DNA of 64,000 nucleotides from Nocardioides renjunii (GTDB lineage Bacteria; Actinomycetota; Actinomycetes; Propionibacteriales; Nocardioidaceae), in the NCBI RefSeq assembly GCF_034661175.1, contig NZ_CP141058.1, positions 2,666,001-2,730,000 on the forward strand, read 5' to 3'. This document shows, piece after piece, positions 1 to 64,000 of the stretch. The notes below the pieces were generated by a model that was not told the DNA's origin, did no database searches, and saw only the letters and a program-made list of their open reading frames with translations. The stretch's first letter is position 1. Each line of letters begins with the position of its first letter. The position numbers and the translations under genes are program-made.

Positions 1-738
1 GACGAGCTGGGCGCAGCGCAGGCCGGCGGTGTTGAAGGCCTTCGACGCCGCGACCACCGCGACGGCGTGGTCGTGGGTGCCCTCGACGGAGAGGTAGGGG
101 ACGTGCTCGGCCCCCGGCAGCACCAGCGGTGCGTGGATCTCGTCGCTGACCACCCGCGCCCCGTGGCGTACGACGACGTCGCGGACGCCCTCGAGCTCGT
201 CCCGGGTGAAGGCCCGGCCCCACGGGTTGTGCGGCTGGGTGAGCAGCAGCGTCTGCGCTCCCCCGGCCAGCAGCCGGTCGAGGGCGTCGAGGTCGATCTC
301 GGCGCGGTCGGCCGAGGCCGGCACCTCGAGCGGGTGCTCGGCGCGACCGGTGACGCCGGCCAGCCCGTGCTGGGCGTTGTAGCCGGGGGTCGGGAACACC
401 ACGCCGCCCGGACCGCTGAGCACGTCGATCGCCAGCCGCACCCCGGCGGTCACGTCGACCACGGGCTGCACGGCCTCCGGCTCGGGCGCCCAGCCGAAGT
501 GCCGTGCCGACCAGGCGGCGTAGGACTCGGCGAGCTGCGGGTCCTCCATGACGGGGTAGCCGGTGATGCCGTCGGCCACCATCCGCTGGACGGACTCGAG
601 CACCACCGGGTCGACGGCGTAGTCCATCTCCGCGACCCACGCCGCGAGCACGCCCTCCGGCACGCCCCACTTCAGCGGCAGCCGGTGCCGCGCCTCCGCC
701 TCGGTGAGGTCGACGATCGGGCGCCGGTCCGTCGCCAT
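1..738 (-). CDS. MalY/PatB-type PLP aminotransferase (C-S lyase), 3' part cut by window edge
   Basis: This is a fold-type I PLP enzyme of the MalY/PatB (cystathionine beta-lyase-like) branch, probably a C-S lyase or aminotransferase acting in the cytoplasm. About 246 N-terminal residues are in the window. It opens MATDRRPIVDLTEAEA. Visible motifs are the WVAEMDY segment typical of PatB, the TQPHNPWGR segment, DEIH for the cofactor-pyridine aspartate, and the candidate Schiff-base lysine in AASKAFNTAGLRC. The ATG lies 7 bases after the thrS stop, so the two genes are probably cotranscribed. The C-terminal domain is outside the window. The family is secure. The substrate is not predictable from sequence. 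Confidence 0.85.
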   Translation of the reverse strand, partial: MATDRRPIVDLTEAEARHRLPLKWGVPEGVLAAWVAEMDYAVDPVVLESVQRMVADGITGYPVMEDPQLAESYAAWSARHFGWAPEPEAVQPVVDVTAGVRLAIDVLSGPGGVVFPTPGYNAQHGLAGVTGRAEHPLEVPASADRAEIDLDALDRLLAGGAQTLLLTQPHNPWGRAFTRDELEGVRDVVVRHGARVVSDEIHAPLVLPGAEHVPYLSVEGTHDHAVAVVAASKAFNTAGLRCAQLV

Positions 739-745
739 GACCGGC

Positions 746-2737
746 TCAGACCTGCTCGCGGCTCGCCACGGCCGCCGCCACCCGCTCGATCGCCTCGGCG
801 AGGGGTACGCCGTTGTCCTGTCGGCCGTCGCGGTAGCGGAACGACACGGCACTCTTCTCGACGTCGTCGTCGCCGGCGATCAGCATGAACGGCACTTTGG
901 CGAGCTGCGCGTTGCGGATCTTCTTCTGCATCCGGTCGTCGGAGTCGTCGACCTCGACCCGCAGCCCCTGCGCCTTCATCTGCCGCGCGATGTCGAAGAG
1001 GTAGTCGTGGTGGCGCTCGGCGACGGGGATGCCCTGGACCTGCACCGGCGCCAGCCAGGGCGGGAACGCGCCGGCGTAGTGCTCGACCAGCACGCCGATG
1101 AACCGCTCGATCGAGCCGAACTTCGCGGAGTGGATCATCACCGGCTGCTGGCGGGTGCCGTCGGCGGCGACGTACTCGAGGTTGAACCGGTCGACCGCCG
1201 GCTGGTTGAAGTCGTACTGGATGGTCGACATCTGCCAGGTGCGCCCGATCGCGTCCTTGGCCTGCACCGAGATCTTGGGCCCGTAGAACGCGGCGCCACC
1301 CGGGTCCGGCACGAGGTCCACGCCGAACTTGCGGGCGGCGGTCTCCAGCACCTCGGTCGCGGTCGCCCACTGGTCGTCGGAGCCGATGAACTTGTCGGGC
1401 TTGGAGTCGTCGCGGGTGGACAGCTCGAAGTAGTAGTCGTCGAGGCCGAAGTCGCGCAACAGCCCGGTGACGAAGGTCAGCAGGTGCTCGACCTCGGCCG
1501 GCGCCTGCTCCGGGGTGACGTAGGAGTGCGAGTCGTCCTGGGTCATCGCGCGGACCCGGGTCAGGCCGTGCACGACGCCGGACTTCTCGTAGCGGTAGAC
1601 CGAGCCGAACTCGAAGAACCGCAGCGGCAGCTCGCGGTAGGAGCGCTGCCGGGAGCGGTAGATGAGGTTGTGCATCGGGCAGTTCATCGCCTTGAGGCGA
1701 TACTCGGCGTGCTCCATCTCCATCGGCGGGAACATGGTGTCGGCGTAGTAGGGCAGGTGGCCCGAGGTGTGGAACAGGCCGTCCTTGCTGATGTGCGGGG
1801 TGCCGACGTAGTCGAAGCCCTCCTCGAGGTGCCGGCGGCGGACGTAGTCCTCCATCTCCCGCTTGATGACGCCACCCCTGGGGTGGAACACCGCCATGCC
1901 GGAGCCGATCTCGTCCGGGAAGGAGTAGAGGTCGAGCTCGCGGCCGAGCTTGCGGTGGTCGCGGCGCTCGGCCTCCTCGATGCGGTGGAGGTGCTCCTCG
2001 AGCGCCTCCTTGGTCTCCCAGGCGGTGCCGTAGATGCGCTGCAGCTGCTTGTTCTTCTCGTCGCCGCGCCAGTAGGCCGCCGCGCTGCGCATCAGCTTGA
2101 ACGCGGGGATCCGCTTGGTGGTCGGCAGGTGCGGGCCGCGGCACAGGTCGGACCACTTGACCTCGCCGCTGCGGCCGAGGTTGTCGTAGATGGTCAGCTC
2201 GCCGGCGCCGACCTCGACGGCGGCGCCTTCGGTGTCAGCCGTGCCCGCGCCGCCCTTGAGCCCGATGAGCTCGATCTTGTAGGGCTCGTCCTTGAGCTCG
2301 TCGAGGGCGTCGGCGTCGGTGGTGACCCGGCGCTCGAAGCGCTGGTTCTCCTTGATGATCTTGCGCATCGCGGACTCGATCTTCACCAGGTCCTCGGGCA
2401 CGAACGGGGTCTCGACGTCGAAGTCGTAGTAGAAGCCGTTCTCCACCGGCGGCCCGATGCCGAGCTCCGCCTCGGGGAAGAGCTGCTGCACCGCCTGCGC
2501 CATCACGTGGGCGGTCGAGTGCCGCAGGATGTCGCGCCCGTCGGGCGAGTCGATCGCCACGGACTCCACCTCGTCGCCGTCGGCGAGCTCGTGGGCCAGG
2601 TCCCTGAGCGCGCCGCCGATGCGGGCCGCGACGACGTCGGACTCGTCGCGGAAGAGCTCCCATGCCTTGGTGCCCGTCGTGACCGCCGTCTCCGCACGCT
2701 GACCGGCGTGGATGCGGACGACCTTGATGTCGGACAC
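746..2737 (-). CDS. thrS: Threonyl-tRNA synthetase
   Basis: Charges tRNA-Thr with threonine in the cytoplasm. The product is 663 residues, normal for a bacterial ThrRS. Domain order is an N-terminal TGS domain (about 1-65), the editing domain with the HSTAH motif and CRGPH, the class II catalytic core with the zinc ligands in [16 protein letters not shown] and MIHSAKFG, and a C-terminal anticodon-binding domain. I chose the GTG at 2737 (protein begins [12 protein letters not shown]) because GAAGGAG sits a few bases upstream. An in-frame ATG at 2809 would add 24 poorly conserved residues and lies inside an upstream palindrome. No T-box leader is visible. The PatB-like gene follows after 7 bases. 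Confidence 0.97.
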
Positions 2738-2774
2738 GGGGGCTCCTTCGGGAGGCGGTGCGAGGGGGGACGGA

Positions 2775-2808
2775 TGTCCCGGCGATGCTATCGGCCGGTG
2801 CCGGGACA
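2775..2808 (-). promoter_or_regulatory. Palindrome with -10-like element upstream of thrS
   Basis: TGTCCCGGC (2775-2783) and its exact complement (2800-2808) flank a 16-base spacer that holds TAGCAT on the minus strand (2785-2790), a good actinobacterial -10. Transcription from it would give a leader of about 40 bases before thrS. The 9-bp arms around a -10 could be an operator. Equally they could form a terminator hairpin for the DUF4142 gene ending at 2835. No U-tract follows. Confidence 0.35.
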
Positions 2809-2834
2809 CCTCGCCCCGGTTTCCCCGCCCGGGC

Positions 2835-3284
2835 TCAGCAGCCCCGCAGGCCGCGCAGCAGCATGGTCGCGTGCTCGTGGTGCTCCTGCAGCACGGGCAG
2901 CGACGCGGTGGCCGCCTGGGTCACCGCCGGGTCGGGGCCGGTCGTGACCTCCTTCTCGGTCATGGCGATCACGAGCTGGTGGTCGCCCCACTGGAACGGC
3001 ACGTAGGCGCAGTCGAACGCCTTGCCGTCGAAGCGCGCCCACGCGCTGGCGAGGCGCCGCTGCTCGCGGGAGGGCCGCGTCGGCAGCGTCACGCCGACCG
3101 CCGACGCGACGCCCTCGAGGGCGCGGTACTGCCGGCGGTGGTCACGGACCATGTCGCGCCCGAAGTCGCGAATCTCCTGGCTGTGCGCGTGCTTCTTCGC
3201 CAGCTTGCCGAGGGCCACCTCCGCGAGGTTCGCCCGGGCGGCGAAGTCGAGGTAGGCGACGTCCTGCGCGCCGACCGGTCTCAG
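2835..3284 (-). CDS. DUF4142-domain protein lacking a canonical start codon and signal peptide
   Basis: The frame encodes a DUF4142 domain ([20 protein letters not shown], then a four-helix, histidine-rich core with RDHRRQ and [11 protein letters not shown]). The family is ferritin-like in predicted fold and is usually exported. No ATG, GTG or TTG lies in frame between the domain and the stop of the upstream hydrolase. The only candidate is CTG at 3284, which overlaps that stop as CTGA. The three upstream junctions of this operon also use NTGA overlaps. The product would be 149 residues without a signal peptide. It is either a CTG-initiated cytoplasmic variant or a gene that lost its 5' end. 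Function is unknown. Confidence 0.6.
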
Positions 3285-4183
3285 GCGACCGGGTGCTCGC
3301 GCACGAACCCCGCCACCTGGTCGGCGACGACGGCCGGGTGGGTCACCGGCGCCCAGTGCCCGAGCGGCAGGGCGCGCCGCTCCAGCGACTCGGTCCACGG
3401 GTCGCTCGCCGCGAGGGCCGCCGGCCTGATCGCCGGGTCCCGCGTCAGGGCGAGCTGGAGGACCGGGACCTTGGTGCGCAGGCCCGACCGGCGGTCGTGG
3501 CGGCGCAGCAGGTTCGCCCGGTAGTAGCGCAGGCCGCTCACCATGTCGTCGGCCAGCGAGTCGGCGTACGCCTCGGGTGCGGGCGGGCGGCCCTCCACCG
3601 CCCCGAGCAGGCGCCGCCACCCTCGAGGACCGCCGACCGCCCGGAGCACCGGCGGCGCGAGCGGCGAGACGAGGAACGGCACGTAGGACGACGACAACGC
3701 CTGCCCCAGGACCTCGCCCACCCCGCGCGCGCTGGGCCGCGACAGCGTCCCGCGCACCCACTCCGTCACGTGGCCGAGGTGGGGGCCGCTCATCGAGGTG
3801 AAGGACGCGATGCGTTGCTCCGCCCCGGGGCGGCACACCGCCTCCCACGCCTGGACCGAGCCCCAGTCGTGGGCGAGCAGGTGCACAGGCCGGTCGGGGC
3901 TGACGGAGTCCACGACCGCCAGCAGGTCGGACCCCAGCACGTCGAGCGTGAAGCCGTCGTCCGGCTGCGTCGAGACCGACTCGCCCTGCCCGCGGGTGTC
4001 GTAGGCGACGAGCCGGTGCGTGTCGGCGAGCAGGTCGGCGACGCCGTGCCACATCCGGTGCGTGTCGGGCCAGCCGTGGACCATCACCAGCGTGGGACCG
4101 TCGGGGTCGCCGCCCTCGAAGACGGCCAGGTCGGTGCGCCCGCGGTGCACGCTCCCGCGCCGGGACAGCGGCTGGGACGTCAC
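3281..4183 (-). CDS. Alpha/beta hydrolase, epoxide-hydrolase-like
   Basis: A 300-residue alpha/beta-hydrolase. The oxyanion segment MVHGWPDTHRMW, the nucleophile elbow LLAHDWGSVQAW with an aspartate nucleophile (HDWG), and a late catalytic histidine in LPLGHWAPVTHP match the epoxide hydrolase/haloalkane dehalogenase branch rather than serine esterases. A cap region lies between about residues 130 and 220. The GTG start at 4183 overlaps the SDR stop as GTGA, so translation is coupled. Together with the SDR and the YihY membrane protein upstream it forms a small operon. The physiological substrate cannot be read from sequence. Confidence 0.88.
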   Translation of the reverse strand: MTSQPLSRRGSVHRGRTDLAVFEGGDPDGPTLVMVHGWPDTHRMWHGVADLLADTHRLVAYDTRGQGESVSTQPDDGFTLDVLGSDLLAVVDSVSPDRPVHLLAHDWGSVQAWEAVCRPGAEQRIASFTSMSGPHLGHVTEWVRGTLSRPSARGVGEVLGQALSSSYVPFLVSPLAPPVLRAVGGPRGWRRLLGAVEGRPPAPEAYADSLADDMVSGLRYYRANLLRRHDRRSGLRTKVPVLQLALTRDPAIRPAALAASDPWTESLERRALPLGHWAPVTHPAVVADQVAGFVREHPVA

Positions 4184-5127
4184 CGATCGCGACCGAGGCG
4201 GCGCCGGCCCAGCTCGACCAGGTTGGCGCCGATGCCCACCAGGGCGTTGCCGTGGCCGCCGCGGAGGCCGTAGCGCTCCTGGCTCGACGAGAGCACGTTG
4301 CCGGGCCCGTGCTCGACGGGTGCCGTGAGGTCCTGCGCGGCGAGGGTGAACAACGGGCCGACGAGGCGGTCGTAGACCCACGGCAGCGCGTTGTAGCCGA
4401 ACCGGATCACGTCGTTGGCGATCCCGACCTGGCTGCGACGCGTGCGTCCGTCGGCGACCGCGAGGGCCCGGGCGGCCACCCGCTCCGGGGTCGTGACGGG
4501 GAACGGCGGCCGGCCGACCGAGTCGCCGTAGGTCGCCGCCTGGCGGTAGATCGGCGTGTCGACGCCGCCGGGTGCGACGTAGCCGATGTGCACGCCCGGA
4601 CGGTCGAGGTTCTCGACGCGGAGCTGGCGCACGAGCCCGTGCACGCCCCACTTGCTGACGACGTACGCCGCCATGTCCGGCACCGCGAGGTGGCCGACCA
4701 CCGAGCCGACGATCACCATGCTCCCGGCGTCCTGGTCGCGCAGCACCGGCAGCACGTGGCGCGCGACGTTGACGGTGCCGAGGACGTTGGTGGTGAGGAC
4801 GCGGTCGAAGACCTCCACGGGCACGTCGGGGATGCGGCCGTAGGCCACGACGCCCGCGCAGCTGACGACGACGTCGAGCCGTCCGTGCCGGGCCATGGCC
4901 TCGGCGACGGCGGCGGCGACCTGCGCGTCGTCGCCGACGTCGGCGGGCGTCACGAGGGCGGACGGCGCGCCGAGCGCCCGGCAGTCCACGGCCACCCGCT
5001 CCAGCGCCTCGCGTCCGCGCGCGAGGAGGACCACGTGGTCACCCCGCTCGGCCGCCTGTCGGGCGGCGGCCTCGCCGATGCCGCTCGAGGCTCCGGTGAC
5101 CAGGACGACCCGGGGGCCCGGGGTCAC
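4180..5127 (-). CDS. Short-chain dehydrogenase/reductase with C-terminal extension
   Basis: A 315-residue classical SDR oxidoreductase. The Rossmann motif TGASSGIG is near residue 11, the NAG-equivalent reads SCAGVV, the catalytic serine is in IVGSVVG, and the catalytic pair is YVVSK. About 60 residues follow the SDR core (ending LVELGRRRLGRDR), with a hydrophobic stretch around LPWVYDRLVGPLFTLA that may associate with the membrane. GTG at 5127 overlaps the YihY stop (GTGA). The cofactor is probably NADP(H), from the basic LLARGRE after beta-2. The substrate is unknown. Confidence 0.9.
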   Translation of the reverse strand: MTPGPRVVLVTGASSGIGEAAARQAAERGDHVVLLARGREALERVAVDCRALGAPSALVTPADVGDDAQVAAAVAEAMARHGRLDVVVSCAGVVAYGRIPDVPVEVFDRVLTTNVLGTVNVARHVLPVLRDQDAGSMVIVGSVVGHLAVPDMAAYVVSKWGVHGLVRQLRVENLDRPGVHIGYVAPGGVDTPIYRQAATYGDSVGRPPFPVTTPERVAARALAVADGRTRRSQVGIANDVIRFGYNALPWVYDRLVGPLFTLAAQDLTAPVEHGPGNVLSSSQERYGLRGGHGNALVGIGANLVELGRRRLGRDR

Positions 5128-6215
5128 CGGTCGCCGTTCCGCGACGCGTGCGCGTCGGAGGACGAGGAGGCGTCGTCCGGGTCGGCGTCGTTGCCGGCGG
5201 TCTCGCGGAGCCGGCGGCCACGCGCGACGTCCTCGCGCTCCTTGGCCTCGGCCTTGTCGATCTTGGTCGTGTCGCGGGGCGGCAGCTGGATCTCCTCCTC
5301 CGCAGGCAGGCCGGCCTGGAGCTCGCGACCGCGCTCGAGCTCGGCGTCGAGCTCCGCGCCGAAGAGCAGGGCGAGGTTGGTGATCCAGAGCCAGAGCAGG
5401 AAGACGATCACGCCGGCCAGCGAGCCGTACGTCTTGCCGTAGGAGCTGAAGTTGGCGACGTAGAAGCCGAACGCGGCCGAGGCCAGGATCCACACGACGA
5501 TGGCGACGGCGGCGCCCACGCTGATCCAGCGGAACTTGGGCTGCTTGACGTTGGGCGTGGCGTAGTAGAGCAGCGCGACGATGAACACGACGACGAGCAG
5601 CATCACGGGCCACTTGGCGATGTTCCACACGGTCACCACGGTGGAGCCCAGCCCGATCGCGTTGCCGACCGCCTCCGCGGCCGGGCCGGTCAGGACGAGG
5701 CTGAGCGCCACGAGGGCGGTGAGGACGACGGTGATCACCGTGACGAGCAGCATCATCGGGCGCAGCTTCCAGATCGGGCGTCCCTCCTCGATCTCGTAGA
5801 TGCGGTTCATCCCCCGGCCAAAGGCGCCGACGTAGCCCGACGCCGACCACAGGGCGGCCGCGATCCCGAGCACCAGGGCCAGCCCGGCCGCCGAGCTCTG
5901 GCTCAGCTGGACGAGGGTGGGCTCGAGGGTGCTGGCGGCGCTGCCCGCGCCGATGTCCTCCAGGACCTTCAGCAGCGCGTCCACGGTCTTGCGCCCGTCG
6001 CTGACCAGCCCGACGATCGACAGCATCGCGAGGGCGGCCGGGAAGAGCGCCAGGACGGCGTAGTAGGTGAGCGCGGCGGCGAGGTCGGTGCACTGGTCGT
6101 CCATGAACTCCCGCACCGTCTTGCGGAGGACGTAGGTCCACGACGGCTTGGTGAGCTGGCCCGGGGAGTCCGGCTTGTCGGTGTTCTCGTGGGTCTTCGT
6201 CGATGCACGATCCAT
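5124..6215 (-). CDS. YihY/BrkB-family integral membrane protein
   Basis: A 363-residue membrane protein of the YihY/virulence factor BrkB family (formerly mis-assigned as RNase BN). The family signature is clear: DLAAALTYYAVLALFPAALA near residue 45, six predicted membrane helices, and a conserved FGAELDAELERGRELQ just after the last helix. A long charged cytoplasmic tail ends SDAHASRNGDR. It is the first gene of the operon running through the SDR, hydrolase and DUF4142 genes. The ATG at 6215 follows a G-rich stretch. The transported substrate or role in the envelope is not established for the family. Confidence 0.92.
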   Translation of the reverse strand: MDRASTKTHENTDKPDSPGQLTKPSWTYVLRKTVREFMDDQCTDLAAALTYYAVLALFPAALAMLSIVGLVSDGRKTVDALLKVLEDIGAGSAASTLEPTLVQLSQSSAAGLALVLGIAAALWSASGYVGAFGRGMNRIYEIEEGRPIWKLRPMMLLVTVITVVLTALVALSLVLTGPAAEAVGNAIGLGSTVVTVWNIAKWPVMLLVVVFIVALLYYATPNVKQPKFRWISVGAAVAIVVWILASAAFGFYVANFSSYGKTYGSLAGVIVFLLWLWITNLALLFGAELDAELERGRELQAGLPAEEEIQLPPRDTTKIDKAEAKEREDVARGRRLRETAGNDADPDDASSSSDAHASRNGDR

Positions 6216-6276
6216 GCGCCCCCGTACCCACCCGCGGCGGGTTCACCCGCAGTGGGTCCACGGGTCCGGCCGTGCC

Positions 6277-6282
6277 TAGGCT
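6277..6282 (+). promoter_or_regulatory. -10 element TAGGCT of a probably leaderless promoter
   Basis: TAGGCT ends 7 bases before the ATG at 6290, so transcription would begin at or next to the start codon. No Shine-Dalgarno sequence is needed or seen. The -35 region is weak. Confidence 0.5.
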
Positions 6283-6289
6283 GGAGGCG

Positions 6290-6754
6290 ATGCAGACCTT
6301 CCTGCCCTACCCGGACTTCGAGAGCTCGGCGCGGTCGCTGGACGCGCGCCGGCTCGGCAAGCAGCGGGTCGAGTGCCTCCAGGTGGTGCGCGGCCTCACC
6401 GTCCCCACCTACGGCTGGCGGCACCACCCGGCCGTGAAGATGTGGCGCGGCCACCTCGAGGCGCTGGGCCGCTACACGCTCGTGTGCTGCGAGGTGTGGA
6501 CCGAGCCCGGACGCGCCGACACGTGCGCCGCCACGGTCATGACCGACCTGCGGGCCGCGGGCGTGACGCAGGTCCGGACCCAGGCCGAGCTGGCGGAGGC
6601 CGGCGCGCTGCCCGCCTGGCTGGGCGACGAGGACTTCCACCGCTCCCACCAGTCGGCGCTGCTGCGCAAGGACCCGGAGCTCTACGGCCCGCTCTTCCCC
6701 GGCGTGCCGCCGGACCTCGACTACGTCTGGCCGCCGCCGGTCGACGGCGGCTGA
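6290..6754 (+). CDS. MSMEG_6728/pyrimidine-dimer-glycosylase-related family protein
   Basis: A 154-residue protein beginning MQTFLPYPDFESSARSLD. The opening, the KQRVE segment and the paired RHHPAVKMW and FHRSHQSALLRK motifs match the MSMEG_6728 family, which Pfam groups with T4 endonuclease V-like pyrimidine-dimer DNA glycosylases. In T4 endonuclease V the N-terminal amine is the catalytic nucleophile. Whether this relative has DNA glycosylase activity is unproven. I chose the ATG at 6290 over earlier in-frame codons because it matches the family N-terminus and is positioned for leaderless translation. The 3' end overlaps the convergent HAD gene by 34 bases. Confidence 0.85.
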   Translation: MQTFLPYPDFESSARSLDARRLGKQRVECLQVVRGLTVPTYGWRHHPAVKMWRGHLEALGRYTLVCCEVWTEPGRADTCAATVMTDLRAAGVTQVRTQAELAEAGALPAWLGDEDFHRSHQSALLRKDPELYGPLFPGVPPDLDYVWPPPVDGG

Positions 6755-7377
6755 CCCCGGTCCGCCTCGCCGTCGGCCTGGCGGGCGATGATCCGCTCCA
6801 TCTCGGCGATGGACTCCTCCGTGCCGGTGTGCAGGACCGCGTGCCAGCCGGCCGCGCGGGCCGCCTCGACGTTGGCCTCGACGTCGTCGAGGAACAGCAC
6901 CTCGCCGGGCGCGACGCCGAGGCGGCGGGCGGTGAGCTCGTACGCCGCCGGGTCGGGCTTGGCGAGCCCGACCTCGTGGCTGTAGACGATGTCGTCGGTG
7001 ATGTCCTCGAAGCCGTGGAGCCGCTCGGCCTCGCGGGCACCGGGGCCGGAGTTGGACAGGATCGCGGTCAGCCGGGCCGGTCGCTGCGCGGCGAACCAGC
7101 CCGCCAGCCGGCGGTCCAGCGTGCCGACGTACCACCGCCAGAAGTCCGCCATCAGCTCGTCGGCCTGGACGTCGTCGAGGCCGAGGGTGCGCTGCCACTC
7201 GGCACGCACCTCCGCCTCGGTGACCTGCCCGAGCGCGGCGTCGCCCGGCAGCGCAGCCAGGCCGGCCGCGATGCTGCCGGGTGGGAGGCCGAGGCGCTGC
7301 TCGGCCGGCGCGGGGAAGGCGTCGTCGTCGACGACCTCCAGCACGCCCCCGACGTCGAGGACCACGGCGCGGATCAC
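6721..7377 (-). CDS. HAD-superfamily (class IA) hydrolase
   Basis: A 218-residue HAD-IA phosphatase-like enzyme. Motif I reads AVVLDVGGVL, motif II lies in AILSNSG, the lysine motif is GLAKPDPAAYEL, and motif III is VLFLDDVEANVEAA. A helical cap fills residues 20-90. The GTG start at 7377 overlaps the ABC exporter stop (GTGA), so the two are cotranscribed. It ends in TAG inside the 3' end of the opposite-strand gene. The substrate is unknown, as usual for this class. Confidence 0.9.
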   Translation of the reverse strand: MIRAVVLDVGGVLEVVDDDAFPAPAEQRLGLPPGSIAAGLAALPGDAALGQVTEAEVRAEWQRTLGLDDVQADELMADFWRWYVGTLDRRLAGWFAAQRPARLTAILSNSGPGAREAERLHGFEDITDDIVYSHEVGLAKPDPAAYELTARRLGVAPGEVLFLDDVEANVEAARAAGWHAVLHTGTEESIAEMERIIARQADGEADRGQPPSTGGGQT

Positions 7378-9212
7378 GGCCGGCCCACCGGGTCCTGCTC
7401 GCCGGTCTGCACCCGCCACAGGGCGGCGTACGCCCCGTCGCGGACGAGCAGCTCGTCGTGCGTGCCGGACTCGACGACGCGGCCGGCGTCCAGCACCCAG
7501 ATGCGGTGGGCGTGCCGGACCGTGGAGAGCCGGTGCGCCACGACGATCGCCGTGCGCTGGGCGGTGGCCCGGCGCAGCGAGCGCTGGATCGCGGCCTCGG
7601 TCTCGTTGTCGACCGCGCTGGTCGCCTCGTCCAGGACGAGGACGGCAGGGTCGCGCAGCAGGGCCCGCGCCAGCGCCAGGCGTTGCCGCTGGCCGCCGGA
7701 CAGGGTCACGCCCCGCTCCCCCACCCACGTGTCGAGCCCCTGGGGCATCGCCTCGATGAAGTCGAGCGCGGCCGCCCCCTCCGCGGCGGCCCGGACCTGC
7801 TCGCGGGAGGCGTCGGGACGGCCGTAGGCGATGTTGTCGGCGACCGAGCCGGCGAACATGAAGACGTCCTGGGCGACGTAGCCCATCGACCCGCGCAGCG
7901 AGTCCCAGTCGAGGTCGCGCACGTCCTGCCCGTCGAGGAGCACGTGGCCCTGGCGCGGGTCGTCGAAGCGGAGGACGAGGCGCAGCAGCGACGACTTGCC
8001 CGACCCGGTGGCTCCCACGATCGCGTGCGTCTCGCCCGCGGGCACCACCATGTCGATGCCGTGCAGCACGTCGGGCCCGTCGGCGTAGCCGGCCCGGACG
8101 CCCCGGAGCTCGACACGACCGGCCACGGGCCGGGCGAGGGCGGTGTGGCCGGCCGGCACGGTGACCGGCACCTCGAGCAGGCCGAGGATGCGGCTGGCCG
8201 AGGCCCGACCGCGCTGGTAGAGGTCGAGGACCTCGGCCACCTCGGTCAGGGGCCACAGCAGGCGCTGGGTCATGAAGACCAGCACGGAGTAGAGCCCCAC
8301 CTCGAGGTCCCCGCGCAGCGTCGCCCAGCCACCGAAGAGCAGCGTGCAGGTGAACCCGGCGAGGATCGCCATCCGCACCAGGGGGACGAACGCCGCGGAC
8401 GTGCGGATGGCGTCGGTGTTGGCGGTGCGGTAGGCCTGCGACACCGCGGCCACCCGGTCGCGCTCGCGGTCCTCGGCGGTGAAGGCCTTGATGGTCGCGA
8501 TGCCGGCGAGGTTGGCGCTGAGGGTGCCCGAGAGGTCCGCAACGGCGACGCGCACCCGGTCGTAGAGCGGCTCGAGGCGGCGCTGGAAGACGAGCGAGCC
8601 GACCACGATGAGCGGGATCGGCAGGAAGGCCAGCACCAGGAGCTGGCCGGAGGCGACGGCGAACACGCCGCCGACGATGAGCACGTTGAGGGCGGTCTGC
8701 AGGATCGCCGGGGCCCCGATGTCGAGGAACCGCTCGAGCTGGTTGACGTCGTCGTTGAGCGTGGCCAGCGTCGAGCCGGCCGGTCGGCTCTCGTGCCACG
8801 AGAGGTCGAGGTGCTGGACGTGGTCGTAGGCCTCGACGCGGAGGTCGTGCTCGACGCCCTGGGCCAGCCCGCGCCACAGCACGTTGGCGACGTAGTCCGA
8901 CAGGGACTCCACCACCCACACCACCACGTTGATGACGGCCAGCCAGCCGAGCTGGGCGTAGCGCGACTCCACCCCCAGGACGGCGCCCACGAAGGACCCG
9001 TCACCGCGGACCACGACGTCGACCGCGGCCCCGATGAGCAGCTCGGGCACGACGTCGGCCACCTTGTTGACGGTCGAGGCGACCACGGCCCCGACGAAGC
9101 GGCTGCGGTAGGCGCCGTAGCGGCGCCAGAGGGCGCGGAGGGGCTGGACGGCGTCGGGCGTCACGTCGGGCGTCGCGTCGGGCGTCGCGTCGGGGGTGGC
9201 GGGCTGTGGCAC
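7374..9212 (-). CDS. ABC exporter, fused membrane and ATPase domains
   Basis: A 612-residue ABC half-exporter: six membrane helices (about 35-340) and a C-terminal ATPase domain. It carries Walker A GATGSGKSS (near 400), signature [10 protein letters not shown], Walker B VLVLDEATS and H-loop IVVAHRLS. All ATPase motifs are canonical, so a homodimer is expected. The N-terminus holds a tandem TPDA-type repeat (three to four copies) encoded by a 15-base DNA repeat near 9155-9195. The start is GTG 9212, preceded by TAACCT at leaderless spacing. Candidate cargoes (lipids, drugs, peptides) cannot be separated from sequence. The HAD hydrolase is cotranscribed downstream. Confidence 0.93.
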   Translation of the reverse strand: MPQPATPDATPDATPDVTPDAVQPLRALWRRYGAYRSRFVGAVVASTVNKVADVVPELLIGAAVDVVVRGDGSFVGAVLGVESRYAQLGWLAVINVVVWVVESLSDYVANVLWRGLAQGVEHDLRVEAYDHVQHLDLSWHESRPAGSTLATLNDDVNQLERFLDIGAPAILQTALNVLIVGGVFAVASGQLLVLAFLPIPLIVVGSLVFQRRLEPLYDRVRVAVADLSGTLSANLAGIATIKAFTAEDRERDRVAAVSQAYRTANTDAIRTSAAFVPLVRMAILAGFTCTLLFGGWATLRGDLEVGLYSVLVFMTQRLLWPLTEVAEVLDLYQRGRASASRILGLLEVPVTVPAGHTALARPVAGRVELRGVRAGYADGPDVLHGIDMVVPAGETHAIVGATGSGKSSLLRLVLRFDDPRQGHVLLDGQDVRDLDWDSLRGSMGYVAQDVFMFAGSVADNIAYGRPDASREQVRAAAEGAAALDFIEAMPQGLDTWVGERGVTLSGGQRQRLALARALLRDPAVLVLDEATSAVDNETEAAIQRSLRRATAQRTAIVVAHRLSTVRHAHRIWVLDAGRVVESGTHDELLVRDGAYAALWRVQTGEQDPVGRP

Positions 9213-9219
9213 GCCGCAC

Positions 9220-9225
9220 AGGTTA
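9220..9225 (-). promoter_or_regulatory. -10 element TAACCT for the ABC exporter, built on the merR stop codon
   Basis: TAACCT on the minus strand ends 7 bases before the GTG at 9212. Its first three bases (9225-9223) are the TAA stop of the MerR-DICT gene. This would let the exporter be transcribed independently as a leaderless message. Confidence 0.5.
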
Positions 9226-10107
9226 GGTGCGGGCCCGGCCTCGTCCGGAGGGGCGGGCGTCGTCGAGGTAGCCGAGCATCCGGTCGAAGAGCTGGGTCGC
9301 TCGCCGCAGGTCGCCCGAGGCGGCCGTCGGCTCGTCGTCCAGGACGGGTGCGTGGCGCGGTCCGGAGGTGCGCCACCCGGGCCGGTAGGCGTCGGCCAGC
9401 GACGCGGCGACGCGGCTCGCGGCCCGCACCACCTGCGGGTCGACCGACCAGATCGCCTCGAACGAGCGGCCCTCCGGCGCGCGCGAGTCCTGTCCCGGGA
9501 GCTCCACCGCCGCCAGGCAGGCGGGCAGGTCGGGCGCGTCGCAGATCACGAGCCACTCGCGGTTGAGCGGGGCGTGCTCGGGCAGCGCCACCTCCACCGG
9601 CGTGAGCGGCCGGACCGGCGTCGAGTGCGTGAAGTCGGCGAAGACCACGGTGTCGCAGGCGGTGCGCGCCAGCTCGCGCCAGCGGTCGTACGACGCCTCG
9701 AGGTAGGCCACGCGCTGGAACCCGCCGAACAGCAGGGGCTCCGCGGCGCGGGCGCAGCACTCGTCCTCGATCGCCCGGCTCATCGAGGACAGCGTGGCTC
9801 GGGAGAGGACCTGCGGGGCCAGTTCGGGCCGGCGGCGGCGCAGGTCGGCGAAGACCGACCCCGACGAGACCGGCTCGGCGACGACGCGCTGCACGGCCGC
9901 GTGCAGCGACAGGCCGCCGCGGCGGCGCTCGAGGACCTCCAGCACGGCGTCGACGTCGGACTCGGCGTAGCGCCGGTGACCGCCCGCGGCGCGGTCGGGC
10001 CGGGGGAACCCGTAGCGTGACTCCCAGCTGCGGAGCGTCGTGATGGGAACCCCCGTCCTGTGCGCGAGCTCTCCGATGGTGAGCGAGGCGCGGGACAAGG
10101 GCTGCAA
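9223..10107 (-). CDS. MerR-family regulator with C-terminal DICT sensory domain
   Basis: A 294-residue transcription factor. Residues 8-75 form a MerR winged helix (LTIGELAHRTGVPITTLRSW, then GFPRPDRAAGGHRRY). Residues from about 95 to 230 match the DICT domain (LSRATLSSMSRAIEDECCAR, VVFADFTHS), a domain named from diguanylate cyclases and two-component proteins and often found in light-signalling architectures. It is transcribed divergently from the carotenoid operon, which suggests it controls that operon. It lacks the B12-binding domain of LitR/CarH photoreceptor regulators. The start is TTG 10107 behind a GGAGGGGG ribosome site. It ends in TAA, unusual in this window. Confidence 0.85.
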   Translation of the reverse strand: MQPLSRASLTIGELAHRTGVPITTLRSWESRYGFPRPDRAAGGHRRYAESDVDAVLEVLERRRGGLSLHAAVQRVVAEPVSSGSVFADLRRRRPELAPQVLSRATLSSMSRAIEDECCARAAEPLLFGGFQRVAYLEASYDRWRELARTACDTVVFADFTHSTPVRPLTPVEVALPEHAPLNREWLVICDAPDLPACLAAVELPGQDSRAPEGRSFEAIWSVDPQVVRAASRVAASLADAYRPGWRTSGPRHAPVLDDEPTAASGDLRRATQLFDRMLGYLDDARPSGRGRART

Positions 10108-10198
10108 CCCGACCCCCCCTCCACGTTTCGCCTAGATTTAGTTGGCAGTGTTGCATAGGTTCATCAACGCGGGGACCGGAGCGACTCAGGGGGGACAC
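10108..10198. promoter_or_regulatory. Divergent promoter/operator between merR-DICT and the carotenoid operon
   Basis: A 91-base intergenic region with an A/T-rich island at about 10125-10170 in otherwise very GC-rich DNA. On the plus strand TAGGTT (10156-10161) is a plausible -10, giving a leader of about 30 bases and the GGGGGG ribosome site before crtE. On the minus strand TTGATG (10167-10162) and TAAATC (10140-10135) lie 21 bases apart, longer than the 19-20 typical of MerR promoters. GTTG (10141-10144) and CAAC (10165-10168) are inverted. The operator itself is inferred, not read. Confidence 0.45.
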
Positions 10199-11239
10199 AT
10201 GACCTCGACCGACACCGACGCTGCCCTGGCGCGCCTGCTCGAGGCGGGGCGCAGCCGCGCCGCCGCCGTCGACCCGCACCACGCGAACCTGTGGACGGCC
10301 CTCGCCGCGGCCACCGAGGGCGGCAAGCGCTTCCGCCCCGGCCTCGTGGTGGCCGCGCACGACGCCCTGGGCGGCGCCCAGGCCAGCGCGGCGGCCGAGG
10401 TCGGCGCCGCCGTCGAGCTCCTCCACACCGCCTTCGTCATCCACGACGACGTCATCGACGGCGACCACCTGCGCCGCGGCCGCCTCAACGTCAGCGGGAC
10501 CTTCCGCGCGCAGGCCCGCTCCGACGGCGCGGGACCCGACGAGGCCGCCGACTACGGGCTGACCGCCGCGATCCTCGCCGGTGACCTCGCCCTCGCCGCC
10601 GCCGTGCGGGCCGTCGCCACGTGCGGAGCCCCCGGCCCGGTCGTGCACCACCTGCTCGACCTCTTCGACGCCGCGCTGCACACGACCGCCTCCGGCGAGC
10701 TCGCCGACGTGCGCCTGTCCATGGACGTCGTCGAGGCCACGCTGCCGGAGAGCCTGGCGATGGAGGAGCAGAAGACCAGCGCCTACTCGTTCGCCCTCCC
10801 GCTGCAGGCCGGCGCCGTGCTCGCCGAGGCGGAGCCAGCGACGACGGCGCGGCTCGGGGAGGCCGGTCGCACCATGGGCATCGCGTTCCAGCTCGTCGAC
10901 GACCTCATCGGGGTCTTCGGCGACCCGGACCGCTCCGGCAAGAGCTCGACCAGCGACCTCCGCACCCGCAAGCAGACCCCCCTCCTCGTCCACGCGCGGT
11001 CGACCGCGCAGTGGTCGGAGCTGAGGACCTACGTCGGCCGCGACCTCGACGCCGACGAGCTCGACCACGTGCGCGGGCTGCTGACGGCCTCCGGGTCGCG
11101 CCGCTTCGTCGAGGACCTCGCCGAGGAGCACCTCAAGGCGTCCCGCACGGTCCTCGACGAGCTCGGGATGAGCCTCGAGATGCTCGACGACGTCACCACG
11201 CGCCCCCCGGCGCTCGCCGGGAGCGGGGCAGCGGCATGA
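10199..11239 (+). CDS. crtE: Geranylgeranyl diphosphate synthase
   Basis: A trans-isoprenyl diphosphate synthase of about 346 residues that makes GGPP from IPP and allylic diphosphates. The first aspartate-rich motif is in VIHDDVIDGD (near 83) and the second in QLVDDLIGVFGD (near 234). The GGKRFRPG segment binds IPP. I start at ATG 10199, which follows an AGGGGGG ribosome site. An earlier in-frame codon would add 19 residues from within the promoter. It is the first gene of a 15-gene operon and feeds both the carotenoid (CrtB) and the proposed prenyl-phenol (UbiA) branches. Confidence 0.93.
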   Translation: MTSTDTDAALARLLEAGRSRAAAVDPHHANLWTALAAATEGGKRFRPGLVVAAHDALGGAQASAAAEVGAAVELLHTAFVIHDDVIDGDHLRRGRLNVSGTFRAQARSDGAGPDEAADYGLTAAILAGDLALAAAVRAVATCGAPGPVVHHLLDLFDAALHTTASGELADVRLSMDVVEATLPESLAMEEQKTSAYSFALPLQAGAVLAEAEPATTARLGEAGRTMGIAFQLVDDLIGVFGDPDRSGKSSTSDLRTRKQTPLLVHARSTAQWSELRTYVGRDLDADELDHVRGLLTASGSRRFVEDLAEEHLKASRTVLDELGMSLEMLDDVTTRPPALAGSGAAA

Positions 11240-12120
11240 GCTTGTTCGTCGGCAGGGGCACCCCCCGCAGCCTCTACGACGTCGTCTCCGAGGCGAGCTC
11301 CGCGGTCGTCATCCGCGAGTACTCCAGCTCGTTCGGGCTCGCCTCGCGCCTGCTCGCCGAGCCGGTCCGCACCCAGGTCCGCAACGTCTACGCGCTGGTG
11401 CGGGTGGCCGACGAGATCGTCGACAACCCCGACCCGACGCTGGCGCGGGAGGCACGCGCCACCATGCTCGACTGGCTCGAGGACGACGTGCGGCACGCCC
11501 TGCGCACCGGCTACAGCGGCAACCTCGTCGTCCACGCCTTCGCCCGCACGGCGATCGCGGTCGGGATCGAGGACGACGTCGTGGCGCCGTTCTTCTCCTC
11601 GATGCGGACCGACCTCGACACGACCCGGCACACGCCGGAGAGCTTCGAGCGCTACGTCTACGGCTCGGCGGAGGTGGTGGGCCTGATGTGCCTGCGCGCC
11701 TTCCTCGCCGCACCCGACGCGCCGCCCGACCGGGGGCACCAGTACGACCGGCTGGCGCCCGGCGCCCGACGACTCGGGGCGGCCTTCCAGAAGCTCAACT
11801 TCGTGCGCGACCTGTCCGACGACCACGACGTGCTGCGCCGCGACTACTTCCCCGGCCTCGACGTCGAGGCCTTCTGCGACCGGGACCGCGACCTCATCCT
11901 CGACGACATCGACGCCGACCTGCGGGCCGCCGCGGCCGTCGTCCCCGACCTGCCGCCCAGCAGCCGCCGCGCGGTGCGGGCCGCGCACGCGACGTTCGCC
12001 GAGCTGGCCACGCGCCTGCGTGCCGCCTCCGCCGACGAGATCCGGCGGACCCGCGTCCGCGTCCCCACCGCCGTCAAGCTGCGCCTCGCAGTCGGCGCCA
12101 TCCACGGAGGTCGGTCGTGA
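11236..12120 (+). CDS. crtB: Phytoene synthase
   Basis: A 294-residue squalene/phytoene synthase joining two GGPP head to head to form 15-cis phytoene. The two aspartate motifs are visible: RVADEIVDNPD (near 65) and KLNFVRDLSDDHDVLRRDYF (near 185). The substrate-binding YVYGSAEVVGLM segment lies between them. ATG 11236 overlaps the crtE stop (ATGA). Length and motif order are standard for bacterial CrtB. Confidence 0.95.
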   Translation: MSLFVGRGTPRSLYDVVSEASSAVVIREYSSSFGLASRLLAEPVRTQVRNVYALVRVADEIVDNPDPTLAREARATMLDWLEDDVRHALRTGYSGNLVVHAFARTAIAVGIEDDVVAPFFSSMRTDLDTTRHTPESFERYVYGSAEVVGLMCLRAFLAAPDAPPDRGHQYDRLAPGARRLGAAFQKLNFVRDLSDDHDVLRRDYFPGLDVEAFCDRDRDLILDDIDADLRAAAAVVPDLPPSSRRAVRAAHATFAELATRLRAASADEIRRTRVRVPTAVKLRLAVGAIHGGRS

Positions 12121-13748
12121 CCCTGCGTCTTCCCGAGCGCATCACCCGGCGCGGTCCCGCGCTGCACCCCGCCGAGGACGGCTCGTCCGCGAGCGTGGTC
12201 GTCATCGGCGGCGGCATCGCCGGCCTCGCCACGGCGGCCCTGCTCGCCTCCCGCGGGCACAGCGTCGACCTGCTCGAGAAGAACGACGACCTGGGCGGGC
12301 GCGTCGGCAGCGTCGAGCGCGACGGGTTCCGCTTCGACACCGGCGCGTCGTGGTACCTCATGCCCGAGGTCTTCGAGCACTTCTTCGAGCTCCTCGGCAC
12401 CTCGGCCGACGCCGAGCTGGACCTGCGGGTGCTCGACCCGAGCTACCGGGTGTTCTTCGAGGGGCACCCCGAGCCGATCGACCTGCGACCCGACCGCGAG
12501 CACAACCGGGCGCTCTTCGAGTCGCTGGAGCCGGGTGCCGGCGAGCGCTTCGACGCCTACCTCCGCTCGGCGGAGGACACCTACGACATGGCGCTGCGCC
12601 GCTTCCTCTACACCAACTTCGACTCGCCGTCGTCCTTCCTGCACCCCGACGTGGTGCGGCGCACGCCCCGGCTCGGCCGGCTGCTCACCCGGTCGCTCGA
12701 GAGCCACGTGGCCGCGTCGTTCTCCGACAACCGCCTGCGCCAGGTGCTCGGCTACCCCGCCGTCTTCCTCGGCTCCTCGCCCAGCCGGGCGCCGAGCATG
12801 TACCACCTGATGAGCCGGCTCGACCTGGGCGACCGCGTGCTCTACCCGCAGGGTGGCTTCACGCAGCTGATCGAGGTCATCGCCTCGCTCGCGCGCCGTC
12901 ACGGTGCGCGCCTGCACACCGGCACGGCGGCGACCGGCATCGTCACCGCCGACCCCGCCGGCGGCGGGCGGCCCGGCGTCGCGGGCGTGGCCTACCGCGA
13001 GGAGCACGGCGGTGCGACCGGCACGTTCGCCGCGGACGTCGTGGTCGGTGCCGCCGACCTGCACCACCTCGAGACGGCCCTGCTGCCCGAGCCGCTGCAG
13101 ACCCACCCGGAGCCGTCCTGGCGCGGCCGCTCCCCCGGTCCGGGGGCGGTGCTGGCCATGCTCGGCGTCGAGGGGCGACTGCCCGAGCTGCCGCACCACT
13201 CGCTGTTCTTCACCTCCGACTGGAGGCAGAACTTCGGCGACATCTTCGGCAAGGACGCCCGCGTCCCCGACCCGGCCTCGATCTACGTCTGCAAGCCCTC
13301 CGAGACCGACCCCTCCGTCGCGCCCGAGGGCTGCGAGAACCTCTTCGTGCTGGTGCCCGTGCCCGCCGACACCGCCATCGGTGCCGGTGGCGACGAGGGG
13401 GCCGGGTCCGAGCTGGTCGAGCGCACCGCGGACGCCGCCATCGACCAGGTCGCCGGCTGGGCCGGCATCCCGGACCTCCGCGACCGCATCCGGGTGCGCC
13501 ACACCGTAGGCCCCGACGACTTCGCCACGCGCTACAACGCCTGGCGCGGCGGCGCCCTGGGCCTGGAGCACACCCTGCGGCAGAGCGCCTTCTTCCGGCC
13601 GGGCAACGTCTCGGGCAAGGTCGACGGCCTGCTCTACGCCGGCGCCAGCACGGTGCCGGGCGTGGGCCTGCCGATGTGCCTGATCAGCGCCGAGCTGGTG
13701 CTCAAGCGGCTGTCGGGCGACCGGTCCAGCCTGCCGGTGGGGCGATGA
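12117..13748 (+). CDS. crtI: Phytoene desaturase
   Basis: A 543-residue FAD-dependent CrtI-type desaturase. The dinucleotide-binding motif VIGGGIAGLATAALLA is near residues 28-43, followed by LLEKNDDLGGRVGS. The C-terminal flavin segment YAGASTVPGVGLPMCL is typical of CrtI and its bacterial-type carotenoid signature. It probably converts phytoene to lycopene in four steps. GTG 12117 overlaps the crtB stop. The number of desaturations cannot be read from sequence, but the downstream lycopene cyclase pair suggests lycopene. Confidence 0.95.
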   Translation: MTLRLPERITRRGPALHPAEDGSSASVVVIGGGIAGLATAALLASRGHSVDLLEKNDDLGGRVGSVERDGFRFDTGASWYLMPEVFEHFFELLGTSADAELDLRVLDPSYRVFFEGHPEPIDLRPDREHNRALFESLEPGAGERFDAYLRSAEDTYDMALRRFLYTNFDSPSSFLHPDVVRRTPRLGRLLTRSLESHVAASFSDNRLRQVLGYPAVFLGSSPSRAPSMYHLMSRLDLGDRVLYPQGGFTQLIEVIASLARRHGARLHTGTAATGIVTADPAGGGRPGVAGVAYREEHGGATGTFAADVVVGAADLHHLETALLPEPLQTHPEPSWRGRSPGPGAVLAMLGVEGRLPELPHHSLFFTSDWRQNFGDIFGKDARVPDPASIYVCKPSETDPSVAPEGCENLFVLVPVPADTAIGAGGDEGAGSELVERTADAAIDQVAGWAGIPDLRDRIRVRHTVGPDDFATRYNAWRGGALGLEHTLRQSAFFRPGNVSGKVDGLLYAGASTVPGVGLPMCLISAELVLKRLSGDRSSLPVGR

Positions 13749-14098
13749 CGCTGCCGCACTGGTCCTACGTCGCGATGCTGGTGTTCTGCCTCGTCGGCAC
13801 CCTGCCGCTCGTGCCGGCGTTCCGCCTCCGGGTGCTGCGCCAGCCGCGCCGCCTCCTCCTGACCGTGCTCCTGGCCGGGACGCCGTTCCTGCTGTGGGAC
13901 CTCTACGCCACCCACGCGGGCCACTGGTGGTTCGACGAGGAGCAGACCCTGCCGTGGCGGGTCGCCGGGCTGCCGCTGGAGGAGATCTCCTTCTTCGTCG
14001 TGATCCCGGTCGTGGCGGTGCTGACGCTGGAGGGGGTCCGCGCAGCCCGCCGGGGCGTACGGCCCGGGTCGGGCCGGCGCCGCGAGGAGGCCCGATGA
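13745..14098 (+). CDS. crtYc: Lycopene cyclase subunit (CrtYc/CrtYe type)
   Basis: A 117-residue membrane protein with three predicted helices and the lycopene-cyclase-domain signature GLPLEEISFFVVIP (near 80). It is one half of the heterodimeric actinobacterial cyclases. It starts at ATG 13745, overlapping crtI, and the partner half follows directly. Known relatives make beta- or epsilon-rings on C40 lycopene or gamma/epsilon rings on C50 flavuxanthin. The ring type is not decidable from sequence alone. Confidence 0.9.
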   Translation: MTLPHWSYVAMLVFCLVGTLPLVPAFRLRVLRQPRRLLLTVLLAGTPFLLWDLYATHAGHWWFDEEQTLPWRVAGLPLEEISFFVVIPVVAVLTLEGVRAARRGVRPGSGRRREEAR

Positions 14099-14460
14099 GC
14101 TACACCGCCCTCGCGGCCCTCGGCGTCGTGGCCGCGATCGTCCTCGACCGCTGGGTCGCGCGCACCAGGATCACCTCGACCAGCGACTGGTGGTCGGCCT
14201 ACGCCATCATCGTGTTCTTCCAGCTGCTCACCAACGGCTGGCTGACCGGGCGCGGCATCGTGCGCTACGACCCCGACACCATCCTCGGCAGCGAGGACGT
14301 GGTCCTGGTCGGGGACGGCCGGATCCTCTTCGCACCGGTGGAGGACCTGGCGTTCGGCTTCGCGCTCGTGCTCACCAGCTGCGTGGCCTGGACGTGGCTG
14401 GGCCGCCACCGTGCCGCGGACAGCACCGTCGACAGCGCCGTCGACAGGGCGACGTCGTGA
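14095..14460 (+). CDS. crtYd: Lycopene cyclase subunit (CrtYd/CrtYf type)
   Basis: A 121-residue partner of the preceding cyclase half, with membrane helices and the matching signature APVEDLAFGFALVL (near 83). The middle region (TNGWLTGRGIVRYDPDTILG) is conserved among CrtYd/CrtYf proteins. ATG 14095 overlaps the upstream stop. The hydrophilic tail after residue 104 has a short ADSTVDSAVDRATS repeat-like end that is not conserved. Confidence 0.9.
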   Translation: MSYTALAALGVVAAIVLDRWVARTRITSTSDWWSAYAIIVFFQLLTNGWLTGRGIVRYDPDTILGSEDVVLVGDGRILFAPVEDLAFGFALVLTSCVAWTWLGRHRAADSTVDSAVDRATS

Positions 14461-15851
14461 GCGTCACGACGCGGATCCAGGCCTTCCAGGAGTCCATGCA
14501 GCCCACCGACGTGGGGGTCCCCGGGCCCACCTCGCTGGAGATGGCGCGGGGCTTCCGGTCCATCCGTGCCGATCCGCTGTCGTTCCTGGTGGCGGTGTCC
14601 GGGCGGTTCGGTGACCTCGTGTCCTTCCCGGTGCCGGGAGCCCCGGCGCTGCTGCTCAACAACCCCGCCGACGCCCGCCACGTCCTGCAGACCGCGGCCC
14701 GCAACTGGCGCAAGGAGACGGTGCAGTACGCCGCCCTGGCGCGGGTCACCGGTCCGGGCCTCCTCGCCTCGGCCGAGCCCAGCTGGATCGAGCACCGGCG
14801 GCTGGCGGCACCCGCCTTCCACCACCAGCGGCTCCTCGCGGTGAGCGCCCAGGTGCGCGCCGCCGCCCGCGACGCCGTCGGCGCGACGCTCGACCGGTCC
14901 GCCCCCGCGCAAGGCCGCACCGTCGACGTCGCGGCCCTGACGCACACCATCGGGCTCGACGCGGTCGGCCGCGCGCTCTTCTCCACCGACCTGTCGGGAC
15001 AGGCGCAGGCGCTGCTGGACGCCACGAGCGACGCCGCCGAGCTCGTCGTGCGCCTCGGCCGCTCCGTCCTCCCGACGGCCGCCTGGACGCCCACCCGCAC
15101 CAACCTGCGGCTGCGCTCGGCCCGGCGTCGCCTCGACTCCGGTGCCGCCGAGATCATCGCCCAGCGGCGCGCACGGGGCGCGACCTCGACCCACGGCGAC
15201 GACCTCCTCGGCCTGCTCCTCGACAGCGGCATGACCGACGGCGAGGTGCGCGACGAGCTCGTCACGATGGTCGTCGCCGGGCACGAGACGGTGGCCGCGG
15301 GGCTGGCCTGGACGCTCATGCTGCTCGCCGAGCACCCCGAGGCCCAGGACCGGCTGCGCGCCGAGCTGGCCGACCACCCCGGACCCGTGACGCTGCTCGA
15401 CCACCGCGACCAGCTGCCCTGGACCCGGGCCGTGATCGACGAGGCCCTCCGCCTCTTCCCGCCCGCCTGGGCGCTCTCGCGCCGCTCGGACGCCGCCGAC
15501 GTCATCGGCGGGCGTGAGGTGCCGCCCGGGACGCTGGTCATCATCAGCCCGTGGTTGATGCACCGCCGCGAGGACCCGTGGACCGAGCCGCTGGCGTTCC
15601 GGCCGGAGCGGTTCCTCGACAGCGGGGCCGGACGATCGGCCTACCTGCCCTTCGGGCTCGGCCCGCGACTGTGCATCGGCCGCGAGTTCGCCCTCGGCGA
15701 GATGGTCGTGGTGCTGGCCGAGCTGCTGCGCGAGCACCGCGTCACCGTGCCCGCCGGCTGGGTCAGGCCGCGCGCGGAGGCCAAGGTCGCCGTGCACCCC
15801 CGCGGGGGGATGCCTCTCGTCGTGACCCGCACGGGAGGCGGCCCGGCATGA
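14457..15851 (+). CDS. Cytochrome P450, probable carotenoid hydroxylase
   Basis: A 464-residue soluble-type P450. The I-helix oxygen-binding motif is MVVAGHETVAAG, the K-helix ExxR is in DEALRLFPPAW, and the heme-thiolate loop is LPFGLGPRLCIGREF with the cysteine near residue 406. Its place inside the crt operon and its general resemblance to the CYP175-like ring hydroxylases (Thermus CYP175A1 is a beta-carotene 3-hydroxylase) suggest hydroxylation of a carotenoid ring. The hydroxyl would be the acceptor for the glycosyltransferase next door. Redox partners are not encoded here. GTG 14457 overlaps the cyclase stop. Confidence 0.9.
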   Translation: MSVTTRIQAFQESMQPTDVGVPGPTSLEMARGFRSIRADPLSFLVAVSGRFGDLVSFPVPGAPALLLNNPADARHVLQTAARNWRKETVQYAALARVTGPGLLASAEPSWIEHRRLAAPAFHHQRLLAVSAQVRAAARDAVGATLDRSAPAQGRTVDVAALTHTIGLDAVGRALFSTDLSGQAQALLDATSDAAELVVRLGRSVLPTAAWTPTRTNLRLRSARRRLDSGAAEIIAQRRARGATSTHGDDLLGLLLDSGMTDGEVRDELVTMVVAGHETVAAGLAWTLMLLAEHPEAQDRLRAELADHPGPVTLLDHRDQLPWTRAVIDEALRLFPPAWALSRRSDAADVIGGREVPPGTLVIISPWLMHRREDPWTEPLAFRPERFLDSGAGRSAYLPFGLGPRLCIGREFALGEMVVVLAELLREHRVTVPAGWVRPRAEAKVAVHPRGGMPLVVTRTGGGPA

Positions 15852-17014
15852 CCGAGGTCGTGATCGTCCTGCTCCTGCTGGCCGCCGCGGCGTGGGCCCA
15901 GTGGCTGGTCGCCGACCTCCGGACGCTCCCTGCACCCGGGACTCGTCCCGCACCGGCTCCCGGTGCGGGACACCGGCGGGTGTCGGTCGTGGTGCCGGCG
16001 CGCGACGAGGAGCAGACCCTCCCCGACCTCCTCGCCTCGCTGGCGACGCTCACCGTGCCGGTCGCCGAGGTGGTCGTGGTCGACGACGCCTCGGCCGACC
16101 GCACCGCTGACGTCGCCGCCGGGGCCGGTGCGCGCGTCGTACCCGCCGGCACGCCTCCGCCCGGCTGGACCGGGAAGGCGTGGGCCTGCCACCGCGGCGC
16201 CGAGGAGGCGTCGGGCGACCTGCTCCTGTTCCTCGACGCCGACACCGTGCTCGCGCCCCACGCCCTCGAGTCCCTCCTGGTCGAGCATCGCCGGCGCGGC
16301 GGACTGGTGTCGGTGCAGCCGTTCCACGCCGTCCGCCGGCCCTACGAGCAGCTGTCGGCCTACTTCAACCTGGTGGCGGTGATGGCGAGCTCCGCCTTCA
16401 CCCGGCACCCCCGGCGAGCGATGGCCTTCGGCCCGTGCCTGCTCACCGCCCGCGACGACCTGGCCCACGCCGGCGGGCACGCGGCGGTCCGCGGCGAGGT
16501 CCTCGACGACGCGTCGCTGGCCGCCGCCTACCACCGGGCCGGCCTGCCGGTGTGGTGCGCGGTCGGCGGCGACGCGCTGCGGATGCGCAGCTATCCCGGC
16601 GGGCTCGGTCAGCTCGTGGCCGGGTGGACCAAGAACATCGCGTCCGGGGCGTCGGCCGCCTCACCGTCCGCCACGCTGGGCACGGTGCTGTGGATCAGCG
16701 CCCACCACGCCGTGGCGGTCGGAGCGGTGAGCTCGCTCCTCGAGCTCGTGACCGGGCTCGGTGATGGCCTCAGCACCGGCCACCCGCTGCTGTGGGCCGT
16801 CGCCTGGCTGGGCACGTCGTGGCAGGTGCGCCACGTCCTGCGGCAGGTGGGGGCGTTCCGCTGGTGGACGTGGGCGCTGTTCCCGCTGCCGCTGCTCGCG
16901 TTCGACCTCGTCTTCGCGCGCTCCGCCGCGCTCACCGTCGTACGCCGCTCCGTGCCCTGGCGCGGGCGCGAGGTCGACCTGCGCGGGCGCGGGTCGGCCA
17001 GGGAGGTGGTGTGA
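15848..17014 (+). CDS. Family 2 glycosyltransferase, CrtQ-like (carotenoid glycosylation)
   Basis: A 388-residue membrane-anchored GT-A fold enzyme. One N-terminal helix (residues 3-24) is followed by VSVVVPARDEEQTLPDLL, VVVVDDASADRTADVA and the metal-binding LFLDADTVL. GWTGKAWACHRGAEE is typical of the CrtQ/HpnB-like branch. Two or three helices close the protein. Staphylococcal CrtQ glucosylates a C30 carotenoic acid. Here the acceptor is more likely the hydroxylated ring made by the adjacent P450. ATG 15848 overlaps the P450 stop. The next gene is a CrtO-type acyltransferase, as in the staphyloxanthin pathway. Confidence 0.85.
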   Translation: MTEVVIVLLLLAAAAWAQWLVADLRTLPAPGTRPAPAPGAGHRRVSVVVPARDEEQTLPDLLASLATLTVPVAEVVVVDDASADRTADVAAGAGARVVPAGTPPPGWTGKAWACHRGAEEASGDLLLFLDADTVLAPHALESLLVEHRRRGGLVSVQPFHAVRRPYEQLSAYFNLVAVMASSAFTRHPRRAMAFGPCLLTARDDLAHAGGHAAVRGEVLDDASLAAAYHRAGLPVWCAVGGDALRMRSYPGGLGQLVAGWTKNIASGASAASPSATLGTVLWISAHHAVAVGAVSSLLELVTGLGDGLSTGHPLLWAVAWLGTSWQVRHVLRQVGAFRWWTWALFPLPLLAFDLVFARSAALTVVRRSVPWRGREVDLRGRGSAREVV

Positions 17015-17520
17015 TGCTGCGCTACGTCATGCCGCAGACGCTCACCGTCGTCGTCGACGTCCTCGCGTGGGGCTTCTTCCACGCCGCCACCGGCTACGCC
17101 GCGCACCGGGTCCCCGCCGCGTGGCTCGACCGCGACCGCTGGGCGCTGCGGCCGCGACGCTTCGAGGCGGGCGGGACGTGGTACCGGCGGCGGCTGCGCA
17201 TCCACCGCTGGAAAGACCGGCTCCCCGAGGCCGGCGCGCTGTTCCAGGGCGGCGTCAGCAAGCGCCAGCTGCCGGCCCACGACCTCGACGGCCTGCTGCT
17301 GTTCGTCCGCGAGACCCGGCGCGCCGAGCTGGCCCACTGGTGGGCCCTGTCGTGCGGTCCGCTCTTCGTGCTGTGGAACCCGCCCCTCGCGGCAGGCCTG
17401 CTGGTCGCCTACGGCGTGCTGGTCAACCTTCCGTTCATCGCCATCCAGCGCTACAACCGCTTCCGTACGCAGTCGCTGATCGAGCGGCTGTCCCGACGCC
17501 GGAGCCCGCATGAGCAGTGA
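17014..17520 (+). CDS. CrtO-type glycosyl-carotenoid acyltransferase
   Basis: A 168-residue membrane protein of the glycosyl-4,4'-diaponeurosporenoate acyltransferase (CrtO) family. Family features are the IHRWKDRLPEAG motif near 62, FQGGVSKRQL near 79, and terminal helices. In Staphylococcus aureus CrtO esterifies the sugar of glycosylated carotenoid with a fatty acid. The same role on a ring-hydroxylated glycoside is inferred here from the adjacent CrtQ-like enzyme. I favour ATG 17014, 6 bases after GGAGGT. The GTG at 17011 is also in frame and would give a GTGA overlap. Confidence 0.82.
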   Translation: MLRYVMPQTLTVVVDVLAWGFFHAATGYAAHRVPAAWLDRDRWALRPRRFEAGGTWYRRRLRIHRWKDRLPEAGALFQGGVSKRQLPAHDLDGLLLFVRETRRAELAHWWALSCGPLFVLWNPPLAAGLLVAYGVLVNLPFIAIQRYNRFRTQSLIERLSRRRSPHEQ

Positions 17521-18394
17521 AGCCGCCGAACGCCAGGCAACCCCCCGCGCCCGGGTCCGTCCCGACGAGGGGACCGGGTCGCGCCACGGGCCGATCGCGC
17601 AGCTCCTCATCGCCTGGTCCCCCCTCAGCGCGATCCTCGCCGCCTACTGGCTCGCCCAGTGGATCACCGCCCCGCTCGGCACCGGCGACGGCGCGTCCAC
17701 CAACCGGCTCGGCGCCGGCCTGCACGTCCTGGGTCCGGCGCACGGCGACGAGCGCGTCTTCGGCACGGTCCCCAGCAGCTGGCTTCAGCAGCGCCTCACC
17801 GACGGGGGCACGCACTGGTACGACGCGGTGGCGGCCCTCGTCTACGTCACCCACTTCGTCACCATCCCGCTGCTGACGGCCGTGGTGTGGTTCCGGCTGC
17901 GCGACCGGTTCCGCGACTGGCTCACCGCCGTGCTGGCCATGTCGCTCATCGGGATCGCGGGCTACCTCCTCTACCCCGCCGCGCCGCCCTGGCTGGCCTC
18001 GCAGCGGGGCGCCATCGAGTCCGTGGACCGCATCTCCCACGTGGGGTGGGAGCACCTCGGGCTGGGTGGGATCGGGTCCCTGGTGGAGCTCGGCCAGTCC
18101 GGCAGCAACCCGGTCGCCGCCATGCCGTCGCTGCACGCCGGTGCCGCCCTGCTGACCGCGCTGTTCCTCTGGCCCTCCGTCGGCCGGATCGCCCGGGCCG
18201 CCCTGCTGACCTACGCCGTGGCGATGGCCCTGACCCTCGTCTACACCGGCGAGCACTACGTCGTCGACGTCGCGGCGGGCTGGCTCGTCGCCGCCCTCGG
18301 CGCCGCCGCCCCACGGGCGGGCCGCGCGCTGCTGGGCACGCATGCGCGGGTTCCCCACGGGTACCCCTCCTCACCCGGGCCGGGCGACGCATGA
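17510..18394 (+). CDS. PAP2-family membrane phosphatase/phosphotransferase (Aur1/Ipt1-like)
   Basis: A 294-residue membrane protein with about six helices. The PAP2 motifs read AAMPSLHAGAALL and TGEHYVVDVAAG, with the histidines of the second and third motifs present. This spacing is typical of the inositolphosphotransferase/Aur1-like subgroup. In this operon it could dephosphorylate a prenyl diphosphate or handle a lipid phosphate. Neither is shown by sequence. The N-terminal 25 residues are hydrophilic. ATG 17510 overlaps the acyltransferase by 11 bases. Confidence 0.82.
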   Translation: MSSEAAERQATPRARVRPDEGTGSRHGPIAQLLIAWSPLSAILAAYWLAQWITAPLGTGDGASTNRLGAGLHVLGPAHGDERVFGTVPSSWLQQRLTDGGTHWYDAVAALVYVTHFVTIPLLTAVVWFRLRDRFRDWLTAVLAMSLIGIAGYLLYPAAPPWLASQRGAIESVDRISHVGWEHLGLGGIGSLVELGQSGSNPVAAMPSLHAGAALLTALFLWPSVGRIARAALLTYAVAMALTLVYTGEHYVVDVAAGWLVAALGAAAPRAGRALLGTHARVPHGYPSSPGPGDA

Positions 18395-19251
18395 CCGGCC
18401 CCGACGCGCGGACGGAGGGCCTGGTGACCGCCGGAGTCGCTCCTGAGCCGGCCGCCGGGCGTTCTCCCGTCCGGGGCCTGGTCGCCGCGTCGCACCCTGC
18501 GCCGGCGCTGGCCGTCACCGTCCTGGCGGGGCTCCTCGCCGCGGCGCAGGGCCTCAGCCCCGGCCGCGCCGCGCTCGTCGTGGCGGCGGTGCTGGCCGGA
18601 CAGCTGTCCATCGGCTGGAGCAACGACCTCGTCGACCTGTCCCGTGACCGCCGGGCGGGACGCCTCGACAAGCCGCTGGTCACCGGCGCGGGGTCGGGGC
18701 GCGTCGTACGCCTGGCGTGCGCGGGCGCGGTCGTGGCCTGCGTCGGGCTGTCCCTGGCGCTCGGGACCGTCGCCGGGCTGCTGCACCTGGGCTGCGTCGC
18801 GTCGGCGTGGGCCTACAACCTCGGCCTCAAGGCCACCGTCTGGTCGTGGGTGCCCTACGCCCTGTCCTTCGGGGGGCTGACGGCCGTGGTGACCTGGGCC
18901 GACGGCGAGGCGCCGCCGTGGTGGTGGCCCGTCGGCGCGGCGCTGCTCGGCGTGGGCGCCCACCTGCTCAACGTCCTGCCCGACCTCGACGACGACGCCG
19001 CCACCGGCGTCCGCGGCCTGCCGCACCGGCTCGGCCCCCGTCGGATCGCGCCGGTGGCCGGCGCCGTCCTCGTCGCCGCATCCGCGGTGGTGCTCGTGGG
19101 TGCCGCACCGCCCACCGTCGTCGCCGTGGCGGCGGCCGCGTGCGTCCTGGTCCTCGCGGTCGTCGTGGTCCGCGGCTCGGGTCGGCTGCCCTTCCTGGCC
19201 GCCATCGCCATCGCCCTCGCCGACGCGGCGCTCCTGGTGGTGGCGCGATGA
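18391..19251 (+). CDS. UbiA-family prenyltransferase
   Basis: A 286-residue polytopic intramembrane prenyltransferase. The first aspartate motif is WSNDLVDLSRDRRAGRLDK (near 78, NDxxDxxxD) and the second is LPDLDDDAATGVRG (near 197). The family joins prenyl diphosphates to aromatic or other acceptors. Its neighbours (geranylgeranyl reductase, type III PKS) point to prenylation of a phenolic polyketide with GGPP. The alternative is a lycopene elongase (CrtEb/LbtBC), also a UbiA enzyme found in C50 carotenoid clusters. ATG 18391 overlaps the PAP2 stop. Confidence 0.88.
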   Translation: MTGPDARTEGLVTAGVAPEPAAGRSPVRGLVAASHPAPALAVTVLAGLLAAAQGLSPGRAALVVAAVLAGQLSIGWSNDLVDLSRDRRAGRLDKPLVTGAGSGRVVRLACAGAVVACVGLSLALGTVAGLLHLGCVASAWAYNLGLKATVWSWVPYALSFGGLTAVVTWADGEAPPWWWPVGAALLGVGAHLLNVLPDLDDDAATGVRGLPHRLGPRRIAPVAGAVLVAASAVVLVGAAPPTVVAVAAAACVLVLAVVVVRGSGRLPFLAAIAIALADAALLVVAR

Positions 19252-20462
19252 CGACCCCGCAGGTGGAGGAGCACTGGGACGTCGTCGTGGTCGGGGCCGG
19301 CCCGGCGGGCGCCGCCGCGGCGCTGGGCGCGCTGACCGCCGACCCGGCACTGCGCGTCCTGCTCCTCGACCGCAGCGACTTCCCGCGCGACAAGTCCTGC
19401 GGCGACGGCATCGCGCCGCACGTCCTCGACTCCCTGGCGGAGGTCGGCGCCGGCGACGTCATCGACGACTGGGCGCCGCTGCGCGACCTCGAGATGTCCC
19501 ACGGCCACGTGTCCGTGTCGGGCGCGATGCGGCGCGAGGTCCACGTGGTGCCCCGCGAGGTCTTCGACGCCCGCCTGGTCGAGCGGGCCGTCGCGGCCGG
19601 CGCGGTCCTGCGCCGGCACCGCGCCACCTCGGTCAGCACCCCGGGGGTCCCGGTCGTCTCCGGGGAGATCGGCGCCGAGGTGGTCGTCGGGGCCGACGGC
19701 GCCCACTCCCTGGTCCGCGAGGCGCTGCTGGGCAGGCGTCGCGACCCCCGCGCCATCGCGATCCGCGGCTACGCCCCCACCACGCCGGAGATGCGCGGTC
19801 GGCAGCTCATCCGCTACGGCCACCGCCGGCAGCCGTCGTACGCCTGGGCCTTCGACCGCGGCGACGGCCTGGCCAACGTCGGCTACGGCGAGCTGCTGCC
19901 GGACGACCGGTCCGGGGCCGCTCCCCCGAGCCGGGCGCTGCTGCTCGAGCAGCTCGAGGAGCTCGTCCCCGGCGCGGCCGCCACCGGCTCCGGCTGGCGC
20001 GGGCACCACCTGCCGCTCAGCAGCTGGCGGTGGGACCAGCCCGACGGGCGCGTCCTCCTGGTCGGTGACGCGGCCGGACTGGTCAACCCGATGACGGGCG
20101 AGGGCATCTACTACGCCGTCGCCACCGGCATCGCCGCGGGCCGCAACGCGGCCGGGGCGATCAGGAGCGGGCGGGCCGACGACGCCGGTGCCCGGCACCG
20201 CCGGGTCGTGCGCTCGCTGCTGGGCCGACACCTGCGTCACACCTTCGTGGCGTCCCGGCTGGCCCGCGCGCCCCGGCTCGTCGACGCCGGGATCGAGGCG
20301 GCCGGCCGCGACCGCCACGTCTTCGACACCCTCGTGGAGCTCGGGCTCGGTGGCGGCCGCATCGACGCCCGCCTCGCCACCGGCCTGCTCCGCTCCCTCG
20401 CCCGACCGTCCCGCCCCTCCCCCGAGCTCGACACCGACCCCCAGGAAGTCCGAGGTGGCTGA
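19248..20462 (+). CDS. Geranylgeranyl reductase-family FAD oxidoreductase
   Basis: A 404-residue flavoprotein. The FAD-binding motif [15 protein letters not shown] is near residue 12, the signature [15 protein letters not shown] near 45, and the second flavin motif [19 protein letters not shown] near 265. The CGDG and PMTGEGI segments are hallmarks of geranylgeranyl reductases (ChlP, archaeal GGR), which saturate prenyl chains. Next to UbiA, it probably reduces a geranylgeranyl side chain on the prenylated product, or free GGPP. ATG 19248 overlaps the UbiA stop. Confidence 0.88.
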
Positions 20463-20463
20463 C

Positions 20464-21540
20464 ATGAGGATCCTCACTGTCCGCAGCGCCCTCCCGCCCT
20501 ACGCGCACCCCCAGGCCGAGATCACCGAAGCGTTCTCGCACGTGATCTCCGAGCGCAGCCTCGACCACGCCCTGCTGCGGCGCTTCCACGCCAACGCCGG
20601 CGTCGAGCGGCGGCACACGGTGCTGCCCCTCGAGGACTACGCCGGCCTGCGCGACTTCGGGCACGCCAACGACCTGTTCATCGAGCACGCCGTCGAGCTG
20701 GGCTCGCGGGCGCTCGCCGACGCCCTGAAGGCCGCGGACCTCACCCCCTCCGACGTGGACCTCGTCGTCACCGCCACCGTCACCGGTCTGGCCGTGCCGT
20801 CGCTCGACGCGCGGATCGCGGCGCAGCTCGGCATGCGCGAGGACGTGCGCCGCATGCCGCTGGTGGGTCTGGGCTGCGTGGCCGGCGCGGCGGGCGTCGC
20901 CCGGCTGCACGACTACCTCCTCGGCCACCCCGACCACACCGCGGTCCTCGTGGCCGTCGAGCTGTGCTCGCTGACCCTGCAGCGCGACGACGTCTCGGTG
21001 CCCAACCTGGTGGCCAGCGGTCTCTTCGGCGACGGCGCCGCGGCCGTGGTCGCCACGGGGCCGGCCAGCGGGAGGGCCCACGAGAGCGGCTCGGGCGGGC
21101 GGGTGCAGGTCCTCGACTCCCGCAGCCGGCTCTACCCCGACAGCGAGCGCACGATGGGCTTCGACGTGGCCGCGAGCGGCCTGCGGATCGTGCTCGACGC
21201 GGAGGTGCCCAGCCTCGTCGAGCGCTACGTCCGCGCCGACGTGGACGCCTTCCTCGCCGACCACGGCCTCACCCGCGACGACATCGGGTTCTGGGTGTGC
21301 CACCCGGGCGGGCCCAAGGTCATCGAGGCGCTGCAGACGGCGCTCGAGGTGCCGCGTGAGGCCGTGCAGCTGACCTGGGAGTCCCTGGCCCGCGTCGGCA
21401 ACCTGTCGTCGGTCTCGGTGCTGCACGTCCTGGAGGACACGCTCGCGCAGCGCCCACCGGAGCCCGGCAGCCACGGCGTCCTCCTCGCCATGGGCCCCGG
21501 CTTCTGCTCCGAGATCGTGCTGCTGAGGGCCGACGCGTGA
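20464..21540 (+). CDS. Type III polyketide synthase
   Basis: A 358-residue chalcone/stilbene-synthase-fold enzyme. The catalytic triad is present: cysteine near 138 in [12 protein letters not shown], histidine near 280 in [13 protein letters not shown], and asparagine near 313 in [11 protein letters not shown]. It opens with [18 protein letters not shown]. Enzymes adjacent to an ICMT-like methyltransferase and an FAD hydroxylase (SrsA of Streptomyces griseus, BpsA of Bacillus) condense fatty acyl-CoA with malonyl units into alkylresorcinols or alkylpyrones. Starter length and ring type cannot be read from sequence. It starts one base after the reductase stop. Confidence 0.92.
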
Positions 21541-22094
21541 CCACCCTGCTCGCCTTCACCGTCCTGGTCGCCCTCGTCGGCCTCGAGCGGATCGCCGAGC
21601 TCGTCGTGTCCACCCGCAACGCCGCCTGGAGCCGCGAGCGCGGCGGCGTGGAGACCGGCCTGGGCCACTTCCCCTTCATGGTGGTGCTGCACATCGGGCT
21701 GCTCGTCGGCGCGCTCGTCGAGGCGTGGGTACGACGCCCCGACGTCCCATCGCTGCTCGCCTGGTCGATGCTCGCCCTGGTCCTCGCCTCCCAGGCCCTG
21801 CGGTGGTGGTGCATCGCCACCCTGGGGCGGCGCTGGAACACCCGGGTCATCGTCGTCCCGGGGCTCGCGCCGGTGCGGTCGGGGCCCTACCGCTTCCTCA
21901 GCCACCCCAACTACGTCGCCGTGGTCGTCGAGGGCGTCGCGCTCCCGCTGGTGCACGCCGCGTGGATCACGGCCGTCGTCTTCACCGTCCTCAACGCCGG
22001 GCTGCTCGCCGTACGCATCCGCGCGGAGGACGCCGCCCTCGCCACGCTCCCCCGCACCACGCTGCCCCCCACGACGGAGACCGCCGGTGCATGA
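21537..22094 (+). CDS. Isoprenylcysteine carboxyl methyltransferase-like (SrsB/BpsB-type) methyltransferase
   Basis: A 185-residue membrane methyltransferase of the ICMT family with about five helices. The C-terminal SAM-binding part shows [17 protein letters not shown], the family's core motif (RHPNY-type), then a late acidic segment IRAEDAAL. Stand-alone bacterial ICMT relatives next to type III PKSs (SrsB, BpsB) O-methylate alkylresorcinols or alkylpyrones rather than prenylcysteine. The GTG start overlaps the PKS stop, which fits that role. Confidence 0.88.
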
Positions 22095-23121
22095 CGTGGT
22101 GGTCGCAGGTGGCGGCCCGGTCGGGATGGCGGCGGCGCTGCACGCCCACCGTGCCGGGCTCGACGTCGTCGTGCACGAGCCGCGCACCGGTCCCATCGAC
22201 AAGGCGTGCGGCGAGGGCCTGATGCCGGGCGCCGTCGCCGAGCTGGCCGACCTCGGGGTGCACCCGCACGGGCGGCCCATCTCCGGAATCCACTACCTCG
22301 ACGGGACCGGTCCCGGGGCCACCGCCCGCTTCACCGCCGGCCCCGGCCGCGGCGTACGGCGCACGGTCCTGCACGACGCGCTCGCCGCGGAGGTCGCGGC
22401 ACGCGGCATCGAGGTGCACCCCCACCCCGTCCAGTCCGTCGAGGACGCGGGCGACCACCTCCTCGTGGACGGGCGTCCCACCCGCTACCTCGTCGCCGCC
22501 GACGGCCTCCACTCGCCGGTGCGCCGGCTGGTCGGCCTCGACGCCACCGCGCCGGGACGCCGCCGCTTCGGGCTGCGCTGCCACGTCCGGCAGGCGCCCT
22601 GGACCCCCTACGTCGAGGTCCACTGGTCCCACCGCGCGGAGGCCTACGTCACGCCCGTGGACGACCACCTCGTCGGCGTGGCCGTCCTCGGTGACGCCGG
22701 CGCCCGGTTCGAGGACCTGCTGTCCGACTTCCCGCTGCTGCAGGAGCGCCTCACCGGTCCCAGCACGCGCGTCATGGGCGCCGGTCCCCTGCGCCAGCGG
22801 GTGAGCGCGAGGTCGCGCGGGCGCGTGCTGCTGGTCGGCGACGCGGCGGGCTACGTCGACGCACTCACCGGCGAGGGCATCGCGCTCGGCCTCGGCCAGG
22901 CGCGGGCCGCGGTGGCGTGCGTGGCGGCCGGACGCCCCGACCGCTACGACCCGTGGGCGCGCCGGCTCGGGAGGCGCCACGAGCTGCTCACCCACCTGCT
23001 GCTCCGGGCCACCGCCCACCCACCCGTCCGCCGTCGGCTCGTGCCCGCGGCGACCCGGCTGCCCTGGCTCTTCGGGGCCGCCGTCAACCAGCTCGCCCGA
23101 CCCGTGGGGAGGCCCGCATGA
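22087..23121 (+). CDS. FAD-dependent monooxygenase (SrsC-like aromatic hydroxylase)
   Basis: A 344-residue flavoprotein hydroxylase. The FAD motif is VVVAGGGPVGMAAALHAHRA at residues 4-23, followed by KACGEGLMPGAV, DGLHSPVRRL, and [23 protein letters not shown] near 250. In S. griseus SrsC hydroxylates a methylated alkylresorcinol to a hydroquinone that oxidises to a quinone. The same PKS-methyltransferase-hydroxylase order is present here. CGEG in place of a PHBH-like sequence also recalls the geranylgeranyl reductase group, so a reductase role is possible. The GTG start overlaps the previous gene by 8 bases. Confidence 0.85.
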   Translation: MHDVVVAGGGPVGMAAALHAHRAGLDVVVHEPRTGPIDKACGEGLMPGAVAELADLGVHPHGRPISGIHYLDGTGPGATARFTAGPGRGVRRTVLHDALAAEVAARGIEVHPHPVQSVEDAGDHLLVDGRPTRYLVAADGLHSPVRRLVGLDATAPGRRRFGLRCHVRQAPWTPYVEVHWSHRAEAYVTPVDDHLVGVAVLGDAGARFEDLLSDFPLLQERLTGPSTRVMGAGPLRQRVSARSRGRVLLVGDAAGYVDALTGEGIALGLGQARAAVACVAAGRPDRYDPWARRLGRRHELLTHLLLRATAHPPVRRRLVPAATRLPWLFGAAVNQLARPVGRPA

Positions 23122-23705
23122 CCGACACCGTCCAGCGCACGCCCGAGCTCGTCGTCCTCCTCGACGAGGACGGCGGCGCCGTCGGCACCGCCGACAAGTC
23201 GCAGGTCCACCACGCCGGCACACCGCTCCACCTGGCATTCAGCTGCTACCTGTTCGACGAGGCCGGCAACGTCCTCGTCACCCAGCGCGCCCTCGCCAAG
23301 CGGACCTTCCCCGGCGTGTGGACCAACAGCTGCTGCGGGCACCCCGCCCCCGGCGAGTCCCTGCCCGACGCCGTACGCCGCCGGGTGCAGCAGGAGCTCG
23401 GCACGGGCGTGCGCGACCTCACGCTCGTGCTGCCCCGCTTCCGCTACACGGCCGAGCAGGAGGGGGTCGTGGAGAACGAGATGTGCCCCGTCTTCGTGGC
23501 CGTCGTCGACGGACCGGTCACCCGTGACCCCGACGAGGTCGAGGCGACGACGTGGGAGCCGTGGCCGGAGTTCCGCGCCGCCGTCCTCGACGGCAGCCGG
23601 ACGGTCTCCGCGTGGTGCCGCGAGCAGGTCCGGCAGCTGCCGGAGGACCCCCTCGGCGCTCCGGCGGCACCCACGTCCGACCTCCCCGCCGCCGCCCGGG
23701 GCTGA
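23118..23705 (+). CDS. idi: Isopentenyl-diphosphate delta-isomerase type 1
   Basis: A 195-residue Nudix-fold enzyme interconverting IPP and DMAPP. The catalytic cysteine is in TNSCCGHPAPGESLPDA, and the metal/acid cluster includes EQEGVVENEMCPVF and the late TTWEPW. It is the last gene of the operon, overlapping the hydroxylase by ATGA. Its presence gives the operon its own supply of allylic starter for GGPP. The 20 C-terminal residues are low complexity. Confidence 0.95.
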   Translation: MTDTVQRTPELVVLLDEDGGAVGTADKSQVHHAGTPLHLAFSCYLFDEAGNVLVTQRALAKRTFPGVWTNSCCGHPAPGESLPDAVRRRVQQELGTGVRDLTLVLPRFRYTAEQEGVVENEMCPVFVAVVDGPVTRDPDEVEATTWEPWPEFRAAVLDGSRTVSAWCREQVRQLPEDPLGAPAAPTSDLPAAARG

Positions 23706-23756
23706 AGCCGGGCGGTTCGGCTGCGCCGCCTTGGTGGGTGTGAAACGCTGGGGCCG

Positions 23757-25946
23757 GTGCCTGGAGACGACGGGTTGCCCAGCACTCGCGTTGAGGACGG
23801 TCCGTTGCCCGAGGTCGGTGCCGCGTCCCCCGACGCACCCCAGCCGCAGGAACGCGCCTCCTCGGCCTCGTCGTTGATGCTGGGGCCCGAGAGCGACCGC
23901 GTGGCGTGGCGGCTGGCCGTGGACGCCGCCGGCGTCGGCGCGTTCGTATGGGACCTCGTCACCGGCGAGCTCCGGTGGGACGGGCGCCTGCTCGAGCTCT
24001 TCGGCCTCGACGAGGAGTCCTTCGGCGGGACCATCGAGACGTTCAACCGCTGCGTCCACCCCGACGACCTGCCCCGCGTGAGCGCCGCCCTCACGCGCGC
24101 GATCGAGTCGTGCGGGGACTACGACGCCGAGTACCGCGTCGTCCTCCCCAGCGGCTGCGTGCGCTGGCTGGAGGCGAGGGGCCGGGCGCTCCCCGACCCC
24201 GCCGGTGGCCCCGAGGGTCCCGCCGCCCTGCTCGTGGGCGCCGCCTACGACACCACCGAGGTCCGCGACGGCGAGGCCCGCGTCGGCCGTGTGCTCGAGT
24301 CGATGTCGTCGGCCTTCCTCCAGCTCGACGTGGACTGGCGCTTCACCTACGTCAACACCGAGGCGGAGCGGCTGCTCGGCTCGCCCCGCACGGACCTGCT
24401 CGGCGAGAGCCTCTGGGAGACGTTCCCCGCGGCCCTCGGCAGCGAGTTCGAGGAGCGCTACCGCGGCGCCGTCGCATCCGGCCGACCGGTCTCCTTCGAG
24501 GCGTTCTACCCGCCGCCGCTCGACGCGTGGTACGAGGTGCGCGCCTGGCCCTCGCCCGAGGGGCTGGCCGTCTACTTCGTCGACATCACCGCCCGCCGCG
24601 AGGCCCAGGAGGCCCTGGACCGCGCGGCCCGCCGCCTGGCGCTGCTGGCGTCGGTGTCGGAGGCGCTGACGAGCACCCTCGACCCGGCGGAGGGGGTCAG
24701 CAGGCTGGCCGAGCACCTCGTCCCCGAGCTGGCGGACTGGTGCCTCGTCACCCTCGTCGAGGACCCGCACACCTCCGACTGGCGACGCGGCCTGCGCGAC
24801 GTCGGCTGGGCGCACGCCGACCCCGCCGCGGCCGAGGCCGTGCGCGAGTACGCCTCGCTCCGGCTCGGCGCGATGACCGACGAGTCCTACCTCGCCCGGG
24901 CGATCCGGGAGACCACGCCGGTGCTGATGGAGTCGGACGCCGCCGCCCTCGTGGCGGCCGTGCTCGTCCCCGGTCGCGCGCGCGACCGGCTGGCCGAGCT
25001 CGCTCCCGTGTCGGCCGTGGTGGTGCCGCTGCGGGCGCGCGGTCGTACGGTCGGCGTGGTCACCGTCTTCCGCGGCGCCGCACGCCGCCGGTTCGGGCGC
25101 GACGACGTCGTCCTGCTGCAGGACATCGGGTCGCGCGCCGCGCTCGCCCTCGACAACGCCCGGCTCTACGCCGGGCAGCGCGACGTGGCCGAGGCGCTGC
25201 AGCGCAGCATGCTCACGGACCCGCCGCAGCCCGAGCACCTGCAGATCGTGGCGCGCTACGCCCCGGCCGGCGAGGTGGCCCGGATCGGAGGCGACTGGTA
25301 CGACGCGTTCCTGCAGCCGGCCTCGACCGGGGTGCCGGACGTGGTCGTGGTGGTCGGCGACGTGGCCGGGCACGACGTCGAGGCGGCGGCCGCGATGGGC
25401 CAGGTGCGGGGGCTGCTGCGCGGCATCGCCGTGCACAGCGGTGACGCGCCGGCCGCGATCCTGTCGGGCGTGGACTCCGTGATGGAGTCCCTGCAGCTCG
25501 GCGCGACGGCCACCGCGGTCGTGGCGCGCCTCGAGCACGCCGCGCCGGGCGAGGGCCCGGACGACGACGTCCTGACGGTCCGCTGGGCGCACGCCGGCCA
25601 CCCGCCCGCCCTGCTCCTGCACGGCGACGGCAGCGTGTCCCGCCTCGCCGACGAGCGCGACAACGACCTGCTCCTCGGCCTGGACCCGGCCACCTCACGC
25701 GTCGAGCGCGTCACGACGCTCGAGCGCGGGGCGACGCTGGTGTTCTACACCGACGGGCTCGTCGAGCGGCGTGACCGCGACATCGACGTGGGCATCGAGC
25801 TCCTCGCGGAGCTGTTGCGCGACACCGCCTCCGACGGGCTGCCTGCCGACGACCTCTGCGACCGGCTGCTGGTCGGCATGATCGACGACCGGCCCGAGGA
25901 CGACGTGGCGCTGCTCGTGGTCAGGCGCGTCGCTCAGGTGTTGTAG
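23757..25946 (+). CDS. PAS-PAS-GAF-PP2C (SpoIIE-type) sensor phosphatase
   Basis: A 729-residue signalling protein. A first PAS domain covers about 45-165 (GVGAFVWDLVTGELRWDGRL), a second PAS about 175-285 (SSAFLQLDVDWRFTYVNTEA), a GAF domain about 295-465, and a PP2C/SpoIIE phosphatase domain about 490-725. Metal-site motifs are IGGDWYDAF, VGDVAGHDVEA, FYTDGLVERRD and EDDVALLVV. Such proteins dephosphorylate anti-anti-sigma factors. It starts 51 bases after idi on the same strand, so it may be cotranscribed with the pigment operon. The start is uncertain: GTG 23757 or ATG 23877. It ends in TAG. Confidence 0.9.
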   Translation: MPGDDGLPSTRVEDGPLPEVGAASPDAPQPQERASSASSLMLGPESDRVAWRLAVDAAGVGAFVWDLVTGELRWDGRLLELFGLDEESFGGTIETFNRCVHPDDLPRVSAALTRAIESCGDYDAEYRVVLPSGCVRWLEARGRALPDPAGGPEGPAALLVGAAYDTTEVRDGEARVGRVLESMSSAFLQLDVDWRFTYVNTEAERLLGSPRTDLLGESLWETFPAALGSEFEERYRGAVASGRPVSFEAFYPPPLDAWYEVRAWPSPEGLAVYFVDITARREAQEALDRAARRLALLASVSEALTSTLDPAEGVSRLAEHLVPELADWCLVTLVEDPHTSDWRRGLRDVGWAHADPAAAEAVREYASLRLGAMTDESYLARAIRETTPVLMESDAAALVAAVLVPGRARDRLAELAPVSAVVVPLRARGRTVGVVTVFRGAARRRFGRDDVVLLQDIGSRAALALDNARLYAGQRDVAEALQRSMLTDPPQPEHLQIVARYAPAGEVARIGGDWYDAFLQPASTGVPDVVVVVGDVAGHDVEAAAAMGQVRGLLRGIAVHSGDAPAAILSGVDSVMESLQLGATATAVVARLEHAAPGEGPDDDVLTVRWAHAGHPPALLLHGDGSVSRLADERDNDLLLGLDPATSRVERVTTLERGATLVFYTDGLVERRDRDIDVGIELLAELLRDTASDGLPADDLCDRLLVGMIDDRPEDDVALLVVRRVAQVL

Positions 25947-26083
25947 CGCAGCAGGGAGATGACCCCGAAGATCACCGCGATGAGCACGAGGAGGCCGAGC
26001 ACCGCCAGCAGCGGCGTCACCTTGGGCCGCGGCCCCGGTGCGTTGAGGGGCTGGTTGGTGGTCGGGCGCTCGCGATCGTCCAT
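25934..26083 (-). CDS. 49-residue single-pass membrane peptide
   Basis: A short frame beginning MDDRERPTTNQPLN and ending SLLRYNT, with one strong membrane helix (LLAVLGLLVLIAVIFGVI, about residues 25-42) after a proline-rich hydrophilic head. Third positions are G/C-rich, and GAGGGG lies about 10 bases before the ATG. It overlaps the convergent phosphatase by 13 bases. I recognise no family. The topology suggests a small bitopic membrane protein. Confidence 0.6.
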   Translation of the reverse strand: MDDRERPTTNQPLNAPGPRPKVTPLLAVLGLLVLIAVIFGVISLLRYNT

Positions 26084-26196
26084 GCCGCGTCGTACCCCTC
26101 AGGGCCACGCGCATGCGATCCCCGGCGACCGGTGGAGCGGCCGGCACCGACCGGTGTAGGTTTCCCTGCCTCGGGCGTCTAGCACCCGGGTCCACC

Positions 26197-26225
26197 TTGA
26201 CTCGTTCGAACAGGTGTTCGAAGAT
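26197..26225 (+). promoter_or_regulatory. Promoter of the mutasome operon
   Basis: TTGACT (26197-26202) is a good -35, and 17 bases later GAAGAT (26220-26225) is an acceptable -10. Initiation would fall at about 26232, the first base of the imuA' ATG, so the transcript is predicted to be leaderless. The SOS box covers the spacer, ideal for LexA repression. Confidence 0.6.
26206..26221. promoter_or_regulatory. SOS box (LexA operator)
   Basis: TCGAACAGGTGTTCGA is an exact match to the actinobacterial SOS consensus TCGAACRNNTGTTCGA. It ends 10 bases before the imuA' ATG and lies between the promoter hexamers, so imuA'-imuB-dnaE2 should be DNA-damage inducible. Confidence 0.93.
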
Positions 26226-26231
26226 GGACGC

Positions 26232-26924
26232 ATGCCGTCCAGCCGCTCCGTCGTCGCGCTCGACCCGGCGCGGTCGGTGGTCGAGCAGCTGCGCGAGCGG
26301 GTGGCGGCCATGGAGCACAAGCCCGCCGCGCAGCCCGTCGCGACCCTGCCCGGTCTCGCCTCGCTGGTCCCCCTGCACGCCGGTGCGACCTACGCGGTCG
26401 ACTCCGCGTCCCTGGCGCTCGCGCTCGCCGCCGGCGCCTCGCAGGCCGGGGAGTGGGTCGGCTTCGCCGGCTGCGCCGACTTCGGGGTCGAGGCGGCGGC
26501 CGAGCTCGGCATCGAGCTCTCCCGCACCGTGCTCGTGCCCGACCCGGGTGAGCACTGGCTGGAGGTCACCGCGGCGCTGGTCGACGTGCTGCGGGTCGTG
26601 GTGCTGCGGCCCCCGGCCTCGGTGGACGAGCGGACCGCGTCGGTCCTCGACTCGCGCCTGCGCACCCGCTCGGCGGTGCTCGTGGTGCACGGCCAGTGGC
26701 CCCGCGCCGACGCCCGGGTCAGCGTCGAGGAGTCGGTGTGGACCGGGCCCGGGTCCGGCGCCGGCCAGCTGCAGGAGCGCCGCGCTCGCGTCGTCGTGCG
26801 CCGGGGGGCACGGCCGCCTCAGCGCGCCGAGCTCACCTGGCCCGGCGTGCACCGCGTCGACCAGCCGGTCCGCGGCCTCCGGACCACGTCCGGCTCCGAC
26901 GACGTCAGGGTGCGGGTCGGGTGA
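26232..26924 (+). CDS. imuA': ImuA'-like mutasome accessory protein
   Basis: A 230-residue RecA-fold-related protein at the head of an SOS operon. By position and fold it corresponds to mycobacterial ImuA' (also called SulA-related ImuA). Visible parts are the LPGLASLVPLHAGATYAVDS segment where RecA would carry Walker A, VGFAGCADFGVEAA, and a basic C-terminus. No intact P-loop is seen. ImuA' is required with ImuB and DnaE2 for damage-induced mutagenesis. I use ATG 26232. An earlier in-frame GTG lies inside the SOS box and would be untranscribed from the predicted promoter. Confidence 0.85.
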   Translation: MPSSRSVVALDPARSVVEQLRERVAAMEHKPAAQPVATLPGLASLVPLHAGATYAVDSASLALALAAGASQAGEWVGFAGCADFGVEAAAELGIELSRTVLVPDPGEHWLEVTAALVDVLRVVVLRPPASVDERTASVLDSRLRTRSAVLVVHGQWPRADARVSVEESVWTGPGSGAGQLQERRARVVVRRGARPPQRAELTWPGVHRVDQPVRGLRTTSGSDDVRVRVG

Positions 26925-28489
26925 GGACGATGGTCGTGTGGTGCCCCGACTGGTCCGTGGTCGCGGCCCTCGACGAGGCGGAGCGGTCACCGCGCTCCCC
27001 CGCCGCGGTGCTGTCCGCCAACGTCGTCGAGGTCTGCAACGGTCCCGCCAGGGCCGAGGGCGTGCGCCGGGGGCAGCGCCGCCGCGACGCGCAGGCCCGC
27101 TGCCCCGAGCTCCTGCTGCTGCCCGCCAACCCCGACCGCGACGCCCGGGCGTTCGAGCCCGTGCTGGCCACGGTCGAGGACCTGCGGCCCGGGGTGGCCG
27201 CGCTGCGGCCCGGCCTGCTCGCCGTGCGCGCCCCCGGCAGCTGGTACGGCAGCGAGGCCGAGGCCGCCGCGACCGTCTGCCAGGCCCTGGTCGAGGCCGG
27301 CGTGTGGGACGTCCGCGTCGGGATCGCCGACGACCTGTTCACCGCCGAGCAGGCCGCACGCACCGCCGACGTGCAGTCCTGGGAGGTCGTCGTGGCCGGA
27401 GGGTCGGCGGCCTTCCTGCGCCGGCTGCCGGTGCAGGTCCTCCAGGACGACGGCCCCCAGGGACGCGAGCTGGTCAGCCTGCTGCAGCGGCTCGGCCTCC
27501 GCTCCCTGGGCGACCTCGCCGACCTGCCCGGCGACGCCGTCGAGCACCGCCTGGGCACCTACGGCGCCACCGTCCGGCGTCGGGCCCGCGGCGACGACCC
27601 GGCCCTGTTCTCGGCCCGCACGCCGCCACCCGAGCTCGACGCCGAGGTCGCGTTCGAGCCGCCGCTCGACTCGGTCGAGGCGATCACCTTCAGCGTGCGC
27701 ACCACGGCCGAGCGGTTCGTCTCGCAGCTGGCGCACCACCAGCTGGTCGCCACGGGCGTGCGTGTGGAGGCGGAGTCCGATGGCGCCGTCTGCTCGTCGC
27801 GCACCTGGCTCCACCCTCGCCACTTCGGCGCCCGCGACCTCGTCGACCGGGTCCACTGGCAGCTGCAGTCCTCGACCGTCGGGGGTTCGCTGCGCGCCCG
27901 CAAGGACTCCGGCGGGGTGCGCGCTCCCATCGACCGGGTGCGGTTCGTGCCCGACGTCGTCGAGCCGGCCGCCGCCCACGGCGAGGCCCTGTGGGGAGCC
28001 GCCTCCGACGACCTCGTCGAGCGCGGGGTGGCGCGGGTCCAGGGGATGGTCGGCTTCGACGCCGTACGACGCCCCGTGCTGCAGGGCGGCCGCAGTCCCG
28101 CCGCCCGCCAGGCGCTGGTGCCGTGGGGCGAGCGCGCGGTCGACCTGCGCCCGGTCGACCGGCCCTGGCCCGGCCGGGTGCCGGGGCCGGCGCCGGTGCG
28201 GGTCTTCGCGACGCCGCCCGCGGCGGAGGTCGTCGATGACGCCGGACGCGACGTCTTCGTCACCGACCGCGGCGTCGTCACCGGGGAGCCGCGCCGGTTC
28301 CGGGTGGGCGGCGGGGTGCTGCCCTGGCAGCCGGTGACGGCGTGGGCCGGGCCGTGGCCGACCGACGAGGGCTGGTGGTCGGGAGGGGCAGGTCTCACGT
28401 CCCGGTTCCAGGTCGTGGGCGCCGATGGGCGGGCCTGGCTGCTGGTGCGCGCGCCCGAGGGCTGGTCGCTGGAGGCCGGCTATGACTGA
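26921..28489 (+). CDS. imuB: ImuB, inactive Y-family polymerase scaffold
   Basis: A 522-residue Y-family polymerase homologue. It begins MRTMVVWCPDWSVVAA, where active Y-polymerases have VDMDAFFA, so the catalytic aspartates are missing as in other ImuB proteins. A beta-clamp-binding-like QALVPWGER occurs near residue 397, matching the place of the mycobacterial ImuB clamp motif. It bridges DnaE2, ImuA' and the sliding clamp during translesion synthesis. GTG 26921 overlaps the imuA' stop and gives the family-typical MRT start. ATG 26930 is the alternative. Confidence 0.93.
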   Translation: MRTMVVWCPDWSVVAALDEAERSPRSPAAVLSANVVEVCNGPARAEGVRRGQRRRDAQARCPELLLLPANPDRDARAFEPVLATVEDLRPGVAALRPGLLAVRAPGSWYGSEAEAAATVCQALVEAGVWDVRVGIADDLFTAEQAARTADVQSWEVVVAGGSAAFLRRLPVQVLQDDGPQGRELVSLLQRLGLRSLGDLADLPGDAVEHRLGTYGATVRRRARGDDPALFSARTPPPELDAEVAFEPPLDSVEAITFSVRTTAERFVSQLAHHQLVATGVRVEAESDGAVCSSRTWLHPRHFGARDLVDRVHWQLQSSTVGGSLRARKDSGGVRAPIDRVRFVPDVVEPAAAHGEALWGAASDDLVERGVARVQGMVGFDAVRRPVLQGGRSPAARQALVPWGERAVDLRPVDRPWPGRVPGPAPVRVFATPPAAEVVDDAGRDVFVTDRGVVTGEPRRFRVGGGVLPWQPVTAWAGPWPTDEGWWSGGAGLTSRFQVVGADGRAWLLVRAPEGWSLEAGYD

Positions 28490-28513
28490 GCCGCTGGGGC
28501 AGGGACGGCGCTG

Positions 28514-31500
28514 ATGGGGTGGAACAACCCCGCCATGCGCTGGAAGGAGCTCGAGCGCCGGCTCAGCGGGCTGCCCGGTGCCGACGACGCGCCGGTGTCA
28601 CGGCGCAAGCGGGCTCCCGGCACGCCACCGTCCATCGACCGCCCCGTCGAGGCGACGCCCTACGCCGAGCTCCACTGCCACAGCCACTTCAGCTTCCTCG
28701 ACGGCGCCAGCTCCCCGGCCGAGCTGGTGGAGGAGGCCGTGCGCCTCGGGCTGCGGGGGCTCGCGGTCACCGACCACGACGGCTTCTACGGCGCGCCGAT
28801 GCTGGCCGAGGCGGCGGCGGCCTACGACCTGCCCACCGTCTTCGGCGCCGAGCTGTCGCTCGGCCTCACCGGCCCCCAGAACGGGGTGCCCGACCCCGAG
28901 GGCAGCCACCTGCTGGTGCTCGCCCGAGGGGTCGAGGGCTACCACCGGCTCGCCGCAGCGATGACCGACGCCCACCTCCGCGGTGACGAGAAGGGGCGGC
29001 CGGTCTACGACCTCGACGAGCTGGGCGAGCGGGGACGCGGGCACTGGGTGGTGCTGACGGGCTGCCGCAAGGGCGCGGTCCAGCAGGCGCTGGCGCGCGG
29101 GGGCGAGGCGGCTGCCGCGGAGGAGCTCGACCGGCTGACGGCGCGGTTCGGGCTCGAGCACGTCCTCGTCGAGCTGTCACCGCGCCCGGGCGCCGACGCC
29201 ACCAACGCGGCACTCGCGCGGCTGGCCGCGGTCCACGGCCTCGACGTCGTCGCGGCCGGCAACGTCCACCACGCCACGCCCCGGGGGCACCGGCTGGCGT
29301 CGGCCATGGCGGCCGTCCGTGCGCGCCGCAGCCTCGCCGACCTCGACGGCTGGATGGACCTGTCCGGCTCGGCCCACCTGCGCAGCGGCGCCGAGACGGC
29401 CGCCGCGCTGGCGGCGTACCCGACCGCCGTCGCCCGCAGCGTCTCGCTCGCCGAGGAGCTCGCCTTCGACCTCCGCAAGGCGTCCCCCGCGCTGCCCAAG
29501 CGCCAGATCCCCCCGGGCCAGACCGCAGACTCGTGGCTGCGCACCCTCGCCGAGCGGGGCTTCGCCGAGCGCTACTCCGGCGTCCCCCACGAGGCCGAGG
29601 CGCGCGAGCGGCTCGAGCACGAGCTGCGAATCATCGCCGAGAAGGACTTCGCCGGCTACTTCGTCATCGTCCACGACATCGTCGCCTTCGCGCGGGGGCG
29701 CGGCATCCTCTGCCAGGGCCGGGGCTCCGCCGCGGCGTCCGCGGTCTGCTACGCCCTCGGCATCACCGCCGTCGACGCCGTCTTCTACCGGCTCCCCTTC
29801 GAGCGCTTCATCTCCGCCCACCGCGACGAGGAGCCCGACATCGACGTCGACTTCGACTCCGACCGGCGCGAGGAGGTCATCCAGTGGGTCTACGACACCT
29901 ACGGGCGGCGCAACGCGGCGCAGGTCGCCAACGTCATCGGCTACCGGCCGCGGATGGCGGTGCGCGACGCCGCGAAGGCGCTCGGCTACTCCCCCGGGCA
30001 GCAGGACGCCTGGTCCAAGCAGATCGACGGCTGGACGTCGGTGGTGGCCGGCGACATGGGCGACGCGACCGCGCACGACGTCCCGCCGGCGGTCGTCGCC
30101 CTCGCCGAGGAGATGCTGGGCGCGCCCCGCCACCTCGGCATCCACTCCGGCGGGATGGTGCTCACCGAGCGGCCCATCGGCGAGGTGTGCCCGATCGAGC
30201 GGGCCCGGATGGACCGGCGCACCGTGCTGCAGTGGGACAAGGACGCCTGCGAGTCGATGGGACTGGTCAAGTTCGACCTGCTGGGCCTCGGCATGCTCGG
30301 CGCCCTCGACCACATGATGCGGCTGGTCGCCGACCACCTCGGCGAGCGGTGGGACCTCGCGACGATGCCCAAGGAGGAGCCGGCGGTCTACGACATGCTC
30401 TGCCGCGCCGACTCCATCGGGGTGTTCCAGGTGGAGAGCCGGGCCCAGATCGGGACGCTGCCGCGGTTGCGGCCGCGGGAGTTCTACGACCTGGCGATCG
30501 AGATCGCGCTGATCCGGCCGGGTCCGATCCAGGGCGGCGCGGTGCACCCCTACGTCCGCCGGGCGACCGGCCAGGAGCCGGTCACCTACGACCACCCCGA
30601 GCTGGTGCCGGTGCTCGAGCGCACCAGGGGGGTGCCGCTGTTCCAGGAGCAGCTGATGGCCATGGCGGTGACCCTCGGCGACTGCAGCCGCGACGACGCC
30701 GACCTGCTGCGCCGCGCGATGGGGTCCAAGCGCGGAGTCGAGCGCATCGAGTCGGTCAAGCAGAAGCTCTACGCCGGGATGGAGCGACGCGGCATCACCG
30801 GCGAGCTGGCCGACTCGATCTACGTGAAGATCCTGTCCTTCGCCAACTTCGGCTTCGCCGAGTCTCACGCCCTGTCGTTCGCCCTGCTGGTCTACGCCTC
30901 CTCCTGGTTCAAGCTGCACTACCCCGCGGCGTTCCTCGCCGGCCTGCTGCGCAACCAGCCGATGGGCTTCTACTCCCCCCAGTCGCTGGTGGGCGACGCG
31001 CGCCGCCACGGGGTCGACGTACGCCGTCCCGACATCACCCGGTCCGCCGCGCAGGCCGAGCTGGAGGGCGTCGTCACCGGTCCGGTCGCCGCCACCGGGC
31101 CCGACGGGTGCTGCCGTCCCCGGTTCGAGCGCACCGAGTGGGTGCCGGGCACCCCCGACCCGGTCCCCGCCCACCGCCGCGACGGGGCTCTCGCCGTGCG
31201 GCTCGGGCTCGACTCCGTGCGCGGTGTCGGGCTGGAGGTGGCGCGCCGCATCGTCGCGGCCCGTGAGGAGGCGCCCTTCACGGGCGTCCCCGACCTGTCC
31301 CGGCGTGCCGGCCTCACCTCGGCGCAGCTGGAGGCGCTAGCCACCGCCGGCGCCTTCGACGCCTGGGGGATGGACCGCCGCGAGGCGCTGTGGGCGGCCG
31401 GCTTCGCCGAGGGCGCCGACCACCTGCCCGGCACGACACCGGCGCCCGCTGCGCCGACCCTGCCCGGCATGAGCGAGCCCGAGATCACCCTCGCCGACCT

Positions 31501-31909
31501 GTGGGCGACCGGGGTCTCCCCCGCCCGTCATCCCGTCGAGCACCTGCGCGAGGAGCTCCGCCGCGCCGGGGTCCGCTCGATCGCCGAGCTGGAGACCACC
31601 GAGGGCGGTCGGCGCGTCCACGTCGGCGGGCTCGTCACCCACCGCCAGCGCCCCGGCACGGCGATGGGCGTCACCTTCCTCAACCTCGAGGACGAGACCG
31701 GCATGCTCAACGTGGTGTGCTCGGTGGGCGTGATGAAGGCGCACCGGCAGGCCGCGCGCAACCGGGTCGCGGTGGTCGTCCGGGGCCGCCTCGAGCGCAA
31801 CGAGGGCGTCACCAACCTCGTCGCCGACCGGGTCGAGCCGATCGACGTGGTCGTCCCGGGCGCCGGCGCCGTGCTGCAGGCACGGGCGTCGTCCCGCGAC
31901 TTCCGGTGA
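28514..31909 (+). CDS. dnaE2: Error-prone DNA polymerase III alpha subunit, DnaE2
   Basis: A 1131-residue C-family polymerase for SOS translesion synthesis. An N-terminal PHP domain begins near residue 48 (YAELHCHSHFSFLDGASSPA) and the palm holds QGRGSAAASAVCYALGIT and catalytic EPDIDVDFDSD. Then come fingers, a helix-hairpin-helix region and a C-terminal OB fold (VHVGGLVTHRQRPGTAMG). It ends SRDFR, typical of DnaE2. It lies 24 bases after imuB in the same SOS operon. A second, replicative DnaE is at 54936-58493. Confidence 0.97.
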   Translation: MGWNNPAMRWKELERRLSGLPGADDAPVSRRKRAPGTPPSIDRPVEATPYAELHCHSHFSFLDGASSPAELVEEAVRLGLRGLAVTDHDGFYGAPMLAEAAAAYDLPTVFGAELSLGLTGPQNGVPDPEGSHLLVLARGVEGYHRLAAAMTDAHLRGDEKGRPVYDLDELGERGRGHWVVLTGCRKGAVQQALARGGEAAAAEELDRLTARFGLEHVLVELSPRPGADATNAALARLAAVHGLDVVAAGNVHHATPRGHRLASAMAAVRARRSLADLDGWMDLSGSAHLRSGAETAAALAAYPTAVARSVSLAEELAFDLRKASPALPKRQIPPGQTADSWLRTLAERGFAERYSGVPHEAEARERLEHELRIIAEKDFAGYFVIVHDIVAFARGRGILCQGRGSAAASAVCYALGITAVDAVFYRLPFERFISAHRDEEPDIDVDFDSDRREEVIQWVYDTYGRRNAAQVANVIGYRPRMAVRDAAKALGYSPGQQDAWSKQIDGWTSVVAGDMGDATAHDVPPAVVALAEEMLGAPRHLGIHSGGMVLTERPIGEVCPIERARMDRRTVLQWDKDACESMGLVKFDLLGLGMLGALDHMMRLVADHLGERWDLATMPKEEPAVYDMLCRADSIGVFQVESRAQIGTLPRLRPREFYDLAIEIALIRPGPIQGGAVHPYVRRATGQEPVTYDHPELVPVLERTRGVPLFQEQLMAMAVTLGDCSRDDADLLRRAMGSKRGVERIESVKQKLYAGMERRGITGELADSIYVKILSFANFGFAESHALSFALLVYASSWFKLHYPAAFLAGLLRNQPMGFYSPQSLVGDARRHGVDVRRPDITRSAAQAELEGVVTGPVAATGPDGCCRPRFERTEWVPGTPDPVPAHRRDGALAVRLGLDSVRGVGLEVARRIVAAREEAPFTGVPDLSRRAGLTSAQLEALATAGAFDAWGMDRREALWAAGFAEGADHLPGTTPAPAAPTLPGMSEPEITLADLWATGVSPARHPVEHLREELRRAGVRSIAELETTEGGRRVHVGGLVTHRQRPGTAMGVTFLNLEDETGMLNVVCSVGVMKAHRQAARNRVAVVVRGRLERNEGVTNLVADRVEPIDVVVPGAGAVLQARASSRDFR

Positions 31910-31910
31910 C

Positions 31911-32315
31911 TCAGGCGGACGGCCCCTCGCCGCTCGCGTCGGCGGCGCCCCGCCCGCTGGGTGCGGGCCGCCGACGCCAGGGCAGGCTGCCCTCGAGCTC
32001 GACCTCCAGCGAGAAGCTGAGGAAGGTCCGGACGATGACGATGAGTCCCAGGGCGAGCGCGCTGTCGAGCGTGGCGTCGACGGTGATGGTCAGCACGATG
32101 TCGGCGATGATGAGGAGCTCGAGGCCGAGGAGGATCGCGCGACCGACGCTCCGCCGGGCCGTCTCGTAGGCGGTCGCCGCGCCGTCCCGTCGGGCCACCA
32201 GGGCCGCGTGGACGAAGGCCGCGAGGGCCCCGATCACGAGGACGGCCACGCCGGCGAGCTCGAAGCCGTGGACCACCAGCTCCATCAGTCGGTCGAAACG
32301 CTCGTCGCTGGTCAC
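31911..32315 (-). CDS. DUF1622 membrane protein
   Basis: A 134-residue membrane protein with three helices: VAVLVIGALAAFVHAAL, AILLGLELLIIADIVLTITV and LGLIVIVRTFLSFSLEVELEG. The GLELLIIADI and RTFLSFSLEVE motifs identify the DUF1622 family, for which no function is established. The last 25 residues are a hydrophilic tail. The GTG at 32315 is the chosen start. Its 3' end abuts dnaE2 convergently with one base between them. Confidence 0.88.
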   Translation of the reverse strand: MTSDERFDRLMELVVHGFELAGVAVLVIGALAAFVHAALVARRDGAATAYETARRSVGRAILLGLELLIIADIVLTITVDATLDSALALGLIVIVRTFLSFSLEVELEGSLPWRRRPAPSGRGAADASGEGPSA

Positions 32316-32388
32316 CCGCCCACCCTCGCACCAGCCATGCCCGCCACACCACCCGCGGCGACCGGTGCCGCGCGGCGCGCCGCCCGGT

Positions 32389-32394
32389 TAGTGT
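32389..32394 (+). promoter_or_regulatory. -10 element TAGTGT of a probably leaderless promoter
   Basis: TAGTGT ends 7 bases before the ATG at 32402. This supports that ATG over the in-frame GTG at 32393, which lies inside the hexamer. Confidence 0.45.
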
Positions 32395-32401
32395 GATCGC
32401 C

Positions 32402-32875
32402 ATGTCGGGTCATCGGGTCGAGGCGTCGCGCGTGGTCCAGGTCGAACCGGGTGTCGCCTTCGAGCGGCTGATGGACGCGCCGCTGACGGACGTGTTCGCC
32501 CGGCGCTACGCGGCCCTGCCGGCCGTGGCCGAGGTGGTCGACCAGCCGGACGGCTGGGGCGTCGTCGGCCAGACCCGCACGATCGTGCTCGCCGACGGCG
32601 GTCGGCTGCGCGAGACCCTGACCGACGTCGCCCGGCCGCACAGCTTCGCCTACCGGCTCGACGGGATCGAGGGGCCGCTGCGGCACTTCGTCCGCACCAT
32701 CGACGGGCTCTGGACGGTCGCGCCGCACGACGGCGGCGCTCGCGTCACCTGGGCCTGGACGTTCTACCCGAAGGCCTCGCCGGCCCGGCTGACCACGAAC
32801 GTCATCGGCCGGATGTGGATGGGGTACGCCGACCGCGCCCTGACGGAGCTCGACACCATCCTGACGCGCGCCTGA
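32402..32875 (+). CDS. SRPBCC-family protein
   Basis: A 157-residue START/SRPBCC-type beta-grip protein, opening MSGHRVEASRVVQVEPGVAF and ending in a long C-terminal helix (YADRALTELDTIL). The pattern of a helix after strand one, a WTVAPHDGGARVTWAWTFYP strand pair and a final helix fits ligand-binding members annotated as polyketide cyclase or dehydrase-like. No catalytic residues are recognisable. It is monocistronic or cotranscribed with the glycine-rich membrane protein that follows, although that gene has its own -10. Confidence 0.8.
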   Translation: MSGHRVEASRVVQVEPGVAFERLMDAPLTDVFARRYAALPAVAEVVDQPDGWGVVGQTRTIVLADGGRLRETLTDVARPHSFAYRLDGIEGPLRHFVRTIDGLWTVAPHDGGARVTWAWTFYPKASPARLTTNVIGRMWMGYADRALTELDTILTRA

Positions 32876-32902
32876 CGCGCGCACCGCCTTCGGCCGGCGA
32901 CG

Positions 32903-32908
32903 TAGGCT
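32903..32908 (+). promoter_or_regulatory. -10 element TAGGCT of a probably leaderless promoter
   Basis: TAGGCT ends 6 bases before the ATG at 32915, with no Shine-Dalgarno sequence in the gap. Confidence 0.5.
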
Positions 32909-32914
32909 CTCGGC

Positions 32915-33703
32915 ATGGAGCTGATCCTGCTGCTGGTGGTCCTGGCCGTGGTGGGTGCCGGCGCGGTCGTCCTGGCACGACGCAGCAAGGCGCAGGAGCT
33001 CCAGCGGCGTGAGGACGAGCTCGCCCCGGTGAGGAAGCTGGCCTTCGAGGACATCACCGCGTTCGGTGTCGACCTCCAGGACCTCGACCTCGAGCTGAGC
33101 GGTCAGCATCTCGACGCCGGCGCCAACGCCGACTACCAGCGGGCGCTCGACACCTACGAGTCGGCCAAGACCGCCGGCGACTCCATCACCGAGCCGGGCG
33201 ACATCCGGCACGTCACCTCGATCGTCGAGGACGGCCGCTACGCCATCGCGTGCGTGCGTGCCCGGGTCGAGGGGCGGCCGCTCCCCACCCGTCGGCCGCC
33301 GTGCTTCTTCGACCCACGCCACGGGCCCTCCGTCGCCGACGTCCTCTTCGTCCCGCCCGACGGCGTCGAGCGGGACGTGCCCGCGTGCGCCCTCGACGTC
33401 GAACGCGTCAACGCCGGCGCCGAGCCGGACGTCCGCAAGGTCATGGTCGGCGCGCAGCGGGTCCCCTACTGGCAGGGCGGTCGCGCCTACGAGCCCTACG
33501 CCGCGGGCTACTTCGGTGCCTTCGGACCCATGACGTGGATGTTCATGGGCGGGATGATGTTCGGCGACCTCGGTGGCGGCTACGACAGCGGCGACGGGGG
33601 CGGCGGTGACGGCGGATCCGACGGTGGCGACGGCGGTGGCGGTGACGGCGGGGGATACGACGGGGGCGGCGACGGCGGCGGGTTCGACTTCGGCGGCTTC
33701 TGA
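32915..33703 (+). CDS. Single-pass membrane protein with glycine/aspartate-rich tail
   Basis: A 262-residue protein. An N-terminal helix ([19 protein letters not shown]) acts as a signal-anchor and is followed by a short coiled segment. A globular domain of about 140 residues contains RRPPCFFDPRHGPSVADVLF. A hydrophobic YFGAFGPMTWMFMGGMMFG stretch precedes a roughly 40-residue tail made almost only of Gly, Asp, Ser and Tyr, ending GGGFDFGGF. The low-complexity tail is probably disordered. I do not recognise a named family. A strong terminator follows. Confidence 0.75.
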   Translation: MELILLLVVLAVVGAGAVVLARRSKAQELQRREDELAPVRKLAFEDITAFGVDLQDLDLELSGQHLDAGANADYQRALDTYESAKTAGDSITEPGDIRHVTSIVEDGRYAIACVRARVEGRPLPTRRPPCFFDPRHGPSVADVLFVPPDGVERDVPACALDVERVNAGAEPDVRKVMVGAQRVPYWQGGRAYEPYAAGYFGAFGPMTWMFMGGMMFGDLGGGYDSGDGGGGDGGSDGGDGGGGDGGGYDGGGDGGGFDFGGF

Positions 33704-33742
33704 GCGCCCACCCCCGTCCGGGCACCGGACGAGGAGACGCAG

Positions 33743-33778
33743 CAGGCCCTGACCGGCGTCTCCGCTGGTCAGGGCCTG
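33743..33778. terminator. Strong hairpin terminator between convergent units
   Basis: A perfect 12-bp stem (CAGGCCCTGACC and its complement at 33767-33778) with a 12-base loop lies between the glycine-rich protein gene (+) and tRNA-Val (-). It could stop transcription from both sides. There is no long U-tract, as is common in actinobacteria. Confidence 0.75.
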
Positions 33779-33789
33779 TGTGGCGTCGG

Positions 33790-33861
33790 TGGGCGATACT
33801 GGGTTCGAACCAGTGACCTCTTCGGTGTGAACGAAGCGCGCTACCACTGCGCCAATCGCCC
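33790..33861 (-). tRNA. tRNA-Val (anticodon CAC)
   Basis: A complete cloverleaf reads on the minus strand: acceptor GGGCGAT pairing with ATCGCCC, D arm with GCAGTGGTAGC, anticodon stem CTTCG/CGAAG around loop TTCACAC (anticodon CAC), and T arm CTGGTTCGAACCCAG. The discriminator base is A, followed by CCG, so the CCA end is not encoded. Confidence 0.96.
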
Positions 33862-33875
33862 GAGTCCGCGGGAAC

Positions 33876-33904
33876 GATATCCCATGGTCCGCCCGGACCG
33901 GCAA
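33876..33904 (-). promoter_or_regulatory. Promoter of tRNA-Val
   Basis: On the minus strand TTGCCG (33904-33899) and GATATC (33881-33876) are separated by 17 bases, and the acceptor stem begins 14 bases further on. The block fits exactly in the gap between the upstream gene and the tRNA. Confidence 0.6.
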
Positions 33905-33909
33905 TCGGG

Positions 33910-34389
33910 TCAGCCCCGGTCGGCCCGCGCCGTCTCCACGTCGCGGTCCAGCTCGGCGACCGCCTCCGGCTTGCCGTGGAAGCGCCGGTAGCTGTAGACG
34001 ATGAGCGCCAGGGCGATGAAGGCCGAGGCGACCTGGGTGACGCCCGTCCAGATCCCTCCGGGGAGCCACCACGTGTCGGACAGGGGCCACCACTCCGGCG
34101 ACGGGGGCTTGACGATCCACAGCACCCCGCAGGCGGCCAGCACCGCGGCGCCGAGGCACGAGGCGATGATCCGCGGCCACGTCTCGACGCTCTCGGCCGC
34201 GCCGCGCAGCGCGCGCAGCCGGACCGGCTCCACGCGGCGCTCGGCCCAGTCGTACTGCTGGGAGAGCAGCGCGAGGCCGGCGAAGATGCCGAGCAGCCCC
34301 GGACCCGGCAGGAAGATCGCAGCCACGCCGAGCACCAGCAACAGCCAGCCCAGCCCTTCGAGCACGATGCGCTTGCCTGCCCCCGCCAT
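33910..34389 (-). CDS. TIGR02611/PGPGW-family membrane protein
   Basis: A 159-residue membrane protein with the PGPGW-type motif FLPGPGLLGIFAGLALL near residue 27 in its first hydrophobic hairpin, then two more helices (near 75-95 and 115-135). This is the actinobacterial TIGR02611 group. No function is known. The TAGGTT -10 six bases upstream of the ATG indicates a leaderless message. Confidence 0.85.
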   Translation of the reverse strand: MAGAGKRIVLEGLGWLLLVLGVAAIFLPGPGLLGIFAGLALLSQQYDWAERRVEPVRLRALRGAAESVETWPRIIASCLGAAVLAACGVLWIVKPPSPEWWPLSDTWWLPGGIWTGVTQVASAFIALALIVYSYRRFHGKPEAVAELDRDVETARADRG

Positions 34390-34395
34390 GGGTGC

Positions 34396-34401
34396 AACCT
34401 A
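34396..34401 (-). promoter_or_regulatory. -10 element TAGGTT of a probably leaderless promoter
   Basis: TAGGTT on the minus strand ends 6 bases before the ATG at 34389, with no ribosome site in the gap. Confidence 0.5.
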
Positions 34402-34592
34402 CAAGGCGGCTCCACACCATTTCCCTCGCGAAACAGCACGTAGCGTCAAGGACGGCACGAGTGAGGCTCAAGATCCGGTCTGGACCGGTGTTGACCATAT
34501 TTTGCCGTTTCGCATCACGACCCCGGCCGGATGCCGTCTCATGAGCACCACCACCCCCCGGGACCGTTCCCGGGAAACCCCAAGGAGTCTCG

Positions 34593-35027
34593 ATGAACAT
34601 GTCCGGTAGCGGGCACACCCTGTCCGACGTGGCGTTGGACATCACCGTCGAGTGCATGGACGACCGCGGCATCCGCCACGAGATCGACACCGTCCTGGGA
34701 TACCGCAGCTCCGACCCGTTCGCGGTCGCGATGACCTTCGTCACCGGCGAGGGCAACCTCGTGTGGACGTTCGGTCGCGACCTGCTCATGCGGGGCACCG
34801 AGACGCCCACCGGTGACGGCGACGTCCACGTCTCCCCCGCCATCGGCCTCAGCGGCCGTGCCATGGTCAGCATCGAGCTCAGCTCGCCCGACGGCCACCT
34901 GGTGCTGCTCGCCCGCGCGTCCGACGTCGACGACTTCCTCGCCCGCACGGTCGCCATCGTGGCGCCCGGCACCGAGTCGGACTTCTTCGACGCCGACCTG
35001 CTCATCAGCCAGGTCCTGGCGTCCTGA
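34593..35027 (+). CDS. ssgB: SsgA-family (SsgB-like) division/sporulation regulator
   Basis: A 144-residue SsgA-like protein. Family features include VECMDDRGIRHEIDTVLGYR at the start, SSDPFAVAMTFVTGEGNLVW, FGRDLLMRGTETPTGDGDVH, and a C-terminal helix. In Streptomyces SsgB recruits FtsZ to septation sites during sporulation. SsgB is the most widely conserved member and the best match by length and by lack of unusual insertions. The role in a non-sporulating relative is unclear. AAGGAG precedes the ATG by 7 bases. The 200 bases upstream hold an A/T-rich patch near 34491-34510 (TTGACC then ATATTTTG) that probably contains the promoter. Confidence 0.9.
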   Translation: MNMSGSGHTLSDVALDITVECMDDRGIRHEIDTVLGYRSSDPFAVAMTFVTGEGNLVWTFGRDLLMRGTETPTGDGDVHVSPAIGLSGRAMVSIELSSPDGHLVLLARASDVDDFLARTVAIVAPGTESDFFDADLLISQVLAS

Positions 35028-35043
35028 CACCCGCCTCGTCAGG
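35023..35043. terminator. Shared hairpin spanning both stop codons
   Basis: CCTGAC (35023-35028) pairs with GTCAGG (35038-35043) around a 9-base loop. It includes the stop codons of ssgB (+) and the ABC exporter (-). The stem is short, so the terminator call is tentative. Confidence 0.4.
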
Positions 35044-36859
35044 CCTGCGAGTGCTGGGCGATCCAGCTGGCGTGCAGCCCTGAGTAGACGCTGCCCGCCT
35101 GCGTGACCAGCTCGGCGTGCGGTCCGCGCTGCACGACGCGGCCCTTGTCGACCACGATGACCTCGTCGGCGCTCTCCGCGGTGGAGAGCCGGTGCGCGAT
35201 GGTCACGGAGGTGCGCGACTGCATCAGCCGCTCGAGCGCCCGCCCGATCTGCATCTCCAGCGCCGGGTCGACCGCGCTCGTGGCCTCGTCGAGGACGAGC
35301 AGGTCGGGGTCGGCCAGGTGGGCGCGGAGCAGCGCCACGAGCTGCCGCTCCCCCGCCGACAGCGACTCGCCGCGCTGCCCGACCTGGGTGTCCAGGCCGC
35401 GCGGCAGGCCGGCGAGCCAGTCGTCGATGCCGAGCTCGACCGCCGACGCGCGGATCTCGTCCTCCGTGGCGTCGAGCTTGCCGTAGCGGACGTTGGCGGC
35501 GATGGTGTCGTCGAAGAGGAATCCCTCCTGCGGCACCAGCACCACGCTGCGCCGCAGCGAGCGCGCGTCGATGCGGCGTACGTCGACGCCGTCGAGCAGC
35601 ACCGCGCCCTCGACGGGGTCCATCAGGCGCGTGAGCAGCTTGGCGAAGGTCGACTTGCCGGAGCCGGTCTCGCCCACGATCGCGACGCGGGTCCCGGCGT
35701 CGATGGCCAGGTCGACGTCGCGCAGGACCGGCGGGCCCTCGGGGTAGGCGAAGGTGACGTCGGCGAAGCGTACGTCGATCGGGCCGCGCGGCAGCTGCTC
35801 GCCGTCGGGGCCGGGGTCGACGAGGTCGGCGGGCGTCTCCAGGATGCCCAGCACGCGGCGCCAGCTCGCGATGGCGTTCTGGGCGTCGGTGAGGATCTGG
35901 GTGCCCATCTGCACGGGTCCCACGAAGAGGGTGACGAGGAAGGCAAAGGCCAGCACCTTGCCCGGGGTCATGTCACCGGTGAAGCCGAGCAGGACGCCGA
36001 CCACGATCACGCCGGCGTTGGCCAGGCCCGCGGAGATGCCGCCCAGCGAGAACGAGGTGACGGTGTAGGTCTGGGCGTGCGTGTAGGCGTTCTGCCAGTC
36101 CTGGATCGCGGTGTCGATGCGGGCCTGGGTGCGGTCCTCCACGCCGTAGGAGCGGACGACCGCGGCGCCGACGACCGGCTCCGAGATGGCACCGAGCAGG
36201 ACGCCGACCTGGTGGCGCACGACCGTGTAGGCGGCGGACAGCTTCTTCTGGAACCACCGGATCGAGAGGAACAGCGGCGCGAAGCAGAGCCACACCACGG
36301 CCGCCAGCTGCCAGCTGTAGACGAGCATCAGGACGGTCGCGACGAGGATCTGCCCGATGCTCACCACGAAGATGAGGCCACCGAAGACGAGGAACTGGCT
36401 GACCTGGTCGACGTCCGAGGTCACCCGCGACACCAGGGCCCCACGGCGCTCGGTGTTCTGGGTGAGCAGCGGCAGGTCGTGCACGTGGCGGAACGCCTTG
36501 GTGCGCAGGGTCGCCAGGCCGTTCTCGGAGGTGGTGAAGAGCCGGTTGGTCATCAGGTAGGACGCCCAGCCGGTCAGGCCGATGGCGACGGCGGCCGCCA
36601 CACCCATCCAGGCGACGTAGTCGAAGCGCGGCCCGCCCGGTGCGTTGAGGCCGCGGTCCAGCGTCTGCTGGACCGCGATGGGCACGACGATCTGGCCGCA
36701 GGACGCGATGATCGCGAGCAGGAAGGTCGTGCCGATGCCTTCGCGCAGCTCGGGCGAGTACTTCATCCCGAGCCGGATGGTGGCGATGGCGCCGATGTCC
36801 TCGCCGGTGTCCATCCGGGTGCCCGAGGTGGAGGTGGCAGCAGTCGTCGTGGTGCTCAT
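35039..36859 (-). CDS. ABC exporter subunit with catalytic ATPase site (heterodimer partner 2)
   Basis: A 606-residue fused membrane/ATPase exporter half. Six helices (about 40-340) precede the ATPase domain with Walker A GETGSGKST, Walker B LLVLDEATS (catalytic glutamate present) and H-loop VTIAHRLS. The signature motif deviates: ESLSAGERQ instead of LSGGQ. In heterodimeric exporters the partner with the altered signature contributes it to the degenerate ATP site. The gene overlaps its partner upstream by ATGA, so the two are made together. Substrate is unknown; drug or lipid efflux is typical. Confidence 0.92.
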   Translation of the reverse strand: MSTTTTAATSTSGTRMDTGEDIGAIATIRLGMKYSPELREGIGTTFLLAIIASCGQIVVPIAVQQTLDRGLNAPGGPRFDYVAWMGVAAAVAIGLTGWASYLMTNRLFTTSENGLATLRTKAFRHVHDLPLLTQNTERRGALVSRVTSDVDQVSQFLVFGGLIFVVSIGQILVATVLMLVYSWQLAAVVWLCFAPLFLSIRWFQKKLSAAYTVVRHQVGVLLGAISEPVVGAAVVRSYGVEDRTQARIDTAIQDWQNAYTHAQTYTVTSFSLGGISAGLANAGVIVVGVLLGFTGDMTPGKVLAFAFLVTLFVGPVQMGTQILTDAQNAIASWRRVLGILETPADLVDPGPDGEQLPRGPIDVRFADVTFAYPEGPPVLRDVDLAIDAGTRVAIVGETGSGKSTFAKLLTRLMDPVEGAVLLDGVDVRRIDARSLRRSVVLVPQEGFLFDDTIAANVRYGKLDATEDEIRASAVELGIDDWLAGLPRGLDTQVGQRGESLSAGERQLVALLRAHLADPDLLVLDEATSAVDPALEMQIGRALERLMQSRTSVTIAHRLSTAESADEVIVVDKGRVVQRGPHAELVTQAGSVYSGLHASWIAQHSQA

Positions 36860-38733
36860 TCGTGGCTCCCGGCGGATCGTCCGGTGGCAGGCCCGGGCTC
36901 GGCGGCGGCGTCGGCGCTGGACTCGTAGGCGTTGACCAGGTGGGCGTAGGCGGGGCTGGAGTCGAGCAGCTCGGCGTGGGTGCCGCGGCCGACGATGCGA
37001 CCCCCCTCGAGGTGGAGCACCTCGTCGGCGAGGGAGATCGTGGCCTTGCGGTAGGCGACGACGACAAGCGAGGCGTCGGACCCGCCCACGTCGTCGCGCA
37101 GCGAGGCGAGGATCCGCGCCTCGACCTCGGGGTCCACCGCCGAGGTCGCGTCGTCGAGGATCAGCAGCCGCGGACGGCGGACGAGCGCGCGGGCCAGCGA
37201 GAGGCGCTGCCGCTGGCCACCCGACAGCGACGTGCCGCGCTCGCCCAGCTTGGTGTCGAGGCCCTCGGGGAGGGCAGCGACGAAGCCGTCGGCCTGGGCG
37301 GTGCGCAGCGCGGCCCACACCTCCTCGTCCGGTACGTCGGCGCCGAGCGTCACGTTGCCCCGGACCGTGTCGTCGAACATGAACGCGGTCTGCGGGACGA
37401 GGGCGACGTCGCGCGGGAGCTGGCCCTTGCGCAGGCCCTTGACGTCGTGGCCGTCGATGCGGATCGCGCCGGAGTCGGGGTCCACCAGCCGGGTCATCAG
37501 GCTGGTGAGGGTGCTCTTGCCGGACGCGGTCGCGCCGACGAGCGCGACGGTCCGGCCCGGTTGCACGTCGAGGTCGACGCCGCGCAGCAGCGGTGCGTCG
37601 GCGTCGTAGGAGTAGTGCAGGTCGTCGACCTCGAGCAGGGCGCCGACCGACGAGGGCGGCAGCTCGTCGTCGCCGTAGGCCATGTTGCCGCGGGCGTCGA
37701 GCACCGCCTTGGCGCGGCGGTAGCCGACCACCGAGCGGGGGAACTCCCCGAGCAGCCAGCCGATGGCGCGGATCGGGAACGAGACGATGGTGAGGAGGTA
37801 GGCGACGGTCACCACGTCGCCGGCCTCGGTGGCCCCACTGGCGACGCGGGAGACGCCCACGGCCAGCACCACGAGCACGCCGAGGCTGGGCAGGCTGGCC
37901 AGCGCCGGGTCGAAGAGGGCCCGCACCCGTCCGGCGCGGATGTTGACGTCGCGGAGCTCGCGGGCCTTGGCGCGGAAGCGATCGGTCTCCTCGCCCTCGC
38001 GGCCGAGCGTCTTGACGACCATCGCGCCGTCGAAGGACTCGTGGGCGATCTCGCTGACCTCGGCGCGCAGGCCCTGGGCCCGGGTCATCAACGGCGAGGA
38101 GTAGTGCTGGTAGACGAGGTTGGCGACCACGACCGCCGGGAAGACGAGGAGGCCGACCAGCGCCATGACGACGTCGGCGACGAACATCTGGGCGACCGCG
38201 ATCACCATCATCACGACGGTGCCGAGCGCCATCGGCAGCGGCATGATCGGCGCCCAGGCCGCCTCGACGTCGGAGTAGGCGTTGGAGAGCAGCTGGCCGG
38301 TCGGGTGGCGCTGGTGCCACTCCATCGGCAGGGAGAGGTACTGGCGGGTCACGCCGCGTCGCGTGTGCGACTGCATCCGGTAGTACATGATGCCGCCGCC
38401 GAGGCGCCGGGCGACGATGCCGACCGCGCGCAGGATCGCCACGGCCATGAACAGCGCGACCACCCAGACCAGGAGCCCGGTGCCGATCTCGCCGTCGTCG
38501 AAGGCGGGGATCAGGACGTGCTGGGTCGACCAGCCGAGCACCCAGGCGTCGGCCACGGTGAGCACGCCGAACAGGACCGCACCGAGCGTCGCGACGGTGA
38601 AGATCCGGGGCTCGCGGCGGATGCCGACCCACAGGACCCGGAACCCGTCGAGAGTGGTGGCGCCCCGCGGCTCCGCATCCTTGCCCACCGGTGTCGCCCG
38701 CCCCCTCGTCGTCGCGTCAGTTGCCGAGCGCAA
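36856..38733 (-). CDS. ABC exporter subunit with degenerate ATPase site (heterodimer partner 1)
   Basis: A 625-residue exporter half with six membrane helices and an ATPase domain. Walker A is GATASGKST and the signature [10 protein letters not shown] is canonical. However, Walker B reads LLILDDATS (aspartate for the catalytic glutamate) and the H-loop reads VVVAYRKAT (tyrosine for histidine). These are the changes expected on the non-hydrolysing side of a heterodimeric exporter. The start is uncertain: TTG 38733 or GTG 38698 (MGKDAEPRG). A TAGCCT -10 lies at 38754-38749. Confidence 0.9.
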
Positions 38734-38800
38734 CCACCCGACCGCGTCAGGCTATTCCTCGTCACCAACGCCGGGCGAATCGGCTGTGGTCGTCCGGGTG

Positions 38801-39535
38801 TCAGGCCCGGATGCGCGAGAGGAACGCGCGGGTGCGCTCCTCGCGGGGCTCGCCGATGACCTGCTGCGGGGTCCCCCGCTCGTGGATGCGACCGTCGTGG
38901 AGGAAGCAGACCTGGTCCGCGACGTCGCGGGCGAAGCCCATCTCGTGGGTGTTGAGCAGCATCGTCACGCCCTCGCCCTTGAGCTCGGTGAGCAGGTCGA
39001 GGACCTCGCCCACCAGCTCGGGGTCGAGCGCGCTGGTGACCTCGTCGAGGAGCATCAGCCGCGGGTTGGCCACCAGCGCCCGGGCGATGGCCACGCGCTG
39101 CTGCTGCCCACCGGACAGGTCGTCGGGTCGGGCCTCGGCCCGGGCGGCGAGCCCCACGCGGTCGAGCATCGCGAGCCCGCGCGACCTCGCCTCCTCGGCG
39201 TCGACCCCGTGCACGAGCCGCAGCGCGAGGGTCACGTTGCCGATCACGTCGAGGTGCGGGAAGAGGTTGTAGGCCTGGGAGACCATGCCCATCCGCGAGC
39301 GCACCTCGTCGCCGTCCACCCGCGGGTCGGTGATGTCGCGGCCCTCGAAGGTGATCACGCCGTCGTCGACGACCTCGAGGAGGTTGACGCACCGCAGGAG
39401 GGTGGACTTGCCGGACCCGGACGCGCCGATCAGCACGACGCACTCGCCGGGCTCGACGGTGAGGTCCACGTCGCGGAGGACGACATGCTCGCCGAAGGAC
39501 TTGCGGACGCCGTCCAGCCGGAGCAGCTCGCTCAC
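38801..39535 (-). CDS. Polar amino acid ABC transporter, ATP-binding subunit
   Basis: A 244-residue importer ATPase of the GlnQ/HisP group. Walker A is GASGSGKSTLLRCVNLLE, Q-loop VSQAYNLFPH, signature DDLSGGQQQR, Walker B LMLLDEVTSALD and H-loop LNTHEMGFA. The LLRCVNLLE and FPHLDV segments are typical of polar amino acid uptake systems. GTG 39535 overlaps the permease stop. It is the last gene of a binding protein-permease-ATPase operon. Confidence 0.94.
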   Translation of the reverse strand: MSELLRLDGVRKSFGEHVVLRDVDLTVEPGECVVLIGASGSGKSTLLRCVNLLEVVDDGVITFEGRDITDPRVDGDEVRSRMGMVSQAYNLFPHLDVIGNVTLALRLVHGVDAEEARSRGLAMLDRVGLAARAEARPDDLSGGQQQRVAIARALVANPRLMLLDEVTSALDPELVGEVLDLLTELKGEGVTMLLNTHEMGFARDVADQVCFLHDGRIHERGTPQQVIGEPREERTRAFLSRIRA

Positions 39536-40416
39536 AAGTGTCCTCCTGCTCCGTGGTAGCCCTTGCGGCGGGCGTAGCGGTCGGTGAGCCGGGCCATCGG
39601 GATGGTCAGGCAGCAGAACAGCACGCCCGCGACGACGTACGGCGTGTAGTTGAAGTCGATGGCGGTCTCGATCTGCGCCGCGCGGATCGCGTCGGTGACG
39701 CCGAGCACCGCGATGAGGCCGGAGTCCTTCTGCAGGGAGACCAGGTCGTTCATGAGCGGCGGGATGACCCGGCGCCAGGCCTGCGGCAGGACGACGTGCC
39801 GCAGCGTCTGCCCGTAGCTCAGCCCCAGCGAGCGCCCGGCCAGCCGCTGGCTGGGGTGCACCGACTCGATGCCGGCGCGGAACACCTCGGCGACGTAGGC
39901 CGAGTAGGACAGCACCAGCGCGGCGCCGCCCCAGAACAGTGCCGAGGTCGGCAGCCCACCCAGGCTCAGGGCGGGGCCGCCGAACCCGAGCAGGAAGATC
40001 ACCAGCAGCAGCGGCAGCCCGCGGAACACGTCGACGTACGCCGTGCCGAGCAGCCGCAGCGGGAATGCGACGGGCCCGCGGATGGTGCGCACGATCGCGA
40101 TCGTGAGGCTGAGCAGGAGGATCAGCACCCAGCAGACGACCATGACGCGGATGTTGAGCCACAGCCCCTCGAGGACCGCGGGGAACGAGGACACCGCCTT
40201 GTCCCAGTCGAAGTAGGTCTCGCGCACCCGTTCCCAGCCCGGCGAGCTGACGACCGCCGTGCCCACCGCACCGAGCAGCAGCAGCGTGCTGACGACCGCG
40301 ATCGCGGCGCTGCGGAGCGTACGGCGTCGCCGCCACTCGTCACGCTCGCGCTGCACCTCCGAGGGCTGCCAGTCCTCCGCCGGCCCTGCCGTCTCCCCGA
40401 CGACCCGGTGGGCCAT
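39532..40416 (-). CDS. Polar amino acid ABC transporter, permease subunit
   Basis: A 294-residue HisM-type permease. An unusual hydrophilic head of about 35 residues (WQPSEVQRERDEWRRRRT) precedes the membrane domain. The permease motif is in YVDVFRGLPLLLVIFLLGFG and the EAA-loop in AGRSLGLSYGQTLRHVVLPQ. Only one permease gene is present, so a homodimeric pore is expected. The ATG overlaps the binding protein stop (TGATG). Confidence 0.93.
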   Translation of the reverse strand: MAHRVVGETAGPAEDWQPSEVQRERDEWRRRRTLRSAAIAVVSTLLLLGAVGTAVVSSPGWERVRETYFDWDKAVSSFPAVLEGLWLNIRVMVVCWVLILLLSLTIAIVRTIRGPVAFPLRLLGTAYVDVFRGLPLLLVIFLLGFGGPALSLGGLPTSALFWGGAALVLSYSAYVAEVFRAGIESVHPSQRLAGRSLGLSYGQTLRHVVLPQAWRRVIPPLMNDLVSLQKDSGLIAVLGVTDAIRAAQIETAIDFNYTPYVVAGVLFCCLTIPMARLTDRYARRKGYHGAGGHL

Positions 40417-41324
40417 CAGGACAGCTCGGGGGCGCCCTGCTGGGCCAGCCACTCCTGGTTGATCTGGTCGAGGATGCCGTCCTCGCGCAGCGCGTCGACG
40501 GCGCTCGAGACGCAGTCGGTCAGCGGGCTGTCCTTGGCCAGCACCGCGCCGAACTGCTCGGGCTCGCCCTCCGGGAGCGGCAGCTGGCCGACGATCACGC
40601 CGTCGTCGAGCTGCACCGCGGTCATGAAGTAGGCGGTCGGCAGGTCGACGACGATGCCGTCGATCTGGCCGTTCTTGAGCGCCTGCACCGCCTGGTCGTT
40701 GGTGTCGAAGACCGCCGGGTCCTCCGACGGCTGGATCGTGTCGGTGATGGCGGTGTAGCTGGTGGTGCCGACCTGGGCACCCAGCTTGGCGTCGGCGAGG
40801 TCGGCGACGCTGGTGGCGCCGTCGATGGCGCTGCCCTCGTTGGTGATGACGGTCTGGACCACGTCGTAGTAGCCGGAGGAGAAGTCGACGGCCTTGCGGC
40901 GGGCCTCGGTGATGGAGACCTGGTTGACGTCGAAGTCGAAGTCCTTGGGGCCGGGCTGGACGACCTTGTTGAACGGCACCGTCACCCACGAGACCTGCTC
41001 GGCGGTGTAGCCGAGCTCCTCGGCGATGGCGTAGGCCACCGCGGACTCGTAGCCCTCGCCGTTGGTGGGGTCGTTGTCGACGAACCACGGCTCGTAGGCC
41101 GGGGTGTCGGTCGCGATGGTCAGCGTGCCGTCGGCGACCGTCTCCATCGAGTCGGGGGTGCACGCGTCGGCGGCGGGCGACTCCGAGGAGCCCGCGGAGT
41201 CCGAGGACGTGTCGGAGGCGGTGTTCTCGCCGCTGTCGGCCTCGTCGGTCGGTGCGCAGGCGGTGAGGGCGATCGTGGCGGCCGCGACGGCGGCGAGGCC
41301 GAACGGCCGGACAGTCTTCAGCAT
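40416..41324 (-). CDS. Amino acid ABC transporter substrate-binding lipoprotein
   Basis: A 302-residue periplasmic-binding-protein homologue. The lipoprotein signal MLKTVRPFGLAAVAAATIAL ends in lipobox LTAC, followed by a Ser/Asp-rich linker. The SBP_bac_3 fold (cluster 4-like) begins near 60 (DGTLTIATDTPAYEPWF) with domain two around DLADAKLGAQVGTTSYTA. The ligand is probably a polar amino acid. The identity is not decidable. The leaderless -10 TAGGAT begins within the hisF stop codon. Confidence 0.93.
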   Translation of the reverse strand: MLKTVRPFGLAAVAAATIALTACAPTDEADSGENTASDTSSDSAGSSESPAADACTPDSMETVADGTLTIATDTPAYEPWFVDNDPTNGEGYESAVAYAIAEELGYTAEQVSWVTVPFNKVVQPGPKDFDFDVNQVSITEARRKAVDFSSGYYDVVQTVITNEGSAIDGATSVADLADAKLGAQVGTTSYTAITDTIQPSEDPAVFDTNDQAVQALKNGQIDGIVVDLPTAYFMTAVQLDDGVIVGQLPLPEGEPEQFGAVLAKDSPLTDCVSSAVDALREDGILDQINQEWLAQQGAPELS

Positions 41325-41334
41325 GGGCCGAATC

Positions 41335-42122
<788 letters not shown>

Positions 42123-42126
<4 letters not shown>

Positions 42127-42569
42127 CGCCGGGCCTCCTCGCCCCGCCACGCGGCGAGCGCGACGTCGACGATCTCCGAACGCGGCTGGCCCCCGAGCTC
42201 GGCGAGCGGCACCCAGGCGGCGTGGTCGGTGGAGCCGCCGACCTCGGTGGTGCCCAGCTCGCCGCCCGTGATCGTCGCGTCGAAGACGAACCGCTGGGCG
42301 CGGAACCACCCGTCGAAGCTGCGGCCGCGCGCGGTGAAGAAGTGCTCGGCGACGAGGGGACCCGGCTCGACGTGGTAGCCGGTCTCCTCGAAGACCTCGC
42401 GCACGAGGCCGTCGCGGACCGACTCCTCGAACTCGATGCCGCCTCCGGGCAGCGACCACTCCGGGTCGCTGTGCCCCTCGCCGTTCCACCACGCGAGGAG
42501 CACCCGCTCCCGCTCGTCGACGAGCAGGGCGTAGGCCGCCAGCCGGGTGTGGTAGTCGGTGAACTCCAT
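42123..42569 (-). CDS. Nudix hydrolase
   Basis: A 148-residue Nudix protein. The Nudix box reads [24 protein letters not shown], shown here in two pieces: [14 protein letters not shown] and REVFEETGY. It starts 2 bases after priA and overlaps hisF, so it is translated with histidine enzymes. A housecleaning role on a phosphoribosyl or nucleotide by-product is conceivable but not shown. The conserved N-terminus ([20 protein letters not shown]) resembles general NUDIX hydrolases. Confidence 0.92.
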
Positions 42570-42571
42570 GC

Positions 42572-43318
42572 TCAGGCGCCCCTCGTGAGGGCGAGCGCGT
42601 CCTTGAGGGTGAAGCGGCCCTCGTAGAGCGCGGTCCCGGCGATGGCGCCCTCGACGCCCTCGTCGACGAGGCCCATCAGCGCGCGGAGGTCGTCCAGGGT
42701 CGTCACTCCCCCGCTGGCGACGACGGGCTTGTCGGTCGCGGCGCACACGTCGCGGAGCAGCTGGAGGTTCGGCCCCTGGAGCATGCCGTCCTTGTTCACG
42801 TCCGTGACGACGTAGCGCGCGCAGCCCTCGGCGTCGAGCCGGGCCAGGGTCTCGTAGAGGTCGCCGCCCTCACGGGTCCAGCCGCGCGCGGCCAGGGTCG
42901 TGCCCCGCACGTCGAGGCCGACGGCCACGCGGTCGCCGTACGTCGCGATCGCCCGCGCGCACCACTCCGGCTGCTCGAGCGCCGCCGTGCCGATGTTGAC
43001 CCGGCGGCAGCCGGTGGCCATCGCGGCGTCCAGCGACTCGTCGTCGCGGATCCCGCCGCTCATCTCGACCTGGATGTCGAGGGTCCCGACGATCCGGGCC
43101 TGGAGCTCGCGGTTGTGCCCGTGGCCGAACGCCGCGTCGAGGTCGACGAGGTGGATCCACTCGGCACCGGCCTGCTGCCAGCGCAGAGCCGCCTCGACGG
43201 GGTCGCCGAAGCGCTTCTCCGAGCCGTCGACGCCCTGGACCAGCTGGACGGCCTGGCCGCCCTTGATGTCGACGGCGGGCAGGAGCTCGAGGTAGGGCTG
43301 CTCGGGGGTGCTGGGCAT
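42572..43318 (-). CDS. priA: Bifunctional phosphoribosyl isomerase PriA (HisA/TrpF)
   Basis: A 248-residue TIM-barrel isomerase. It starts with [20 protein letters not shown] (catalytic aspartate in AVDIKGG) and has [27 protein letters not shown] (second catalytic aspartate) and [11 protein letters not shown]. Actinobacteria use PriA for both ProFAR isomerisation (histidine) and PRA isomerisation (tryptophan). No separate trpF is in the window. It has its own TAGGAT -10 six bases before the ATG. Confidence 0.95.
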
Positions 43319-43324
43319 GGCTCG

Positions 43325-43330
43325 ATCCTA
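43325..43330 (-). promoter_or_regulatory. -10 element TAGGAT of a probably leaderless priA promoter
   Basis: TAGGAT on the minus strand ends 6 bases before the priA ATG. It lies just after the terminator of the PRC-barrel gene, so priA-nudix-hisF is a separate transcription unit. Confidence 0.5.
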
Positions 43331-43376
43331 GGAGCCGGCTCACCCGCTCCGGCACGTCGGTCCGGTGCGCAGACGC

Positions 43377-43410
43377 CGGTGGCCGGCGCCCCGAGGGGCA
43401 CCGGCCACCG
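43377..43410 (-). terminator. Terminator hairpin of the PRC-barrel gene
   Basis: Ten base pairs (CGGTGGCCGG with CCGGCCACCG), one mismatch, then five more pairs around a GA loop. It lies 36 bases downstream of the PRC-barrel stop and separates that gene from priA. Confidence 0.75.
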
Positions 43411-43446
43411 TGCTGGTCGTGCAGGGTCGTGCTGGGTCGTGCTGGG
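43411..43446. repeat. Tandem 10-base repeat, about 3.5 copies
   Basis: Units related to GGTCGTGCTG are repeated head to tail between the PRC-barrel stop and its terminator. The array is non-coding and probably a slippage product. Confidence 0.6.
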
Positions 43447-44274
43447 TCAGATCGTGCCGCGACGGTCGTCGAGGTCACCCTCGGTCTCGATGTGCTCCTT
43501 GCGGACCTCCTCGGTGACGGTCTCCTCGTCGGTGACCGTCTCCTTGCCGAGGCGTACGCGCTCCACCGGCTCGGCGGTCTTGCCGACGACGGCGTGCTCC
43601 TCCTGGAGGACGACCTCGTGCTCCTCCTCCGAGATGGCGGGGCCCGAGAGGGCCTCGTCGCGGTTGGCCTCGGTGATCGGCTCGGTCTCGAGGACCGCGC
43701 GCTCCTTCTTCACCGGGACGCTCACGGTCTCCTGCTCGGTGGTGACGTACTTGCGGAGCCGGACGCGGCCGGCCTCCTCGCGCGACGTGCCGACGTCGAG
43801 GCGCTCCTCCGAGCGCGTCATGGCCTCGTCCGTGGTGGGACCGGACGTGTCGTGGCCGACCGTGTGGTCGGTCCGGCTGGTGTCGTAGTCCGCCGTGCCG
43901 GCCGTGCCGGCGGCGTAGCCGGTGCCACCCTCGGGCAGACCCGAGTCGCTGGAGTACTCCGAGTAGGACATGTTGTAGTGCTCGTAGAGGCGCCGCTCCT
44001 CGGCCTGGTCGAGGTGCCCGCCGTCGACGTCGACGTTGGGGGCGTCCTTGACCTGGTCCTTGGTGAACGGGACCACGAGGCGGTCGCCCTCGACCGTGGC
44101 GTTCGTGATGGGCACGAACGTCTCCTTCATACCGAAGAGACCGGTGTTGACCGACGCGAACTCGGGCTGCCCGGTCTCGTCGTCCAAGAAGATGTGGCCG
44201 ATGCTTCCGATCTTGTCACCGTTGCTGTCGTAGGCGTTCTTGCCGATGACACTCTGGATCTCGTTCTCGTGCAT
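43447..44274 (-). CDS. PRC-barrel and DUF2382 (stress) protein
   Basis: A 275-residue soluble protein. An N-terminal PRC-barrel (IGKNAYDSNGDKIGSIGHIF, about 8-85) is followed by a Gly/Thr/Ser-rich linker (about 110-150). A C-terminal DUF2382 domain (about 150-265) has repeated RVRLRKYVTTEQETVSVPVK and RVRLGKETVTDEETVTEEV units. This architecture is common in actinobacterial and cyanobacterial stress proteins. The biochemical role is unknown. AGGAGG stands before ATG 44274, one of the few strong ribosome sites outside operons here, so this is a leadered message. Confidence 0.92.
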   Translation of the reverse strand: MHENEIQSVIGKNAYDSNGDKIGSIGHIFLDDETGQPEFASVNTGLFGMKETFVPITNATVEGDRLVVPFTKDQVKDAPNVDVDGGHLDQAEERRLYEHYNMSYSEYSSDSGLPEGGTGYAAGTAGTADYDTSRTDHTVGHDTSGPTTDEAMTRSEERLDVGTSREEAGRVRLRKYVTTEQETVSVPVKKERAVLETEPITEANRDEALSGPAISEEEHEVVLQEEHAVVGKTAEPVERVRLGKETVTDEETVTEEVRKEHIETEGDLDDRRGTI

Positions 44275-44397
44275 GTTCGATCCTCCTGGGTTGTTGCTTA
44301 CGGGGACACATGGCGTACCCATCACTGACGAACCCATGTCCAACCCTGCCTCGAACGGGTGAAGAGAGCCCGTCGTCGCCTCACCAGGGGCCGTACG

Positions 44398-44699
44398 TCA
44401 CCACTGGGGGTCGTTCACCCACTCGGCGAGGTCGGAGAACGCACCCGTGCCCAGCGCGGGGGCCAGCAGCACGGGCAGGACGACGACCAGGACCGCGAGC
44501 GCGAGCATCCCGAGCCACGGGCGGCCCTTGACCCCGTGCAGCACGAGCCCGCCTGCGGCAGCGGGAGCGACGAAGGGCAGCGACGCGGGCAGCGGGGTGT
44601 GGGCGGGGTCTCCTCGGGCGGGCCTGGCTCGGTGGCCCGGCCCCGATGGACGATGACCACGCCGCTTCGCTTGTTCTCCCGCACGCGAGTGGTCTTCAA
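44398..44699 (-). pseudogene. Small two-helix membrane protein broken by a frameshift
   Basis: Two minus-strand frames join to make one plausible protein of about 100 residues. The 5' frame (from about 44699, TTG or GTG start) reads VRENKRSGVVIVHRGRATEP and PEETPPTP with mostly G/C third positions, then degenerates. The adjacent frame takes over at about 44595 with LPASLPFVAPAAAGGLVLHG, RPWLGMLALAVLVVVLPVLL and ends LAEWVNDPQW. Upstream of the switch that second frame has poor codon bias and no start. The shift lies in a C-rich run near 44585-44605. It is a decayed gene or a sequencing error. The family is not recognised. Confidence 0.6.
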
Positions 44700-44769
44700 T
44701 CAGTCACTGTCCGGGACTGCTTCGCGGCCGTTCTCGAAGCTCCCCGGGCGGCTCGCCACATGCCTGTGG

Positions 44770-44793
44770 CCCCGCCGGGTCGGCTCGGCGGGG
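44770..44793 (-). terminator. Hairpin downstream of the HNH endonuclease gene
   Basis: CCCCGCCG (44770-44777) pairs perfectly with CGGCGGGG (44786-44793) around an 8-base loop, 12 bases after the HNH gene stop. Confidence 0.6.
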
Positions 44794-44805
44794 TGTGGGG
44801 CGGGG

Positions 44806-46218
44806 TCATGGTCGGCCGGGCGGCGCCGCGTCGTCTGCAGCGCCACTGATCCGAGTGGTGCCGGTGCGGTCGCGTCGGTAACGGTGGCCGTGGGGGCTGG
44901 TCCACTCGTAGATGCCGATTCCGGTCACCTCGTAGCGCCAGGCGGTGTGGGTCTTGAGGCGGTGGTGCCATCGGCACTCCGGGGCGAGGTTGGAGCTGAC
45001 TGTCGGACCGGGTTGCGTGCGGCCCTCGGCGGCGGCGTCGTGGTCGTAGGCGATGACGTGGTCGATGTCGCAGGCCCGCGCTGGGCGGGTGCACCACGGG
45101 AAGACGCAGGTGCGGTCGCGGAGGATGACCTGTTCGCGGATCCGGTCGGGGATGTCGTAGCCCGGCGCGCTCAGCTCGGCGTTGAGGTCGATGACCGGCT
45201 TGACGGTCACCTTCGTCCGCGAGACGCGGCACCAGCCCTTCACCTGCTCGAGCAGGACAAGCCGCTGGCCCTCCTCGAGGCGTCCGGTGGGACCGAACAC
45301 GGTCTCCAACCCGTCGAGGCCGGTGTCGAAGTGGGCGTGCAGGACGACTTCCCGAGCGGCTGGCAGGCCGTCCTCGCTCCTGGCGGCGGTCGAGCCCTGG
45401 GCGTGGAGGTCGAGCGCGGTCTGGGTGCGGGCCAGGTCGCCGAGCGCAGCCGATCGTCGGGCGTCGAGCGGAGCTTGTGAGCCGAGTGCTTTCAGCGTCT
45501 CGGCGCCGTGGGCGAGGGCTCGGTCGAGGTCGAAGGCGTCGGCGATGTCGAGCTCGGCCTCGAACCGCATGGTCCCGGCGTAGTGGACGTCCTCGGCGTG
45601 GAGGGTGGCGTGGCGCGGGTCGACGTGCTGCCACCCGTCGTTGGGGTCCGAGGTCGCGTCGGAGGTGTCGAGGTGGTGGCGCTTGATCGTCTCGGCGACA
45701 AGGCGGTCGAGCTGCGCGGGCCCGACCCGCGCGGCGACAGAGGCGACCTGGGTGTCGACCCACCGCGCCGCCTCCATGGTCAGGGACGGGGTCGCGTGGA
45801 TCGTCGCCTCCGCCACTGTCCTGGCCCGCCACGCCGGGACCTGACCGGCCTGGACCTGCGCCCACAGCCGCGGGAGGCGGTGCCGCAGCTCGAGGGCGTG
45901 ACCGATCAGCCGCTTCGCCGACGTCGACGAGATGCCGAGGACGGCTCCGAGCTCGGCGATGCAGAACTCCGCCACCGCCGGGCAACCCTCGCCGGCGATC
46001 GGCTCCTCGTGCTCCAGGCCGTAACGGCCACCGTCGCTGAAGACCGCGGCGGTGTGGATCGACTCCGGCGGGTGCAGGTCCGCCCACCGCGCGGCCACCT
46101 CCAACAGGTCAGCTGCCGCGCGGTCCTCAGCGGCCTTCCGGTCGCGGGCGAGTGCCAGCAGCGCGGAGGCCGAGAGGTCCTCGACCTCTGCCTTCGGCCC
46201 TGCCAGCGTCTCGATCAT
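44806..46218 (-). CDS. DUF222/HNH endonuclease, 13E12 repeat family
   Basis: A 470-residue protein with an N-terminal DUF222 region (about 20-330; AVFSDGGRYGLEHEEPIAGE and IGHALELRHRLPRLWAQV) and a C-terminal HNH nuclease domain. The nuclease domain holds CVFPWCTRPARACDIDHVIA, SNLAPECRWHHRLKTH and the paired cysteines. Relatives are the REP13E12 proteins of mycobacteria, multicopy and mobile-like, though the mobilisation mechanism is unknown. ATG 46218 lies 7 bases after a TAGAAT -10. The gene sits between two halves of the histidine locus beside a repeat cluster and a broken gene, consistent with insertion. Confidence 0.9.
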   Translation of the reverse strand: MIETLAGPKAEVEDLSASALLALARDRKAAEDRAAADLLEVAARWADLHPPESIHTAAVFSDGGRYGLEHEEPIAGEGCPAVAEFCIAELGAVLGISSTSAKRLIGHALELRHRLPRLWAQVQAGQVPAWRARTVAEATIHATPSLTMEAARWVDTQVASVAARVGPAQLDRLVAETIKRHHLDTSDATSDPNDGWQHVDPRHATLHAEDVHYAGTMRFEAELDIADAFDLDRALAHGAETLKALGSQAPLDARRSAALGDLARTQTALDLHAQGSTAARSEDGLPAAREVVLHAHFDTGLDGLETVFGPTGRLEEGQRLVLLEQVKGWCRVSRTKVTVKPVIDLNAELSAPGYDIPDRIREQVILRDRTCVFPWCTRPARACDIDHVIAYDHDAAAEGRTQPGPTVSSNLAPECRWHHRLKTHTAWRYEVTGIGIYEWTSPHGHRYRRDRTGTTRISGAADDAAPPGRP

Positions 46219-46225
46219 GTGTTCG

Positions 46226-46231
46226 ATTCTA
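46226..46231 (-). promoter_or_regulatory. -10 element TAGAAT of a probably leaderless HNH-gene promoter
   Basis: TAGAAT on the minus strand ends 7 bases before the ATG at 46218. It is the closest match to a consensus -10 in the window. Confidence 0.55.
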
Positions 46232-46276
46232 CGGCGGACCACCGACAGCGGACAGTGCTTGAGCAAGCCGATGGAG

Positions 46277-46457
46277 GGGTCTCGATACGCCTCGTTCTCC
46301 GGCTACTCGACCATCGAGGAGGACCATGCCTCGTCCCTCGGCCACTCGACCACCGAGGGGGGGTCTCGAAACGCCGCGCTCGTCCCTCGCTCAGCCACCC
46401 GACCAGCGAGGCCGGGCAGGTCTCGATACGCCTCGTTCCTCGGATGCTCGACCACCA
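46277..46457. repeat. Cluster of four degenerate palindromic repeats
   Basis: Four related units begin near 46277, 46328, 46361 and 46417. The core is GGTCTCGATACGCCTCGTTC followed by a CTCGGCTACTCGACCACCGAG-like hairpin (split here: CTCGGCTACTC and GACCACCGAG). Each contains a small inverted repeat (CCTCGG/CCGAGG). They fill most of the 347-base gene-free stretch 46219-46565 between divergent genes. They resemble dispersed REP-like intergenic elements known in several actinobacteria. No frame through them looks coding. Confidence 0.8.
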
Positions 46458-46552
46458 AAGCGCACCGTCACGCCGATAAGTGGTGACCTCGCCGCCCCCG
46501 GGGCAGCTGGTGGGCGAGGCCGTCCATCGAATGGGCCGGGGTAGGTCACGGG

Positions 46553-46558
46553 TAGCGT
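46553..46558 (+). promoter_or_regulatory. -10 element TAGCGT of a probably leaderless promoter
   Basis: TAGCGT ends 7 bases before the ATG at 46566, with no ribosome site in the gap. Confidence 0.45.
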
Positions 46559-46565
46559 CGCCGTC

Positions 46566-47072
46566 ATGATCGGCGACCGGTGGGGTGTTACGGAGGACGA
46601 GTTGCGGCGGCGCTACGGGTGCGACGACATCGTGCACGCGCCGACCCTCGAGGCGTGGCGCGGTGTCACCGTGCACGCCGACCCGGCTGCCGTGTGGGCC
46701 CGGCTGCGGCAGGTGCGGCTCGCGCCCTACTCCTACGACCTGGTCGACAACCTCGGCCGACGGTCGCCGCGCGAGCTCGTGGACGTGCCCGAGCCGGAGG
46801 TTGGTGATCCCTTCACGCGCGCGGGCGTGCGCGACCAGGGCCGCGTCGTGGCGGTGGACCCCGGCCGCGAGCTCACCGCGACGATCATGGGTGCGCACCT
46901 GTCGTACGCCGTGCTGCCGGCCGCGGACGGCGTACGCCTCGTGCTCAAGGTGGTCGCGCGGACCAGCCGCTGGCTGGCGCCGGCGCTGTCTGTGGGCGAC
47001 CTGGTCATGGCGAGGAAGCAGCTGCTGACGCTCAAGGCGCTGGCCGAGGCCGACGCGACCCGTCAGGTCTAG
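46566..47072 (+). CDS. SRPBCC-like protein
   Basis: A 168-residue protein with the SRPBCC pattern: a TVHADPAAVWARLRQVRLAP helix after the first strand, mid strands around GRVVAVDPGRELTATIMGAH, VRLVLKVVARTS, and a C-terminal helix LLTLKALAEADA. DELRRRYGCDDIVHAP at the front is a small extra segment seen in actinobacterial members. No catalytic site is evident. It overlaps the convergent hemerythrin gene by 4 bases. Confidence 0.75.
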   Translation: MIGDRWGVTEDELRRRYGCDDIVHAPTLEAWRGVTVHADPAAVWARLRQVRLAPYSYDLVDNLGRRSPRELVDVPEPEVGDPFTRAGVRDQGRVVAVDPGRELTATIMGAHLSYAVLPAADGVRLVLKVVARTSRWLAPALSVGDLVMARKQLLTLKALAEADATRQV

Positions 47073-47701
47073 CGCCAGACCGGGGCGACCTCGCGACGGT
47101 AGCGACGGGCCACCACCGTGGTCAGGACGGCGACGACGGGCCCGGGGATGGTCGCGCGCAGCGAGGACCGCTCCCGCTCCCCCGCACCGTCCTGCATCCA
47201 GGCGAGCGCGTTGGCGGCGTCGACGACGCTGGCCGGCCGCAGCTTCTTGGACAGCTCCTTGAACTCGGGGTCGTCGTGCAGCGCCCCCATCGGCCCCTCG
47301 ACGTCCTTCTCCTCGTGGTCGAGATGCCCGTTGATGACGACCTCGGCACGGGCGACCTCCTCGGCGGCGGCCGTGGCGTTGGCCGCGGTCGTGTCCGCGA
47401 CCAGCGCCTCGAGGCGCTCGCTCACCGAGGCGAGCGCCGTCTTCATCGCCACGTGCTCGGCCTCCATCTCCTCGAGGAGCCCCAGCCCGACGCCGCGCGA
47501 CTCGAGGAAGGGCCACACGTGCTCGTCCTCGGCCTCGTGGTGGTGGGTCAGCTCGCGCACCAGGTTGCGCCAGGCGACCTGGAGCTCCCGCGCCCGCGCG
47601 GTGTCGCCGTCACCCAGGGCGCGCAGCGCCCGCTCCGTGCGTGCCACGTCGCGGCGCACGGCGGCGTGGATGATCTGGTTCATGCTGAGCTCCGGGGCCA
47701 T
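47069..47701 (-). CDS. Hemerythrin-domain protein with C-terminal membrane anchor
   Basis: A 210-residue four-helix hemerythrin-like protein. Iron-ligand-type residues lie in THHHEAEDEHVWPFLE, EMEAEHVAMK and INGHLDHEEKDVEG. A hydrophobic IPGPVVAVLTTVVA segment near 185-200 may anchor it. It could sense or carry oxygen, nitric oxide or iron. None is shown. TACCGT six bases before the ATG at 47701 suggests a leaderless transcript separate from the hisD-H operon, although it follows hisH by only 16 bases. Confidence 0.88.
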   Translation of the reverse strand: MAPELSMNQIIHAAVRRDVARTERALRALGDGDTARARELQVAWRNLVRELTHHHEAEDEHVWPFLESRGVGLGLLEEMEAEHVAMKTALASVSERLEALVADTTAANATAAAEEVARAEVVINGHLDHEEKDVEGPMGALHDDPEFKELSKKLRPASVVDAANALAWMQDGAGERERSSLRATIPGPVVAVLTTVVARRYRREVAPVWR

Positions 47702-47707
47702 CCCCGG

Positions 47708-47713
47708 ACGGTA
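47708..47713 (-). promoter_or_regulatory. -10 element TACCGT upstream of the hemerythrin gene
   Basis: TACCGT on the minus strand ends 6 bases before the ATG at 47701, within the 16-base gap after hisH. Confidence 0.35.
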
Positions 47714-47717
47714 GCGC

Positions 47718-48359
47718 TCAGCGCTGCAGCGACTCGACCCAATTCTTGAGGAGCTTCGCGCCCGCGTCCCCGGACTTCTCGGGGTGGAACTGGGTCGCGG
47801 ACAGCGGACCGTTCTCGACCGCGGCCACGAACCGGTCTCCCCCGTGCTCGGCCCACGTCACCAGCGGCGCGGCGGTCCGGTCGTTGGTGACCAGCTCCCA
47901 GTCGCGCACGCCGTAGGAGTGCACGAAGTAGAACCGCTCGTCCTCGATCCCCGCGAACAGGGGCGAGCCGGACGGCACCTCGACCGTGTTCCAGCCCATG
48001 TGCGGTACGACGTCGGCCTGCAGCCGGTCGACGGTGCCCGGCCACTCGGCGCAGCCGGCGGTCTCCACGCCGTGCTCCACGCCGCGCGCGAACAGGACCT
48101 GCATGCCGACGCAGATGCCCAGCACCGGGCGCCCGCCCGCGAGCCGGCGCCCGATGATCCGGTCGCCCTTGACCTCGCGCAGCCCGGCCATGCAGGCGGC
48201 GTAGGCGCCGACACCGGGCACCACGAGGCCGTCGGCCTCGAGCGCGGCGTCGAAGTCACCGGTCAGGGTGACCGACGCGCCGGCACGCTCGACCGCGCGG
48301 ACGGCCGAGCGCAGGTTGCCCGACCCGTAGTCGAGGACGACGACGTCGGGGGCCGTCAC
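47718..48359 (-). CDS. hisH: Imidazole glycerol phosphate synthase glutaminase subunit
   Basis: A 213-residue class I glutamine amidotransferase that supplies ammonia to HisF. The triad is visible: cysteine in [11 protein letters not shown], and histidine and glutamate in [21 protein letters not shown] and [10 protein letters not shown] are standard HisH segments. GTG 48359 overlaps the hisB stop. Its synthase partner hisF is in the separate priA block. Confidence 0.97.
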
Positions 48360-48964
48360 AGCGCCCCCTTGGTGGAGGGCACGCCCGTCTCCCGGGGGTC
48401 GATCGCGACCGCGTCGCGGAACGCCCGGGCGAACGCCTTGAACTGCGCCTCGACGACGTGGTGCGGGTCGCGCCCGCCGAGCACGCGCACGTGGAGAGCC
48501 AGGTGGGCGTGGAACGAGATGGTCTCGAAGACGTGGCGCGTCAGCGATCCCTGGTAGGCCGCGCCCGTGCCGCCGATCGCGACGTAGGCCTGGCCCTCCG
48601 GCTCGCCGGAGTGCACGCAGTAGGGCCGGCCGGAGACGTCGACGACCGCCTGCACCAGCGCCTCGTCGAGCGGCACGGTCGCGTCGCCGAAGCGGCGGAT
48701 GCCCACCTTGTCGCCGAGCGCCTGGCGCAGCGCCTGGCCGAGCACGATCGCGGTGTCCTCGACCGAGTGGTGCCCGTCGATGTGGGTGTCACCGGTGGTC
48801 TGCACGACGAGGTCGGTCAGCGAGTGGCGAGCGAAGGCGTCGAGCATGTGGTCGTAGAACCCGACACCGGTGGACACCTCGGAGCGCCCACTGCCGTCGA
48901 GGTCGACCTCGACGACGACCTGGGACTCCTTGGTGGTGCGCTCGATCCTGGCGGTGCGGCTCAT
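48356..48964 (-). CDS. hisB: Imidazoleglycerol-phosphate dehydratase
   Basis: A 202-residue monofunctional IGP dehydratase, as in other actinobacteria (no phosphatase domain). Manganese-binding motifs are [37 protein letters not shown] and [15 protein letters not shown]. The ATG overlaps the hisC stop (ATGA). Confidence 0.97.
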
Positions 48965-50088
48965 GCCCGGGCCTCCGTCTCTCCGATGGTGTCCAGCAGT
49001 GACTGCCGGAATGCTGTCATCTCGTCGGGCGTGCCGACCGAGACCCGCAGCCACCCGTCGGGCCCGGTCTCGCGGATCAGCACGCCGCGGTCGACCAGAC
49101 CCTGCCAGACCGCGTGCCGGTCGGCGAACCGGCCGAAGAGCACGAAGTTGGCGTCGGAGTCGGCGACCTCGAGATCCTGCTCGCGCAGCCAGGCCACGGT
49201 GGCGTCGCGCTCGGCGCGCAGGTCGTCGACCCGCCCGAGCAGCTCCGGCGCGTGCCGCAGCGCGGCCAGCGCCGTCGCCTGGGTGACGGCCGAGAGGTGG
49301 TAGGGCAGCCGGACGACGCGGATCGCGTCGCAGATCGCCGGGTCGGCGGCGAGGTAGCCCACCCGGGCCCCGGCCAGGGCGAACGCCTTGCTCATCGTGC
49401 GGGTGACGACGAGGTTGCGGTGGCGCGGGAGCAGCTCCAGGGCGCTCGGCGTGCCGGAGCGGCGGAACTCGCCGTAGGCCTCGTCGACCACGACGATGCC
49501 GCCGGGCTCGTACGACGCCGCGGCCTCGCAGAGCATGGTCACCGCCTCGGGCGGCAGGGCCGTCCCCGTCGGGTTGTTGGGGCTGGGCAGCAGGACCACC
49601 GACGGGCGCTCCTCCAGCACCAGCGCGCGGGCGGCGTCGAGGTCGAGCGAGAAGTCCTCCGCCCGGTGCCCCGCCACCCACGCGGTGAGGGTGTCGCGGG
49701 CGTACTCGGGATACATCGAGTACGTCGGCGCGAAGGACAGCGCGACCCGCCCGGGCCCGCCGAAGGCCTGCAGCATCTGCAGCATCACCTCGTTGGACCC
49801 GTTGGCCGCCCACACCATCTCGGGCGTGATGCCGGACCCGCCGGAGCCGTTGAGGTACGCCGCCAGGCCGGCGCGCAGCTCGACGTGCTCGCGGTCGGGG
49901 TAGCGGTTCAGCGAGACCGCGGCCTCGCCCACGGACCGGGCGATGTCCGCGGCGGCCTCGGGCGAGGGGCCGTAGGGGTTCTCGTTGACGTTGAGCTGGA
50001 CCGGGGCCTGCTCCCGGGTCAGCTGCGGCGCGCCGTAGGGCTCGATCCCCTGCAGCTCCTCGCGCAGGGGTGGGAACGTGCCGGTCAT
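48961..50088 (-). CDS. hisC: Histidinol-phosphate aminotransferase
   Basis: A 375-residue PLP aminotransferase. It shows [12 protein letters not shown] at the substrate end, [34 protein letters not shown], and the PLP lysine in [18 protein letters not shown]. The ATG overlaps the hisD stop. It forms the standard hisD-hisC-hisB-hisH order. Confidence 0.97.
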
Positions 50089-51407
50089 CGGGCTGGGCGC
50101 TCGGAGTCGAACCGCACCGACACGGCCTGCCCGTGGCCGGGCAGGTCCTCCGCCTCGGCCAGCGTCACCACGTGGCCGGCGACCTCGGCGAGGGCTGCCC
50201 GCGAGTAGTCGACGACGTGCACCGACCGGGTGAAGGCGCGCACCGAGAGACCGCTGGAGTGGCAGGCGCACCCGGCGGTGGGCAGCACGTGGTTGGAGCC
50301 GGCGCAGTAGTCGCCGAGGGACACCGGCGCCCACGGGCCCACGAAGATCGCCCCGGCGTTACGGATCCGGGCCGCGTGGGCCGAGGCGTCGCGGGTCTGG
50401 ATCTCGAGGTGCTCCGCGGCGTAGGCGTCGACGACGTCGACGCCCTGGTCCATGTCGTCGACCAGGACGATGCCGGACTGACGCCCACCCAGCGCGGTGA
50501 GGATGCGCTCGGTGTGGCGGGTCGCGAAGACCTGCTTGTCGAGCTCGGCCTCCACCGCGTCGGCGAGCGCCAGCGAGTCGGTCACGAGGACGGACGCGGC
50601 CATCGGGTCGTGCTCGGCCTGGCTGACCAGGTCGGCCGCGACGAACGCGGCGTCGGCGCTGTCGTCGGCGAGGACCGCGATCTCGGTCGGCCCGGCCTCG
50701 GAGTCGATGCCGACCACGCCGCGCAGGAGCCGCTTGGCCGCGGCGACGTAGATGTTGCCGGGGCCGGTCACGAGGTCGACCGGACGGCACGGGCCCGCGC
50801 CGTGGGCGAACATGGCGATCGCCTGCGCACCGCCGACGGCGTAGACCTCGTGCACGCCCAGCAGCGCGCACGCGGCTAGGATCGTCGACTCGGGCAGGCG
50901 GCCGCTGTTCTTCTGCGGCGGGCTGGCGAGCGCGATGGAGCGCACGCCGGCGACCTGCGCCGGGACGACGTTCATCACGACGCTGCTCACCAGCGGGGCG
51001 AGCCCGCCGGGGACGTAGAGACCGACGCGGTCGATCGGCACCTTGCGGTGCGTCACGGTGGCACCGTCGGCGACCTGGCTGGTGACGTCGTGCTCGAGCT
51101 CGGCCTCGCTCGTCAAGCGGAGCCGGCGGATCGACTCCTCGAGGCCGGCGCGCACGGCCGGGTCGAGGTCGGCGAGGGCCGCGTCGATGGCCTCGCGGGG
51201 GACGGCGATGTCGTCGCTGTCGACCCCGTCGAACTGCGCCGAGAACTCGGCGATCGCCTCGACGCCCCGGGCGCGCACGGCGTCGATGATCGGCTGCACC
51301 TGATGCGTGGCGGCCTCGACGTCGAACTCGGCGCGGGGCACGGCCGCGCGGTAGTCGACGGACGCCCGGTCGGCGCCCCTCAGGTCGATGCGACGGATCA
51401 GGGACAT
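50085..51407 (-). CDS. hisD: Histidinol dehydrogenase
   Basis: A 440-residue NAD- and zinc-dependent enzyme converting histidinol to histidine. Typical segments are [68 protein letters not shown] and AEHLEIQT, with SNHVLPT near the end. I start at ATG 51407 ([11 protein letters not shown]) because a TAGACT -10 precedes it by 7 bases. Longer in-frame extensions run through the promoter. It is the first gene of the hisDCBH operon. Confidence 0.97.
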
Positions 51408-51414
51408 GCCCCCG

Positions 51415-51420
51415 AGTCTA
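51415..51420 (-). promoter_or_regulatory. -10 element TAGACT of the hisDCBH operon (probably leaderless)
   Basis: TAGACT on the minus strand ends 7 bases before the hisD ATG. The divergent LON-domain gene has its own -10 54 bases away (51474-51479). Confidence 0.5.
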
Positions 51421-51473
51421 GGTTCCCCGGCGGGTCGACCGAGAGCCGCGGGTGCCCGGTGGACACACCGGGC

Positions 51474-51479
51474 TAGGGT
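51474..51479 (+). promoter_or_regulatory. -10 element TAGGGT of a probably leaderless promoter
   Basis: TAGGGT ends 7 bases before the GTG at 51487 and fixes that codon as the likely start. Confidence 0.45.
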
Positions 51480-51486
51480 CTGGAGT

Positions 51487-52152
51487 GTGAGCGACCCGCT
51501 GCCGATGTTCCCGCTGAACACCGTGGTGTTCCCGGGGATGAGCGTGCCCCTCCACGTCTTCGAGGACCGCTACCGGATGCTGGTCCGCCACCTGCTCGAG
51601 GTCGGGGACCCGGCGGCGCGGGTGTTCGGCACCGTCGCGATCCGCGAGGGCTACGAGGTCGGCGACCACGGGGCCCAGTCGGTCTACCGGGTCGGCTGCG
51701 TCCTGCAGCTCACCGAGGCGGACCGGCGCTCCGACGGCACCTACGACATCGTGGCCGTGGCACGCGAGCGGCTCAAGCTGGAGCAGATGGAGCGCGGCGT
51801 CGACTTCCCCCAGGGCGTGGTGGCGGTGCTGCCCGAGCCGGAGGTCGAGGTCCCCCAGGAGCTGCTCGACAAGGCGCGGGCGACGTTCACGGCCTTCCGG
51901 GCCGCGATGGCCGAGCTCCAGGGCGACCCGTTCAGCGGCACGCTCCCCCGCGACCCCGACTACCTCGCCTGGACGCTGTCGGCCCTGACGCCGCTCCCGA
52001 TGGCCGAGCGGCAGTCGCTGCTCGAGGCCGAGGACGCCACCGAGCGTCTCGTGCTGGTCACCCGCCTGCTGACCGAGGAGCTGCGCGCGATCAACGTCAT
52101 CCCGTCGCTGCCCGCCACCCAGGTGGCGCGGACCGCCTGGTCCCCCAACTGA
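51487..52152 (+). CDS. LON substrate-binding domain protein
   Basis: A 221-residue stand-alone Lon N-terminal (LAN/PUA-like) domain protein. [20 protein letters not shown] and [13 protein letters not shown] are the family signature. The ATPase and protease domains of Lon are absent. A C-terminal helical part ([20 protein letters not shown]) is typical. Function of stand-alone forms is unknown, with protein-quality roles suggested. It is followed after 25 bases by ybaK on the same strand. Confidence 0.92.
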
Positions 52153-52177
52153 CACGGCCGACCGGAGCCGGGCACCC

Positions 52178-52672
52178 ATGGCGAAGAAGTCCCGCGCGGG
52201 CGGTGGCGGTACGCCGGCCACGGTGGCGCTGACGGCCGCGGGCGTGGCGTTCGAGGTGCGCGCCTACGAGCACGACCCCCGGGCCACGTCGTTCGGGCTC
52301 GAGGCGGCCGAGGCGCTGGGCGCGGACCCGGCACGCGTGTTCAAGACGCTTCTGGCCTCGCTCGACGGCCGGCTGGTCGTCGGCGTCGTGCCGGTCTCGG
52401 GCCAGCTGGACCTCAAGGCCCTCGCCCGGGCGCTCGGCGGCAGCAAGGCCGTGATGGCGGAGGTCGCCGCGGCCGAGCGCGCGACCGGCTACGTCGCCGG
52501 CGGCATCTCGCCGGTGGGCCAGAAGCGCGCGCACCCGACGGTCCTCGACGCGTCCGCGCTGGACCACGACACGATCCTCGTGTCGGGCGGTCGCCGCGGC
52601 TTCGACATCGAGCTGGCACCGCGCGACCTGATGGCGGTCACCGGAGCGGTGACCGCCACCATCGGTCGCTGA
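52178..52672 (+). CDS. ybaK: Cys-tRNA(Pro) deacylase, YbaK family
   Basis: A 164-residue trans-editing enzyme that hydrolyses Cys-tRNA(Pro) misacylated by ProRS. Features are TPATVALTAAGVAFEVRAYE at the start, the catalytic lysine in ARVFKTLLA, and GYVAGGISPVGQKRAHPTVL. GGAG precedes the ATG. It is probably cotranscribed with the LON-domain gene and converges with the DUF3352 gene. Confidence 0.93.
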   Translation: MAKKSRAGGGGTPATVALTAAGVAFEVRAYEHDPRATSFGLEAAEALGADPARVFKTLLASLDGRLVVGVVPVSGQLDLKALARALGGSKAVMAEVAAAERATGYVAGGISPVGQKRAHPTVLDASALDHDTILVSGGRRGFDIELAPRDLMAVTGAVTATIGR

Positions 52673-52677
52673 GCGGG

Positions 52678-54300
52678 TCAGTCGGTGGTCAGCCTCATCC
52701 GGCCGTGGACGACGTCGCCGTCGACCCAGCCGCTCACGCCGAACGCCGACAGCGGCTCGAGGTTCTCGCTGACCTCAGGCATGTCCTCGGTGAGCCGGAC
52801 GAGCCAGTTGTCGTCGGCGTCGAAGTTGACGTAGAGCACCGTCTGCGCATCGCCGTCCTCGACGACCGAGGTGTAGTCGTCGCTGCCGCCGAGGTCGCCC
52901 TCGGACTCGAGCGCGCCGCGGTAGTCGTCCTGGAGCGCCAGCACGGCGTAGCCGTCACCCTCGGTGACCTTCATGTAGTCGGCCAGCTCGGGGCCCGCCT
53001 GGGCCGCGATCTTGTCGAGCACCGCCTGGATCTCCCCGGCGTCGCCCTTGATCTTGATGCCGACCGGCACCTCGCCCGGGCCGCCGTTGGCGATGGCGTC
53101 GGGGTCGATCCCGCTGCCGAGGGAGACCGTGACGCCCTCACCGAGCAGGGTCTCGAGGTCCTCGGGGAACGCCAGCCCCGTCTCGGTCTCCAGCTGCGCG
53201 AGCTGCTCGTCGATCGTGGCGCTGTCCTCGGGCAGGGTCGACCTGACGTAGTCGAGCATCGCCTGCGCCCAGCCCTCCTCGAGCGCGAAGCCGAACGCGG
53301 CCACGGTGTCGGTCGGCAGGCCGGCGACCATGGACACCCCGGCGTCGCCGTCGACGAACTTGGTCATGTCCTGCTGGTAGTTGGACATGGCGTACTCGAC
53401 CTCGACGCCGCCGTCGTCGAAGCGCACCGTGGCCGCCGCGCCGTCGAAGTCGTCGATCATCTGCTGCAGCTCCTCGGGGACCTCCTCGCCGGACATCCCG
53501 TCGGGAGACGTGCCGGGCACGCCGCCGAGCATGGCGCCCATCCCGGCCGCGTCGTCGAGGTACTGCGCGGCCGCCTTGGCGACGTAGACGGACATGAAGC
53601 CGTCACCGCCGGCCTCCCCGGTCCACTTCTCGAAGGACGCGTCACCGGCCAGGGAGCCACCGTCGGCGGCGTCCACGACCTGCTGGGCGATCTCCTCGGT
53701 CTCGGCGACGACGATCCAGTCACCGTCGACGACCCAGCCGCCCACGTCGCCCTCGGCACCTGCCTCGGCGCCACCGCACGTCTCGATGAGCGTGGCGAGG
53801 CCGTCCTCCGCCTTGCCGGCGTCGGTGGTCTGCACGATGCCGACGGCAGCGGGCTCGTCCTCGCCCAGGTCGACCGCGGCCATCGCGGCGCGCGAGCCGA
53901 GCCACGGCTCCACGTCGGAGGCGTAGTCGAGGCCCTCGCACTCGCCGGACTTCGTGACCTCCTCGAAGAACCGCTCACGCAGGTCGTCGTCGGTCTCGAG
54001 GTCGACCTTGTCGGTGAAGCCCGGGAACTTGCGCAGCGTCCGGATCGCCTCGATCTTCTGACCCCCACTGGGGTCGAGGTCGACGCTGAAGTAGGCGACG
54101 GTCGAGTCGGGGAGCGCCTCGGCCGGCTGGGCGCCGGTGGCGAAGAAGCTCGTCGCCGCCCACGCGCCGCCCGCCACGACGGCACCGCCGGCGACGAGCG
54201 CGCCGACCGCGATGAGGCGCTTGCGGTTGTCGTTGTCGGGTGCGGCCGCTGCCGGGCCCGACGTGTCGAGGTAGTCCGGGCCGCCCGGTGTCATGCTCAT
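52678..54300 (-). CDS. DUF3352 membrane-anchored extracytoplasmic protein
   Basis: A 540-residue protein. A short cytoplasmic head precedes one membrane helix (LIAVGALVAGGAVVAGGAW, about 29-47). A large acidic extracellular region (DUF3352) begins LPDSTVAYFSVDLDPSGGQK. Its composition is rich in Asp, Glu and Gly. No catalytic motif is visible. The family is actinobacterial and uncharacterised. Two overlapping starts (ATGAGCATG) are possible. Confidence 0.9.
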   Translation of the reverse strand: MSMTPGGPDYLDTSGPAAAAPDNDNRKRLIAVGALVAGGAVVAGGAWAATSFFATGAQPAEALPDSTVAYFSVDLDPSGGQKIEAIRTLRKFPGFTDKVDLETDDDLRERFFEEVTKSGECEGLDYASDVEPWLGSRAAMAAVDLGEDEPAAVGIVQTTDAGKAEDGLATLIETCGGAEAGAEGDVGGWVVDGDWIVVAETEEIAQQVVDAADGGSLAGDASFEKWTGEAGGDGFMSVYVAKAAAQYLDDAAGMGAMLGGVPGTSPDGMSGEEVPEELQQMIDDFDGAAATVRFDDGGVEVEYAMSNYQQDMTKFVDGDAGVSMVAGLPTDTVAAFGFALEEGWAQAMLDYVRSTLPEDSATIDEQLAQLETETGLAFPEDLETLLGEGVTVSLGSGIDPDAIANGGPGEVPVGIKIKGDAGEIQAVLDKIAAQAGPELADYMKVTEGDGYAVLALQDDYRGALESEGDLGGSDDYTSVVEDGDAQTVLYVNFDADDNWLVRLTEDMPEVSENLEPLSAFGVSGWVDGDVVHGRMRLTTD

Positions 54301-54369
54301 GTAGGTCCTGCTCCCCCGTTGCGCCGACCCCGAGGAGCTCGGGACCGGCCGTGATTGGTCGCGGTCAGC

Positions 54370-54939
54370 CTACCCACGCGAACGGCCCGCGAACCCCCGA
54401 CTTCCCAACAGATAGGTCCCGACCAGACCAGTCATCGCTCCCGCCGGGAACGCCACCAGCGCGGTGGAGTGCCACGGCACCCGGTCGGGATCGGGGGCGG
54501 TCAGGCCGAGGCCGCCCGGGAGCTCGGTGTAGTCGGGCTGCCCGGCGGCGAGCGCCTGCGGGTCGGCCGGGCCGAGGGAGCTGCCGACGGCGTACATCAC
54601 GACGCCCGCCAGCCCGGCGCCGACGAGGACGGCCAGCAGGGTGGCGGTCTCGTGGTGTCGCCAGAGGCCGGCCAGCACCCCGAGCAGCAGCCCGAGCGGG
54701 AACGCGATGAGGACGAACAGCGCGATGCCCTCGAACGACACGTCCGGTCCGGCGGGCTCGAGGAACCACCGGCCCTGGTAGGTCAGACCGGTCGGGGGCT
54801 CCCACAGCCGCTCCCACAGCAGGCCGGCGCCGGCTCCCGCCACCGCGAAGGCGGCCAGGACCAGCACGATCCTCCGCAGCAGGGGCCGCTGCGAGCCGAC
54901 ACCGGTGTGCTCGAGCGACTCGTGCGTCACCGTGCTCAT
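54370..54939 (-). CDS. Four-helix membrane protein coupled to dnaE
   Basis: A 189-residue membrane protein with helices at LLRRIVLVLAAFAVAGAGAG, FEGIALFVLIAFPLGLLLGV, TLLAVLVGAGLAGVVMYAVG and VAFPAGAMTGLVGTYLLG. The layout resembles DUF2567-type actinobacterial membrane proteins, but I cannot confirm the family. ATG 54939 overlaps the dnaE stop (ATGA), so it is translated with the replicative polymerase. A functional link is not evident. Confidence 0.75.
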   Translation of the reverse strand: MSTVTHESLEHTGVGSQRPLLRRIVLVLAAFAVAGAGAGLLWERLWEPPTGLTYQGRWFLEPAGPDVSFEGIALFVLIAFPLGLLLGVLAGLWRHHETATLLAVLVGAGLAGVVMYAVGSSLGPADPQALAAGQPDYTELPGGLGLTAPDPDRVPWHSTALVAFPAGAMTGLVGTYLLGSRGFAGRSRG

Positions 54940-57900
54940 CCGGTCAGGCACCCCGGTCCGAGCAGCTGCTTGAGGTCGGCGAACAAGGCGGGGCTCGGGC
55001 TCACGCGCAGGTTGTCGTCGAGGCGCAGCACCTTGGTGGAGCTGCGGGTCAGGAGCCGCAGCTGCACCTCGGTCATGCCCGGGTGGGTGCCGAGGACGTC
55101 GCGCAGCTGCGCCACGACGGGCGGCGTGCAGCGCGTCGACGGCAGGCTGATGACCACCGGGCCCGCAGGTCCCTGGGTGAGGTCGGGCGCCGTGACCTCC
55201 TGCGCCCGCAGCTCGGGCTGGTCCTTGTCGCGCGACAGGTTGCCCTTGATCCGCACGATCTGGTCCTCGACGAGGAGGGTGGAGGCCAGCGTGTAGGCGC
55301 TCGGGAACAGCAGCACGTCGATGGCGCCGTCGAGGTCCTCGAGCGTGATGGTGGCCCACGGGTCGCCGCGCTTGGTGATCTTGCGCTGCACCGAGGTGAT
55401 CAGGCCGCTGACCGTGAGGGTCGAGCCGTGGGCGCGGTCCTCGTCGAGCAGGAGCTGGCCGATGGTGCAGTCGGTGCCCTGGGACAGCACGTGCTCGAGG
55501 CCGAGGAGGGGGTGGTCGGACACGTAGAGCCCGAGCATCTCCCTCTCGTGGCCGAGCAGGGTCATCTTGTCCCAGTCGTCGATGTCGGGGATGGTCACGC
55601 TCACGCCGAAGCCGGCGTCGTCCTCGCTCAGCCCGCCGAAGAGCGAGTCCTGGCCGATCGCCTCGTTCTTCTTGAGGTCGACGAACTGGTCGACGGCCGT
55701 CTCGTGCACCGCGGCGAGCGCGCGCCGCTTGTGCTTCATGTCGTCGAACGCGCCGGCCTTGATCAGCGACTCCACGACGCGCTTGTTGCACACGAGCGCG
55801 GGGACCTTCTCCATGAAGTCGTTGAAGTCGGCGTAGCGGTCCTTCTCCTCGCGCGCGGCCACGATGCCGGCGACGACGTTGTGGCCGACGTTGCGCACGG
55901 CGGTGAGGCCGAAGCGGATGTCGTTGCCGACCGGGGTGAAGTCGGCGTGGGACTCGTTGACGTCGGGCGGCAGCACCTGGATCTTCATCCGGCGGCACTC
56001 GTTGAGGTAGATCGCCATCTTGTCCTTGTCGTCCTTCACGGACGTGAGGAGGGCGGCCATGTACTCGGTCGGGTAGTTGGCCTTGAGGTAGGCGGTCCAG
56101 TAGGTGATGACGCCGTAGGCCGCGGAGTGCGACTTGTTGAACGCGTAGTCGGAGAACGGGAGCAGGATCTCCCACAGCTTGTCGATCGCGACCTGCGGGA
56201 AGCCCCGCTCGAGCATGCCGGCCTGGAAGCCGGCGTACTGCTTGTCGAGCTCCTCCTTCTTCTTCTTGCCCATCGCGCGGCGCAGGTTGTCGGCGGCCCC
56301 CAGGGTGAAGCCCGCGAGCACCTGCGCGATCGCCATCACCTGCTCCTGGTAGACGATCAGGCCGTAGGTCTCCCCCAGCACCGGCTCGAGCGCGTCGGCG
56401 AGCGCCGGGTGGATCGGCTCGATCGCCTCGCGGCCGTTCTTGCGGCGGGCGTACTTGTTGTGCGAGTCGGCGCCCATCGGACCGGGGCGGTAGAGGGCGC
56501 TGACGGCCGTGATGTCGGCGAACGCGTCGGGCTGCAGCGAGCGCAGCAGGGACCGCATGCCCGAGCCGTCGAGCTGGAAGACGCCGAGCGTGTCACCGCG
56601 GCCCATCAGCTCGTAGGTCGCGCGGTCGTCGAAGCCCAGCTCCTCCAGGACGACCGTCTCGGCCCGGTTGACCTCGATGTTGCGCACAGCGTCGTCGAGG
56701 ATGCGGAGGTTGGACAGGCCGAGGAAGTCCATCTTGACCAGCCCGAGCGACTCGCACATCGGGTAGTCGAACTGGGTGATGACCGCGCCGTCCTGCGGAC
56801 GGGCCATGATCGGCACGATGTCGATGAGCGGCTCGCTCGACATGATCACGCCGGCGGCGTGCACGCCCCAGTTGCGGATCTGCCCCTCGAGGCCGACCGC
56901 GGTCTCGTAGATCGTGCGGACATCGGGGTCCTGGCCGTGCAGCGCGCGGAACTCGCCGCCGTCGTTGTAGCGCTTGTGGTCGGCGTTGAAGATGTCCTTG
57001 AGCGCGACGCCCTTGCCCATCACGTCGGCGGGGTAGGCCTTGGTGATCCGGTCGCCGATCGCGAAGCCGTGGTCGAGGACGCGGGCGGCGTCCTTGATGG
57101 CGGCCTTGGCCTTGAGCCGTCCGAACGTCGCGATCTGGGCGACCCGGTCGGCGCCGTACTTCTGGCTGACGTAGGTGATGACCTCGCCGCGCCGGGCGTC
57201 GTCGAAGTCGATGTCGAAGTCGGGCATGGAGGGGCGCTCGGGGTTGAGGAAGCGCTCGAAGAACAGGCCGTGCTCCAGCGGGCACAGGTCGGTGATGCGC
57301 AGCGCGTAGGCCGCGATCGACCCGGCACCCGAGCCGCGGCCGGGACCGACGCGGATGCCGTTGTCCTTGGCCCAGTTGATGAAGTCGGCGACCACGAGGT
57401 AGTAGCCGCAGTAGCCCTTCTGCGAGATGATCGCGAGCTCCATCTCGACCCGGTCGCGCACCTGCTGGTCGAGCCGCTCGCCGGGGTAGCGCGCCTCGAT
57501 GCCTCGCCACACCTCCTTGCGGAACCAGGAGTCCTCGGACTCGCCCTCAGGCACGTCGGCGCGTGCCATGTAGCCGCCGGTGGACTCGGTGAACTCGACC
57601 TCGCAGCGCTCGGCGATGGCGAGGGTGTTGTCGCACGCCTCGGGCATCCCGAACTGCTCGCCCCACAGCTGCCGCATCTCGGCGGCGGACTTGATGTAGT
57701 AGCCACCGCCGTCGAACTTGAGCCGGTTGGTGTCGGAGAGCCGCTTGCCGGAGGCGACGCAGATGAGCGCGTCGTGGGCGGCGGCGTCCTCGGGGTTGTT
57801 GTAGTGGGAGTCGTTGGTGGCGATGGGCGGGATGCCCATCTGCTTGCCGAGGCGCAGCAGGTCGTCGCGGACCCGCTTCTCGATGTCGATCCCGTGGTCC

Positions 57901-58493
57901 ATGAGCTCGAGGAACACGTTGTCGCGCCCGAAGATCTCCTGGAGCTCGCCGGCCTCGCGCACCGCCTCGTCGTACTGGCCCAGGCGCAGCCGCGTCTGGA
58001 TCGCCCCGCTGGGGCAGCCGGTGCTGACGATGAGGCCCTTGCTGTGCTCGGCGAGGATCTCCTTGTCCATGCGGGGCTTGTAGAAGTAGCCCTCCATGCT
58101 CGAGCGGGACGAGAGCCGGAACAGGTTGTGCATGCCTTCGGTGCTCTCGGCCCACATCGTCATGTGGGTGTAGGCGCCACCGCCCGCGACGTCGTTGCCG
58201 CCCTCCTCGGCCAGGTCGCCCTGGCCCCAGCGGACCCGGCGGCGCTCGCCGCGCTGGGTGCCGGGCGTGATGTAGGCCTCGATGCCGATGATCGGCTTGA
58301 TGCCGGCCCGCTTGGCCTTGCTGTAGAAGTCGTAGGCCCCGTGCAGGTTGCCGTGGTCGGTCATCGCGATCGCCGGCATGCCGAGGTCGCTGGTGCGGCT
58401 GAACAGGCCGTCGAGCAGCGACGCCCCGTCGAGCATGGAGTACTCGGTGTGCACGTGGAGATGCACGAAGCTGTCGTGTGAGCCGGCCGACAT
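54936..58493 (-). CDS. dnaE: Replicative DNA polymerase III alpha subunit, DnaE1
   Basis: An 1185-residue C-family polymerase. The PHP domain starts at residue 10 (FVHLHVHTEYSMLDGASLLD), the palm has VGPGRGSGAGSIAAYAL and catalytic MPDFDIDFDDARRGEV. The thumb/fingers, a helix-hairpin-helix and a C-terminal OB fold (LTVSGLITSVQRKITKRGD) follow. The C-terminal domain ends LKQLLGPGCLTG. Intact PHP metal ligands suggest intrinsic proofreading, as in mycobacterial DnaE1. GGAG precedes the ATG at 58493. Confidence 0.98.
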   Translation of the reverse strand: MSAGSHDSFVHLHVHTEYSMLDGASLLDGLFSRTSDLGMPAIAMTDHGNLHGAYDFYSKAKRAGIKPIIGIEAYITPGTQRGERRRVRWGQGDLAEEGGNDVAGGGAYTHMTMWAESTEGMHNLFRLSSRSSMEGYFYKPRMDKEILAEHSKGLIVSTGCPSGAIQTRLRLGQYDEAVREAGELQEIFGRDNVFLELMDHGIDIEKRVRDDLLRLGKQMGIPPIATNDSHYNNPEDAAAHDALICVASGKRLSDTNRLKFDGGGYYIKSAAEMRQLWGEQFGMPEACDNTLAIAERCEVEFTESTGGYMARADVPEGESEDSWFRKEVWRGIEARYPGERLDQQVRDRVEMELAIISQKGYCGYYLVVADFINWAKDNGIRVGPGRGSGAGSIAAYALRITDLCPLEHGLFFERFLNPERPSMPDFDIDFDDARRGEVITYVSQKYGADRVAQIATFGRLKAKAAIKDAARVLDHGFAIGDRITKAYPADVMGKGVALKDIFNADHKRYNDGGEFRALHGQDPDVRTIYETAVGLEGQIRNWGVHAAGVIMSSEPLIDIVPIMARPQDGAVITQFDYPMCESLGLVKMDFLGLSNLRILDDAVRNIEVNRAETVVLEELGFDDRATYELMGRGDTLGVFQLDGSGMRSLLRSLQPDAFADITAVSALYRPGPMGADSHNKYARRKNGREAIEPIHPALADALEPVLGETYGLIVYQEQVMAIAQVLAGFTLGAADNLRRAMGKKKKEELDKQYAGFQAGMLERGFPQVAIDKLWEILLPFSDYAFNKSHSAAYGVITYWTAYLKANYPTEYMAALLTSVKDDKDKMAIYLNECRRMKIQVLPPDVNESHADFTPVGNDIRFGLTAVRNVGHNVVAGIVAAREEKDRYADFNDFMEKVPALVCNKRVVESLIKAGAFDDMKHKRRALAAVHETAVDQFVDLKKNEAIGQDSLFGGLSEDDAGFGVSVTIPDIDDWDKMTLLGHEREMLGLYVSDHPLLGLEHVLSQGTDCTIGQLLLDEDRAHGSTLTVSGLITSVQRKITKRGDPWATITLEDLDGAIDVLLFPSAYTLASTLLVEDQIVRIKGNLSRDKDQPELRAQEVTAPDLTQGPAGPVVISLPSTRCTPPVVAQLRDVLGTHPGMTEVQLRLLTRSSTKVLRLDDNLRVSPSPALFADLKQLLGPGCLTG

Positions 58494-58584
58494 GGAGGAG
58501 TCTTCCGCACCTTTCAGGGGGTCGCAGACGGGGGTCGATCAGGGAGCGGGTGCTGACTGCGCAGCGAGAGGGGGAAGAGCAGCA

Positions 58585-58590
58585 AGCCTA
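58585..58590 (-). promoter_or_regulatory. -10 element TAGGCT for dnaE, built on the DUF2332 stop codon
   Basis: TAGGCT on the minus strand begins with the TAG stop of the upstream DUF2332 gene (58590-58588). It would give dnaE a leader of about 85 bases with a ribosome site. The -35 region is poor. Confidence 0.35.
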
Positions 58591-59592
58591 CGACAGTGTG
58601 CCGGTCCCCACCGACAGGACACTCGACCGGTCGAGCCAGTCGACGGCGTGCCCGTGGCCGTGGCTGAGGGCCACCGGCCGGCCGTCCAGGGCGGTGACGA
58701 AGCGGCCGCTCGGCACCTCGAGGTCGCCGGTCACCCCGGGCAGCACGCGGCGTCCCTCGTTGCTGATCCACCGGCACCGCCCGGCCTCCACGAGCCCGGT
58801 CATCAGCTCGTGGAACCGCCGTCGGCCGGGCTCCTCGAGGTAGGCGATCACCGCCGAGTGCATGACGACGGGGGTGCCGTGCGCCGCCGCCTCCTCGAGC
58901 AGCCCCGGGAGGTGGTCGAACAGGTCTCCCCGGACCACGGCGGGCGGGTCCTGGGCGGCGACGCCGACGGCCGCGCGGAGCCGCTCGCGCCGCTCGTCCT
59001 GCTCGGGCCACACCAGGTTCTCCAGCCACGCCATGGCGTCGGGGTCGGCCACGTCGAGGGGGTTGAGGTCGACCCCGCCGCGCCACGCGACCACGGGGTG
59101 ACCGGCCGGGACCGGCAACGCTCCGGTCGCGTCGGCCCGCAGCACCGGGCCGCCGCTGCCCCGCAGCCCACCGAGCGGCGGCCAGTCGTAGTCGTAGCGG
59201 TCGGGGAAGAGGCACAGCCCGGCACTGGCGCCGACCTCGATGAGCGCCAGCGGGCCCTCGACCAGCCCAAGCACGGGCGTGAGCGCGGCGAGCCGGCCCA
59301 CCTCGTTGGTCTGGGTGGCCCGCGTCATCACCGTCGACCGGACGGCGGCCTCCTGCCCGAGCAGCACGCTGCGGAGCCCGGCGTACGGTCCGGGCGCGGG
59401 AGCACCGTGCCAGCGGGCGGCGGCGAAGACGAGGTTGGGCTGGCGCTTCATCGCCGGCAGGGTCCCCAGCCAGGCGAGCACCTCGTCGTCGTCGACGACC
59501 CCCAGCGCCCACTCCTCGAAGCAGGGCGAGTCGCCCGCGGCGTAGGCGGCGAAGTCTCGGTAGGCCGCGATGACGTCGTCGTGGACCAGCAC
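58588..59592 (-). CDS. DUF2332 protein (SAM-methyltransferase-like fold)
   Basis: A 334-residue protein of the actinobacterial DUF2332 family. Conserved segments include GDSPCFEEWALGVVDDDEVL, ATQTNEVGRLAAL, LIEVGASAGLCLFPDRYDYD, WRGGVDLNPLDV, and VVMHSAVIAYLEEPGRRRF. The EVGASAGL loop looks like a Rossmann-type nucleotide or SAM site, but activity is not established. The GTG at 59592 is the start. It ends in TAG. Confidence 0.88.
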   Translation of the reverse strand: MLVHDDVIAAYRDFAAYAAGDSPCFEEWALGVVDDDEVLAWLGTLPAMKRQPNLVFAAARWHGAPAPGPYAGLRSVLLGQEAAVRSTVMTRATQTNEVGRLAALTPVLGLVEGPLALIEVGASAGLCLFPDRYDYDWPPLGGLRGSGGPVLRADATGALPVPAGHPVVAWRGGVDLNPLDVADPDAMAWLENLVWPEQDERRERLRAAVGVAAQDPPAVVRGDLFDHLPGLLEEAAAHGTPVVMHSAVIAYLEEPGRRRFHELMTGLVEAGRCRWISNEGRRVLPGVTGDLEVPSGRFVTALDGRPVALSHGHGHAVDWLDRSSVLSVGTGTLS

Positions 59593-59622
59593 GGGTCCAT
59601 CCTGCCCGGTGACCGGCAGCGC

Positions 59623-60141
59623 TCAGCGCCGGACCGCGAACGGGCCACCCGGACCGGTGCCGGCGTTGCCCATCCGGATGCCGGAGAACTCCAGGCCGCT
59701 GGCCCGCACCTCCTCGAAGTGGCCGTCGAGGGCGGGCAGCACGCGCAGCTCGATGCCGTGGTCGCGGTGCAGCCCGAGCAGGTCGCCCACCTCGATCGGC
59801 GGGCCCAGCGGTGCCACCGCGTGCGTGGCGACGTGGGCGTGTGGCCGCTCCCCGAACGGCTCGAAGTCCGTGGCCGCGAAGCGGTAGGCGTACAGCGTCG
59901 TGGTGCGGATCGTGTCCGACCACGCCTCCTCCACCGCGTGGACGCGGGGCCTGGTGTCGGACCACGAGCAGACGCGGGGGCACTGCCGCGGGAACCAGTA
60001 GCAGGGCGCGTTCAGCGCGTCGACCGTCCAGACGTACGCCTCGGGCTGGCGCGCCGTCCGGGCGACGTGCGGCACGAACCGCTCGATCCCGGGGTCCTCG
60101 CTGAAGTGGAGCAGCTCTCCGGGGCGTGGCAGCACCGGCAC
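59623..60141 (-). CDS. DUF6886-family protein
   Basis: A 172-residue protein with the DUF6886 features ELLHFSEDPGIERFVPHVA, YVWTVDALNAPCYWFPRQCP, and an arginine/tryptophan-rich middle (CSWSDTRPRVHAVEEAWSD). The fold resembles ADP-ribosyl or RES-like small domains only loosely. Function is unknown. The GTG at 60141 gives MPVLPRPGELLHF. It lies between DUF2332 and the GNAT fusion, all on the minus strand but with gaps of about 30 bases. Confidence 0.8.
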   Translation of the reverse strand: MPVLPRPGELLHFSEDPGIERFVPHVARTARQPEAYVWTVDALNAPCYWFPRQCPRVCSWSDTRPRVHAVEEAWSDTIRTTTLYAYRFAATDFEPFGERPHAHVATHAVAPLGPPIEVGDLLGLHRDHGIELRVLPALDGHFEEVRASGLEFSGIRMGNAGTGPGGPFAVRR

Positions 60142-60171
60142 ATCATGCCCCCGCGCCCAACCGTCCCGCGG

Positions 60172-60888
60172 TCACTCGCGGCGCAGTGCCTCGAGCGACG
60201 CCTCGACCGACTCGGCGATGATGACGTCGACGATGCGGGCGACCCGCTCCTCGCCCAGCTCCGGCACCACCGCCGCCACCCGGCGCGCGATCTCCGCCTC
60301 CCGGCGGGGGTCACGCTCGGTGGTGGGCTTGACGAGCTGCACCGCCCGGGTGAGGGCCGTACGACGGGCGAGGACGTCGCCGAGCACGAGGTCGACCTCG
60401 TCGATCATCGAGCGGAAGCAGCCGAGCGGGTCGTGGCCGGGCCACACCAGCCTGATGTCGGGCGCCCGCTCCTCGTTGGCGGTGCCGTCGGTGCGCTCGA
60501 GGGCCACGAAGCCGTGGCGGGCGTAGAAGTCGCGAGCCGGGCGGTTGGACTCGAAGACCCACAGCCCGACCCCCTCCGGGTGGTCCGCGAGCACCCGCTG
60601 CAGCAGCAGCGTGCCGACCCCTCGCCCCTGGGCGTCCGGGTGGACGTAGAGGTCGTCGAGCCAGGTCGGCGTGGAGCGGGTGTAGCCGACCACGCGTCCT
60701 CCGGACGTCGCGACCCGCACGTCGTGGGCCGCCAGGTCCCAGCTGCGCACCCAGGCGCGTACGTCGTCGTCGGTGTGCACGGCCGGCGGGAACGCGTCGC
60801 CGGCGCCGAGGCGCGCGGCCAGGTGCACGTCCGCGACCTCGGGGAGGTCGGCGGTCGTGGCCGCGCGGAGCTCGGTGCCGGCTCGCAT
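60172..60888 (-). CDS. GNAT acetyltransferase-chorismate mutase (AroQ-like) fusion
   Basis: A 238-residue two-domain protein. Residues 5-150 form a GNAT domain with the acetyl-CoA loop VHPDAQGRGVGTLLLQRVL and late FESNRPARDFYARHGFVAL. Residues 158-236 match the AroQ chorismate mutase helix bundle: FRSMIDEVDLVLGDVLARR, LVKPTTERDPRREAEIARRV, and IIAESVEASLE. The usual arginines, lysine and DPRRE motif are present, and the terminal glutamine of E. coli AroQ is replaced by glutamate. It starts 4 bases after rluD. Fusion of these domains is uncommon. Confidence 0.82.
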   Translation of the reverse strand: MRAGTELRAATTADLPEVADVHLAARLGAGDAFPPAVHTDDDVRAWVRSWDLAAHDVRVATSGGRVVGYTRSTPTWLDDLYVHPDAQGRGVGTLLLQRVLADHPEGVGLWVFESNRPARDFYARHGFVALERTDGTANEERAPDIRLVWPGHDPLGCFRSMIDEVDLVLGDVLARRTALTRAVQLVKPTTERDPRREAEIARRVAAVVPELGEERVARIVDVIIAESVEASLEALRRE

Positions 60889-60892
60889 CGCC

Positions 60893-61831
60893 TCAGTGCT
60901 CGTCCCGGATGACCTCGAGGGCCTCGGCCAGGTCGTCGGGATAGGTCGACTCGTAGACGACGTGGTCGCCGGTCTCCGGGTGCTCGAAGCCGAGCCGCAT
61001 GGCGTGCAGCCACTGCCGCTGGAGGCCGAGGCGCCGCGCGAGGGTGGGGTCGGCGCCGTAGGTCAGGTCACCCACGCAGGGGTGCTTGAGGGCGCTCATG
61101 TGGACCCGGATCTGGTGGGTGCGGCCGGTCTCGAGGTGGACCTCGAGCAGGCTGGCGAAGCGGTGCGCCTCGAGCGTCTCGTAGTGGGTGACGCTGTGGC
61201 GGCCGTCGGCCATCACGGCGAACTTGTAGTCGTGATGCGGGTGGCGACCGATGGGGGCGTCGATCGTGCCGGCGAGCGGGTCGGGGTGGCCCTGCACCAG
61301 CGCGTGGTAGGTCTTGTCGACGGTGCGGTGGCGGAACGCGTTCTTGAGCACCGAGTAGGCGTGCTCGGACTTGCAGATCACCATCACGCCGCTCGTGCCG
61401 ACGTCGAGCCGCTGGACGATGCCCTGCCGCTCGCTGGCCCCGCTGGTGGAGATGCGGAAGCCGGCCCCGGCGAGGTGGCCGACCACGGTCGGGCCGTTCC
61501 AGCCGGGCGAGGGGTGGACCGCGACGCCGACCGGCTTGTCGATCACGACGATGGCGTCGTCGTCGTGGATGATCCGGATGCCCTCCACGACCTCGGGGAC
61601 GACCTCCAGCGGGTCGGACTCGGCCGGGATGGACACGTCGAGCATCGCGCCGCCGTGGACGCGGTCGCTCTTGCCCACCGCGGACCCGTCGACCTGCACG
61701 AGCCCCTGCGCGATCAGGTCGGCGGCACGGGTGCGGGAGAAGCCGAACATGCGCGCCATCGCGGCGTCGACGCGCTCACCGGCCAGGCCGTCGGGGACGA
61801 AGACCGTGCGCTGCTCGGCGTGGGTGCTCAT
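60893..61831 (-). CDS. rluD: 23S rRNA pseudouridine synthase, RluD family
   Basis: A 312-residue RluA/RluD-type enzyme. An N-terminal S4 RNA-binding domain (about 12-75) is followed by the catalytic domain with the aspartate in [18 protein letters not shown], plus [15 protein letters not shown]. It starts [18 protein letters not shown] at ATG 61831, overlapping lspA (ATGA). The lspA-rluD pair next to divIVA is the usual actinobacterial order. Confidence 0.95.
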
Positions 61832-62409
61832 CCGTCCGACCCGGCCGGGGCGGGGTCGCCCGCACCGGACTCCCGGCTGCCGTCGAGGGCGATGCCGCGG
61901 AACGTCTGGAGGATGATCAGCCCGGCGGCCACGTTGATGCAGATGTCGGCGACGTTGAAGACCGGCCAGTTGGGCAGCATGAGGAAGTCGACGACGTGGC
62001 CGTGCAACGGCTCGGGGTCGCGGACGAGCCGGTCGGTCAGGTTGCCGCCGACGCCGCCCAGCAGCAGGCCGAGCGCCAGGGCCCAGCCGGTGCTGCCGAG
62101 GCGGCGGCTCAGCCACAGCACGACGATGACCGCGACCACGGCCAGCCCGGTGAAGACGATCGTGAAGTCGGTGCCCGTGCTGAACGCTGCTCCGGGGTTG
62201 AAGGTCAGGTGCAGCGTGAACCAGTCACCGAGGACCGCGATGTCACCGTCGGCCAGCGCCGAGAGCGCCCACTGCTTGGAGCCGAGGTCGACGGCGTAGG
62301 CCAGCAGGGCCACGCCGGCGAAGAGCCACCGGGGGCCGAGCCGACGTCGGGCAGGACCCTCGTCGGCCTGGTCGCTGGGGTTCAGCGACGCTCCTCGCGC
62401 TGCTTGCAT
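61828..62409 (-). CDS. lspA: Lipoprotein signal peptidase (signal peptidase II)
   Basis: A membrane aspartyl protease that cleaves prolipoproteins. Four helices and both catalytic aspartates are visible: [14 protein letters not shown] and [16 protein letters not shown], with NPGAAFS between. The start is uncertain. ATG 62409 gives 193 residues and lies inside the dksA 3' end. CTG 62385 overlaps the dksA stop (CTGA) and has GAGGAG 5 bases upstream, which would remove eight extra residues. GTG 62418 is also in frame. Confidence 0.93.
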
Positions 62410-63176
62410 GACATGCACAGTGTCGCATGGGGCACCGCCATCAACCGATTCTTGCCGATGGCGTTGCCGCAGGAGTCGCAGACGCCGTAGGACCCGTCGT
62501 CGATGTGGGCCAGGGCCCGCTCGATCTGGGCGAGCGTCTCGCGCTCCTTGGCGAGCACCGTGAACTCGTGATCGCGCTCGAAGCTGGTCGCGCCGAGGTC
62601 GGCCTGGTCCTGGCCGGCGCCGTCACCGGCGTCGCGCATGAGGCCCGCCAGCTCCTCCTCGGACTGGTCCACGATGGTGGTCAGTCGCTCCTGGTGCTCA
62701 CGGAGCTCCTTGACGACCTCGTTGAGCTCGGCGCGGGTCCACGGGTCCTCGCCCTCGAGGACGACGAGCGTGGAGGGGGTGGCCTTGCGGGCCTTCTTCG
62801 CCGGCGCGGCCTTCTGGGTGGGCGCAGGGGCGGCCTTGGTCACGGGCACTGCCTTCTCGGTCGGGGTGGATGGGGTGGCGGACTTCGTCGTGCTGGTCTT
62901 CTTCGCGGGGGTCTTCTTCGCCGCAGCCTTCGTCGCCGCAGCCTTCGCGGGGGCCTTCGCGGGGGCCTTCGTGGCAGCAGCCTTCTTCGCGGGGGCCTTC
63001 GTGGCAGCAGCCTTCTTGGCGGGGGCCTTCGTGGCAGGTGCCTTCGTGGCGGCGGCCTCGGTCGTCGCAGTCTTCGCGGGAGCCGGCTCCTCGGCGTCGG
63101 AGGCCTGGCGTCCGACCACCCGCTTGGCGGCGGCCGCCGCGGTGCCGGCGAGGGACCTGCGCGTTGTGCCAGCCAT
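62382..63176 (-). CDS. DksA/TraR zinc-finger protein with histone H1-like N-terminus
   Basis: A 264-residue protein. Residues about 25-140 are a Lys/Ala/Pro/Thr-rich, H1-like tail built of repeated AKKAAATKAP units. Residues about 150-260 form a DksA/TraR domain with a coiled coil (VKELREHQERLTTIVDQSEE) and a C4 zinc finger, YGVCDSCGNAIG and [12 protein letters not shown]. DksA proteins bind in the RNA polymerase secondary channel, and the basic tail would bind DNA. The ATG at 63176 follows GGAGG. A clean promoter lies at 63229-63257. lspA is coupled downstream. Confidence 0.9.
   Translation of the reverse strand: MAGTTRRSLAGTAAAAAKRVVGRQASDAEEPAPAKTATTEAAATKAPATKAPAKKAAATKAPAKKAAATKAPAKAPAKAAATKAAAKKTPAKKTSTTKSATPSTPTEKAVPVTKAAPAPTQKAAPAKKARKATPSTLVVLEGEDPWTRAELNEVVKELREHQERLTTIVDQSEEELAGLMRDAGDGAGQDQADLGATSFERDHEFTVLAKERETLAQIERALAHIDDGSYGVCDSCGNAIGKNRLMAVPHATLCMSCKQREERR
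62961..63040. repeat. 30-base tandem repeat inside the DksA gene
   Basis: A 30-base unit (62961-62990, 62991-63020, partial to about 63036) encodes the AKKAAATKAP decapeptide. Related 15-base half-units extend upstream. The copies differ by one or two bases, which indicates recent duplication. Confidence 0.75.
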
Positions 63177-63228
63177 CTCCGCGGGCCTCCAGCCTGCTCC
63201 GGGTGTGGCGGAACCACACGGTGCAGGG

Positions 63229-63257
63229 AGGCTAGCCGTTGCGGCAGGGCCAGCCAA
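63229..63257 (-). promoter_or_regulatory. Promoter of the dksA-lspA-rluD operon
   Basis: On the minus strand TTGGCT (63257-63252) and TAGCCT (63234-63229) are 17 bases apart. The predicted start leaves a 45-base leader with GGAGG before the ATG at 63176. Confidence 0.65.
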
Positions 63258-63280
63258 CTCAGGCTCGCCGAAATGCGAGA

Positions 63281-63304
63281 ACGACCACCCCAAGGGGCGG
63301 TCGT
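63281..63304 (-). terminator. Terminator hairpin of divIVA
   Basis: ACGACC, one mismatch and CCCC pair with GGGG and GGTCGT around an AA loop, 28 bases after the divIVA stop. It separates divIVA from the dksA promoter. Confidence 0.7.
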
Positions 63305-63332
63305 CCTCGCGAGCGGAGCGTGGGTGGAGCTG

Positions 63333-64000
63333 TCAGTTCTCCTCGTCGCCGAGGACGGAGCGGAGCCGCTTGGGCGCCGTGCCGCTGTCGACGGGCGCCT
63401 GGCTCTCGGCGCCGTTGGAGAGCGCCTCCAGCTGCTGCGTGAAGTAGGTCTTGAGCCGCGAGCGGTACTCCCGCTCGAACTGGCGCAGGGTCTCGACGTC
63501 GCTGTTGAGCTTGTCGCGCTCCTTCTCCAGGTCGCCGAACATCTGCTGACGGCGCTCGGCGGTCTCCGAGTCGAGCATCTGCGAGCGCTGACGGGCGTCG
63601 GCCTCCATGCGGTCGGCCTTGGTCTTGGCCTCGGCCTCGAGGCGGTCGGCCTTGGTGCGGGCGGAGCCGACGATGCGGTCCGCCTCGTTCTTGGCGTCCT
63701 CGACGAGCTCGTCGGCGTTGCGCGTGGCGATCTCGAGCAGGCGCGCGGCCGCGTTGGAGGCATCGGCGATGTTGCTGACGCGCGCCGTCTGCGTGGGGGG
63801 CGCGGCGACCGGCGCGGCAGCCACGGGCTCCGGCTCGGGCTCGGGCTCCGGCTCCGGCTCGGGAGCCGACGGCGCGAACGACATGGGGGCGGGAGCGGGC
63901 GCCGAGGATCCACCGGACTGCGCGGCCGACAGCTTGGCGCGCAGGTCGTCGTTCTCCTTGGTGAGCCGGGCGAGCTCGGCCTCGACCTCGTCGAGGAACT
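63333..64000 (-). CDS. divIVA: DivIVA/Wag31 polar growth protein, 5' part cut by window edge
   Basis: The C-terminal 221 residues or so of a DivIVA-domain protein. The window begins inside the conserved FLDEVEAELARLTKENDDLR helix after the membrane-targeting domain. A Pro/Glu linker with a PEPEPEPEPEPEP run follows, then a long coiled coil (NAAARLLEIATRNADELVED, ADRLEAEAKTKADRMEADA). It ends PKRLRSVLGDEEN. In actinobacteria DivIVA recruits the cell-wall machinery at poles and is essential. The Glu-Pro run varies between relatives. Adjacent dksA-lspA-rluD is the usual neighbourhood. Confidence 0.93.
   Translation of the reverse strand, partial: FLDEVEAELARLTKENDDLRAKLSAAQSGGSSAPAPAPMSFAPSAPEPEPEPEPEPEPVAAAPVAAPPTQTARVSNIADASNAAARLLEIATRNADELVEDAKNEADRIVGSARTKADRLEAEAKTKADRMEADARQRSQMLDSETAERRQQMFGDLEKERDKLNSDVETLRQFEREYRSRLKTYFTQQLEALSNGAESQAPVDSGTAPKRLRSVLGDEEN

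Follow-up and report, generated by a model that had tools for sequence, protein, structure and literature searches.

The gene on the minus strand at positions 60172 to 60888 of the window, the 64,000-nucleotide stretch of the Nocardioides renjunii chromosome analysed here, encodes a GNAT acetyltransferase joined to an AroQ-type chorismate mutase domain, and sequence comparison confirmed that this single open reading frame is a true fusion. The two halves, AroQ and GNAT, are under equally strong purifying selection, and the fusion is not the housekeeping chorismate mutase. There is about an even chance, judging by analogy with known AroQ fusions, that the AroQ tail is a domain that senses chorismate or prephenate and controls the acetyltransferase. 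Both halves belong to known families; no description of their combination, or of its selected distribution linked to the AroH mutase, was found in the open-licence PMC literature. The features were as follows.

60172..60888, minus strand: GNAT-AroQ fusion gene, 238 aa, ATG start, intact open reading frame (Pfam; 103 intact homologues aligned)
60439..60888, minus strand: GNAT acetyltransferase half, aa 1-150 (PF00583/PF13508; AF2 model matches GNAT chains)
60613..60630, minus strand: acetyl-CoA loop QGRGVG, aa 87-92 (sequence; G90 in 102/103 and G92 in 103/103 fusions)
60196..60432, minus strand: AroQ (CM_2) half, aa 153-231 (PF01817; three predicted helices; profile match to 1ecm)
60298..60312, minus strand: DPRRE, aa 193-197 (alignment to 1ecm; D193, R196 and E197 correspond to D48, R51 and E52 of the E. 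coli enzyme, EcCM)
60337..60339, minus strand: Q184, at the EcCM Gly36 position (Q in 102/103 fusions; a near-invariant mark of the subfamily)
60893..61798, minus strand: rluD-type pseudouridine synthase, 4 bases upstream of the fusion gene (Pfam S4 and PseudoU_synth_2)
54936..58493, minus strand: dnaE, conserved downstream neighbour (Pfam; synteny)

The fusion of a GNAT protein to a chorismate mutase-like domain had been proposed in a first-pass annotation, and both domains were found above the Pfam cut-offs in the 238-aa protein: PF00583 (GNAT) at 6.6e-14 over aa 40-127, and PF01817 (CM_2) at 3.1e-9 over aa 159-229, scoring 37.4 bits where the curated cut-off is 27. In NCBIfam the GNAT and chorismate mutase models both matched below cut-off only, and of three matches in PHROGs, two were to acetyltransferases and the third was of unknown function. 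The CM_2 match is not due to chance, since CM_2 was matched by every one of 43 divergent AroQ halves from fusions when each was scanned alone, and E. coli chorismate mutase (1ecm) was the top PDB match, at 3.8e-6, for a profile of the AroQ halves. The motif of the GNAT acetyl-CoA loop is Q/R-x-x-G-x-G/A; the loop was intact, as the annotation had stated, and the fusion protein probably attaches acetyl groups. A sequencing or annotation artefact was ruled out by the 103 intact homologues and by equal dN/dS in both halves. The nearest named record, from Nocardioides sp. zg-1308, was 99% identical.

The AF2 model of the full protein (13 sequences) had a pLDDT of 87.5, with a very sure GNAT half and an AroQ half at about 75, in which helices were predicted at aa 154-186, 194-207, and 213-237. 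The GNAT half matched GNAT chains with VIA Z scores up to 19.2 (aa 3-151, rmsd 2.0, 141 aligned), and such chains filled the matches of a structure search with the whole model. Folded alone as an AF2 monomer, the AroQ half was again predicted to form three helices in order (pLDDT 80.9, pTM 0.45). A Foldseek search of this monomer against the PDB returned 33 rows, none of them significant (best E 3.1). VIA did list chorismate mutases, but amid unrelated helical rows of equal Z; its rows include 6al9 (Z 5.8, rmsd 3.8 over 78 aligned residues) and 5vht (Z 5.5, rmsd 1.8 over 48). AroQ mutases are described in the accessible part of PMC10520331 as intertwined dimers, so a model of one chain tests this fold only weakly.

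Residues of the chorismate site were counted in 103 intact fusions, drawn from 105 sequences fetched of the 106 genomes with a PF01817 match. Two sequences were left out, G118 with a decayed tail and G103 with a frameshift, and the one genome outside the 105 was G331, from the same species as the window. Alignment to 1ecm placed R159, R176, K187, D193, R196, E197, and S227 at EcCM R11, R28, K39, D48, R51, E52, and S84. R159, R176, R196, and E197 were present in all 103 fusions, D193 in 102, K187 in 101 (Arg in the other two), and S227 in 99, and the six charged residues occurred all together in 100 of the 103. Sixteen of the 77 AroQ positions were near-invariant, including six of the seven site positions tested (hypergeometric p 2e-4). 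The charged residues that the first-pass annotation had read in this sequence were therefore borne out across the relatives, and the expectation that the key contact residues would appear in an alignment held for these six and for Ser84, but the Gln88 position is lost in every fusion: position 231 was Q or E in 0 of 103 (A in 62, S in 21, others in 20). The reported DPRRE motif is present, and RD-x-x-RE is its conserved core across relatives, while the P and the first R vary. At the EcCM Gly36 position the fusions have Gln (102/103), as opposed to Gly in all 13 aligned stand-alone Nocardioides AroQ proteins. The Arg-Gly dyad at the C-terminus of AroQ-delta was not conserved at positions 230-232 of the 103 fusions.

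The loss of Gln88 can be read in two ways. Replacing it with Ala costs EcCM a factor of 2x10^4, as given in the accessible part of PMC4281200; the same text describes a mycobacterial chorismate mutase that lacks equivalents of Ser84 and Gln88 and is yet active with its partner, so the loss is no proof of lost catalysis. The stand-alone AroQ of the genus has His at position 88, so whether the fused domain is active does not follow from the missing Gln88 by itself. About 100 related species keep the substrate-binding residues, so the probable role of the tail is to sense or convert a metabolite central to aromatic metabolism.

A survey of co-occurrence, which the first-pass annotation had suggested, found the fusion in 105 of 190 genomes, in Nocardioides and four sister genera. 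The 190 consisted of 147 genomes of the genus Nocardioides and a second set of 43 chosen from an order-wide search, which supplied every one of its 35 new fusion genomes together with 8 that have GNAT only. Every one of the 147 genus genomes had some match, 138 at E 4.9e-16 or better and the other nine weak, and comparison of coordinates located PF01817 in the fusion gene in 71. A scan of genome contigs gave 54 loci, and both halves were matched in 11, all from Nocardioides. Among 391 genomes of the order, at least 76 had a match that reached profile position 230 or beyond, among the matches listed (to E 5e-46); all of these listed matches were in the window's family and at least 14 were in four other genera. 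We take this family, from named database records and general knowledge, to be Nocardioidaceae. Among 394 genomes of the class, 59 matched at 1e-30 or better and 13 reached position 230, all from the same family; class matches outside it all ended by position 176, and the one ending at 176 has an internal stop. GNAT-only orthologues are thus widespread in the class, so the AroQ half was added in situ: the GNAT gene is old and broadly distributed, and only some Nocardioidaceae have acquired the AroQ half.

The rluD gene lay upstream, in the same orientation, in all of 110 loci compared first and in 169 of 170 in a larger comparison, where the sole exception (G329) belongs to another family, and dnaE was downstream in most of the 110 loci by synteny. 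The tailed and tail-less genes behind rluD are positional orthologues; the GNAT-only orthologue has the same locus and GNAT core as the fusion and differs in the lack of the AroQ tail. Downstream of the fusion gene in this genome come DUF6886, DUF2332, and then dnaE, all on its strand. The two DUF genes lie at 58588-60141 of the window, and many relatives lack one or both, in which case dnaE comes directly after the fusion locus. A second GNAT-AroQ copy, about 41% identical over its length and with several in-frame stops, was found in the Nocardioides genome G129 (contig C1, 6067-6750) and is likely a pseudogene of a duplicate.

Close relatives compared in 20 disjoint pairs gave a median dN/dS of 0.18 for the AroQ half and 0.19 for the GNAT half, and mean column entropy over 69 sequences was 1.04 bits and 1.23 bits, respectively. 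There were 37 near-invariant GNAT positions in fusions and 30 in GNAT-only orthologues, with 26 common to both. With so many of these positions in common between tailed and tail-less proteins, the substrate of the acetyltransferase seems not to have been changed by the tail. The suggestion that the GNAT half modifies a chorismate-derived amine gained no support, as 26 of the 37 positions are also kept in the AroQ-less orthologues.

Analysis of the other chorismate mutases showed which enzyme does the housekeeping work. The window's genome has one PF01817 match, the fusion gene itself, and one PF07736 (AroH) match, whose open reading frame overlaps the prephenate dehydrogenase gene by 8 bases. 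PF01817 alone had suggested that the fused AroQ is the sole mutase of the genome, and this was refuted by the AroH beside prephenate dehydrogenase. Among the 147 genus genomes, those with the fusion had AroH alone in 67 cases, AroH and a stand-alone AroQ in one (G047), and neither in two (G076 and G128, 89% and 77% complete); one more had a decayed fusion and a stand-alone AroQ (G118). Those without the fusion had AroQ alone in 49 cases, AroQ and AroH in 4, AroH alone in 21, and neither in 2. In the second set, 35 of 35 fusion genomes had AroH and 0 of 35 had a stand-alone AroQ; of the 8 GNAT-only genomes, 6 had AroQ without AroH and 2 had AroH only. When the sets were pooled, the 105 genomes with an intact or near-intact fusion included 103 with AroH and one with a stand-alone AroQ, and the two without AroH were incomplete genomes. 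The 85 with no fusion or a decayed one included 60 with AroQ and 27 with AroH. DAHP synthase type was rejected as a cause of fusion presence or absence, because type II was found in 146 of the 147 Nocardioides genomes and the type is the same with or without the fusion.

The stand-alone AroQ of Nocardioides is likely the housekeeping mutase where it occurs in the genus; in 49 of the 147 genomes no other mutase was found. Over 72 columns it is 35% identical to the fusion AroQ (hhalign E 1.2e-9), but it has Gly at position 36 and occurs mostly where AroH is missing. The 30 loci listed (L086-L115) have His at EcCM Gln88 and Val at Ser84, and there is no AroQ-delta Arg-Gly dyad although the DAHP synthase is type II.

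Genomes in which AroH has given way to a stand-alone AroQ carry either no tail or a decaying one. Among all 61 genomes with a stand-alone AroQ, 60 were in this state. The recognisably decaying tails (G118, G062, G082, and G213) were all in genomes with a stand-alone AroQ and without AroH, and that of G118 has lost the pocket Arg and Lys. The tail of G079 is decayed although AroH is present, that of G103 is cut by a frameshift, and 23 genomes have AroH with neither a stand-alone AroQ nor a tail. A Fisher test on the raw counts gave p 8e-17 for the fusion association, a value that ignores relatedness. Trees were built from RluD and GNAT, with 110 rows in the first and 165 in the second, which left out three gappy sequences (G105, G141, and G329) and two long or poor ones (G070 and G023) and in which G103 was uncounted and G118 coded as not fused. 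On these trees the fusion state changes 12 or 13 times, few of them on supported branches. There were 4 supported independent pairs on the first tree and 5 on the second, too few for significance either way; AroH differed in about 1.9 of the 5 pairs, all in the same direction (opposite 0.0; sign test median p 0.5). The link to AroH is therefore strong in raw counts but, with so few supported changes, no more than suggestive in evolutionary terms.

B. subtilis has AroH and, fused to its DAHP synthase, an AroQ domain that shows minimal catalysis and for which a regulatory role has been proposed; both the substrate and the product of the mutase inhibit the synthase (PMC5526877, in its accessible part). 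The sensor reading was chosen for the Nocardioidaceae fusion because the same division holds: AroH does the mutase work and AroQ keeps its site on another enzyme. The joint retention of the six charged residues, the matching dN/dS of the two halves, the AroH that overlaps prephenate dehydrogenase and is present in 103 of 105 fusion genomes, the absence of Q or E at position 231 given the cost of Gln88Ala, and the decay of four tails in genomes without AroH all argue for it. According to this reading, the AroQ half would pair with a second copy and form the usual two-chain pocket, which would bind chorismate, prephenate, or both with little or no catalysis, as position 88 lacks Gln. The bound state would alter the activity of the GNAT half and tie acetylation to flux into Phe and Tyr. 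The sensor would work like the AroQ domain on the DAHP synthase of Bacillus and Listeria, but on an unrelated enzyme. It agrees with the ligand-sensing module proposed, as predicted from the sequence, in the first-pass annotation. Against it stand the decayed and frameshifted tails of G079 and G103, the 23 AroH genomes that live without a tail or a stand-alone AroQ, the GNAT-only orthologues that function without such a regulator, and the AroH link itself, which after correction for relatedness depends on 5 supported pairs, with AroH different in about 1.9 of them.

The main rival is that the AroQ half is an active second chorismate mutase beside AroH, merely carried on the GNAT protein, with Gln184 of helix 1 in place of the lost Gln88. 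This is distinctly less probable, and was kept because the fused tail and the stand-alone AroQ almost exclude each other, a pattern that redundancy would explain as well. In its favour, the six charged residues are kept along with Ser84, and the coupled change from Gly36 to Gln and from Gln88 to Ala, Ser, or others is fixed in the subfamily. However, the fusion is never the sole mutase in a complete genome, the Gln88Ala substitution is costly in EcCM, G047 keeps the fusion, AroH, and a stand-alone AroQ together, and the pointing of Gln184 into the site is predicted from sequence. A role for the AroQ half as a dimerisation or stability module for GNAT only, also raised in the first-pass annotation, would fit the intertwined dimers of AroQ mutases and the tolerated loss of the tail, but it is improbable: the charged residues of the pocket rank with the best-conserved positions, and surface or core contacts are not expected to hold R11, R28, K39, D48, R51, and E52 together, so that their retention in 100 of 103 fusions would be left unexplained. 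It is very improbable that the AroQ half regulates type II DAHP synthase by docking on it, in the manner of mycobacterial AroQ-delta, with GNAT as a passenger, for although that synthase is nearly universal in the genus and no AroQ-delta mutase was seen there, the synthase type does not follow the fusion and the Arg-Gly dyad, invariant in AroQ-delta and located at the synthase interface (PMC4281200, accessible part), is not conserved in the fusions.

Comparison with known enzymes places the fused domain near the fused AroQ domains of DAHP synthase in Bacillus subtilis, Geobacillus, and Listeria, which likewise keep the charged chorismate-site residues (PMC5526877, accessible part). The differences are that the partner here is a GNAT protein and that the AroQ half is C-terminal; moreover, the fusion has lost the Gln88 equivalent, kept there as Gln86, and has kept the Ser84 equivalent, which is Gly82 there. 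Like the mutase domain of E. coli PheA (1ECM, AroQ-alpha), the fusion has the equivalents of R11, R28, K39, D48, R51, E52, and S84; unlike it, the fusion lacks Gln88, has Gln for Gly36, and has a partner enzyme outside the pathway. AroQ fusions with TyrA and PheA have been described (PMC1173090, accessible part), and in the portions of the literature available the partners are enzymes of the shikimate or aromatic pathways: DAHP synthase, prephenate dehydratase or dehydrogenase, and cyclohexadienyl dehydratase. GNAT and chorismate mutase genes acquired by nematodes are the subject of PMC4828791, and no description of a GNAT-chorismate mutase fusion was found in the open-licence PMC literature.

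If the sensor reading is right, the AroQ fold would have been taken up as a sensor serving a different type of reaction, in a selected fusion across five genera, and aromatic flux would be wired directly to acetylation. More tentatively, AroQ may be a portable sensor outside the shikimate pathway through which a GNAT protein answers to chorismate or prephenate, kept only with AroH and discarded once a stand-alone AroQ takes over. The same locus with an intact, decaying, or absent tail is a natural experiment on such a role. Elsewhere in the window, positions 62382-63293 encode a DksA/TraR zinc finger that follows a long stretch of Lys/Ala/Pro-rich repeats resembling histone H1.
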